Assembly (NCBI GenBank): GCA_937910235.1 | Contig: CALENB010000430.1 | Span: 1 to 38,536, forward strand | Length of the DNA: 38,536 nt | Reading direction: 5' to 3' | From: an uncultured Myxococcales bacterium | GTDB taxonomy: Bacteria > Myxococcota_A > UBA9042 | In this document: positions 1 through 38,536 of the stretch, piece by piece | Position numbering within the stretch: position 1 is the first letter of the stretch | How the letters are laid out: the number at the start of each line of letters is the position of its first letter | Translations under genes and position numbers: made by a program | The notes under the pieces: model-generated | The model's input: only the letters and a program-made list of their open reading frames with translations | Told to the model about the DNA's origin: nothing | Database searches by the model: none

Positions 1-55
1 TGTTCGCGAGACTGCCTGGTCTACCGTCATGGACGAAACGATGATCGAGGCCCAC
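1..55 (-). CDS. Possible 5' end of a further minus-strand gene (truncated)
   Basis: After the ctaA stop at 103-105 the minus strand offers two unfinished starts. A GTG at 55 is preceded by a good GGGAGG (62-67) six bases away. An ATG at 30 in another frame would begin M-T-V-D-Q-A-V-S-R-T. In many bacteria the gene after ctaA encodes protoheme IX farnesyltransferase (ctaB/cyoE), so either could be its N-terminus. Too little sequence is present to identify the product or choose the frame. Confidence 0.25.
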   Translation of the reverse strand, partial: MGLDHRFVHDGRPGSLAN

Positions 56-102
56 GGGTGGCCTCCCGTCGCGTCGCCGACTGGGCCGCGGCCCAGCGAT
101 CG

Positions 103-1200
103 TCAGCGTACCCGAGACCTTGGCGTCGACGACGCGCTAGGCGTCCGATCAACACGAAAGGTATGCGCGACCGCCAGCGCGACGCTCAACAAGATCAGCG
201 CCAAACCCTGGTGCAGGGTCGCTACCCAGATGTTGACGTGGCTGAGCACCGTCACCGCACCCAGGATGAGCTGCAGACTGACCACGAGCGCGAGGCCGAC
301 GGCTAGACGTCGCTGGCGGCGCGTGACGGACCGACGCCACGCCACCAGCGCCACAGCCAGGGCCGCAACAAGCACGACCCACGCTAGCGTCCGGTGCATG
401 AAGTGGATCGCGATGGGGTTGTTCAGTAGCGCCGAGCCGACAGAGGCGCCGTTGGCCCACCCGTCGGGCAGCCACTGACCGTTCATGTCGGGAAAAGTCG
501 CGAAGATGAGGCCGGCGCGTTTACCGGCCATGAGGGCGCCGTACACCACCTGCAGCCCGATGAGGCCTACCAGCCCCCAGCGAATCGAGCTCGAGAGCGG
601 CCTCGTTGCCGTCGGCGTCGACTCGGCGGCGCTCGCGTCAGATGTGGCCGTGTCCCAGGCGAGATCCATCCACAGCCACTGCACCCACCCCGCCACAACG
701 AACGCGAGGCTGAGGTGCGCCGCCAACCGAAGATGGCTGACCTCGGGCATGTTCACCAGGCCACTCTTGACCATGAACCAGCCCAGGAGCCCCTGCGCTC
801 CTCCCAGCACAAACGCGCCGCCCGCCCGCCAAGCGACCGCGCCACGCAGCTGCCTGCGTACGACGAAGACCAACCACGGCAGGAAAAAAACGACCCCGAT
901 CAGCCGACCCCAGAGTCGGTGTAGGTACTCCCAAAAGAAGATCTGTTTGAAGTCCGCTAGGGTCATCCAGCTGTTGACGTGGGCGTATTGTGGCGTCTGC
1001 TGATACCGCAGAAACACGGCCTCCCAGCGCGCTTGATCGAGCGGAGGCAGCGCGCCCATCAGCGGGTGCCACTCCACCATCGACAGCCCAGATCCCGTCA
1101 GCCGGGTGATCCCTCCGATGACGACCATCGCGCCGATCATCGCGTACACCACCAGCAGCCACAGACGAACGGCGCGGGGGGGGGCGTGTCTCATGGTCAT
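103..1200 (-). CDS. ctaA: Heme A synthase, COX15/CtaA family
   Basis: This is an integral membrane enzyme of about 365 residues that oxidises the C8 methyl of heme O to give heme A for aa3-type cytochrome oxidases. The N-terminal helix is followed by the family signature GGITRLTGSGLSMVEWHP. Heme-ligand-type histidines are seen in WEYLHRLWGR, in HLRLAAHLSLA, in HFMHRTLAW and in LHQGLALILL. Eight hydrophobic segments can be followed, and the length is typical of the proteobacterial/mitochondrial-type family. The ATG at 1200 lies 6 bp after the stop of the P460-like lipoprotein gene, so the two are probably co-transcribed. The Shine-Dalgarno is weak (AAGAAG in the end of the upstream gene), and a second in-frame ATG lies two codons in. 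This gene implies aerobic respiration with a heme-A oxidase. Confidence 0.93.
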   Translation of the reverse strand: MTMRHAPPRAVRLWLLVVYAMIGAMVVIGGITRLTGSGLSMVEWHPLMGALPPLDQARWEAVFLRYQQTPQYAHVNSWMTLADFKQIFFWEYLHRLWGRLIGVVFFLPWLVFVVRRQLRGAVAWRAGGAFVLGGAQGLLGWFMVKSGLVNMPEVSHLRLAAHLSLAFVVAGWVQWLWMDLAWDTATSDASAAESTPTATRPLSSSIRWGLVGLIGLQVVYGALMAGKRAGLIFATFPDMNGQWLPDGWANGASVGSALLNNPIAIHFMHRTLAWVVLVAALAVALVAWRRSVTRRQRRLAVGLALVVSLQLILGAVTVLSHVNIWVATLHQGLALILLSVALAVAHTFRVDRTPSASSTPRSRVR

Positions 1201-1206
1201 CGTCCG

Positions 1207-1941
1207 TTACTTCTTGCAGCGCGCGTCGGCGTTTTGCAGGGACTCAATCACTTCGGCGGAGAAGGGCAGCTTGTCGCAGCCGTGATCCTGCTCGCAGATC
1301 AGATCCCACTTCGGTTTCGCCTTGTTGTGGCAGCCAAAGCAGTTGCCGTTGAAGCCGTTGACCACCTCTGTCGTGCCGCGGGCCGCGATCTCTGTGGTGT
1401 TGCCTTTGATCTTGAGGAAGAAGAACTCCCAGTCCTTGGTCGCGGCGCTCCAGCCCTGCTCGTGTTTCACCATCGCCTCGGTCGGGATGAGCTGGATGAC
1501 CGTGCCCGCTGGATAGGCGCCTCCGTCCGGGTTGTTGGCGACCGCGATGGCCTCCTCCAAGCGACCGTTTAGGCTCTTGATGCGAAATCGATGCGCCTTC
1601 GTCCAGTCGGTGATGCAGCCAAAATCCGCCGCCGTGACGGTGAGCGGTCCCTTCGTGGCGTCCGCAGCGCCAGCGTCGGCGCCAGCGATGTCGGTCTGTT
1701 GCGCATCGGCGGCGACCCCGTCGGTTTGCCCACCGTCAGAGAGCCCATCCTGAGACACGGCGCCGCCGTCGTCTGCGACCGCGGCGTCAACGGCGATGGC
1801 CGCGTCGGGGTCGGCACCGCAGGCGACGAGCAGCGCACCTCCGCAGACAATCAGCGCGCAGGAGAGGGCGCGCAGCCATGGACCCGCGGCCCAGGCGGAG
1901 GCTAGGTCGGCACGGACGAGGGGGCGCGAGCGAACGGGCAT
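1207..1941 (-). CDS. Cytochrome P460-like c-type heme lipoprotein
   Basis: The product is 244 residues from the ATG at 1941. This start is chosen over an in-frame upstream start at 2013 because GGAG lies five bases before it. The signal ends in a lipobox LLVAC (Cys41) followed by G, which fits outer-membrane sorting. An acidic Asp/Ala/Gly tether of about 55 residues follows. The globular part (about 100-244) contains the stretch YPAGTVIQLIP, then GWSAATKDWEFFFLK, and a single heme c motif CFGCH at 201-205. This order resembles the cytochrome P460 family (periplasmic mono-heme proteins oxidising hydroxylamine or detoxifying nitrogen oxides). The family call is made by eye, and a plain monoheme cytochrome c with a novel fold is the alternative. 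The position directly upstream of ctaA links it to respiration. Confidence 0.7.
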   Translation of the reverse strand: MPVRSRPLVRADLASAWAAGPWLRALSCALIVCGGALLVACGADPDAAIAVDAAVADDGGAVSQDGLSDGGQTDGVAADAQQTDIAGADAGAADATKGPLTVTAADFGCITDWTKAHRFRIKSLNGRLEEAIAVANNPDGGAYPAGTVIQLIPTEAMVKHEQGWSAATKDWEFFFLKIKGNTTEIAARGTTEVVNGFNGNCFGCHNKAKPKWDLICEQDHGCDKLPFSAEVIESLQNADARCKK

Positions 1942-2088
1942 GGGGACTCCGGAGCGGGCGGTGCTGGGCTTGGTTGATGCGGCGCTGGGCTTCGAGGGCA
2001 GGCAGGTTGCCACGTTCGCGCGAACAATGCGCTACCCGGCGGGCCTGCCGCCCTTGTGGCGGTGTCGACAGCGACGCATGCTGTCCTG
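1942..2088. promoter_or_regulatory. Divergent intergenic region
   Basis: This spacer separates the minus-strand P460-like gene from the plus-strand CofD-like gene, so promoters for both should lie here. It is GC-rich and no convincing -35/-10 pair could be picked out. The GTG alternative start of the CofD-like gene (2056) and the upstream alternative of the lipoprotein gene (2013) also fall within it. Confidence 0.4.
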
Positions 2089-3267
2089 ATGGCACAGCAC
2101 GCCCCCGCGACAGGTCCCAGCATCGTGTTCTTCTCTGGCGGCACCGCCTTGCGCGGTCTCAGCCGAGCGCTGCTGACCCACACTTGGCGCTCGGTGCACC
2201 TGCTCACCCCGTTCGACTCGGGCGGCTCGTCGGCGTCGCTTCGGTCGGCCTTTGGCATCATCGCCGTCGGGGATCTGCGCAACCGCATGGTCGCGCTCGC
2301 AGACCCTGATCGGCCCGGTTTCATGGCGGCTGCGGCGCTGTTGGCGAGGCGGTTGCCGGTGCGTGGCACGCCCGAGCGCAACGCCGCGGCGCTGGCGGCG
2401 ATCGGTGCGGGCACCAGCCCCGAGATTCCTCACCTGGCGCCGACCGTCGCTGCTGCCGTGCAGGCCGATATGGCGGCGTTTATCGTCGCCATGCCGGATG
2501 ATTTCGACCTCGGCGGCGCGAGCATTGGCAACCTGCTGCTGGTCGGCGCGTGGCTGCGAAGCGCCCGGCAAATGGCGGTCGCAGTCGAGCGCTGGTCACA
2601 GCTGATGGATGTGCGCGGCGTCGTTCGGCCGGTTGTGGAGGCGGACTTGCATCTGGCTTTTGACCTCAACGACGGCTCGTTCGTCGTCGGTCAGCACCGG
2701 GTGACCGGCAAGACCTGCGCGGCCCCGGTCGCCACGATCCGTGACGTGAGATTGATCCGCGGCCTCGATGATCCGGCCCCAGCCACCGCGCAGATCAGCG
2801 AGGATGTGACCGCGATGGTCCACGGCGCGGACCTGATCTGCTACCCCATGGGATCGTTTTACTCGAGCGTGCTCGCCAACCTCTTGCCCGGCGGCGTCGG
2901 GGCGGCGATCGCCAACGCAGCGTGCGCGAAGGTGTTTGTGCCCAACACCGGCCACGACCCGGAGCAGCGCGGTCTCAGCGTCGCCGAGGCCACGCGGCGT
3001 CTGGTGGACACAGCGCTCGCCGGGATCGCTGAGGCGCCGTCAGCGTCGCCCTATCGCCCTTCCGTTCATGACGTGCTCGATGCGGTGGTGGTCGATAGCG
3101 AGACCGGCGTGTACCCCGCAGGGCTTGACCTCGATGGCGTCCGCGCGCTGGGATTGAAGGTCATCGACATGCCGCTGGTGACCCGCAATTCGGCGCCAGG
3201 GCTCGACCCGAACCGGCTCGCCAGCCTGCTCGTGCGCCTCGCTGGTGCCCGTATTCGGAGGGCCTAA
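2089..3267 (+). CDS. CofD-like protein of the GAK-system type (YvcK/CofD fold)
   Basis: The product is 392 residues from the ATG at 2089, which places the first beta-strand close to the N-terminus. A GTG at 2056 in frame is the alternative, and neither has a strong ribosome binding site. The N-terminus has FFSGGTALRGLSRAL followed by LTPFDSGGSSASLR, the nucleotide/phosphate-binding pattern of CofD and YvcK proteins. LICYPMGSFYSSVLANLLPGG and VFVPNTGHDPE further on also match that fold. CofD transfers 2-phospholactate in F420 synthesis, and YvcK binds UDP-sugars. The sequence FDSGGSSASLRSAFG is closest in my memory to CofD-related proteins of the GAK gene system (ATP-grasp, amphi-Trp, HPr-kinase-like). 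No such partner is seen here, so substrate and role are open. Confidence 0.75.
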   Translation: MAQHAPATGPSIVFFSGGTALRGLSRALLTHTWRSVHLLTPFDSGGSSASLRSAFGIIAVGDLRNRMVALADPDRPGFMAAAALLARRLPVRGTPERNAAALAAIGAGTSPEIPHLAPTVAAAVQADMAAFIVAMPDDFDLGGASIGNLLLVGAWLRSARQMAVAVERWSQLMDVRGVVRPVVEADLHLAFDLNDGSFVVGQHRVTGKTCAAPVATIRDVRLIRGLDDPAPATAQISEDVTAMVHGADLICYPMGSFYSSVLANLLPGGVGAAIANAACAKVFVPNTGHDPEQRGLSVAEATRRLVDTALAGIAEAPSASPYRPSVHDVLDAVVVDSETGVYPAGLDLDGVRALGLKVIDMPLVTRNSAPGLDPNRLASLLVRLAGARIRRA

Positions 3268-3300
3268 GACAGAACGCGTCCTACCGGTCGTAGCCCTCTG

Positions 3301-3340
3301 CCCCCACACCGACTACCCTTCCGGGACATCTGAGTGGGGG
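3301..3340 (+). promoter_or_regulatory. Possible hairpin masking the ribosome binding site of the giant gene
   Basis: CCCCCAC (3301-3307) is perfectly complementary to GTGGGGG (3334-3340), with a 26-nt loop. The right arm overlaps the Shine-Dalgarno GGGGGAG (3336-3342) that lies seven bases before the ATG at 3350. Folding would hide the site and could limit translation. The pairing is visible directly, but its regulatory role is inference. Confidence 0.3.
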
Positions 3341-3349
3341 AGTTGTCTG

Positions 3350-6300
3350 ATGAAGTTGAATCGTGCCGTGTTGCAGGATGGATCGCGTTCTGTCGCCCGG
3401 CTTGACCCCACGGCGTCAGCGCTGCCTTGGCAGGGTTATGTCGCGCAGGGTCTGCGCCAGCAGGGTCTGCGCCAGCAGGGTCTGCGCCAGCGGGGTCTGC
3501 GCCAGCAGGGTCTGCGCCAGCCGGGACTTCTCCAACAGATGCTGCCGCCGCTGGTGCTCGCGCCGCTGGCGCTGCTGATGCTCGCGAGCGGCTGCGGCGA
3601 GCCCAACGAGATCAAACCGAGCGACGTCGGCGCCGCCGACACCGCGACGACCGACGACGCTGGCGCGGTGGCCGACACCGGATCCTCGCAGGATGATGTG
3701 TCCTCCGACACCGCGAAGGCTGACATCGCAGCCCACGACGGTGGTGCGGCCGACGTCGGCGCTGATGTGTCCGGAGATCCGGGGCTGAAGACCTTGTGTG
3801 ATCCGTGCACCCTCTCGAGCCAGTGCGGCGCTGCCGGGGACGCGAGCGCTCGGTGCGTGGACCACGACGGCAACGGTGCGTTCTGTGCCATGGCGTGCGG
3901 CGACGCAGACGCGTGCCCGCTCAAGTACACCTGCCGATCGGTCACGACCATGGAGGGCACCAAGGCGAGCCAATGCGTGCCGGAAGGGGCGAAGGCGACG
4001 GTGTTCGGGGCCTGCAACTGCTCGACAGAGGCGATCAAGGCTGGAAAAAAGACGTCCTGCTCTGTGACGTCGTCAGTCGACGGCAAATCGGTCACCTGCT
4101 ACGGCGAGCGCGCCTGCGAGAAGGTCGGCCTGAGCTCGTGCACGGCGTCCGCCCCGACCAAGGAGGTCTGCGACGGTCTCGACAATGATTGCGATGGCAG
4201 CACCGACGGCGGCACGTGCGATGACGGTGACGCCTGTACGCTGGATATCTGTGACGGAAAGGCCGGAAAATGCGCATCAAAGCCCAACGCCGGACCCTGC
4301 AACGACGACAACCCCTGCACCACCGGCGAGACGTGCTCGGGCGGCGCGTGCAAGGGCGGCGTCGCCAACGCGTGTGACGATAAAAACCCCTGCACCACAG
4401 ATGCCTGTGACAAGGCGGTCGGGTGCCAGCACGCGGCGATTGCGGGATGTAAGGCGTGCACGGCGTCGAGTCAGTGCAATGACGGCGACGCCTGCACTGC
4501 CGACGCCTGTAGCAACAAGAACTGTTCGTTTACGCCCAAAGTGTGCGACGACAACGACAGCTGCACGACGGACGCCTGCTCGCCTGAGAAGGGGGATTGC
4601 ACGTCGGTCTTCAACAAGAGCGTGTGCAGCACCGCCAAGCCGCTGTCCCTCCCATTCATGGCGAGTTTTGGTTGTGGCGACGCCTCCGCCGCGCTGTGGA
4701 CGCTCGACAAGCCAGCGACCGCGGGCGCGCCGGCCTGGGGATTCGACGACACGCCTGCGTTGCCAGCGCCGTCCTACAAACCCTGCAGCTTGAACTTCAA
4801 CAACGGCACTGATTTTCAGTGCACGGCAGGCGCGACGGCGGTCTCAGGTGCGGCTATGTCGCCATGGATTGACGCTACATCGGTGCCCACCGCGGGCAAC
4901 CTGCGCATGCGCGTGCGGTTCGGTGGGACGTATGAGCGCAACAACAATGACGAGCTGTTTTTCGAGGCCTCCGTGGACGGCAAGACCTGGACGACGCTCT
5001 ACGACGCCAACGGGATGACCACGACGTCGCAGTGGAGCGAGCCAAACGTCAGCCTGAGTGTCATGGAAGGCAAGATCTTCCGGGTGCGTGTTCGCTTCTT
5101 CACCAACAACTGCACGGCCAACACGGGGACCGGGCCCTTCATCGACCGCGTCTGGATCAACGATGACGCCTGCTACGCCCACGACGACTGCACCGGCGGC
5201 AGCGCGTGCTCCGTGCGCCGTTGCGTGAATCAGAGCTGCCAGGGGCTGAACCCCTGCAATGACTTCAACGCGTGCACCAGCGACAGCTGCAACAGCGCCG
5301 ACGGGAGCTGCAAACACGGCGCCGTGAACGGCGGCAAGCCTTGCGAGGACGGCGACTCCTGCACCGTTGGCACCTTGTGCACGGCTGGCGTCTGCGCGGG
5401 CGGCACTACGGCAAAGGACGGAGACGTCTGCGACGACGGCAACGGCTGCACACCGAATGGCGTCTGCAAGGGCGGCGACTGCAAGGCGGCGGTCATCTGC
5501 GACGACGCCAACACATGCACTGTCGACAGCTGCGACCCGCTGCTCAACAAGTGCGTCTTCCTACCGGCGTCGGGCAGCTGCGACGACGATGATCCATGCA
5601 CGACGAAGGACAGCTGCGCCAAAGGGTTCTGCGCTGGCGAGGCCAAAAGCTGCGACGACAGCGACCCGTGCACCTCGGATACCTGTGCGATCACCGGCGG
5701 CGCTTGCACCCACGTCGCGGACACGTGTGACGACGGCGACTCCTGCACCATCGACAGCTGCAACAAGGCCTCTGGCGCGTGCAGCCACAGCGCCGATAGC
5801 GCGTGCGCCGCGGCGGCGAAGTTGCCCTACACACAGCCGTTCGATTGCGGCGGGAAGCACAGCTGGGCCCTCACGGGTACATCCGGCGGACCGACCTGGG
5901 CTGTCGACGCGACCCCAGCTGTACCGGTGCCCTACACGGGGGCATGCGCCCTGAACTTCAACAACGGCAAAGACTTCGCGTGCCCGGCTGGCGCGACGAA
6001 GGTGGAAGGTACGGCCACGTCGCCGTGGCTCGACGCGACGGCCGCACAGACGACATACATGCGCCTGCGATTTCGCTTGGCTGGCTCGTGGGAGTCGAAC
6101 AACGACGACGAGTTCTACGTGGAGGGCACCACGGACGGCACGGTATGGCAGAAGATCTGGGACGCCAGCAACACCAACACCACGAGCTGGCAGTACCCGC
6201 AGCTCGGCCTTGGCCAGTACCTAGGCACGAAGTTCCGCCTGCGTTTCCGGTTCTTCAGCGCGGACTGCACAGACAATGGCGGCACGGGTCCGTTCATCGA

Positions 6301-9300
6301 CGACGTCCGAGTCGAAGATCTTGGTTGCCTCCTCGACAAAGACTGCGACGACGGCAGCGCCTGCACGACGCACAGCTGTAGCAGCAACGGCTACTGCTCG
6401 AACGTCGGCAAGAACTGCAACGACGACAACCCGTGCACGACCGACACCTGCAGCGCGGCGACAGGCGCCTGTGGTCATACGTTCCTAGCTGATGGCTACG
6501 GATGCAGCGACGGAGACGTCTGCACCGTTCAGGACAAGTGTCACAGCGGCAAATGCTACGGCGTGCCGAGCGCGTGTGATGACGGCGACGCCTGTACGAC
6601 AGATCTGTGCGATGTGCAGGTCGGCTGCCTGTACAAGCCGGTCTGCGATGACGGCGACGGCTGCACTCTCGACATCTGCGATCCTGGGACCCAAAAATGC
6701 AGCGTAAAGGCCGTGATTGCGGGCGCGGCGTGTGAGGACGGCGACGCCTGCACCGGTGGCGAGCTGTGCGGCGCGAAGGGCTGCGTGGGTGGCGTGGTGA
6801 GCGTCAGCGGCACAAACGCGTCGTACTCCACAGTGAGTGACGTCGCCGTTCACAGCACCGGGGCCGTGTTCTTCACGTCGATCGGTTACCATCGCATCTA
6901 CAAGCTTGAGGGCGCGACCGCGGTCGTGATCGCCGGTACGAGCAGCGGCTACGTGGACGGAGCTGGCACGCAAGCGCGGTTCAACTCGCCGCGCAGCTTG
7001 GACGTCGATCCGGCTGGCAACTTGTTTGTGGCGGACTCCAGCAACCACCGCATTCGCAAGGTCGACACCAAGGGCGTCGTGAGCACGCTCGCCGGCAGCA
7101 CTGGCGGCTTCACCGAAGGCGCAGCTGGCCGGCTCAACAACCCGTACGGCGTCGCCTTGGACAGCAAGGGCACCGTGTGGGTCGCAGACACCTACAACTA
7201 TCGGATTCGCAGATTGGGCGGCGCTGGCAGCGTCATCACCATCGCGGGTAGCGCGTCGGGCGGATTCGCGGACGGGCAGGGCGCTGCGGCGCGATTTAAC
7301 CAGCCGATGGGCATCGATTTCGACGCGGCGGACGCGCTCTACGTCGCCGATAGCTACAACTACCGCATTCGGAAGGTGACACCGACGGGCCTGGTCACCA
7401 CCGTCGCCGGGAGCGGCACCAACGGCTTCATCGACGGTCCGGTCGCCTCCGCGCGCTTCTATCGACCGTGGGATGTGCAAGTCGCCGCTGGCGGCGGGCT
7501 TCTCGTGGCGGACGCGTACAACTATCGTGTGCGCCGCATCACGGCGACCGGGTTGGTGAGCACCCTGGCGGGCCAGTCGAGCGGTGGGTACACCAACGGC
7601 CCCGGCGTCTTGGCGCGCTTCAACCGACCGACCGGGATCGCGACTCACAAGGATGGGACGATCTACGTCGCCGACATGTACAACGGCCGGATTCGCACCC
7701 TGACTGTGACGCCAGGCGACGGCGCGACGCTGTGCGACGACGGCAACGCGTGCACTATCGACGCGTGCGACAAGCTCGCCGGGGCCTGCAGCAACAAGGC
7801 CAAATCGAGCTGTGATGACGGCAAAGCGTGCACAACGGATGCGTGCGACCCCTTGTCGGGCGCGTGCATGAACACCCCGGTGGCCTGTGATGATGGCGAC
7901 TCGTGCACGGTCGACAGCTGCGCCGCGGCGACGGGCGACTGCGCACACGTGGCCGGGACCTGCAGCGACGTGGTGACGCAAGACGGCTGGAAGCAGGCGT
8001 TCACCTGCAGCGCCGCGTCGCTGCAAGGCTGGACCCTGACCGGCGCGGGCGGCCCCAAGTGGGCTGTCGACAAAACGCCCGACAAACCGGCTCCGGTGAG
8101 CCCAGACTGCACCCTGAACTTCAACAACGGCACCGACTACACCTGTGCGGCCGGCGCCAAAAACGTGGAAGGAAGCGCCACGACGCCTTGGCTCGATACG
8201 TCGAAGATGGTCGCGGGCGGGCAGGTCCGAGTGCAGTTTCGCTACTCCGGGCGTTGGGAGACCAACAACAACGATGAGCTGCTGGTCGAGATCACGACGG
8301 ACGGCACCACCTGGTCGCTGCTCGCCGACCTCAGCTGGGGCTCCTCCGCGAGCTGGGGCACCTATAACGGCCTGCGATCTGGGGTCGGGGGCGGCAAGAT
8401 GAAGCTGCGATTCCGCTTCGTCACGACCGACTGCAAGCTGAACGGCTGGCAAGGCGCATTCATCGACAACCTGGTGATCAGCGACGAGAGCTGCAAAGCG
8501 GCCAGCGACTGCGGCGACGGCAACGCTTGTACGACGGACAGCTGCAACAGCGCCGGCGCCTGCACTTACGGCGGCCTCAGCTGCAACGATGGAAACGCCT
8601 GCACTGATGACAGCTGCAGCGTCCAGTGGGGTTGCCAGCACAAGGTGAAAGTGGACGGCACGCTCTGCTCGGATGGCGACACCTGCACCACCAATGATTC
8701 GTGCCTCCAGCAGCAGTGTGTCGGTGTCCCAAGCGGCGTCGAGGGCAGCTCGTGCTCCGACAGCTCAAATTGCACCGGCGGCGACACCTGCACCAAGGGT
8801 AAGTGTGTCGGCGTGTCCATGTGTCACGACGGCAACGTCTGCACGAAGAACGGGTGCAGCAGCGGCAACTGCACGTTCACGCTCGACCCCAAGCTCTGCG
8901 ATGACGGCAAGCCGTGCACGGTGGACGTCTGCGATGGCAACGACGGCGGCTGTAAACACAGCGACGATGCCTGTGATGACGGCGACAGTTGCACCGTCGA
9001 CAGCTGTGACCCCAAGTCCGGGGCGTGCACCTTCGCGAAGGGGACGTGCGGGGCCAACGACAAGCCGACGGTGCCGTGGCAGGCCGGATTTGCGTGTGAT
9101 GGCAGCGGCAAATCGCAGTGGACGCTGCAGAACGTGAGCGGCGGCGTCGGCTGGGCGATGGACAAAACGCCGCTACCGCCCAAACCTTATGTGGGCGACT
9201 GCTCGCTGAACCTCAACGACGGCACCAAGCTGAGCTGTGACGCCGGCCAGACGAGCATCGTGGCCTACGCCATGAGCCCTTGGATCGACGCGACGCTGAT

Positions 9301-12300
9301 CCCGCAGCTCGACAATCAGCTGCGGGCGAGGTTTCGTGCGACGGGCACGATGCCAAACACGGGGCTGATCTTCCGTTTGGAGGCGACGCTCGACGGCAAG
9401 GCGTGGACGAACCTCTATAATCTCGGAAATGTGGGCACGACGACCGCTTGGTACGAGCGCGTGGCGAGCCTGTACAGCTACGCGGGCAAGGTCTTCCGCT
9501 TGCGTTACCACTTTGAGCTCCCGTGCGCGGGGCTCTCCGGGAGCGGCCCCTTCATCGATGCGCTGTCTATTCGCGACGAGCGCTGCCAAGGCGACAGTCA
9601 GTGCGACGACGGCAACGTCTGCACACAGAATCGGTGCCTGAACGGGGCCTGCTCGTTCCCCGGTGTCACCTGTGACGACAACAACCCGTGCACCTCCGAT
9701 AGCTGCAGCGCGTCCTTCGGCGGCTGCCGCAACATCCCGCGTGCGGACACGTACGCCTGCGGTGACACGGGCGGTTGCGTCGAGCATCGCTGTCTTGCCG
9801 GCGCTTGTGCGCAGCAGAACAAGACCGAGGGACAGGCTTGCAGCGATGGCGACACCTGCACGTCCGCTGGCAAATGCACGTCGGGATCTTGCGTGACCAC
9901 CGTTGTTGGGGCGACGTCGGCGCCGTGCTCGGACAACGATCGCTGCACCACCGATGACCGTTGCGGCAGCAGCGGGTGTACGGGCAAAGTTGGCACGGTG
10001 ACCACGGCCTCCGGCGCCTCGCTCAGCTCGCCGGGCGGCGTGGCGCTGGACGCGCAGGGACGTGTCTACATCTCAAGTCAGGGCCACCATCGCATTCGCC
10101 GCTTTGAGAACGGCACGTTGGTAGACTTCGCCGGCAGCAGCGGCGGTCTTGTCGATGGACCCAAGGCCACAGCGCGGTTCAATCAGCCCTGGGGCCTCGA
10201 TGTCAGCGCTAAGGGCGAGGTGTTCGTCGCCGACGCCAACAACCACCGCGTCCGCAAGATCGACGTGGCCGGCAACGTGACGACGCTAGCCGGAAGCGGC
10301 CAGGGCTTCCTCGATGGCCCTGGCGCCAGCGCCAAGTTCTATCGACCGCAGGACGTCGCGGTCGACGGCAACGGCCTTGTGTATGTCGCGGACACGTACA
10401 ACAACCGCATTCGCCGCGTGGCGACGAACGGCGTGGTCACCACGGTCGCAGGCTCCGGCGCGACCGGTTTCGCGGACGGCAAGGGCGTCGCGGCCAAGTT
10501 CTACCGCCCCGGCGGCGTGGCGCTGGATGGCGCGGGCGTGCTCTTTGTTGCGGACACCTACAACAGCCGCATCCGGCGCGTCGCTTCGGACGGCACGGTG
10601 ACGACCTTTAGCGGTACCGGCAGCGCCAGTCACAGCGACGGGGCAGCCACCGTCGCGCGCTTCAATCGACCCTTTGGCATCACGTGGGGCGGCGGTGATT
10701 TCTATGTGGCGGACTACTACAATCACGACATCAGGCGCGTCGACCCCAAAGGCCAGGTCAGCACGCTCACTGGGCGGCAGGGGTACGGCAACGTGGATGG
10801 CGTCCTCTCCGGCGCGCGGTTGGCCTATCCACTTGACGCGTTGGTGGACGCCGCAGGCACCATCTACGTCGCTGACGGCAGCAACTCTCGGATGCGCCTC
10901 ATCAAGTTCGGCGGCGGCGACCTCTGTAACGACAGCAAGGCGTGCACCAACGACGCGTGCCTGACGACCACTGGACTGTGCGACAACGGTCCCAAGGACT
11001 GCGACGACGGCAGCGCCTGCACCCTCGATACATGCGCCGTCAGCACGGGCACGTGTGCCCACAAGACCTACGGGTGCGACGACGGCAACCTGTGCACCGT
11101 AGACGGCTGCGACGCGCTACTAGGCTGCAAACACAGCCTCAAAGCCGGCTGTGAGGACTGCGACGACGCCAGCGACTGCGACGACGGCAAGCCATGCACC
11201 AAAGATGGCTGCGATGCGGCGACCGGCTGCGTCCACCCAGCGATCGCGGGGTGTCTGGGCTGTACGACGGCGGCGAGCTGCGACGACGGCAACTCCTGCA
11301 CGGTCGACGTCTGCAAGGCCGGGGCGTGCGGCCACACGCCGGCCCTCGACGGCAGCTGGTGCAGCGATGGCAGCTTGTGCACGGGGGATGACCACTGCCA
11401 GGCGGGCCAGTGCACGGGCGCCGTCGCGACGCTCGACTACTTCGCGGGCGCGCCGGGTCAGACCGGCACGACGGATGGCATTGGCGACCAGGCGCGCTTC
11501 AACGTGCCGCTCGGTGTGACGTGGCACGCCGGGCTCGGGCAGCTGATCGTCGCTGGCGGACTGGGTCATCGGGTTCGTCGTGTGTTGCCTAGTGGGCAGA
11601 CGGTTCGCTTGTCGGGCTACAACGTTGGGTACAGCGACGGCAGCCTCACCAGCAGCGGCACGCGCTACAATCGTCCGGCCGACGTGGCGGTGACGCCGGA
11701 CGGGATCGTGTGGGTCGCCGATGAGCTCAATCACCGCTTGCGCCGGTTGGACCTGATGAAGACCAACCTCGTCAGCACCGTCGCAGGTAGCGGCAAGCCT
11801 GGTTTTGCGGACGGAAAGGCGGGCGTCGCGTTGCTCGCGTACCCGCGCGGCGTGGCGGCGTCCGAGGCTGGCATGGTGCTGGTCGCTGACAGCGGCAACC
11901 ATCGGATCCGGCAGTATCAGCCGACGAACGGCGCGCTGTCGACGCTGGCCGGCGCGATCGCCGGGTTTGCGGACGGCAGCGGCAGCGCAGCAAAGTTCAG
12001 CAATCCAACGGGCGTCGATGTCGACTCGAAGGGGCGCATCTTCGTGGCGGATCGTGGCAATCATCGCATTCGCCGCATCGTCAGCGGTGTCGTGACGACG
12101 GTCGCCGGTGGGAGCGCCGGTTTCGTCGACGGGGCCGGCGCCCAGGCGCGATTCAAGTCACCGGGCGATGTCATCGTCTCGCCGGCTGGCGTGCTCTTTG
12201 TCGCCGACACGGGCAACCACGCTCTCCGCCGGATCTCGCCAGCCGGCCAGGTCGCGACCGTCGCGGGTGGCACCGCCGGGTCCATCTCCGGTCCATTGGC

Positions 12301-12634
12301 GCTGGCGCGATTGAACGGCCCCGAAGGGCTCGCGCTGGGTACAGACGGGGCGCTGTGGGTCGTTGAGCAGGGCAGTCACACCGTCCGTCGCCTGCAGACC
12401 ACCAACAGCCTGTGTGGCGACGGGATGACGTGCGCGGGCGACGTCTGTGATCCGAAGAGCGGCGCGTGTATCTACGCGCCGGCGCTCGGCACGTCGGGCT
12501 GCGATGACAACAACCCGTGCACGGCCGACGTCTGCCTGCCGTGGTCCGGTAACTGCCTACACGCGCCGATCCCACAGGGTACAAGCTGTGGTGGCGGCGC
12601 TGTCTGCGACGCGGGCGCCTGCGAATCCAAGTAG
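3350..12634 (+). CDS. Giant modular lipoprotein: Cys-rich CTDC-type repeats, four jellyroll-like modules, three NHL propellers
   Basis: The product is 3094 residues. The ATG at 3350 is chosen for GGGGGAG seven bases upstream; an in-frame GTG further upstream (3245) would overlap the CofD-like gene. The signal is long: an Arg-rich n-region built from GLRQQ repeats (34-60), a hydrophobic segment (64-78) and lipobox LASGC (Cys82). Next come an acidic tether (about 85-146), a Cys-rich domain (148-270) and a MopE-like motif EVCDGLDNDCDG. The rest alternates about 40 CDDGxxCTxDxC repeats (Dicty_CTDC-like) with modules in this order: J1 431-608, J2 824-994, NHL1 1153-1457, J3 1542-1716, J4 1905-2081, NHL2 2214-2524, NHL3 2694-3021. 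Each NHL block has six blades with VADxxNxRIR cores. The protein is probably displayed on the outer membrane for adhesion or ligand binding. No catalytic motif was seen, so function is unknown. The gene stands alone. Confidence 0.93.
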   Translation: MKLNRAVLQDGSRSVARLDPTASALPWQGYVAQGLRQQGLRQQGLRQRGLRQQGLRQPGLLQQMLPPLVLAPLALLMLASGCGEPNEIKPSDVGAADTATTDDAGAVADTGSSQDDVSSDTAKADIAAHDGGAADVGADVSGDPGLKTLCDPCTLSSQCGAAGDASARCVDHDGNGAFCAMACGDADACPLKYTCRSVTTMEGTKASQCVPEGAKATVFGACNCSTEAIKAGKKTSCSVTSSVDGKSVTCYGERACEKVGLSSCTASAPTKEVCDGLDNDCDGSTDGGTCDDGDACTLDICDGKAGKCASKPNAGPCNDDNPCTTGETCSGGACKGGVANACDDKNPCTTDACDKAVGCQHAAIAGCKACTASSQCNDGDACTADACSNKNCSFTPKVCDDNDSCTTDACSPEKGDCTSVFNKSVCSTAKPLSLPFMASFGCGDASAALWTLDKPATAGAPAWGFDDTPALPAPSYKPCSLNFNNGTDFQCTAGATAVSGAAMSPWIDATSVPTAGNLRMRVRFGGTYERNNNDELFFEASVDGKTWTTLYDANGMTTTSQWSEPNVSLSVMEGKIFRVRVRFFTNNCTANTGTGPFIDRVWINDDACYAHDDCTGGSACSVRRCVNQSCQGLNPCNDFNACTSDSCNSADGSCKHGAVNGGKPCEDGDSCTVGTLCTAGVCAGGTTAKDGDVCDDGNGCTPNGVCKGGDCKAAVICDDANTCTVDSCDPLLNKCVFLPASGSCDDDDPCTTKDSCAKGFCAGEAKSCDDSDPCTSDTCAITGGACTHVADTCDDGDSCTIDSCNKASGACSHSADSACAAAAKLPYTQPFDCGGKHSWALTGTSGGPTWAVDATPAVPVPYTGACALNFNNGKDFACPAGATKVEGTATSPWLDATAAQTTYMRLRFRLAGSWESNNDDEFYVEGTTDGTVWQKIWDASNTNTTSWQYPQLGLGQYLGTKFRLRFRFFSADCTDNGGTGPFIDDVRVEDLGCLLDKDCDDGSACTTHSCSSNGYCSNVGKNCNDDNPCTTDTCSAATGACGHTFLADGYGCSDGDVCTVQDKCHSGKCYGVPSACDDGDACTTDLCDVQVGCLYKPVCDDGDGCTLDICDPGTQKCSVKAVIAGAACEDGDACTGGELCGAKGCVGGVVSVSGTNASYSTVSDVAVHSTGAVFFTSIGYHRIYKLEGATAVVIAGTSSGYVDGAGTQARFNSPRSLDVDPAGNLFVADSSNHRIRKVDTKGVVSTLAGSTGGFTEGAAGRLNNPYGVALDSKGTVWVADTYNYRIRRLGGAGSVITIAGSASGGFADGQGAAARFNQPMGIDFDAADALYVADSYNYRIRKVTPTGLVTTVAGSGTNGFIDGPVASARFYRPWDVQVAAGGGLLVADAYNYRVRRITATGLVSTLAGQSSGGYTNGPGVLARFNRPTGIATHKDGTIYVADMYNGRIRTLTVTPGDGATLCDDGNACTIDACDKLAGACSNKAKSSCDDGKACTTDACDPLSGACMNTPVACDDGDSCTVDSCAAATGDCAHVAGTCSDVVTQDGWKQAFTCSAASLQGWTLTGAGGPKWAVDKTPDKPAPVSPDCTLNFNNGTDYTCAAGAKNVEGSATTPWLDTSKMVAGGQVRVQFRYSGRWETNNNDELLVEITTDGTTWSLLADLSWGSSASWGTYNGLRSGVGGGKMKLRFRFVTTDCKLNGWQGAFIDNLVISDESCKAASDCGDGNACTTDSCNSAGACTYGGLSCNDGNACTDDSCSVQWGCQHKVKVDGTLCSDGDTCTTNDSCLQQQCVGVPSGVEGSSCSDSSNCTGGDTCTKGKCVGVSMCHDGNVCTKNGCSSGNCTFTLDPKLCDDGKPCTVDVCDGNDGGCKHSDDACDDGDSCTVDSCDPKSGACTFAKGTCGANDKPTVPWQAGFACDGSGKSQWTLQNVSGGVGWAMDKTPLPPKPYVGDCSLNLNDGTKLSCDAGQTSIVAYAMSPWIDATLIPQLDNQLRARFRATGTMPNTGLIFRLEATLDGKAWTNLYNLGNVGTTTAWYERVASLYSYAGKVFRLRYHFELPCAGLSGSGPFIDALSIRDERCQGDSQCDDGNVCTQNRCLNGACSFPGVTCDDNNPCTSDSCSASFGGCRNIPRADTYACGDTGGCVEHRCLAGACAQQNKTEGQACSDGDTCTSAGKCTSGSCVTTVVGATSAPCSDNDRCTTDDRCGSSGCTGKVGTVTTASGASLSSPGGVALDAQGRVYISSQGHHRIRRFENGTLVDFAGSSGGLVDGPKATARFNQPWGLDVSAKGEVFVADANNHRVRKIDVAGNVTTLAGSGQGFLDGPGASAKFYRPQDVAVDGNGLVYVADTYNNRIRRVATNGVVTTVAGSGATGFADGKGVAAKFYRPGGVALDGAGVLFVADTYNSRIRRVASDGTVTTFSGTGSASHSDGAATVARFNRPFGITWGGGDFYVADYYNHDIRRVDPKGQVSTLTGRQGYGNVDGVLSGARLAYPLDALVDAAGTIYVADGSNSRMRLIKFGGGDLCNDSKACTNDACLTTTGLCDNGPKDCDDGSACTLDTCAVSTGTCAHKTYGCDDGNLCTVDGCDALLGCKHSLKAGCEDCDDASDCDDGKPCTKDGCDAATGCVHPAIAGCLGCTTAASCDDGNSCTVDVCKAGACGHTPALDGSWCSDGSLCTGDDHCQAGQCTGAVATLDYFAGAPGQTGTTDGIGDQARFNVPLGVTWHAGLGQLIVAGGLGHRVRRVLPSGQTVRLSGYNVGYSDGSLTSSGTRYNRPADVAVTPDGIVWVADELNHRLRRLDLMKTNLVSTVAGSGKPGFADGKAGVALLAYPRGVAASEAGMVLVADSGNHRIRQYQPTNGALSTLAGAIAGFADGSGSAAKFSNPTGVDVDSKGRIFVADRGNHRIRRIVSGVVTTVAGGSAGFVDGAGAQARFKSPGDVIVSPAGVLFVADTGNHALRRISPAGQVATVAGGTAGSISGPLALARLNGPEGLALGTDGALWVVEQGSHTVRRLQTTNSLCGDGMTCAGDVCDPKSGACIYAPALGTSGCDDNNPCTADVCLPWSGNCLHAPIPQGTSCGGGAVCDAGACESK
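3446..3535 (+). repeat. 15-bp tandem repeat inside the signal peptide of the giant lipoprotein
   Basis: Five near-identical units of cagggtctgcgccag occupy 3446-3520; the fourth begins cgggg. A degenerate sixth copy lies at 3521-3535. They encode GLRQQ in frame, adding an Arg per unit to the n-region of the signal peptide. Copy-number change by slippage would lengthen or shorten the n-region by five residues without a frameshift. Confidence 0.95.
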
Positions 12635-12661
12635 CGGCGGCGCAGAGTAGCGGCGGCGCAG
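12631..12661 (+). repeat. 15-bp direct repeat across the stop of the giant gene
   Basis: gtagcggcggcgcag occurs at 12631-12645 and again at 12647-12661, one base apart. The first copy contains the TAG stop codon. The repeat fills most of the short gap to the convergent methyltransferase gene. No stem-loop terminator was seen here for either gene. Confidence 0.85.
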
Positions 12662-12672
12662 TGTGGCCGGAA

Positions 12673-13344
12673 TCACCGCGTCCGTGTCACCGCGTGGACC
12701 AACTCGCTCAGGGCGCTCAAGCCCCACCGGTTTGGCGCGCCTGGGGTGGCGAGTTGGTCGGCCTCATGCAGTGGGGTGACCGAGAAATCAGGCGCAAGTC
12801 GCTCGCGCACCTCCGAGGTGGGAACTGAGAACGGTGGGCCCGCCTTCTCGGCCTGTGGATACGCGATCGTCACGAGCAGGCCGCGCGCGCCGGCAGGTAG
12901 CAGCGCGGCGAGCTGGGCGCAGTGCAATTCGCGCATCGCCGGCGGCAGCGCGATGAGGGCGGCGCGGTCGTACAGCGCGTGCACCGGACCGATGACGTCT
13001 GCTGGCGCCGCGAAGAAGTCGCCTTGCAGCACGACGATGCCATCCGCTGCACCTTCACCGATCCAGCGGACGTAGGCGCCGCTCTGTTCGACACGAAACG
13101 GCAGCGCGTTCTCCTCGAAAAAAGCACGGCACGCCGATTCGGCCAACTCCACGCCCACAACCGCGTGGCCTTGGTGACGGAGCCAGAGGAGATCGACGCT
13201 CTTGCCACACAGCGGCACCAACACCCTCGCCTCAGCTGGGATCTCGAGGGTGGGCCACCAGCGGGCCAGGTTCTCGTTGACGGTCGTCTGGTGAAATCCG
13301 ATCTGCTGGGACTGCCAGCGTGCGTGCCAGAAAGACGCTTCCAT
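12673..13344 (-). CDS. tpm: Thiopurine S-methyltransferase family (TPMT) SAM-dependent methyltransferase
   Basis: The 223-residue product has the normal bacterial TPMT length. It starts MEASFWHARWQSQQIGFHQ, where the FWxxRWxxxxIGFHQ opening is the family signature. The AdoMet-binding strand and loop VLVPLCGKSVDLLWL and the acidic end of strand 2 (VGVELAE) follow. GDFFA and YDRAALIALPP are also family-typical. Bacterial TPMTs methylate thiopurines in vitro and are linked to selenium and tellurium methylation, using S-adenosylmethionine in the cytosol. The ATG at 13344 has GGAG about nine bases upstream. The gene is last of three on this strand, 36 bp after the HAD gene, and is probably transcribed with it. 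The physiological substrate cannot be told from sequence. Confidence 0.9.
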   Translation of the reverse strand: MEASFWHARWQSQQIGFHQTTVNENLARWWPTLEIPAEARVLVPLCGKSVDLLWLRHQGHAVVGVELAESACRAFFEENALPFRVEQSGAYVRWIGEGAADGIVVLQGDFFAAPADVIGPVHALYDRAALIALPPAMRELHCAQLAALLPAGARGLLVTIAYPQAEKAGPPFSVPTSEVRERLAPDFSVTPLHEADQLATPGAPNRWGLSALSELVHAVTRTR

Positions 13345-13380
13345 GACAGGGGCTCCGGGTGTGTGGGTGAAGGGCCAGGA

Positions 13381-14016
13381 TCAGACGGCGATCCCGGTCG
13401 ATCGCAGCGCTAGGCGGAGCGCGTCGGCGCTCTCGAATCGATGGGCTGGCATCCCCACGGCGCGCGCGGCGTCGCAGTTGCTCTGGCGGTCGTCGATGAA
13501 CAGGCACGCCGCCGGAGACAGCGCCAAGGTCTCAGCGGGGCCGAGGTAGGCGCGCGGAGCGGGCTTGCGGACGCCGGTCATGCAAGACACAAAGCGCCAG
13601 CCGACGTAGCGCCCGACGCCCAGCCGCGCCTCGATCAGCTGCCACCACACGGGGTAGTTGGAGAGCGCGTAGAGACCCACGCCAGCGGTCTGCAGCTCCG
13701 CGAGCAGCGCCTCCATGCCTGGGACCCACCGATAGCGGCTCGCCATCCACGCTTCCAACGCAGCGCCGTCGACACCCGATCCGTCGCGAAAAAAGCGCGC
13801 GTAGTAGGTGTCGGGCGTCAGCTCGCCGCGTTCAAACGCCAGCCAGATGTCCGGCGTCATGCGCGCAAACAAGGTCTCTCGGTCGAGGCCGAAGTGCGCG
13901 CCGAGGTCGTCGTCGAAGAACGGGTCAACCACCACGGTGTCCATGATGTCGAGCAGCAGCGCGCGGGGCGGCTGGTCTCCAACAGCGCTCGGTATGTCAG
14001 GCGACGTCTGCGTCAT
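13381..14016 (-). CDS. HAD-superfamily hydrolase with atypical motif I
   Basis: The product is 211 residues with a small helical cap (about 40-100) between motifs I and II. Motif I reads LLLDIMDTVVVDP: the nucleophile Asp is D23, but the usual +2 Asp is Met25, followed by D26 and T27. Motif II is the Ser of YALSNYP, motif III the Lys of VRKPAP, and motif IV the acidic pair in FIDDRQSN. The general acid/base Asp of phosphatases is thus replaced. I recall DVMxT variants in other HAD relatives, so this may be a natural subfamily. The start ATG overlaps the stop of the upstream hydrolase gene as ATGA, which suggests translational coupling. Substrate unknown; a phosphatase or dehalogenase-like role is possible. 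Confidence 0.82.
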   Translation of the reverse strand: MTQTSPDIPSAVGDQPPRALLLDIMDTVVVDPFFDDDLGAHFGLDRETLFARMTPDIWLAFERGELTPDTYYARFFRDGSGVDGAALEAWMASRYRWVPGMEALLAELQTAGVGLYALSNYPVWWQLIEARLGVGRYVGWRFVSCMTGVRKPAPRAYLGPAETLALSPAACLFIDDRQSNCDAARAVGMPAHRFESADALRLALRSTGIAV

Positions 14017-15131
14017 GGCGCGTTGCTGCCGGCGAACTCAAATCGCAGGCGCTGCCACTCGCCGCGGTCGACGCTGCCCCTACAGGCCCACAACTCCAGC
14101 CTCTCCGGCACCATGATCAACACAGAGTTGGTGGCCGTGCCCTGGTCGTCTTCGGCGTAGCGATTGATGCTGTCGACGCCATCACTGCGGTCGGCGAAGA
14201 GCGCCTGCATGCGCTCTACGCTCATGTTGCGGTTCTCAAGCGTCGCTCCGATGCGCGTATATCGGCTCAGGCTGCTGGCGCTGGCCGCCTCGCCTTCGAG
14301 CACCTGATGCGCGTGGTTGAGGCAGTGATTGGTGCGCCACAGCGGCTTGGAGCCGGCGTCGCGGCGCACGAAGCTGCCCGGCGTGGTCTCCCAATCACTG
14401 ATCTGCTCACGATCCGCGATCCAGTAGGTGTGCGCGCCCGCCCGTGGCGCCGTCTCGATGACCTTGGCTGCGGCGTCAAAATCCGTCTGCGCAAGGACGC
14501 GGTGAAGGATGTTCATGTAGCCCACGCCGTCACGCACCCCCCACGTCTTGATGTTGGTTGTGCCTGTGCAGATGCCAGCGGCGTTCATGCCAACCAGGGA
14601 TGGGCAGCCAGCGACGGTGACGCTCCACGACTCCGGCGCGTCATCGGGCACGCGATGGACACCGACGACAAAGTCGATGTCGAGCGGGTTGAGATCCCAC
14701 GTCTGCCCGACCAGATGGGCGCCGTCGACGGTGCGGGGCCCTGGGACGAGCACCAGGGAGCATCCCTCTGCGTCGGCCGGTCCGATGTCCGCATCGCGAT
14801 GCCGCTCGTTGAGCACGACGCCGTCACGCATGTCAGTCATGTTGCCGGCGGTGAACAGCACCACCGGATCGACCCCCGCCGCCAGGGCGACGGCCGCGTG
14901 CTCGGCATAGCCGCTCGGATCCCAGGTCTCTAGCTGCCGATAGCCACGCCGTCCGACTTGCAGCAGCTCCGCCAAACTGCCCCGACCCAGACCGTCGAAG
15001 TAGGTCTGCACGGAGTCGAGGCGCATAGCCACGAAGTCGCCGATGCGCGCGCGAAAGGCCTCGCCGTGTCCCTCGCCCATCTGCGTCGGTGTGCCGCGGA
15101 CGGTCACCGACTGAAGTTCAATTCTGCTCAC
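14013..15131 (-). CDS. C45-family N-terminal-nucleophile hydrolase (acyl-CoA:6-APA acyltransferase-like)
   Basis: The product is 372 residues from the GTG at 15131, chosen for GGGAG about nine bases upstream. Earlier in-frame starts give a non-homologous leader. The early motif GTPTQMGEGHGEAFR is the conserved opening of this family. GNMTDM and DAEGCSLVLVPG lead to the candidate nucleophile Cys124, where autocleavage before Cys would expose the active-site amine. LVGQTWDLNP and MNAAGICTGTTNI are also typical of penicillin acyltransferase-like (peptidase C45) proteins. The family cleaves or transfers acyl groups on amides, and the substrate here is unknown. No signal peptide is seen, so it probably acts in the cytosol. 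It is first in a probable operon with the HAD hydrolase and TPMT. Confidence 0.85.
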   Translation of the reverse strand: MSRIELQSVTVRGTPTQMGEGHGEAFRARIGDFVAMRLDSVQTYFDGLGRGSLAELLQVGRRGYRQLETWDPSGYAEHAAVALAAGVDPVVLFTAGNMTDMRDGVVLNERHRDADIGPADAEGCSLVLVPGPRTVDGAHLVGQTWDLNPLDIDFVVGVHRVPDDAPESWSVTVAGCPSLVGMNAAGICTGTTNIKTWGVRDGVGYMNILHRVLAQTDFDAAAKVIETAPRAGAHTYWIADREQISDWETTPGSFVRRDAGSKPLWRTNHCLNHAHQVLEGEAASASSLSRYTRIGATLENRNMSVERMQALFADRSDGVDSINRYAEDDQGTATNSVLIMVPERLELWACRGSVDRGEWQRLRFEFAGSNAP

Positions 15132-15291
15132 GCCTAGTCTCCCTGTGGGTCCGCAGTTGCAGGCCGCGCCTGCTTCGCTACTCTGCCGGCCTTGTCCCGT
15201 TGAACACGGTAGCCCGCCGAGCCGGGTTGGCCAGGGTCGGCAGCGTGGCCAAGTCGGCCCGCTGTCCCCCATCGACGCGGCTGGAGCGCCC
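15132..15291. promoter_or_regulatory. Divergent intergenic region between the C45 hydrolase and TatD
   Basis: This 160-bp spacer must hold promoters for both directions. The ribosome binding site of the TatD gene (GGAG, 15283-15286) lies at one end and that of the hydrolase gene (revcomp of ctccc) at the other. No clear -35/-10 hexamers or operators were recognised in this GC-rich stretch. Confidence 0.4.
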
Positions 15292-16110
15292 ATGTTGCCC
15301 CGATCCATGTCCTACGTCGACGTGCACTGTCACCTGATCCACCCACGGTTCACCGGCGAGGAGGACGCCGTCGCCGCACGCGCCCACGCTGCCGGCCTTG
15401 AGTTTGTGATCGTCAATGGGCTGGAGCCGCGCTCGAATCGCGACGTGGTGGCCCTGTGTCGTAGGCATAGTTACCTCCTTCCCGCGGTCGGTATCTACCC
15501 GGTCGACGCGTGCGCTGCGGTGATCGACCGGGAAGCTTGGCAGCATCCTTTCGAACCGCCGACCGTCTTCGACGTCGACGCCGAGATCGACTGGATCGAC
15601 AGCGTCGCGTCAGAGATCATCGCCATTGGCGAGTGTGGGTTGGACGCCCATTGGGTCAAGGACGCAGCCGCGTTGGCGGAACAAGAGCGCGTGCTGCGGC
15701 GCCTCTGCGCGGTCGCCAAGAGACACGACAAGCCGATGATTCTGCATACCCGCAAGGCTGAGGCGCGAACCCTAGCGTTGCTGCTGGAGGAGGGTGTGAC
15801 CCGCGCCGATTTTCACTGCTACGGCGGCAAGCTCAAGCTCGCCAAACGGGTCGCTGAGGCGGGCTTCTACCTGTCTATTCCGCCGGTGGTGGAGCGATCG
15901 GAGGCGTTTCAGCGGCTGGCGCAAGAGCTGCCGCTCGACCGTATCCTGACGGAGACCGACAGCCCCTACATGGGTCCCGACAGCGGCGAGCGCAACGAGC
16001 CTGCCAATGTGCCGCGCGGGGTAGCGGCGATCGCTGCGGCCCGTGGAGAGACCCCGAGCTTTGTCGCCGAGCAAGTGCGCGCCAACTTTCGCGCGCTGTT
16101 TCGGCGGTAG
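15292..16110 (+). CDS. TatD-family metal-dependent deoxyribonuclease
   Basis: The product is 272 residues from the ATG at 15292. GGAG five bases upstream supports this start over the ATG at 15307, which lacks one. It is a TIM-barrel amidohydrolase-type nuclease. The metal ligands seen are HxH at 12-14 (DVHCHL), Glu114 in IAIGECGLD, His152 in MILHTRKAE, His175 in FHCYGG and Asp223 in LTETDSPY. The set is complete. TatD proteins are 3'-5' DNases or DNA-repair exonucleases acting in the cytosol. Spacing LDAHW differs slightly from the usual GLDYY, and the C-terminus runs NVPRGVAAIAAARG as in archaeal and deltaproteobacterial members. A downstream ROK-like gene starts four bases later and is probably co-transcribed. 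Confidence 0.9.
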   Translation: MLPRSMSYVDVHCHLIHPRFTGEEDAVAARAHAAGLEFVIVNGLEPRSNRDVVALCRRHSYLLPAVGIYPVDACAAVIDREAWQHPFEPPTVFDVDAEIDWIDSVASEIIAIGECGLDAHWVKDAAALAEQERVLRRLCAVAKRHDKPMILHTRKAEARTLALLLEEGVTRADFHCYGGKLKLAKRVAEAGFYLSIPPVVERSEAFQRLAQELPLDRILTETDSPYMGPDSGERNEPANVPRGVAAIAAARGETPSFVAEQVRANFRALFRR

Positions 16111-16114
16111 CCCG

Positions 16115-17029
16115 ATGTGCCGTGACGCCATGAGCCATGCGACCCTGGTGCTGGAACCCTACGCGGCCATCCCGACGCTGACGTGGGTGGACGCCGCACG
16201 TGGCGTCTCCGATCGTCGCTTCGCGCTCCAACCCCGTGAAATGGCCTTAGACGCGGCCGCCTGGCTCGCCCACGCCGAGGTGATCTGCGCGCGTCAGAGG
16301 CGGCGGCCCAGCGCAGTCGTGGTGGTCTCGTGGGCGTGGCCTGACGTGGCGAGCGACGCGGCGGCGCTCGCGCACGACAGCGATCTGCTGGCCCGCACGT
16401 GCGCCGCTCTGGCGGTGCCAGGGCAGCTGGTCGACGAGGGCGGCGCGCGCGCCCGCGGTGAGACTCGGTTCGGCGTCGGCGTTGGACTTGGCGATCACAT
16501 GCACATCGGCTTTGGCGTGCGCGCCGCTGGTTTGCAGCTGCGGGGGCGATGGCGCGTTCACAAAGACGGGCGGCCGTGGAGCGCTGACGGACTGGTTATC
16601 GATCCACACGGGCCGGCCCACGGTGGCAGCGGCTGGCTGCGCGACTGGACATGGCCCGAGTCGCTCGTCGCCGCCGCGGCGTTGCTTGGTCATCATCGCG
16701 CAGCTGAGGACGCCAGCTTGGATGGCTCAGCCGCGCTGCAGCCTTGGCTCGACGGCTTGCAGCGCCACAGTCCCCTCGCTGACGACGTCGCGGCTGAAGC
16801 GGGCGAGGCGCTTGGCGTCGCCCTCGGCGGCTTGATGAACGTCCTGGATTTACCCGATGTCGTGCTTCATGTGGCGCCGGCGCTGCTGCGCCCGCGCGTG
16901 CAGACCCTCGCGCGTGCGGCGTTGGCTCGCCACAGTTTCGCGAGCCTGCGTGAGGGGCACCGCTGGCACAGCCCGACTTTGGGTGCTGACGCCGTCCCGC
17001 TGGGCGCGGCGTGCTCCGTGGCCCCCTAG
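16115..17029 (+). CDS. Degenerate ROK-family (sugar kinase-like) protein, probably non-catalytic
   Basis: The product is 304 residues from the ATG at 16115; 16130 is an alternative and neither has a strong ribosome binding site. The C-terminal half follows the ROK fold: EAGEALGVALGGLMNVLDLPDVVLHVAP matches the family helix and strand, and GETRFGVGVGLGDHMHIGFG matches the middle strands. Key sites are altered. The N-terminus has no DxGGT phosphate loop, the catalytic ND of the NDANAA motif is D-E (107-108), the ExGH motif is absent, and the CxCGxxGC zinc cluster region reads AHGGSGWL without Cys. A ROK origin is therefore likely but kinase activity is not. It may be a sugar-binding or scaffolding protein. 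It follows tatD by 4 bp. Confidence 0.6.
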   Translation: MCRDAMSHATLVLEPYAAIPTLTWVDAARGVSDRRFALQPREMALDAAAWLAHAEVICARQRRRPSAVVVVSWAWPDVASDAAALAHDSDLLARTCAALAVPGQLVDEGGARARGETRFGVGVGLGDHMHIGFGVRAAGLQLRGRWRVHKDGRPWSADGLVIDPHGPAHGGSGWLRDWTWPESLVAAAALLGHHRAAEDASLDGSAALQPWLDGLQRHSPLADDVAAEAGEALGVALGGLMNVLDLPDVVLHVAPALLRPRVQTLARAALARHSFASLREGHRWHSPTLGADAVPLGAACSVAP

Positions 17030-17049
17030 CGGCTTGCCCGGGCGTGCGC

Positions 17050-17063
17050 CGCCACGCGTGGCG
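17050..17063. repeat. Perfect 14-bp palindrome between convergent genes
   Basis: cgccacgcgtggcg is a perfect inverted repeat in the 74-bp gap between the ROK-like gene and the fructosamine kinase gene. A second small stem, gacag/ctgtc (17086-17099), lies beside it. With no T-tract either could be only a weak or Rho-assisted terminator. A protein-binding site is the alternative. Confidence 0.35.
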
Positions 17064-17103
17064 TTGTCGTCGTCCACGCGGACCCGACAGTCGCCTGTCC
17101 GAC

Positions 17104-18012
17104 TCAGCTCAGCGCGATCGCCGCCGTCGCCGCGGTTTGCGCCACGTACTGGCCGCCAAAGAGCTTGACGTGCACCAGCAGCGGCCACAACTGGTAGACC
17201 GCCCGGCGCCGCTGCTGGCCCGGATCTTCGGCCAACTCGCCGTGGTAGGCCCGCCAGAACGCGGCGCCGAAGCCGCCGAACAGCGCCATCATCGCTAGGT
17301 CCACCTCCGGGTCACCGACATACGGGGCAGGATCGATCAGCACGGGTTCGCCGCCCCGAAACAGCACGTTGCCGCGCCAGAGATCGCCATGGAGCGGCGT
17401 CAGCGGCCGCCCGGTGCCCAGCAAGTCGGCGCAGCGATCGGCGACGTCCTCGATCTGGCGGATCACCGCCGTTGGCAGCGCCGGCGCGGCGTAGGTCAGC
17501 ATCTCGCGCAGCCGCCGCTCGGCCCAGAACTCCGCCCAGCTGAGCGCCTCGCCGCCGTTGAGCTGCGGCAGTGGGCCGATCGCGCTGGCGCGATGCCAGC
17601 CCGGCCCCGGCTGGCCGTGGCAGTGAAGCGCGGCGAGCCCTACCCCAAGCCGCGTCAACGCTTCGTCGTTCGGCGCGGTGTCAGGGATCCACGCGAGCGC
17701 GAGAAAGCCGGGCCCATCGGGGCCATGGTCGGCGACGGCCAGCACCTCTGGCGTCCGCAAAGCGCCAAAGCCGGCCAACCACCGCAGCCCTTCGGCCTCG
17801 GCAGAAAACAGCTGCGGCAACGAGGTCTGGCTCGTCTTGAGAAAGAAGCTGCGGTCGTCGCCGAGCCACACGCGATAACAGCGATGGACGTCGCCGCCCG
17901 AGACCGGCGTGAACCGCGCCACCGAGCCGTGCATCGTGCGCTGAAGCCGCGCGATGACGCTGGCAGGCACCTGGCTGGGGTGACTGGCTGCGCTGGGCTG
18001 GCTTGGCGGCAT
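17104..18012 (-). CDS. Fructosamine kinase family protein
   Basis: The 302-residue product is of normal length for the fructosamine/ketosamine-3-kinase family. It phosphorylates sugar adducts on amines, which then decompose, and so repairs glycated proteins in the cytosol. The kinase-like fold shows FTPVSGGDVHRCYRVWLGD (nucleotide loop), FFLKTS with the conserved Lys, and the catalytic LHGDLWRGNVLF with His208-Gly209-Asp210. The metal-binding segment LIDPAPYVGDPEVDLAMMALFGGF is nearly diagnostic. The ATG at 18012 has GGAG nine bases upstream. About 26 N-terminal residues precede the usual family start. It is transcribed alone and ends facing the ROK-like gene. No distinctive regulator is adjacent. 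Confidence 0.9.
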   Translation of the reverse strand: MPPSQPSAASHPSQVPASVIARLQRTMHGSVARFTPVSGGDVHRCYRVWLGDDRSFFLKTSQTSLPQLFSAEAEGLRWLAGFGALRTPEVLAVADHGPDGPGFLALAWIPDTAPNDEALTRLGVGLAALHCHGQPGPGWHRASAIGPLPQLNGGEALSWAEFWAERRLREMLTYAAPALPTAVIRQIEDVADRCADLLGTGRPLTPLHGDLWRGNVLFRGGEPVLIDPAPYVGDPEVDLAMMALFGGFGAAFWRAYHGELAEDPGQQRRRAVYQLWPLLVHVKLFGGQYVAQTAATAAIALS

Positions 18013-18103
18013 GGATCGGGCTCCAACTTCCTAGGTGTGGACCGCAACAATGCCCGAAAAGCGCGCGCGTCTGTGGCGGAAAAATTCGGCGCATGCGTGC
18101 GAC

Positions 18104-18151
18104 AAAAATGAGCGCGGCGCGCATCCCCGCTTGGAGGGATGCACGCCGCGC
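18104..18151 (-). terminator. Intrinsic terminator of the Cys-rich lipoprotein gene
   Basis: Arms 18112-18127 and 18136-18151 pair over 16 bp with a single mismatch and an 8-nt loop. On the minus strand the stem is followed by CAT and a run of five T (18104-18108). It lies 32 bp after the lipoprotein stop. It is the only textbook Rho-independent terminator I found in the window. Confidence 0.8.
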
Positions 18152-18182
18152 CAGAATCAGCTCAGCCGGTGCTGGTGAGAAC

Positions 18183-18974
18183 CTACTGCTTGATGCAGTT
18201 GGTCTGCACGCAAGACGCAGCGGCCTGATACTCCTGCGTACCAGCCTGCGTGCTGTTGGCCACGCAGGTCTGCTGGCAGCCCTGGTTACCATTGCAGCCG
18301 CCGAGGCACGTCAGCAGGCCGGTGCAGTCCTTGCTGGCGTTGCAGGTGTTGATCTCGTCGATGCACTTGATGGTGGCGCAGGTGTTGACGCAGGTGTTGT
18401 AGGACGGCGTGTTCGGCACGCAGTCCGACGTCTCACCGGGGATGCTCTTGATGCACTTGCCCTGCACACAGAGTTGCATCGTGCTGAGCTTGTCGTACGA
18501 CGCTTTGCCCGCGCCGGCGATGCAGAAGTCGTTGCAGGTGGTGGGCATGCTGCCGTCGGGCATGGTCACCGCCGTTGAAGGCTTCGGCGCTGGGACGCCC
18601 TGTGTGCAACCGTTGAGGCAGGTGATGAGGCCCGAGCAACCCTTGTCGCTGTTGCAGCCCGTCAACTCAGCCGCGCACACCTTGGTGCCACAGGTCTGCA
18701 GGCAGGCCTGATCGGTCGGTGCGCACTTGTCGTCGGGCTGCGTGGTGTCAGCCTGTGCCGAGCCGGTGTCCGTGGTGGCGGTGCCGGTGTCGGTCGCGCC
18801 GGTCGTGTCCGCAGCGCTGCCGGTGTCGGTGGCGGCGCCCGTGTCTGTGCCCGCGCCCGTGTCGGCGATTGCGCCCGCGTCCGTGACCGTGGCGGCCGCC
18901 TTGGTCTCGGTGCCGCAGCCCGTGAAGGTCATCGTCATTGCAAGGGCCAGGGCCCCGATCCACATCCGCGTCAT
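18183..18974 (-). CDS. Cys-rich lipoprotein built from two 12-Cys units
   Basis: The product is 263 residues with a short signal and lipobox FTGC (Cys20, then G), so an outer-membrane lipoprotein is expected. Residues 21-82 are an acidic, Thr/Gly/Ala-rich tether with repeated DTG. The rest is a tandem duplication. Unit 1 has Cys at 84, 91, 95, 100, 107, 113, 119, 123, 147, 151, 169 and 174. Unit 2 has Cys at 185, 195, 199, 204, 211, 217, 223, 227, 233, 237, 255 and 260. Both share C-x3-C-x4-C-x6-C-x5-C-x5-C-x3-C and end C-x3-C-x17-C-x4-C-IK. All 24 Cys are likely disulfide-bonded. I recognise no named family. The ATG follows GAGGAGAG. The gene is monocistronic, with its own terminator. Confidence 0.88.
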   Translation of the reverse strand: MTRMWIGALALAMTMTFTGCGTETKAAATVTDAGAIADTGAGTDTGAATDTGSAADTTGATDTGTATTDTGSAQADTTQPDDKCAPTDQACLQTCGTKVCAAELTGCNSDKGCSGLITCLNGCTQGVPAPKPSTAVTMPDGSMPTTCNDFCIAGAGKASYDKLSTMQLCVQGKCIKSIPGETSDCVPNTPSYNTCVNTCATIKCIDEINTCNASKDCTGLLTCLGGCNGNQGCQQTCVANSTQAGTQEYQAAASCVQTNCIKQ

Positions 18975-18989
18975 GTCACTCTCCTCAAC

Positions 18990-19021
18990 GCCCGATTGTA
19001 CGGGCTGCGCCGCTGCGGCGC
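18990..19021 (-). promoter_or_regulatory. Tandem small hairpins in the leader of the Cys-rich lipoprotein gene
   Basis: On the minus strand GCGCCG-CAG-CGGCGC (19021-19007) is followed by GCCCG-TACAAT-CGGGC (19005-18990). The ribosome binding site and the ATG at 18974 come next. The two stems sit directly before the Shine-Dalgarno and could stabilise the mRNA or tune initiation. TACAAT in the second loop also resembles a -10 box, but no -35 lies at the right distance. Confidence 0.3.
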
Positions 19022-19211
19022 GCTTGTCTGTCGAACCCGTCTTCGGCCGAGGTGCCTTGGACCGAGACAGTCGTCGCGGCCCTGCCTACGTCTGCGAAAG
19101 CCGGATCCTCCGCAGAAGGCGGCCCACCTTACACAAGTTCTCCGGCCATGCACAAGGCCGCAAAGGCACGATCGGCCGGCACGCCAATCACAGGTCCGGC
19201 CGCCGGTCCGC
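19022..19211. other. Intergenic stretch without recognisable gene
   Basis: This gap lies between the leader hairpins of the Cys-rich lipoprotein gene and the stop of the CinA-like gene. It should contain the lipoprotein promoter. No coding frame with a ribosome binding site, no RNA gene and no convincing promoter hexamers were seen. Confidence 0.4.
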
Positions 19212-19973
19212 TTATTCTGCGGCCGCGGGGCCACCCCGCCAGGTCACATCGAGGAGGCGTTGCTCGCCGATACGGCCCGTCGCTTCCGCCACGGCGGCCT
19301 CGGCGGCGGCCCGTGTATCGCAGACAAAAGTCAGCTTGAGCCGGTGATCGGTGGCGTCGAAGATCGGGTAGCTCCCGATCTGAACACGCGGGTGGTCCGC
19401 CACAACCGCGTCGATCTGGGGCACGACCACCCACTCATCGACATCGTAGCGCGCCGTCGCGACCCACGCCGGCGCGCGCGCGTAGCGGCTGGCGATCCGG
19501 TCGATTCGGTCGCGGACCATGGCCGGAACGCCCGGCAGCACCCACACGTTGGCCATGCGCAGCAGGAAGCCGCGCTCCCCGTCTTCCGGCCCCACGATCT
19601 GCGTGGCGGCGGGCAGCATCGCCATGCGTTGCTGCTCCGGCGAGAGCGCGCGGCCGTTGCGGCGCTCCATCCACGCCAGCACGTCGGCGCGCAGCACCAA
19701 CGCTTGGTCGAACGCCGCGCCCACCGCCTCCCACGTCAGGTCGTCGTGGGTTGGACCGACGCCACCGGTGGTGACGACCACGTCGAAGCGCGCCGCGAAA
19801 TCGCGGACCACAGCGGCGATGCGCCCGACGTCGTCCAGCAACACCGCCACTTCGCCGACGCTCACCCCATGGGCTGCAAACGCCGTCAACAACGTCGCCA
19901 AGTTCGCCTCTGCGATCCGCGCGGCGAGTACTTCGTCACCGATGATGATAATGCCAGCGGTCTGTCTTGCCAC
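19212..19973 (-). CDS. CinA-type molybdopterin-binding (MoaB/MogA fold) domain protein
   Basis: The product is 253 residues from the GTG at 19973, preceded by GGCGAGGTAGG. An in-frame ATG at 20015 adds 14 residues and has a weaker site. The N-terminus TAGIIIIGDEVLAARIAEAN matches the CinA opening, and DVVVTTGGVGPTHDDLT is the family's signature loop. WVLPGVPAMV follows as in CinA and the human FLAD1 N-domain. Only this domain is present. The C-terminal PncC nicotinamide-nucleotide amidase domain of full CinA (about 410 residues) is missing, so it is a single-domain COG1058-type protein. Such proteins may act as ADP-ribose or FAD-related pyrophosphatases; the function here is uncertain. It is last in the SRPBCC-zinc ribbon-CinA run. 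Confidence 0.85.
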   Translation of the reverse strand: MARQTAGIIIIGDEVLAARIAEANLATLLTAFAAHGVSVGEVAVLLDDVGRIAAVVRDFAARFDVVVTTGGVGPTHDDLTWEAVGAAFDQALVLRADVLAWMERRNGRALSPEQQRMAMLPAATQIVGPEDGERGFLLRMANVWVLPGVPAMVRDRIDRIASRYARAPAWVATARYDVDEWVVVPQIDAVVADHPRVQIGSYPIFDATDHRLKLTFVCDTRAAAEAAVAEATGRIGEQRLLDVTWRGGPAAAE

Positions 19974-20048
19974 GTCGAACCTACCTCGCCTCTCATCCGG
20001 CACGATGCGATGCATCTCGGGCCTGGTGCGCCACCTCGCCCCGAGGCG

Positions 20049-20582
20049 TCAGTCGATCTCTAGACCCCAATCGCCGCCGCCGCCGCCGAACGCGCCGGGC
20101 TGCGACTTGCCTTTGCCGCCGCCACCGGCCCCGCCCACGCCCGCCTGCCGGCCATCGGCGCCGATCTCGGCGACTTTTCGGTCATCGATCAGCAGCTCGC
20201 GCGCCTGCACATAGCGACCGGTGCGCTGTACGTCGGCCGCGCTTGGCGCGAAGACCGCGAGCCAGGAGCCATCCGTGCGGCGTGCGCCAACCGGTATGCG
20301 GCCGAGCTTCCGCATCCACTCCCACTCCTGTTTCATCGCCCAGGAGCGCGCTTCTTCATACTCCGCCCAGCTTTTGCCGTTGCGGTAGCCGCAGTGCGGG
20401 CAGTAGTCGATCGGGTCCTTGTCCAAGACGTAGAAGCTGCTCATGCAGTCGTAGCAGAGCGCGTCGGTGGCCTTGACCTCTTTGTCGTTCTTGTCGACCC
20501 AGCGTCCGGCGCCCTCGTAGTGGAGCTCAACGGTCTCTTGTGAGCCGATCGCCAGCGTCTCGATGCCTCTTAGGAATGCCAT
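20049..20582 (-). CDS. Zinc-ribbon protein with Gly-rich tail
   Basis: The product is 177 residues; the ATG at 20582 has AGGAG seven bases upstream. CYDC (43-46) and CPHC (61-64) form a four-Cys zinc ribbon with a 14-residue loop. A helical, Trp- and Glu-rich segment follows (73-93), then a short domain to about residue 145. The C-terminus (146-177) is a Gly-rich, flexible tail ending in GGGGGDWGLEID. No signal peptide is seen, so it is probably cytoplasmic. I do not recognise a named family. A metal-binding or protein-interaction role is a guess from the ribbon. It lies 57 bp after the SRPBCC gene and 75 bp before the CinA-like gene, probably one transcript. Confidence 0.8.
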   Translation of the reverse strand: MAFLRGIETLAIGSQETVELHYEGAGRWVDKNDKEVKATDALCYDCMSSFYVLDKDPIDYCPHCGYRNGKSWAEYEEARSWAMKQEWEWMRKLGRIPVGARRTDGSWLAVFAPSAADVQRTGRYVQARELLIDDRKVAEIGADGRQAGVGGAGGGGKGKSQPGAFGGGGGDWGLEID

Positions 20583-20639
20583 GGTCGCTCCTTCTCGTCT
20601 GTGCCGTCGCCGTCGCCAGCTGCGTCGCCGTTGCCGTCG

Positions 20640-21098
20640 CTAAAACATCGCCTCGGCCTTGCGGGCCATAAACTCGGCCTGGGCTTTCACTTGCCGCAGC
20701 ATCGTCGGCACCGTGAAGTCGACAAGCCGCCGAATCACGGCTTCAGGCACGGCGGCCACGAACTCAAACCGCACCCGATAGACCACCCCGCAAGTGCGAC
20801 CGTCCAGGCGGGGCTCGACCACCCAGCTGCCCTCGTGCACCGCGAGATACTCAGCGCCGTCGGTGAGCCGCCATTGGATGAAGCTCGTCGGATCGCCATC
20901 CATCTCGAATGATAGATGCACCGCGCGCACGATCCGCACGTGCTGATGGACTCGCTGTAGCTGCGCGGTCGCGCCGGCCGTGACGTGCGCGTCGATCACA
21001 TCGGTCAAGAAAGCCGGGTAACGCGCCACATCCCACAGGGTGTTGTAGACGATCCCTGGGCTGGCATGGATTTCGATTTCAGCTCGCGTCTCAGCCAC
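20640..21098 (-). CDS. SRPBCC-superfamily protein (polyketide cyclase/COQ10-like)
   Basis: The product is 152 residues from the GTG at 21098. GGGAGGAGG six bases upstream favours it over in-frame starts up to 21197, which add a non-homologous leader. The opening ETRAEIEIHASPGIVYNTLWDVARYPAFLTDV is the standard START/cyclase beginning, with helix-grip strand and helix. VVYRVRFEFVAAVPEAVIRRLVDFTVPTMLRQVKAQAE is the long C-terminal helix that closes the hydrophobic cavity. COQ10-like members bind quinones or other lipids. The ligand cannot be predicted here. It is first of a three-gene minus-strand set and diverges from the beta-barrel-like gene. Confidence 0.82.
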   Translation of the reverse strand: MAETRAEIEIHASPGIVYNTLWDVARYPAFLTDVIDAHVTAGATAQLQRVHQHVRIVRAVHLSFEMDGDPTSFIQWRLTDGAEYLAVHEGSWVVEPRLDGRTCGVVYRVRFEFVAAVPEAVIRRLVDFTVPTMLRQVKAQAEFMARKAEAMF

Positions 21099-21326
21099 AG
21101 GTGCCTCCTCCCGCAAGGGTGCGCTCGCCTCCTTCGCCCCGCAAGTGCGGCGGAGCTGTGCGGCATCGGTGTGCAGCGCGCGGATGCACGGCTGCAATCT
21201 CGCCGCGGGTTCCCACCCTCGACGGGATGCCCTACCTTCCGCTGGTCGCGCCGCCCGAGATGTCTAGGTGTCTCGATCAACTAGTCGAAACTACAAAGAT
21301 TCGCGCGTCGGCGCGGGGAGGGAGCC
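21099..21326. promoter_or_regulatory. Divergent intergenic region upstream of the beta-barrel/metalloprotease group
   Basis: This region should hold promoters for the SRPBCC gene (minus) and the exported-protein gene (plus). The segment 21268-21300 is among the AT-richest in the area. It contains TACAAA (21292-21297), a possible plus-strand -10 box, but the -35 position (TGTCTC) is poor. The ribosome binding site GGGAGGGAG (21317-21325) precedes the TTG at 21327. Confidence 0.35.
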
Positions 21327-22382
21327 TTGGGCCGTCGTTCACCCAGACACACCTCGCGCTTGCTGTCGGTCGCGCTCTGCCTGACCTGTTTGGCTGGTGT
21401 GGCGATCGTACCGCGCACCGCCAGCGCGCAGGTCGCGGGGACCGGCCCCGCCGGCGTGGCCAGCAGCACCGGCACCATCTTCGCCGGCTCCATGGTCAGC
21501 TACCGCAACGTCGTGAGCGCCGTCAGCCTCGACAAAAACATCGAGCCGACCTGGAACCCCTACTACGCCATGACCCTGATGCTGGCCCCGCGGGTGCAGC
21601 TCGGCAGCCGATTGAGCCTCAGCGGCATGATCACCGCGTCGCGGGAGCTGACCAGCAGCGATTGGACGTCGGAGGACGGCGAGGCGACCTTGTCCGATAC
21701 GTTTCTCACCGGCAGCTACCGCATCGGCAGCGTCGCCGGATTTGGCGTCTCCGCCAGCGCCCAGGTGCGCCTGCCAACCAGCAAAGCCAGCCTCGCGCGC
21801 ACCATGCGTGTTAGCGGGCTCATCGGTCTTGTCGGCAGCTACAGCAAGGCGTTCACGATCGGCGGCTGGGCGCAGCGAGTCAGCCTGGCGCTCATCGGTC
21901 GGTACGGTTGGTACGCGCACAAATACACCACCGCGAGCCTCGACACGCCTTGGTTGGACGGTTGCGCGGATCTCGTCGGCGGCTGCAGTCGCTTCGCGCA
22001 CAGCGGCGCGCGCAACCCGGAGACACGGACCCAGGGCATCGCAGCGCTGACGTGGTCGCCGTTGTCACGGCTCAACCTCTCGGCCCAGTTCGGCGTGTTC
22101 TACGACACACTCTACGACCTCGGCACAGCGACGAGCGCGAGCGGCGTCGCCGTCGCGGCGGACGCCACGGACCCCGACGCGCGGGCCATCGTGTTTTACG
22201 TACTGAGCGCGAACGTCCGAATCAACAAGTCGCTCTCCATCGCGTTTGGCACCGAGACCGCGCACCTGCAGCTCGCGCCCGATTCGACGCCACGGCGCCC
22301 ATTTTTCAACCGCAACACGACATTTTTCATCGCGATTCGCCTCTTCCCCGACGCCATCGTGAGCACCCTGCGCGGCACCTGA
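21327..22382 (+). CDS. Exported protein, probable outer-membrane beta-barrel
   Basis: The product is 351 residues and starts at a TTG placed right after GGGAGGGAG. It has a Sec signal peptide with hydrophobic core LLSVALCLTCLAGVAIV and likely cleavage after TASA (about residue 34). The mature part shows many short amphipathic strand-like segments, such as RLSLSGMITASREL, FGVSASAQVRLP, RVSLALIGRYGWYA, LNLSAQFGVFYDTL and ANVRINKSLSIAFGTE. They end in TTFFIAIRLFPDAI, a pattern seen in barrels of 10 to 14 strands. No specific family is recognised, and the terminal residue is not the classical Phe. It precedes the metalloprotease gene by 63 bp, so transport or surface roles linked to that enzyme are possible but unproven. 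Confidence 0.75.
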   Translation: MGRRSPRHTSRLLSVALCLTCLAGVAIVPRTASAQVAGTGPAGVASSTGTIFAGSMVSYRNVVSAVSLDKNIEPTWNPYYAMTLMLAPRVQLGSRLSLSGMITASRELTSSDWTSEDGEATLSDTFLTGSYRIGSVAGFGVSASAQVRLPTSKASLARTMRVSGLIGLVGSYSKAFTIGGWAQRVSLALIGRYGWYAHKYTTASLDTPWLDGCADLVGGCSRFAHSGARNPETRTQGIAALTWSPLSRLNLSAQFGVFYDTLYDLGTATSASGVAVAADATDPDARAIVFYVLSANVRINKSLSIAFGTETAHLQLAPDSTPRRPFFNRNTTFFIAIRLFPDAIVSTLRGT

Positions 22383-22384
22383 GC

Positions 22385-22407
22385 GGGCTCCTGCCTGCTC
22401 GGAGCCC
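22385..22407 (+). promoter_or_regulatory. Intergenic hairpin after the beta-barrel gene
   Basis: GGGCTCC (22385-22391) pairs perfectly with GGAGCCC (22401-22407) around a 9-nt loop, just after the stop codon. There is no T-tract, so it may attenuate, mark RNA processing or stabilise the upstream message rather than stop transcription fully. Confidence 0.35.
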
Positions 22408-22445
22408 ACCGGGAACCTCGTTCTCTCTCTGCTTTGGAGCCTCCC

Positions 22446-25400
22446 ATGATTCGCATTTTCGCCGGCTCAGACCCCAAAGGTCACAAGCGCCGCCGCCACG
22501 GTGCGCTCGCCGCACGTTCGCTCGCCGCGGTGCTCTCCGCGCTGGTCTTGCTGGGAGGCTGCGCCGAAGAGCGTGATCCCATCGACCGGGTCCAGCCCTA
22601 CGCCCTGAAAAAGGCCGATTTCGCGGGCGAGTGGTACTACCAGCGCACCGTCGTCGACGTGCCGGCGGCCAATGGCTTCACGTTTGTCGGCAACACTGAC
22701 CACAGCGGCTTGCAGAAGGTGAAGTTCGACATTCAGGAGAACACCCTGTTTGTCCGCCGAAACGTCGAGCTCATCAAAGGCGCCGACGACAAAGCGACGA
22801 AGGGCGACGATTACGAGGGCGAGGTCATCGGCGCGTTCCCGATCCTCAGGCACTTTGACGTGCGCCGCGCGTACAACCCGACCACCGGCGAGGAGATGAA
22901 CATCCTCGAAGAGAACGCGATCGATCGGCCTTGGTACGACCGCGATTACATCCGTGTGGACTGGTCCCGCAACAACGTCACGAACTACCAGCTCGACTTT
23001 GAGCGCGCCAGCATCGAGGCGGTGCCGTACTACCCACAGCAGACCGACAAGGACGGCAAGGTGAACCCCGACGCGCCGCTGCTTCAGTTTGACGCGGACC
23101 AGCCCTACTTCGATGTCACCAACCGCATCTTCGCCAAGGCTGGCACGATCGATTACCCCGGCTACGGCGAGATTCCGGTCTGTTGGCTGCAGGGCGGCGA
23201 GACCTCGGAGTGCGGTAGCGGCGAGTACAGCATTCGCCACTCGTTCCAGAAGATCGACCCGAAGCACCAGTACATCGCGCGGGCCTACAAGGGCGCGGTG
23301 ACGGACATGTTCGGCTTCTTTACGTCAGACCGCCTCGTCTACGACGGCAAGACGGGACTCAAGCAGCAGAACAAGGAGCGCTTCCTGCAGCGCCACAACA
23401 TCTGGAAGGATTGGACGGACGCTGAGGGCAAGGTCATCGACCCGTCAAAACGCACGCCGAAACCGATTGTGTACCACGTAAACGTTGATTTTCCGGACGA
23501 TCTGAAGGCAGTCGCCCGCAAAGTGGGTACGCAGTGGAACAACACGTTCAAGGACGTCGTCCAGGCTGTGGGCAATCCCTACACGGGCGACATGTTCATC
23601 TTCTGCGAGAACAACCCCGTCAAGGCAGGCGATCCCGCTGAGTGCGGCGCGCCGGGTCTGTCGCCGCGATTGGGCGACATCCGCTACTCCTTCATGGCCT
23701 TCGTGCCGAAGTACATGAAATACGGCCTGCTCGGCCTTGGGCCGTCCAACAACGATCCCGAGACCGGCGAGATCATCAGCGGTATGGCGTACCTCTATCA
23801 CCACAACAACACCGCCGCCTGGAAGACGGTCGAGATGATCGAGCTGCTCAACGGCACGCGCGATCCGAAGGGGTTCATCGTCGGCCAGGATCTGACCGAG
23901 TGGGTCAGCCAGGTGAAGACGAACCAGCGCCGCTTTCAGCCACGTGGCCTGAACGAGGCGACCGAGATGGTCGATCGCCTAGCCAACAGCGTGTTTTCGA
24001 AGTACTGGGCTGGTCGCCGCACCAAGCTGACGCAGCTCGACGTCGACGCGCAGCACAAACACGGCCACCACGCCTGGGCCGACAAGCACCTGCAGACGAT
24101 GTACGACGCGGGCCACCTCAATGGCCTGGGTAACAGCGCCGCAGCGCGACTGGACCGGCTGCGTAACACCGGCATCGAGAAGCAGCTCATGCACCCCGAG
24201 CTGAAGATGGCCGCTGGTTTTGCGCCGGAAGAGCCGGTGACGGAGCAGCTGCTCGAGGCGGCGAGCCCGCTGCGTCAGGGCTTGAAGGCCCGCATCCAAG
24301 ATCGCGCGCGCATTCGTCAGGACATCGCCGCGAGCCGCAACATGTACCTGCCTGAGATGCTCGACGACGCGCTCATGGGCTTGGCGAATGAGGTGAAAGG
24401 CAAGACCAGCGACGAGATCTATCAGGTCGTGCGTGAGTCGGTGTACACTGCGGTGTTTGCACATGAAGTGGGTCACAGCCTGGGCTTGATGCACAACTTT
24501 GGCGGCTCCGACGACGCGGTGAACTACTTCGACGACTACTGGAAGCTCCGCGACGACGGCAAGGTCGCGCCCCGCTTGGTCGACCCGATCAGCGACAAAG
24601 AGATCAACGGCAAGCTCTACAACTACTCGTACAGCTCGGTCATGGACTACGCCGGCCGCTTGACCATCGACGGGCTCGGGGTCGGCAAGTACGACCGCGC
24701 CGCCCTGCTCTTTGGCTACGGCAACAAGGTCGAGGTCTTCAAGGACGCAGGCAAACAGCCGGCCGTGTGGAAGAAGTGGTTCGACGGTCGCTCGGAGATC
24801 CTCGAGTTCTACCTGACCGGCCCGCAGGTCACCCACTACACCAAGGTCTACAACGACATGGGTCCGAAGATGTACGAGGCGAGCAACCGCCTCCTCGTCG
24901 ACGCGGACACGCTGAAGACCGACTTGAGCGAGGCCACCGTCGGCGACAAGACCTACAAGCGTGTGCCCTACGTGTATTGCAGCCATGGCCGCAGTGACTT
25001 GAGCGACAGCTGCTTGACCCGAGACTTCGGCGCCGACAGTCAGGAGCGCATGAGCCACTTCTTGGAGGAGTGGGACACGTGGTACATCACGCGCGCGTTT
25101 GTGCGCGGTGATTTGAGCGTCAGCAACAGCTCGTACGCCAACCGCTACTACGGCCGCATCTACCACCGCATCAAGCAATGGAACGATATTTACGGGCTCT
25201 ACGCGGCCTTCTTGCCGCAGTTCTACGCGCCGAACACGCTGAAGAACTTCCTCTCCGACCCAATCAACGGCTGGGGTGGCAACACGTGGGCCGTGCAGAA
25301 CGCGTTCCAGTACCTGGTTGAGACGATCCTCATGCCGGACGTGGGTTCGTACGGCAAACAGACGCGCGCCGACGGCTCGAGCCTCTGGAAGACCGGCGGC

Positions 25401-26207
25401 GGTGGGAACCTCAACCTCGACGTCACAAACGCGCGGTACTACTCGACAGATTGGTCGCGCGGCTCCAATGGCGGCCGTGACTGTGGCTACTTCTGGTACG
25501 AGTGCCTCAGCCACATCGGCTTCTACGTGGACAAAGTGATGGCGATGATGGCCATCAGCGACAGCCAGACGAACTTCGTGGCGCGCGCCAACCCCATCGA
25601 TATTCGTGAGTGGCATGTGAGCTACTACAACACGTTCAGCCAGTCGATCCGTGACATCAACGCCGCGCTGCAGTCCGGTGATTGGCGCCGCGTCGGCCCG
25701 TTCCGCGACACCAAGGGTCAGATCCGCTTCCCGAACTACAGCGGTCAGCTCAGCACCACGCACGCCGATCCGATCGACCCCGCCGCCGACTTCACGGTTC
25801 AGCTCTACTTCTCGCTGCTGGGCCAGGCCAACTTCATGGGCAACTACGACCGCGACTTCATCGAGGAGGCCCAGATTTGGGTCGACGGCACGTGGAAAGC
25901 GCCGAACATGCCCGCGGAAGCGACGGTCTCGTTCCTCGACCCGCAGAGTGGCATGACCTACGGCGCGCTCAACAAGACCGGTGGCGCCGGCGCGGCCATG
26001 ATCGCCCACGCCAATCTGCTGCTTTCCCGGTCTTTGAGCTGCGACAGCGACGACACCAGCGCCACGAAGGCGGATGACTGCGTCACGGGTCTCAGCGGCA
26101 ACGCCAAGAACGCCGCGACCGCCGACTTGAAGAAGTACGTGCAGCTGCTCAAGAGCGTCGCCGACATGAGCTTCGCGATGAGCTACGGCCACCCGCTCAA
26201 CCCGTAA
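22446..26207 (+). CDS. Large zinc-dependent metalloprotease lipoprotein (metzincin)
   Basis: The product is 1253 residues from the ATG at 22446, with GGAG six bases upstream; an in-frame TTG at 22434 is a poorer choice. The signal ends in lipobox LLGGC, followed by AEERD, so an outer-membrane lipoprotein is expected. The catalytic helix reads HEVGHSLGLMH, with zinc ligands His673, His677 and His683 and catalytic Glu674. The Met-turn is SSVMDY with Met733. Together these define a metzincin of the HExxHxxGxxH type. The arrangement resembles bacterial zinc-dependent metalloproteases with DUF4953-like catalytic regions. About 650 residues precede the catalytic helix, rich in Tyr, Asp and Asn. The C-terminal 500 residues have no recognised domain. 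It probably degrades extracellular proteins. Confidence 0.9.
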   Translation: MIRIFAGSDPKGHKRRRHGALAARSLAAVLSALVLLGGCAEERDPIDRVQPYALKKADFAGEWYYQRTVVDVPAANGFTFVGNTDHSGLQKVKFDIQENTLFVRRNVELIKGADDKATKGDDYEGEVIGAFPILRHFDVRRAYNPTTGEEMNILEENAIDRPWYDRDYIRVDWSRNNVTNYQLDFERASIEAVPYYPQQTDKDGKVNPDAPLLQFDADQPYFDVTNRIFAKAGTIDYPGYGEIPVCWLQGGETSECGSGEYSIRHSFQKIDPKHQYIARAYKGAVTDMFGFFTSDRLVYDGKTGLKQQNKERFLQRHNIWKDWTDAEGKVIDPSKRTPKPIVYHVNVDFPDDLKAVARKVGTQWNNTFKDVVQAVGNPYTGDMFIFCENNPVKAGDPAECGAPGLSPRLGDIRYSFMAFVPKYMKYGLLGLGPSNNDPETGEIISGMAYLYHHNNTAAWKTVEMIELLNGTRDPKGFIVGQDLTEWVSQVKTNQRRFQPRGLNEATEMVDRLANSVFSKYWAGRRTKLTQLDVDAQHKHGHHAWADKHLQTMYDAGHLNGLGNSAAARLDRLRNTGIEKQLMHPELKMAAGFAPEEPVTEQLLEAASPLRQGLKARIQDRARIRQDIAASRNMYLPEMLDDALMGLANEVKGKTSDEIYQVVRESVYTAVFAHEVGHSLGLMHNFGGSDDAVNYFDDYWKLRDDGKVAPRLVDPISDKEINGKLYNYSYSSVMDYAGRLTIDGLGVGKYDRAALLFGYGNKVEVFKDAGKQPAVWKKWFDGRSEILEFYLTGPQVTHYTKVYNDMGPKMYEASNRLLVDADTLKTDLSEATVGDKTYKRVPYVYCSHGRSDLSDSCLTRDFGADSQERMSHFLEEWDTWYITRAFVRGDLSVSNSSYANRYYGRIYHRIKQWNDIYGLYAAFLPQFYAPNTLKNFLSDPINGWGGNTWAVQNAFQYLVETILMPDVGSYGKQTRADGSSLWKTGGGGNLNLDVTNARYYSTDWSRGSNGGRDCGYFWYECLSHIGFYVDKVMAMMAISDSQTNFVARANPIDIREWHVSYYNTFSQSIRDINAALQSGDWRRVGPFRDTKGQIRFPNYSGQLSTTHADPIDPAADFTVQLYFSLLGQANFMGNYDRDFIEEAQIWVDGTWKAPNMPAEATVSFLDPQSGMTYGALNKTGGAGAAMIAHANLLLSRSLSCDSDDTSATKADDCVTGLSGNAKNAATADLKKYVQLLKSVADMSFAMSYGHPLNP

Positions 26208-26221
26208 TGCGGGGGTGGCCG
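26186..26221 (+). terminator. Strong hairpin spanning the metalloprotease stop codon, without U-tract
   Basis: CGGCCACCCGC (26186-26196) pairs with GCGGGGGTGGCCG (26209-26221) over 11 bp with a 2-nt bulge. The TAA (26205-26207) sits in the loop. No T-run follows. It could be a partial terminator or an mRNA 3'-end stabiliser between the protease and the YfhO-like gene. The pairing is directly visible; the function is inferred. Confidence 0.4.
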
Positions 26222-26246
26222 GTGACTGAGTCGACCCGGGCGCGCC

Positions 26247-28523
26247 GTGCGTCGTGACGCCGCCAAGCTGCTGGGGCTCACCGCCTTGGTGGGGCTGGTC
26301 GTCGTGGCGCTCATGGCCGAGGCGCTGCAGGCCCCGCTCGGTTTCGGCGGCGCTGGCACCGACATTCGCTCGCTCGTAGCGCCGCATTGGACGTTTGTGG
26401 GCGACGCGCTGCGAGACGGTCGACTAGCCCGCTGGAATCCGCACATCTTCACCGGTCAGCCCGAGCTCGCGGGCGCGCAGTGGGGCGTGCTGTATCCGGT
26501 TCAAGCGGCGCTGTTGCTGGCGTTGCCCGTCCGCGACGCGATCCTCGCCAGCATCTGGCTGCACCTGTGCCTCACGTTCGCCGCCGGCTATCTCCTCAGC
26601 GCGGCGTGGTTGCGCACCCAACATCGGCCGACGCCCGCTGCGGCCTGTAGCCTCGGTGGTCTGGCGCTGCTGGGCTCCGGCGTGGTCATGGGGCACCTGC
26701 ACGCGGGGCATTTGATGCTGACTCAAGCCACGCCTTGGTTTGTGCTTGGCGCGGCCGCCGGGTTGCGAGCGTTGGCGGGGAGGCGGTTTGGCGGGCCGCT
26801 CGCGGCCGCGAGCTTCGCGCTCGGCATCCTGGCTGGCGGCATCCAGGTCGCGCCCTATGCCGGCCTCGCCGCGCTGCTGGTCTGGGCGAGCGCGTGGCCA
26901 GCGGTGCGGCCGCGCGGCCGGGCGGTCCTGGTTCTTGCCGGCTGGCTCGTCGTCGCCGCGGCGCTCGCCGCCGGTCAGCTTGTACCGACGCTTGAGTTGA
27001 CGGCGCACTCGGGCCGGCAGCTGCTCGGTCAGATCGCGCCGCGGCCCCGCTTCCTGCTGCGCGGCACAGACCTGCTCGGCCTCATCTCGCCCACGGCCAC
27101 GCAGGACTGGGAGCGCGCCGCGTTCTTGGGCGGGCCGGTGGTCGCGCTCGCCCTCGCGCGCCTGGCTGGACCCGCGCGCGCCGCCCCGGTGATGCTGTGG
27201 CTCGGTGCGCTAGCGGCCTGGTTGCTCGGCGCGTCGGTCGCCAGTGACGTTGTAGCCGCGACCCCTGGTTTGCAGCTGCTGCGGGTCCCGGCGCGCTCAG
27301 TCTGGGTCATCGTGACAGTCTTGCCGCTCGCCGCCATCAGCGCGCTGACGCTACCGACGGCTGACCGCAAGGTCGTCGTACGCCTCGCGGCTTGGATTTG
27401 CGGGCTTTTTGCGCTGATCATCGGCATGGCCGGGGGCGGCCTCGTCGTCGCGATGCTGACCGCGACCGCCGGGGGCGCCTTGGCTTGGTTGGCGCATCGC
27501 GACTCCGACAAGGCGCGCTCCTTGGCGGTGACATCGGCCGCGCTCGTGCTGCTGCTCGGTGGCGCCACGAGCTTCGCGCCGCTGCGGGCGGAGCGCGACC
27601 TTCCGGCGCCGCTCCGAACGCAATTTGTCGCTGCCGCGCCGAATTTTCGCGTCATGACGGGCCCCGGCGGCCTCTGGAATCTCGGTATGCGCCATGGCTA
27701 CTTGCACCTCGGCGGCTACGAACCGCTGATGACAGCGCGCGCCATGCACCTCGCGCGGGCGCTCGCCACCCCGCCGTCGGCTGGCCGCCTGTTTGCCATC
27801 GTGCCGGATCGACCGCTGACGCCACATCGGCTGTGGACACGGCTGGGTGTGCGGTGGGCGCTGGGCAATGACGCCGCCGCCCGGCGCGCTTGGGGCGCGT
27901 GGGGCCCACGTGTGGCGGCCGCGGGCGCCTCTGCGCTGTACCGCGCCGGCGATGCGACGCCGCGGGCGTACTTCGTGGCCTGCCCGGCTGCGGCGACGTC
28001 ACCGGCATCGGCCCTGCGCAGGCTCGCAGCGGCGACAGAACCGCGCGTCGCCGTGATCGAGGGGGCCGTGATCGAGGGGGCCGTGATCGAGGGGGCTGTG
28101 ATCGAGGCTGCCGTGGCGCCGTGCGCCACGCCCGGCGCGACGGCCGACGTGCGCATCGTGCGCGCCGAGGCGGAGCGACTCGACGTGCTGGTGACGGCTT
28201 CGGCGCCGGGCTGGCTCATCGTACAGGACCTGCTGTACCCCGGCTGGCAGGCGACCGTCGACGGTGAGGCGGCGACGATGCTGCACGCCAACGCCGTCGG
28301 TCGCGCGCTGCGAGTGAGCGGCGGCGCGCACCGCGTCGAGATGCGATTCGTTGCCGCCAACGTCACCGCTGGGCTGGGGGTCAGCGCCATCGCGTGGCTG
28401 CTGTGGTTGGTGTGGCTGCTCCGACTCTTGTGGCTGCGCCGATCGCTGGCGGCGCCTGGTTCCGCGCTGGCAGCGGCTACTTCCGGCCCAGCTGCGTCAT
28501 CCGATCCGGCAATCGCGAGATGA
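26247..28523 (+). CDS. YfhO-like polytopic membrane protein
   Basis: The product is 758 residues from the GTG at 26247. This start keeps the first membrane helix (LLGLTALVGLVVVALMAEAL), although no good ribosome binding site is seen. The early loop GGAGTDIRSLVAPHWTFVGDALRDGRLARWNPHIFTGQPELAGAQWGVLYP follows the GxDxxxxxxP...RWNPxxFxGxP pattern of YfhO/GT-C-type membrane proteins. About 11-13 hydrophobic helices follow. Then comes a periplasmic domain (about 470-710) and a last helix (AIAWLLWLVWLLRLLWL). C-terminal SGGAHRVEMRF is also typical of this family. Such proteins are thought to glycosylate cell-envelope polymers with lipid-linked sugars. The 3' end overlaps the convergent gene by 47 bp. 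Confidence 0.83.
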   Translation: MRRDAAKLLGLTALVGLVVVALMAEALQAPLGFGGAGTDIRSLVAPHWTFVGDALRDGRLARWNPHIFTGQPELAGAQWGVLYPVQAALLLALPVRDAILASIWLHLCLTFAAGYLLSAAWLRTQHRPTPAAACSLGGLALLGSGVVMGHLHAGHLMLTQATPWFVLGAAAGLRALAGRRFGGPLAAASFALGILAGGIQVAPYAGLAALLVWASAWPAVRPRGRAVLVLAGWLVVAAALAAGQLVPTLELTAHSGRQLLGQIAPRPRFLLRGTDLLGLISPTATQDWERAAFLGGPVVALALARLAGPARAAPVMLWLGALAAWLLGASVASDVVAATPGLQLLRVPARSVWVIVTVLPLAAISALTLPTADRKVVVRLAAWICGLFALIIGMAGGGLVVAMLTATAGGALAWLAHRDSDKARSLAVTSAALVLLLGGATSFAPLRAERDLPAPLRTQFVAAAPNFRVMTGPGGLWNLGMRHGYLHLGGYEPLMTARAMHLARALATPPSAGRLFAIVPDRPLTPHRLWTRLGVRWALGNDAAARRAWGAWGPRVAAAGASALYRAGDATPRAYFVACPAAATSPASALRRLAAATEPRVAVIEGAVIEGAVIEGAVIEAAVAPCATPGATADVRIVRAEAERLDVLVTASAPGWLIVQDLLYPGWQATVDGEAATMLHANAVGRALRVSGGAHRVEMRFVAANVTAGLGVSAIAWLLWLVWLLRLLWLRRSLAAPGSALAAATSGPAASSDPAIAR
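28053..28112 (+). repeat. 15-bp tandem repeat in the YfhO-like gene
   Basis: Four in-frame units of gtgatcgagggggcc lie at 28053-28067, 28068-28082, 28083-28097 and 28098-28112, the last two with small changes. They encode VIEGA repeats in the extracytoplasmic domain. Gain or loss of units changes the length by five residues without frameshift. Confidence 0.95.
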
Positions 28524-30222
28524 AGTGCACCCGCTCCTCACGACCAAAAATCTTCTGCTCCAACAGCCGCGCTCGCCGCTGCACATCGACGGGCGGATGG
28601 CCGCAGGCGTCACGCCCCAGGCGGCTCAGCAGCACCTGAAGGGCGCGCCCAGTCGCTGAACGGCGAGGCACGCTGCAGGCGTGCAGCAGCGTCGTGAACG
28701 GCGATGGCCCCCACGCGACCTCCGCCATCCAGGCCGAGAACTCAGCCTGACTGCGCACGCTGAACGTCTCGGGACACTGAAGACACGGCAGCTTGCGCTC
28801 CAGCCCGCCGTGCAAGCGCTGGTCGGCCACGTGCCGCGCTTCATGCACCGCGACGTTGCGCGCCAACCAGATCACCAATCGGTCGAGCGCATCTTGCAGA
28901 CCGCCCGTGGCGCGCAGGGTTCGGCTCGCGTTCTCCAGCTCGGCCACGTGCGCTGGCGTCAGCGCGGGGCACTCGAACTGGCCCTCGCGCGCCGCGACGC
29001 TGCGGAGCCAGCGCAGCGTGTCCTTGCCGGGGCCCTCCACCTTGTTCATGTGCAGCACGAGGCGCGCGCCGCATCGCCGCTGAATCGTGACGTGATTGCG
29101 GATGCGCACCAGCGTGCCACGCGCCCGCGCCGTCGAGCTGACGGCGTGCCACTCGGCGTCCGTCAGGGCCGTCCGCACCTCAGCGCGGACACGTCCGACG
29201 AGGGAGGTGTCCTCCGCAGGCCGCTGCGTAGGCCGTGGCGCGGTGTCCGCGGCCAGCGGCGTGACGACCGCCTCGGCCGCCACGCCGCTGGCCGCGCCGT
29301 CGTCGCCGCGAATGCTCACGCCGGTGTCGACGCCGACCGAGTCTTCGGAGCCTTGGGCCCTCGCCGCCACACGGGCCCGCTGCGCCGCCGCCTCACTCAG
29401 CGCTGGTCGCGCTTCGGTCAGGTCAGTGTCGGGCTGCTCGACGACCTCTACGTCGGTCGCCGTCGGGGCCAGCGCTGGCCACATCACGTCCATGGCGTGG
29501 TCTCTGATCCGGTGCAGGAGCAGCGCCGCATGGTCTCGGTCTGGGCTGGCGTGACCCAGCGCCAGCTCCACGACGTTGAGCCGATCCGCCCGAGAAAGCA
29601 GCCGCGTCACGACGCGCTCCTCACCCACCATCAGCACCGCCGTGCCCCGAATTCGATACGTTTTCAGGTAGAATTGGGCCGTCCCTGGGCCCACGAGCAT
29701 GTTGCCCTCCAGCCACCACGGCGCGCCACCGTTGCGCAGCAGCTCGTTCCACGCGGCGACGACGTCCAACAGCTCGTCATTTCGCTTGAGGAGGCCGCGG
29801 TCGGGGGCGGCGAGTTCGTGCAGCGTGCCGAACAGCGCGCCGAGGGCGGGGCTGGGCGCGATGGCGTCACTCAGCGCCTGAAACGCGGTCTCCGCCGCCA
29901 CCTCATCTTCGTTTCGTGCGACGACCCAGTTCGTCAACAGCTCACCATGGACGCGCTCCAGATCGACGCCTGCCAGCGGCACGTCGCTCGACCAGGCCTG
30001 CCAGCTAAACCAGGCCCGGCGGACGTTGCGCTGAATCTTCTCGCCGTGTGTGAACGCGATGATGGTGAGCGGCAGGGCGATGGCGAGCAGCACCATGATC
30101 TGGCTGCGACGCCGCAGATCCAGCCTAAAAGCGCGCTCGATCGCCTCAAACTCTGGATCGGGGCGCACCGGCCCTTGGATGGGCGCAAACAGGTCTTCGT
30201 GTTGAAGTGGGTCTTCCCGCAT
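28477..30222 (-). CDS. Single-pass membrane protein with HExxH motif, possible metallopeptidase
   Basis: The product is 581 residues from the ATG at 30222, which has GAGGGA seven bases upstream; a GTG at 30243 is the less likely alternative. Residues 41-59 (IMVLLAIALPLTIIAFTHG) form one transmembrane helix, with an N-terminal cytoplasmic stretch of about 40 residues. The large outer part has a helical region, an Ala/Thr/Asp-rich linker (about 260-345) and a C-terminal region holding VHEARHVAD (His460, Glu461, His464). A Glu at 494 is a possible third zinc ligand. CLQC (480-483) lies between. The HExxH plus downstream Glu suggests a gluzincin-like peptidase, but the family is unknown to me. 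It is last of the minus-strand run. Its 3' end overlaps the YfhO-like gene. Confidence 0.78.
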   Translation of the reverse strand: MREDPLQHEDLFAPIQGPVRPDPEFEAIERAFRLDLRRRSQIMVLLAIALPLTIIAFTHGEKIQRNVRRAWFSWQAWSSDVPLAGVDLERVHGELLTNWVVARNEDEVAAETAFQALSDAIAPSPALGALFGTLHELAAPDRGLLKRNDELLDVVAAWNELLRNGGAPWWLEGNMLVGPGTAQFYLKTYRIRGTAVLMVGEERVVTRLLSRADRLNVVELALGHASPDRDHAALLLHRIRDHAMDVMWPALAPTATDVEVVEQPDTDLTEARPALSEAAAQRARVAARAQGSEDSVGVDTGVSIRGDDGAASGVAAEAVVTPLAADTAPRPTQRPAEDTSLVGRVRAEVRTALTDAEWHAVSSTARARGTLVRIRNHVTIQRRCGARLVLHMNKVEGPGKDTLRWLRSVAAREGQFECPALTPAHVAELENASRTLRATGGLQDALDRLVIWLARNVAVHEARHVADQRLHGGLERKLPCLQCPETFSVRSQAEFSAWMAEVAWGPSPFTTLLHACSVPRRSATGRALQVLLSRLGRDACGHPPVDVQRRARLLEQKIFGREERVHFISRLPDRMTQLGRK

Positions 30223-30241
30223 CGGCGTCCCTCGCAGCCGC

Positions 30242-30274
30242 ACGCTGGCAGAATTTGGAGGCGGGAGCCAGCGT
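30242..30274 (-). promoter_or_regulatory. Hairpin in the gap upstream of the HExxH membrane protein gene
   Basis: ACGCTGGC (30242-30249) and GCCAGCGT (30267-30274) are perfect 8-bp arms around a 17-nt loop. They lie between the stop of the 375-residue lipoprotein gene and the start at 30222. No T-run follows, so it is either a weak terminator or a leader structure. Confidence 0.35.
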
Positions 30275-30311
30275 CATGTTGGGCGCAGGTCGCGCGCTCG
30301 CGGCGAGGTGA

Positions 30312-31439
30312 TCACGGCAAGGGAGTCCACACGCCAACCTCGCGGCTGGAGACGTGGGCCTCAATCTCGATGTCCTTGTCGCCTTTGGTGGCGCCGACGA
30401 TGAGGTGCATCTTGAACCGATCATCGGTCGTCGCGCGGCTCTTGCTGCCGTCCACGGGCAGCGTCCGCAGGCTGATCCCGGTGATACCCGAATCCACGAT
30501 CGTCGCCTGGGGTGGGATCGCCGCCATGCGAACGCCCGTCGCGGTGAAGCGTGTCAGCACACGCAGGCAGGTCGTGCCACCGCATGGCGTCGCGGCCTCG
30601 AGCGTCGTGGAGCCCGACAGGTCGGCCGGGTCGATAATCGCGCCTGCTTTCGCCAGCAGCTCGGCGGTCTTGTCGGTGTCGATCGTCCACTGCTCACCGA
30701 CGTGCACGCGCACCGCGGTGCCGAACATCTCCTGGTCCGTCGATTTGGGCTCCGAGGTCGTGAACACGAGCTTGAGCAGCAACGTGTCCGCGGCGCTCAA
30801 GGGGCCAGAGCTGGCGTCCAGGCGCGGCTTGGGGCCGGTGCGTCTGACGGTCAGCACGGTGCCTGCGGCGAGCACGTCACGCTCGCCCTTGGCCGTCCTG
30901 CCGACGCAGCTGGTGATCGTGTATTCGCTGCGCACGATTTGGCCGATGGCGTTGACCTCGAGCACCTTGCCGACCGCGTTTGCGGTGAGGGAGCGCTGCA
31001 CATCGACCTTGCGCTCGTCGCCGTCCACGCGCTGGATGAACGTCTGTTGCATGCTCGCCGTGACTTGCATGGCGAAACGCTCGCCGACCTTGGCGGCTGG
31101 GCTGAGGTCCACCTTCCACGGACCCTTGGTTTGGCCGCGCTGGGCGGCCTTCGCCGGGATTCTTGGGCTGCCCGGTTTGGCAGGCGAGGCCGGCTTGGTG
31201 ATCGCTCGCGGACGAGCGGCCTGGGCGCGCTCGCCGCTTTGCCCGTCGCTATCGGCCACCTCCTGCGGCGGACTCGACCGCCCCGGACCACGCTCGGCGA
31301 CCAGGGCGCCGCGGCCACGCGCGTGACCCTGCGTGTGCACCGGCGCCCCAGCGCACGCCGTGATCGACACCAACACGATGCCAAGCCCCAGGCGAATCGG
31401 CGCGCGGGTGTTCCTTGCTGTTGCTGCTAACCCGTTCAT
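30312..31439 (-). CDS. Lipoprotein of unknown function
   Basis: The product is 375 residues from the ATG at 31439, which has AGGAGAGGG four to ten bases upstream; an in-frame start at 31472 has none. The signal peptide core is IRLGLGIVLVSITAC with lipobox Cys at about 29, followed by AGAP, so outer-membrane sorting is likely. Residues 30-105 are a Pro-, Ala- and Lys/Arg-rich low-complexity linker. The C-terminal domain (about 106-375) is beta-rich, with stretches such as ERFAMQVTASMQQTF, GKVLEVNAIGQIVRSEYTIT and VRVHVGEQWTIDTDKT. It ends DKDIEIEAHVSSREVG. No motif of a known enzyme is visible. It lies 54 bp after the Bax1-like gene. Confidence 0.8.
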   Translation of the reverse strand: MNGLAATARNTRAPIRLGLGIVLVSITACAGAPVHTQGHARGRGALVAERGPGRSSPPQEVADSDGQSGERAQAARPRAITKPASPAKPGSPRIPAKAAQRGQTKGPWKVDLSPAAKVGERFAMQVTASMQQTFIQRVDGDERKVDVQRSLTANAVGKVLEVNAIGQIVRSEYTITSCVGRTAKGERDVLAAGTVLTVRRTGPKPRLDASSGPLSAADTLLLKLVFTTSEPKSTDQEMFGTAVRVHVGEQWTIDTDKTAELLAKAGAIIDPADLSGSTTLEAATPCGGTTCLRVLTRFTATGVRMAAIPPQATIVDSGITGISLRTLPVDGSKSRATTDDRFKMHLIVGATKGDKDIEIEAHVSSREVGVWTPLP

Positions 31440-31493
31440 GACCCTCTCCTGTTGCCCGAGCCAGTGTCGCACTGAACCCGCCTCGTCTGCAGT

Positions 31494-32720
31494 CTATGCC
31501 GTCGCGGCGTGTGCGGTAGCGGCTTCTTCGGCGCGCGCCAGGACCCGTCGCGCGGCCATCACACCCTTGTAGACGTAGAGCGCGCCCGGCAAGTCGGGAT
31601 CGAGGACCCCTTCGCTGACCCGGAGTCGGCTGCTCAGCGCAAAAACCATGGCGCGATCGAGGCCCGCTTCGACCAGCTCCACGCGCTTCCAGACCGCGTC
31701 CCGACTCCAGTAGCCCATCACCTCCAGCCAGACCTCTCCAAACTCCGGGTGGCGCAGTCGCACGTCGGGCACACACCAGCTCACGCCGGGGAGCTCCACG
31801 ATGTCGACCGCCGCCTCGGCCTGCCACAGCGTGTCCAGCGCCGCGATATCTTCCAGCAGGCGCGCGACGTCGTCGGGCGGCGGCAGGGCAGGGGCTGCGC
31901 GCGCTCCGCGTCGACGCCCGCCGTCCACAACAAACGTCAGCGGCGTGCGGGCTTTTCCCCAGCGAACATCGGCGCGCAGGTGAAATTGGTCGCAGTCCCG
32001 CAGCACCGGCAGCAGCAGCGCGAGCTGGAGTCCGTAGCGGGTCGACGCCCGCAGCAGGCTCACCGGGCCGTCGAGTTCGAGGCGCCAACCGGCCTCTTCA
32101 CGCACCAGGCGCCACAACAGCCGCCGAAACTTACAGGCGCGCAGGACCCGGCGCAGGCTCTCCGGGTCGTCCGATTGCAGGTGCACCGTCACCCGCTCAG
32201 CCCGCAGCAGCACCGCCTGCTCAAGCGCGAGGCAGTAGCGATCGACGAGGTCAGTGGCGGTCTCCGTCCCGGCGGCGGTGAGCACGTGGGTACCCTTCAG
32301 GTCGGCGTACAGCGCGGCGTCGATCTGCGCGGCGTCGAGTCCGTGCGCGGCGGCCACCTCGGCTCGCAACTGGGCGTCGTTCAGGTGTTCACCGTCGCCC
32401 AACGCCTGGCGCGCCGCGCTGGCCTGCAGAAACAGCGCCTCGCGCAGGACCCGTGGATCCGGCCCTTCAGCGGCCTCGAACGTGCATGTATCGAGCAGCA
32501 GCTTCTGCAAGCCACGCGCCAGCAGCTGGTCAGCGGCCTGAATCGGTACGCTCTGCAGCGCGGCGTCCACCTCGTCGCGCGGCTCACCGACGAGGGCTGC
32601 CGTCAGCGCACAGCTGGCCTCGGCGATCTCCAAGGCCCGCTGGCGGCGTTTTCCGGTCGGGGGAGAGACCAGCAGCTTGTCGCCGCGCCGTGTCCCGCGC
32701 ACGAGATCAGCGGTAAGCAC
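31494..32720 (-). CDS. Bax1-like nuclease (DUF790), partner of XPB helicase
   Basis: The 408-residue product starts MLTADLVRGTRRGDKL, with the family opening LTxDLVR. The C-terminal nuclease region carries VPDVRL (Pro318-Asp319), then EVWLEVMGYWSRDAVWKRVELV with Glu333. This is a PD-(D/E)xK-like pattern with the Lys apparently displaced, as in DUF790 members that read LEIVGFW. In archaea Bax1 binds XPB and cuts DNA at bubble or fork junctions in a nucleotide-excision-like process. The ATG at 32720 overlaps the end of the helicase gene by 14 bp in a different frame, so translation is probably coupled. The co-location strongly supports the pairing. It is a cytoplasmic protein without signal peptide. 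Confidence 0.88.
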   Translation of the reverse strand: MLTADLVRGTRRGDKLLVSPPTGKRRQRALEIAEASCALTAALVGEPRDEVDAALQSVPIQAADQLLARGLQKLLLDTCTFEAAEGPDPRVLREALFLQASAARQALGDGEHLNDAQLRAEVAAAHGLDAAQIDAALYADLKGTHVLTAAGTETATDLVDRYCLALEQAVLLRAERVTVHLQSDDPESLRRVLRACKFRRLLWRLVREEAGWRLELDGPVSLLRASTRYGLQLALLLPVLRDCDQFHLRADVRWGKARTPLTFVVDGGRRRGARAAPALPPPDDVARLLEDIAALDTLWQAEAAVDIVELPGVSWCVPDVRLRHPEFGEVWLEVMGYWSRDAVWKRVELVEAGLDRAMVFALSSRLRVSEGVLDPDLPGALYVYKGVMAARRVLARAEEAATAHAATA

Positions 32721-34143
32721 TGTGCTCCCTCCGTCGTGTGCTGGTGAAGACCTCGCCGGTTTCGCCGGTCACCAGCTCGTAGAGCCGCGCGCGCTTGCCC
32801 TCGGCTTTCCGCAGCACCCGACCCAGCCGTTGCACGTGTTCGCGCACTGAGCCGCTGCCGCTCATGATGATCGCGACGTTCGCCTCCGGTACGTCGACCC
32901 CCTCATTGAGCACCTTTGAGGTCACCACAGCGCGATAGTCTCCCTCGCGCAACCCCCGCAAAATCGCGGTGCGCTCGCTGACGCGGGTGTGATGGGTGAT
33001 GCTCGGCACGAGGAAGCGGCGCGACACGGCGTGGGCCGTCGCGTTGTGTTGGGTGAACAGCAGCGTTCGGTCAGCGCGGTGTTGGTGCAACAGCTGGCCC
33101 ACCAGCTCGAACTTGCCCTTGGGCGCGAGGGCGAGCGCGCGCTGGCGGCGATAGGCAGCCAGGGCACGGCGACCTTCCTCACTGCGGCAGGACAGCATCA
33201 AGAACCGACCCCAACCACCCGGCGCGCTGATGCGGATGTGCTGATCACGGAGGAAGCCACGGTAGATCTCGCGCTCGTGCGTCCACTCCTGCCGCTCGGC
33301 CTCGTCGAGATCGATCACGCGGGTCTCCACGTCGTACTCAGCGAGCCAGCGCCCGGACAGCTCGACGATATCGCGGCGAAAGCAGGTCGGGCCGATGAGC
33401 TCGTCGAGCAGCGCGTGGCGGCCATCTTGGCGCTCTGGCGTCGCCGTCAGCCCGAGGCGAAACGGCGCCATGCACATGCGCGCGGCCTGGGCGTAGCTGG
33501 TGCCTGGGAGATGGTGCGCCTCGTCAAAAACCACCAGACCAAAACGCGCGCCGAAGTGCTCCATGTGGATCCAGGCTGAATCATACGTGGTCACGGTGAG
33601 CGGTTGAACGTCGTGCTCGCCGCCGCCTACGACGCCAACTTTGGTCGCGAACGCGGCCTCGAGCAGCTGGTGCCACTGGCGCACGAGATCCAGGGTCGGC
33701 GCGACGACGAGGGTCGGCCGCGCCCGATCGGCGATGGCCATCACGGCCAGCCAGCTTTTGCCCGCGCCGGTCGGCAACACCACCAATCCGCGACTCTGCT
33801 GCGCCCGCCATGCGTCGAGCGCCTCGACCTGAAAGGGCCGTGGCTGCTTGGGCTCCGCCACGTCGGCCGTGAGCGGCTGCCACCGCCGAGCGTCGTCTTG
33901 CCACGGCACGCGCGCGCGGTGCAGGCGCAGGGCGACGGCGCCGTAGTGGTCAGCGTCAGCGCGTAGGCAGTTGGTGCGTGGGTCCCAGAGGAACCCCGGC
34001 GGCACGAGCGCGTGGCCTTGTGGCAGGCCGTGAACCTCGATAGTTCCGGCGAAAAAGCGCAGCACGATCGGGGGCTGCGCTGCTGATGCGGCCGTGTCGG
34101 CGTCGGTCCTCGTCAGTGAGGCTGCTGGGTCCGCTTCGGGCAT
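32707..34143 (-). CDS. XPB-type SF2 DNA helicase
   Basis: The 478-residue product starts at an ATG with GGAGAAG six bases before it. Residues 25-95 match the small damage-recognition domain of archaeal XPB. The helicase core has Walker A PTGAGKS (124-130), DEAH (207-210), TAT (233-235) and motif VI QRLGRVLR near 437-444. Motif-III-adjacent LGLTATPERQDGR aligns with the XPB LTATxxREDGR stretch, but the RED motif reads RQD (238-240). A thumb-like helical insert (about 270-320) and FTQHNATAHAVSRRFLVPSITH follow as in archaeal XPB. It unwinds or translocates on DNA for excision repair, with ATP. Its neighbour is the Bax1-like nuclease gene, with a 14-bp overlap. Confidence 0.92.
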   Translation of the reverse strand: MPEADPAASLTRTDADTAASAAQPPIVLRFFAGTIEVHGLPQGHALVPPGFLWDPRTNCLRADADHYGAVALRLHRARVPWQDDARRWQPLTADVAEPKQPRPFQVEALDAWRAQQSRGLVVLPTGAGKSWLAVMAIADRARPTLVVAPTLDLVRQWHQLLEAAFATKVGVVGGGEHDVQPLTVTTYDSAWIHMEHFGARFGLVVFDEAHHLPGTSYAQAARMCMAPFRLGLTATPERQDGRHALLDELIGPTCFRRDIVELSGRWLAEYDVETRVIDLDEAERQEWTHEREIYRGFLRDQHIRISAPGGWGRFLMLSCRSEEGRRALAAYRRQRALALAPKGKFELVGQLLHQHRADRTLLFTQHNATAHAVSRRFLVPSITHHTRVSERTAILRGLREGDYRAVVTSKVLNEGVDVPEANVAIIMSGSGSVREHVQRLGRVLRKAEGKRARLYELVTGETGEVFTSTRRREHSAYR

Positions 34144-34216
34144 CGACTTCTCCGGCCGATCACAGACGACGGCCGCGGCAGCATGGCCCGGAGTGGACGT
34201 GTTGTCAGCGCCCGTC

Positions 34217-34258
34217 CGTGTACGTCGCGTTCGTGTACGTCGCGTTCGTGTACGTCAG
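34217..34258 (-). repeat. 15-bp tandem repeat at the stop codon of the vWA-like gene
   Basis: Units of cgtgtacgtcgcgtt (plus-strand reading) occur at 34217-34231 and 34232-34246, with a partial third at 34247-34258. The partial unit contains the stop codon of the vWA-like gene (34255-34257). The array lies in the 111-bp gap before the helicase gene, so copy number would change the spacing between the two genes. Confidence 0.9.
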
Positions 34259-36474
34259 CGCACGTCGGCGCCAGCGTCGCCGATCTTGCGATCCCGCGCC
34301 ATCCGCAGCGCGTCGCGCACAGCGCGCTGGCGCGGCATCGGCGCGCTCATGTTGTCGAGGACGAGCTTCTTCAGACCGCGCACCATCCGCTGGTCTGCCG
34401 AGCTCTTCGCGGCCTGTTCGGCGCGGTGCAGCGCGGGTAGCGCGGCTTGGTTGTTGCCGCTGTGGGTGGCCCGCCAAGCGTCGCCGAGCGAGAGCGCGAG
34501 CTGCGTCGCCCGCACGTTGTTGTAGACCTCACGCTGCGCCTGGGTGCTGCGTCGGGGCACGGCGCTCAGCGCGACGCTGACGCGCTCGGTGGCGTTGTCG
34601 AGGTTGACGAGGTCTTTGTACCGCAACGTGATGTCCGCCACGATCCCGGGTTTCTCGACCCACAGCTCGATCAGCAGCACGTGGCTGTCGTCGCCATAGA
34701 AGTAGGGGATCACCGTCTGGATGCCGTCATCGTCGTCGCCGCGGTCCGCATTGACGCCCATCGAGGTGCTCAAGGCAGCGTCGATGCGCTTCTCTCGCGC
34801 CTTGACCTGGGCCACCTCTTGTTGCTTCAAGATCTTGCTGCCGAGGATACGGACGGCGTTGCTGTGGCGGCCGAGGCGGACGTTGATGCGCAGCAATCGC
34901 GCCACGACGCGACTGAGCGTGTCGAGCTCCGCCTGCACAGCCTGGGCGGCGCCATGCTCGGCGACGCGATGAAAGTTCCCGTGGCCGGCGTTGGCGACGC
35001 GCCACCAGCCGGCGTCGACGTTGCTGGCGGCTGCGACGGTGAACACCGACGTGACGGCGCCCCGCAGCTGCAATCCGTGCGCCGCGGCGGTGGCCACCTG
35101 GGCGCTGCGCGCGTTGCCGGCGCCGGCGATCAGCAACACCAACCGCGTGCCGGGCACGCGATGCGGATTGTCCGATAGGGCTACCAGCGACGCGGCGGCC
35201 GTGTCGAGCGAGCCGCGCAGGTTAGCGTCGGACCACGACGCGTGCGCGCCAGCGGCGTCGAGGCGGTCCAGCACGCTCGGGATCCCGTGGCGCAGCTCTG
35301 TCGCTGAGACAGGTTCTTGCACCACGTCGCCGCCCTGGTCACCGACCACACGCAGCTCGATGCGATCCTGCGGGCCGAGGCGACGCACCATCTCACGAAT
35401 CGTGGCATGCGTGCGCTCAAGCGTGGCGGCGTCGGTCTGGAGCGCGTCGCGCGTCAACACCACCGCGACGTCGAGCGGCGGCCGGCGCCAGCCATACCGA
35501 TGGCTGCCACGCAGGCCGATCTGCAGCCAAACTCGGCTTGGCCCCTCGATGGAGCGTCGGTCCAGGCTCGCGCTCAGCCCCATCGCTGCGTGCCCGGGCG
35601 GGTCGATCTGGGCGACGGCGGCGCGCGCTTTCATCCAGGCTTGATCGGCGCCTGCGAGGGACTGCGACAAGCGCCGCAGGCGCTCTCGATACGCCGCGTT
35701 GCCGCCAAGGTAGGTGTTCTCGAAGTAGCACATGCGCGGCAGGAAGCTGGCCGGTCGCTCGCCTTCGACCACCGTCTCATCGGTCGGCGCCGCCGGCGAT
35801 GCTTGGTTGTCGCGGCGGTTATCCGCCAGGGCAAAGGCGTCGCCGTCCTTGCCACCTTGGGCCCTGGATTTGTCCTGCCCGGCCTGCTGGTCCTGCGCAA
35901 GCGATTTCTCAGCCTTCTCTTTGAGCTTCAGCTCCGCTGGTGCGCGGCCGTCCGCCGCTGCCTCGTCGTCATCAGCCTTGCCGCCACCGTCCTCGTCACC
36001 ACCAAAAGCCTTCGCGACCACGCTGCCGTCCGCTTCGCCGCCTTCAGCGAAGAGCTTCGTTGCTGCGCCACGGCCCGCGAACGCGCCGGCGATCGTCTTT
36101 TTTGCCACCACGCGGCGTGTGTTGCGCTTGCGCTCGTTGGCGTCGACGGTCGCGCTGGCAGGCGCCGCCGACGGGCGCTTTCGCTCGCCATACCCCTTCG
36201 ATTTTCCGCTCCTGACGCGCTCAACGGTCCCGCCACCCGACCCGCCAAGGGGGCCGCCGGGAGGGGGCGCAGCGGCTGCCGGCGCGGCCGGCGCCGCCTC
36301 GCCCTTTTCCTCCACAAGCACTTCATAGACGCCGCTCTCGTGCGCCTCGGTCTTCGCCGCTTGTGCATACGTCGGCGCTTGCCCCGCGTCCTGCATCTTC
36401 GCGCAACTCAGCCCAGCCACCGCGCTCAGGGCGAGCACAGCGCGTAGGCTCATTGAGGGACGGATGGATCGCAT
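34255..36474 (-). CDS. vWA-like lipoprotein with degenerate MIDAS
   Basis: The product is 739 residues from the ATG at 36474. GAGG ten bases upstream supports it, and the stop of the upstream gene is one base away (TAATATG), so translation is coupled. The signal AVLALSAVAGLSC has lipobox Cys24 followed by AK, so an outer-membrane lipoprotein is possible. Residues 40-270 are low-complexity, Ala/Gly/Lys/Asp-rich. A vWA-like fold follows (about 318-520). Its first strand LDVAVVLTRDAL (Asp335) lacks the DxSxS metal site. A helical C-terminal tail (about 590-739) follows a beta domain. The arrangement resembles YfbK-type surface vWA proteins. Metal-dependent ligand binding is doubtful, and function is unknown. 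Confidence 0.8.
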   Translation of the reverse strand: MRSIRPSMSLRAVLALSAVAGLSCAKMQDAGQAPTYAQAAKTEAHESGVYEVLVEEKGEAAPAAPAAAAPPPGGPLGGSGGGTVERVRSGKSKGYGERKRPSAAPASATVDANERKRNTRRVVAKKTIAGAFAGRGAATKLFAEGGEADGSVVAKAFGGDEDGGGKADDDEAAADGRAPAELKLKEKAEKSLAQDQQAGQDKSRAQGGKDGDAFALADNRRDNQASPAAPTDETVVEGERPASFLPRMCYFENTYLGGNAAYRERLRRLSQSLAGADQAWMKARAAVAQIDPPGHAAMGLSASLDRRSIEGPSRVWLQIGLRGSHRYGWRRPPLDVAVVLTRDALQTDAATLERTHATIREMVRRLGPQDRIELRVVGDQGGDVVQEPVSATELRHGIPSVLDRLDAAGAHASWSDANLRGSLDTAAASLVALSDNPHRVPGTRLVLLIAGAGNARSAQVATAAAHGLQLRGAVTSVFTVAAASNVDAGWWRVANAGHGNFHRVAEHGAAQAVQAELDTLSRVVARLLRINVRLGRHSNAVRILGSKILKQQEVAQVKAREKRIDAALSTSMGVNADRGDDDDGIQTVIPYFYGDDSHVLLIELWVEKPGIVADITLRYKDLVNLDNATERVSVALSAVPRRSTQAQREVYNNVRATQLALSLGDAWRATHSGNNQAALPALHRAEQAAKSSADQRMVRGLKKLVLDNMSAPMPRQRAVRDALRMARDRKIGDAGADVR

Positions 36475-36475
36475 A

Positions 36476-38536
36476 TTAGCTGACCTCGCTGTCGCTTTCG
36501 CGCTCACTGTCGGCGTCAGTAGGGCTGTCCGCGGGCCCATCGTCGTGACCGGCGCCGTGATGGCCACCATCGCCGCGGGCGAGGCCGATGACCCGCCGCA
36601 GACCAAACCCCGCCGCGACTACGCCGCACGCCAGCGCCACCGTCACCAGCTCGCCGAACGCGACGCCCCATACGGCGCCCTTCAAGGCCAGCGCGACCGC
36701 CGCGACCACCACCAGCACGGCCGTCGTCCGGTTGAACGCGCCGCTGCTGAGGCGACGCCACGTGGCGACGACCAAGCAGAGCAGGGCCAGCCAGAAGAGC
36801 AGGCCGTCGACCGCTGACTCAGGCACCGAGCTGTGACCAAAGGCGACGCTCAGCGCCGGCTCGTCGGGTTCATGCACAGAGTACGTGAACCGGCGGGCGA
36901 CGGGGTTCTCCGGCATCGGCATCGGAACTGTCAGCGCGGAGTCGTCCGACACCTTGGGCGGCGGCGCCCACCCGGTGCCGCTGGCGTCCTTGAGGTTCGT
37001 TGAGATACCAAACAGCCCGTGGCTCGCGGGGGTGCGCAGCGTCCACCGCAGCTCGCCTTGGCGCACATCGACCTTCGGCGCGACCAACGACACGCTGCCG
37101 AAAAGCCCGAGCGCCTCGACCTTTAGCTCGTATCGCAGCTCCAACATGAGCGTCTTGCCCTTGGGCAATGGAATCGCCAGCGCCCCCGACTCGTCCTGAA
37201 CCGGCTTGATGCGTTTGCCACCGGCCTGCACCGACAGCACCTTGGCGTCTTTCGGCAGCGCGACGCGCACGAACTGCCGGTCGCTGTTGCGCACCTCGTA
37301 CAACGCGCGTGTGGAGAGGTGACCGCTGTCGAGCACGCTCGTCTCCAGCCACGCCCGCGTCACCATAGCGTCGAGCGTCTGCACGGTGCGGTGGCGCTGC
37401 ACGGCGACCTGCAGGGCCCAAGGCGCGTGGCTGTAGCGAAACCCGTAGAGCAGCTCGCGTTCGCTCTGCCGACGCAGCGCCCGCGGCAGCTCAGCCACCG
37501 GCACCGGCCGCAGATCCTTGGACGGATCGGCCTTCAGCTCAATGCTCGCCTCCGCCGTCAGGGCGATGGTGCCCTCCTCGACCTCTGCGCCATGAACCCG
37601 CACGTCCGGTAGCCGGATGGCGCCGAGCTCCTTCGGCAGCACCATGTCGAACTCGATCTGCAGCTGCAGCGCCCCCTCCAGCGCCTGCGTGAACGTCACC
37701 TCCCACGCGCGACGGCCTTTTCCCGCCTTGAACGCCTTGGCCGGCAGCACCTTGTTCAGACTCGGCGCCGTGACTTTGGGTTCGTTGACGCCGTCGGGCA
37801 GCGAGATGACGAGGTGGTCAACGCGGCCGCTCTTCAGCTCGACCAGCACCGCGGCGGTAGCGCGCAGCGAACGCTCGCCGACGTCGTAGAGCGTCGTCAT
37901 CCGCGCATCAAACCGCACATCTTTGGCCTGCGCTGCGGCGACCTTGGTGCTCAGCTGCCCCGGCGCGCCGACGTGCTTGAAGGCCTGGCTCACCTTGTCT
38001 TTCAGCGTCTTGCGTACGTGCGTTGGCAGCGCGTCCTGACCAGCTGGCATGAACCCGGGCGCCTCCTTTAGCGGCGCAAATCCAATCTTTTTGCCGTCGA
38101 ACAGGGCCACAGCGCCCATCTCGCGGAACGCACCTAGTGGGCGCACGACCGGCACCTCGATGCTGGCCCCAGCGGTTCGCGGCGCGACGCGCTCAAGCTG
38201 CATCTCCAAGCGGCGCTTGCCGGAGCCCGTACCGGTGAGGCTGATCTGAACTTGACGCGGCTTCTCGCCCTTGGCGGCGAACGTCCGCCAGTCCTCCACA
38301 CCCGCGCCGATGACCTTGTAGACCACGACGTCTTTCGGAATCTGCACAGCCAGCATGCTGAGCTTGCCGCGGATCACCTCGTAATCGAGCACCACACGCG
38401 ACCGCAGCACGCCCTCTTCCAGCCGCACGAGCTGCCACGTCTCGGTGTTGAGCCGCACCAGCTGCTCCGGCGCGGCTTGGGATTCGGTCCACTTGATGGT
38501 CACGTCGTCGGACGGCGGCAAGAAGCCACTCGCCGT
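36476..38536 (-). CDS. Large protein with C-terminal membrane anchor, 5' end outside the window
   Basis: The reading frame stays open to the window edge: a TTG at 38521 is preceded by in-frame codons reading T-A-S-G-F. At least 686 residues are present, and the N-terminus is missing. The visible part is a long, beta-rich extracytoplasmic region with many strands such as SRVVLDYEVIRGKLSMLAVQIPK and KRRLEMQLERV. Near the C-terminus are two or three hydrophobic helices (DGLLFWLALLCLVVATW; TAVLVVVAAVALALKGAVWGVAFGELVTVALACGVVAAGFG). A His/Asp/Gly-rich tail ends the protein. I recognise no named family. Its stop is one base from the start of the vWA-like lipoprotein, so the two are probably partners in an envelope assembly. 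Confidence 0.78.
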   Translation of the reverse strand, partial: TASGFLPPSDDVTIKWTESQAAPEQLVRLNTETWQLVRLEEGVLRSRVVLDYEVIRGKLSMLAVQIPKDVVVYKVIGAGVEDWRTFAAKGEKPRQVQISLTGTGSGKRRLEMQLERVAPRTAGASIEVPVVRPLGAFREMGAVALFDGKKIGFAPLKEAPGFMPAGQDALPTHVRKTLKDKVSQAFKHVGAPGQLSTKVAAAQAKDVRFDARMTTLYDVGERSLRATAAVLVELKSGRVDHLVISLPDGVNEPKVTAPSLNKVLPAKAFKAGKGRRAWEVTFTQALEGALQLQIEFDMVLPKELGAIRLPDVRVHGAEVEEGTIALTAEASIELKADPSKDLRPVPVAELPRALRRQSERELLYGFRYSHAPWALQVAVQRHRTVQTLDAMVTRAWLETSVLDSGHLSTRALYEVRNSDRQFVRVALPKDAKVLSVQAGGKRIKPVQDESGALAIPLPKGKTLMLELRYELKVEALGLFGSVSLVAPKVDVRQGELRWTLRTPASHGLFGISTNLKDASGTGWAPPPKVSDDSALTVPMPMPENPVARRFTYSVHEPDEPALSVAFGHSSVPESAVDGLLFWLALLCLVVATWRRLSSGAFNRTTAVLVVVAAVALALKGAVWGVAFGELVTVALACGVVAAGFGLRRVIGLARGDGGHHGAGHDDGPADSPTDADSERESDSEVS

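Follow-up and report, generated by a model that had tools for sequence, protein, structure and literature searches.

A giant predicted lipoprotein of an uncultured Myxococcota bacterium combines MAM-like and NHL modules with arrays of CTDC repeats

A gene at positions 3350 to 12634 of a 38,536-nucleotide stretch of DNA from an uncultured Myxococcales bacterium (the window) encodes a 3094-residue protein in which arrays of CTDC repeats are interspersed with four MAM-like jellyroll (J) modules and three NHL propellers behind a lipobox. We consider it likely, with a probability of roughly 0.6, that the product is a giant display fibre anchored by lipid, in which stalks of CTDC repeats keep the binding heads apart and which works as an adhesin or capture fibre. 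Each part comes from a known family; judged against the literature searched, what appears to be new is that CTDC stalks carry MAM-like J heads together with NHL heads, and how extensively CTDC repeats are used in the host's class of Myxococcota, which to our knowledge has no cultured member.

The open reading frame lies on the forward (+) strand, as do all features of the gene described below, and translation from the ATG at 3350 to the stop codon ending at 12634 revealed no internal stop. A Shine-Dalgarno-like GGGGGAG is located about 8 nt upstream of the ATG, and an alternative in-frame GTG start at 3245, which would overlap the upstream CofD gene, is less likely. The signal peptide (residues 1–81, 3350–3592) has a long n-region containing an in-frame 15-nt tandem repeat (3430–3534) that encodes five QQGLR-type pentapeptides. 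These repeats are missing from the ortholog in a congeneric genome (G001), which has a short, ordinary signal peptide, and they therefore likely represent a recent slippage expansion. Because the window protein's signal peptide is unusually long, its processing is less certain. The lipobox reads LASGC, with its cysteine at residue 82 after an atypically long n-region, and together with the signal peptide it would place the protein among bacterial lipoproteins. It opens an acidic tether (residues 82–145, 3593–3784) with 15 D/E against 2 K/R between residues 83 and 146. Lipobox and tether had both been recognized in an earlier reading made from the sequence alone (hereafter the sequence-only reading). 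The pentapeptide repeat had been overlooked, as had two elements that follow the tether: an N-terminal Cys-rich module (residues 146–271, 3785–4162) shared with paralogs, similar segments being present at the N-termini of the L096 and L098 ORFs, and a MopE-like motif beginning at residue 272 with EVCDGLDNDCDG (residues 272–289, EVCDGLDNDCDGSTDGG, 4163–4216). The latter scored 23.9 bits against MopE (PF11617; E 4.8e-05), below the cut-off of 27, and is a resemblance only. The protein ends in GACESK, and no C-terminal sorting motif was seen by eye. A 718-aa open frame antisense to the gene (6485–8641, − strand) shows no sign of being a gene and is probably a by-product of high GC content and repetitive coding.

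Dicty_CTDC (PF00526) matched the protein in 20 stretches with a score of 302.5 bits (E 2.6e-92; Pfam cut-off 27 bits). About 40 CDDGxxCTxDxC units had been counted by the sequence-only reading, a number that is reproduced with a relaxed motif (40 units), whereas the strict CDDGxxCTxDxC motif accounts for only 13. In 1000 shuffles of the protein the relaxed motif occurred 0.07 times on average and at most twice. Every unit has four cysteines, with spacings of 5-4-6, 5-5-4, 5-4-5 or 5-4-4. With c denoting CTDC units and N an NHL propeller, the module order is c5-J1-c7-J2-c6-N1-c3-J3-c7-J4-c5-N2-c6-N3-c1. By motif count, the arrays occupy 4217–4624 (array 0, also matched by PF00526), 5192–5803 (J1-J2), 6347–6778 (J2-NHL1), 7736–7960 (NHL1-J3), 8513–9046 (J3-J4), 9605–9973 (J4-NHL2) and 10928–11407 (NHL2-NHL3), and translation places the last unit in a C-terminal Cys-rich tail that extends, with the stop codon, over 12416–12634.

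The J1-J2 array was predicted by AlphaFold2 to form a string of beta-hairpins, one per unit, with a mean pLDDT of 86.4 and a pTM of 0.49, the latter being as would be expected for an extended chain. A PDB sequence search with the CTDC array yielded nothing beyond a fibrillin match at chance level (E 0.56), and Foldseek found nothing at E 0.001, its best candidate being an Entamoeba Gal/GalNAc lectin (E 2.4e-3). Among Foldseek's candidates, the best VIA-align score was Z 2.9 (ADAM17), and neither structural result is convincing either way. The AlphaFold2 model of a CTDC stalk is one to which these searches turned up no solved relative, an absence that would not in itself prove a new fold.

The four J modules, correctly read from the sequence as related and jellyroll-like, comprise J1 (residues 426–614, 4625–5191; alignment and J profile), J2 (819–999, 5804–6346; AlphaFold2 and the meprin beta match described below), J3 (1538–1721, 7961–8512; alignment) and J4 (1900–2085, 9047–9604), the most diverged copy as judged by alignment and module tree. 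The NCBIfam model choice_anch_J (NF038128) scored 45.7 bits over the whole protein (E 7.7e-12; cut-off 30) in two stretches, the best of which covers residues 1557–1710 in J3; in Pfam, no family reached its cut-off on the J modules and no MAM domain was detected at the sequence level. J2 and its flanking units were modeled with AlphaFold2 from 50 sequences (pLDDT 91, pTM 0.75). The best solved match to this model was meprin beta (Z 17.8, rmsd 2.5 Å, 153 aligned residues), and the top matches were the MAM domains of meprin, RPTP-mu and neuropilin together with reelin repeats (Z 15–18). The cleaved-adhesin domains K1–K3 of gingipain also matched (Z 13.8, 13.3 and 12.7, respectively), as did CBM4, CBM61 and xyloglucan- and porphyran-binding modules (Z ∼12). 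As modeled, then, J is a MAM-like jellyroll of the choice_anch_J type, and its fold matches are mostly extracellular binding modules. The giant protein resembles choice-of-anchor J proteins and gingipain in these respects, but it has an N-terminal lipid anchor in place of a C-terminal one. With a J profile of our own, the window's four copies scored 295–315 bits and the runner-up J of this genome scored 175 bits, a gap that is partly expected as the profile was built from those four copies; in a tree, too, these copies are separated from other J copies, with support of 88/93.

The carbohydrate-binding matches bear on an alternative in which the J jellyrolls serve as carbohydrate-binding modules and keep polysaccharide from algae or matrix at the cell for feeding, making the protein's role nutritional and not adhesive. 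A paralog (L208) with LamG/ConA-like lectin domains is consistent with this possibility. MAM domains and reelin match the J model better, however, and no glycoside hydrolase domain was present in the giant protein or in the ten window proteins scanned, and we regard polysaccharide capture as a possible but rather unlikely explanation.

NHL (PF01436) matched above its Pfam cut-off with 315.3 bits (E 1.8e-97). The blade motifs recur about every 53 residues, the first or last ones being degenerate, and their spacing indicates six blades per propeller, in agreement with the three six-bladed propellers proposed earlier. They are located at residues 1144–1462 (NHL1, 6779–7735), 2209–2526 (NHL2, 9974–10927) and 2687–3022 (NHL3, 11408–12415). 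NHL relatives in the PDB include teneurin-like and TRIM71 NHL chains, and TEN_NHL (PF25021) also matches the protein. Teneurins are cell-surface adhesion proteins that likewise carry an NHL propeller after Cys-rich repeats; the giant protein differs in having three propellers and an unrelated anchor, and no YD-repeat shell was found in it.

The order J-J-NHL-J-J-NHL-NHL, first read from the window alone, is confirmed and recurs in two congeneric genomes. In G003 (contig C215; L091/L111) the 5′ end of the gene runs off the contig edge, each module from J1 to NHL3 is present, and TPMT and part of HAD lie downstream. In G001 the ortholog is split between contig C51, which has CtaA and CofD upstream and continues through the first half of NHL2, and contig C239, where NHL3 and the remaining half of NHL2 lie at the contig end and are followed, as in the window, by TPMT, HAD, AAT, TatD and fructosamine kinase. 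The window belongs to a draft genome in 593 contigs, and the giant gene is full of repeats, conditions under which an assembly chimera or a fusion of two genes might be suspected. Since the same order lies between the same neighbours in two congeneric genomes (CofD in G001, TPMT and HAD in both) and the giant frame is uninterrupted, we attach next to no weight to this explanation, and an assembly merge is excluded by the independent genomes and their synteny.

Identity across the three species ranges from 54 to 76% per module, about the same rate as for housekeeping neighbours (62–80%). The J modules are 61–76% identical, NHL1 and NHL2 62–75% and the stalks 62–71%; the lowest value belongs to NHL3, which is 54% identical to its G003 ortholog. 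That heads and stalks are similarly conserved argues against a hypervariable recognition receptor and favours a binding partner that is itself conserved. This is relevant to TraA, a myxobacterial cell-surface receptor of Myxococcus xanthus in which Cys-rich repeats have been hypothesized to form a stalk and which has a PA14-like variable domain, involved in recognition, and MYXO-CTERM sorting (PMC6372800). If the giant protein were a TraA-like self or kin receptor, polymorphic heads on a Cys-rich stalk would mediate homotypic cell-cell recognition. The stalk-plus-head logic is the same (PMC6372800), and the paralog set described below is large. A polymorphic recognition domain should, however, outpace the stalk in divergence, and none of the heads is hypervariable, with NHL3 as a possible exception, so this reading is very improbable. 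The giant protein further differs from TraA in its lipobox and its MAM-like and NHL heads; Pfam gave no PA14 match, and there is no C-terminal sorting tail.

In module trees the three species' copies of J1 form one group (100/100), and the same is true of J3, J4, N1 and N2, and of N3 for the two species represented; the J2 copies lie close together, that of G003 without firm placement. This position-wise clustering means that the layout is, according to these trees, older than the split of the three species, and no recent internal homogenization was seen. The sequence-only reading had taken the layout to suggest that a J-J-NHL block underwent segmental duplication, considered here as a tandem event. 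Such a duplication predicts that J1 is nearest to J3 and J2 to J4. In the window, however, J1-J2 (431) and J2-J3 (399) score above J1-J3 (377) and J2-J4 (324), in both relatives J2-J3 ranks first among the J pairs, and the spacers preceding NHL1 and NHL2 are not each other's closest by spacer score. The J positions form separate clades whose order the tree does not resolve, and the best tree joins J1 with J4 (80/82). The repeated J-J-NHL order itself favours duplication, as do the alike unit counts between modules (7-6 versus 7-5) and the closest NHL pair, N1-N2, the only pair to fit (49% identity; other pairs 41–43%). With AU p values of 0.23 for J1+J3 and 0.18 for J2+J4, duplication survives both tests and is not rejected. 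On balance the sequence comparisons lean against it, and we consider a block duplication unlikely.

How might the parts work together? In a display fibre, Cys82 would fix the N-terminus to the membrane, presumably on the outward-facing side of the outer membrane, with the acidic, flexible tether leading away from it. The CTDC arrays would then serve as disulfide-stapled stalk segments, each unit a short beta-hairpin with four cysteines (5-4/5-4..6), that hold apart seven heads, the four MAM-like jellyrolls and three six-bladed propellers. The heads could bind other cells, matrix or polysaccharide, with multivalency giving high avidity, and the protein would belong to a set of CTDC-stalk proteins found throughout the class, in which heads are exchangeable and lipoproteins are numerous. 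We infer that an adhesion or binding role, as suggested in the sequence-only reading, is likely. Several considerations weigh against a display fibre, the less certain processing of the long signal peptide among them. Generic folds such as the NHL and MAM-like ones do not reveal function by themselves. The neighbouring genes (CtaA, CofD, TPMT, HAD, AAT, TatD, the kinase and molybdopterin-domain genes) are housekeeping genes that provide no functional hint, and no functional partner was found among them.

The abundance of CTDC proteins in the host genome was estimated from 40 contigs chosen by number (445 kb). Seven ORFs with at least 3 CTDC units make up 5.2% of this DNA, with none in shuffled ORFs; scaled up from this small count, the whole genome would contain very roughly 110. 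The heads of CTDC ORFs in this genome include NHL and RCC1 propellers, J or InhA-like MAM modules, LamG/ConA-like domains and CARDB. A crude scan found a lipobox in 23 of 34 such ORFs, and many carry both a lipobox and an acidic tether. The pairing of CTDC repeats with NHL propellers had been called unusual, and at least 8 further ORFs of the same genome have both; it is the presence of a MAM-like J together with NHL in one protein that looks unique, at the thresholds used and among the matches listed. Two paralogs, L094:263-7852 (−) and L093:2073-9812 (+), have RCC1 propellers in place of NHL on CTDC stalks, and L093 adds a J module. In a further CTDC lipoprotein, L199:3-7688 (−), an MG2 domain accompanies at least 14 CARDB stretches, which makes another giant surface-type architecture. 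Four adjacent CTDC ORFs of ∼2100 aa each (L190 and L191, G000:C524:12000-36000) suggest tandem duplication of entire giant lipoprotein genes.

In a sample of 285 genomes from the phylum, first-look CTDC candidates number 799 to 2412 per genome in the host's family, 77 to 1838 in other families of its class, and about 2 to 170 in the rest of the phylum, with one genome at 284; although such candidates are counted loosely and fall short of confirmed repeats, the contrast is large. At E 0.001, 99 of the 285 genomes had no CTDC match, and none of 14 control genomes matched. By these counts, the host's class has undergone a huge expansion of CTDC repeats, which are otherwise scarce in the phylum. 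The named relatives are mostly genomes from lake, groundwater and other environmental metagenomes, labelled Myxococcales or Deltaproteobacteria. No account of such a system emerged from the literature searched for CTDC in bacteria, Cys-rich lipoproteins of Myxococcota and lipoproteins with NHL. A slime-mould matrix repeat is massively used by an uncultured class in which giant proteins swap heads on a common stalk, and the CTDC-stalk proteins offer a defined group of candidate adhesins of this class that can be put to the test.

Dictyostelid CTDC proteins, of which D. discoideum has 11–14, are matrix proteins, ecmA and ecmB being examples (PMC4931340). The window protein and the ecmA/ecmB/psi family have in common Cys-rich arrays, in the former presumably extracellular, of repeat family PF00526, a likeness that consists of a Pfam score, 24-residue repeats carrying little signal on descent. 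The giant protein differs in being bacterial and in its lipobox and MAM-like and NHL heads, and the extrapolated number of CTDC ORFs in its host exceeds that of D. discoideum. By analogy with the dictyostelid proteins, and given that CTDC ORFs make up ∼5% of the sampled DNA, the arrays might cross-link into an extracellular matrix or sheath, the heads being secondary. The lipobox argues otherwise, as do heads that constitute more than half of the sequence and are conserved in order and identity, and a purely structural role is improbable. That CTDC repeats are a general outer-membrane stalk toolkit of the class, with on the order of 100 swappable-head lipoproteins per genome, is well supported by the sequence surveys. 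The wider proposal, that this toolkit also shares its ancestry with the slime-mould repeats through transfer between bacteria and dictyostelids, is doubtful; the question raised is whether two groups with well-known social lifestyles converged on the repeat or passed it from one to the other.

Two irregular records were encountered among the J-containing sequences. In paralog L030 (G000:C329:26980-27480) the J-containing frame is broken by one in-frame TAG, possibly marking a pseudogene or a gene boundary. A record titled as a Klebsiella pneumoniae MAG (L113, CAMDBH010000092.1) encodes a CTDC-plus-J protein of the Myxococcota type, and is most likely mislabelled or mis-binned.
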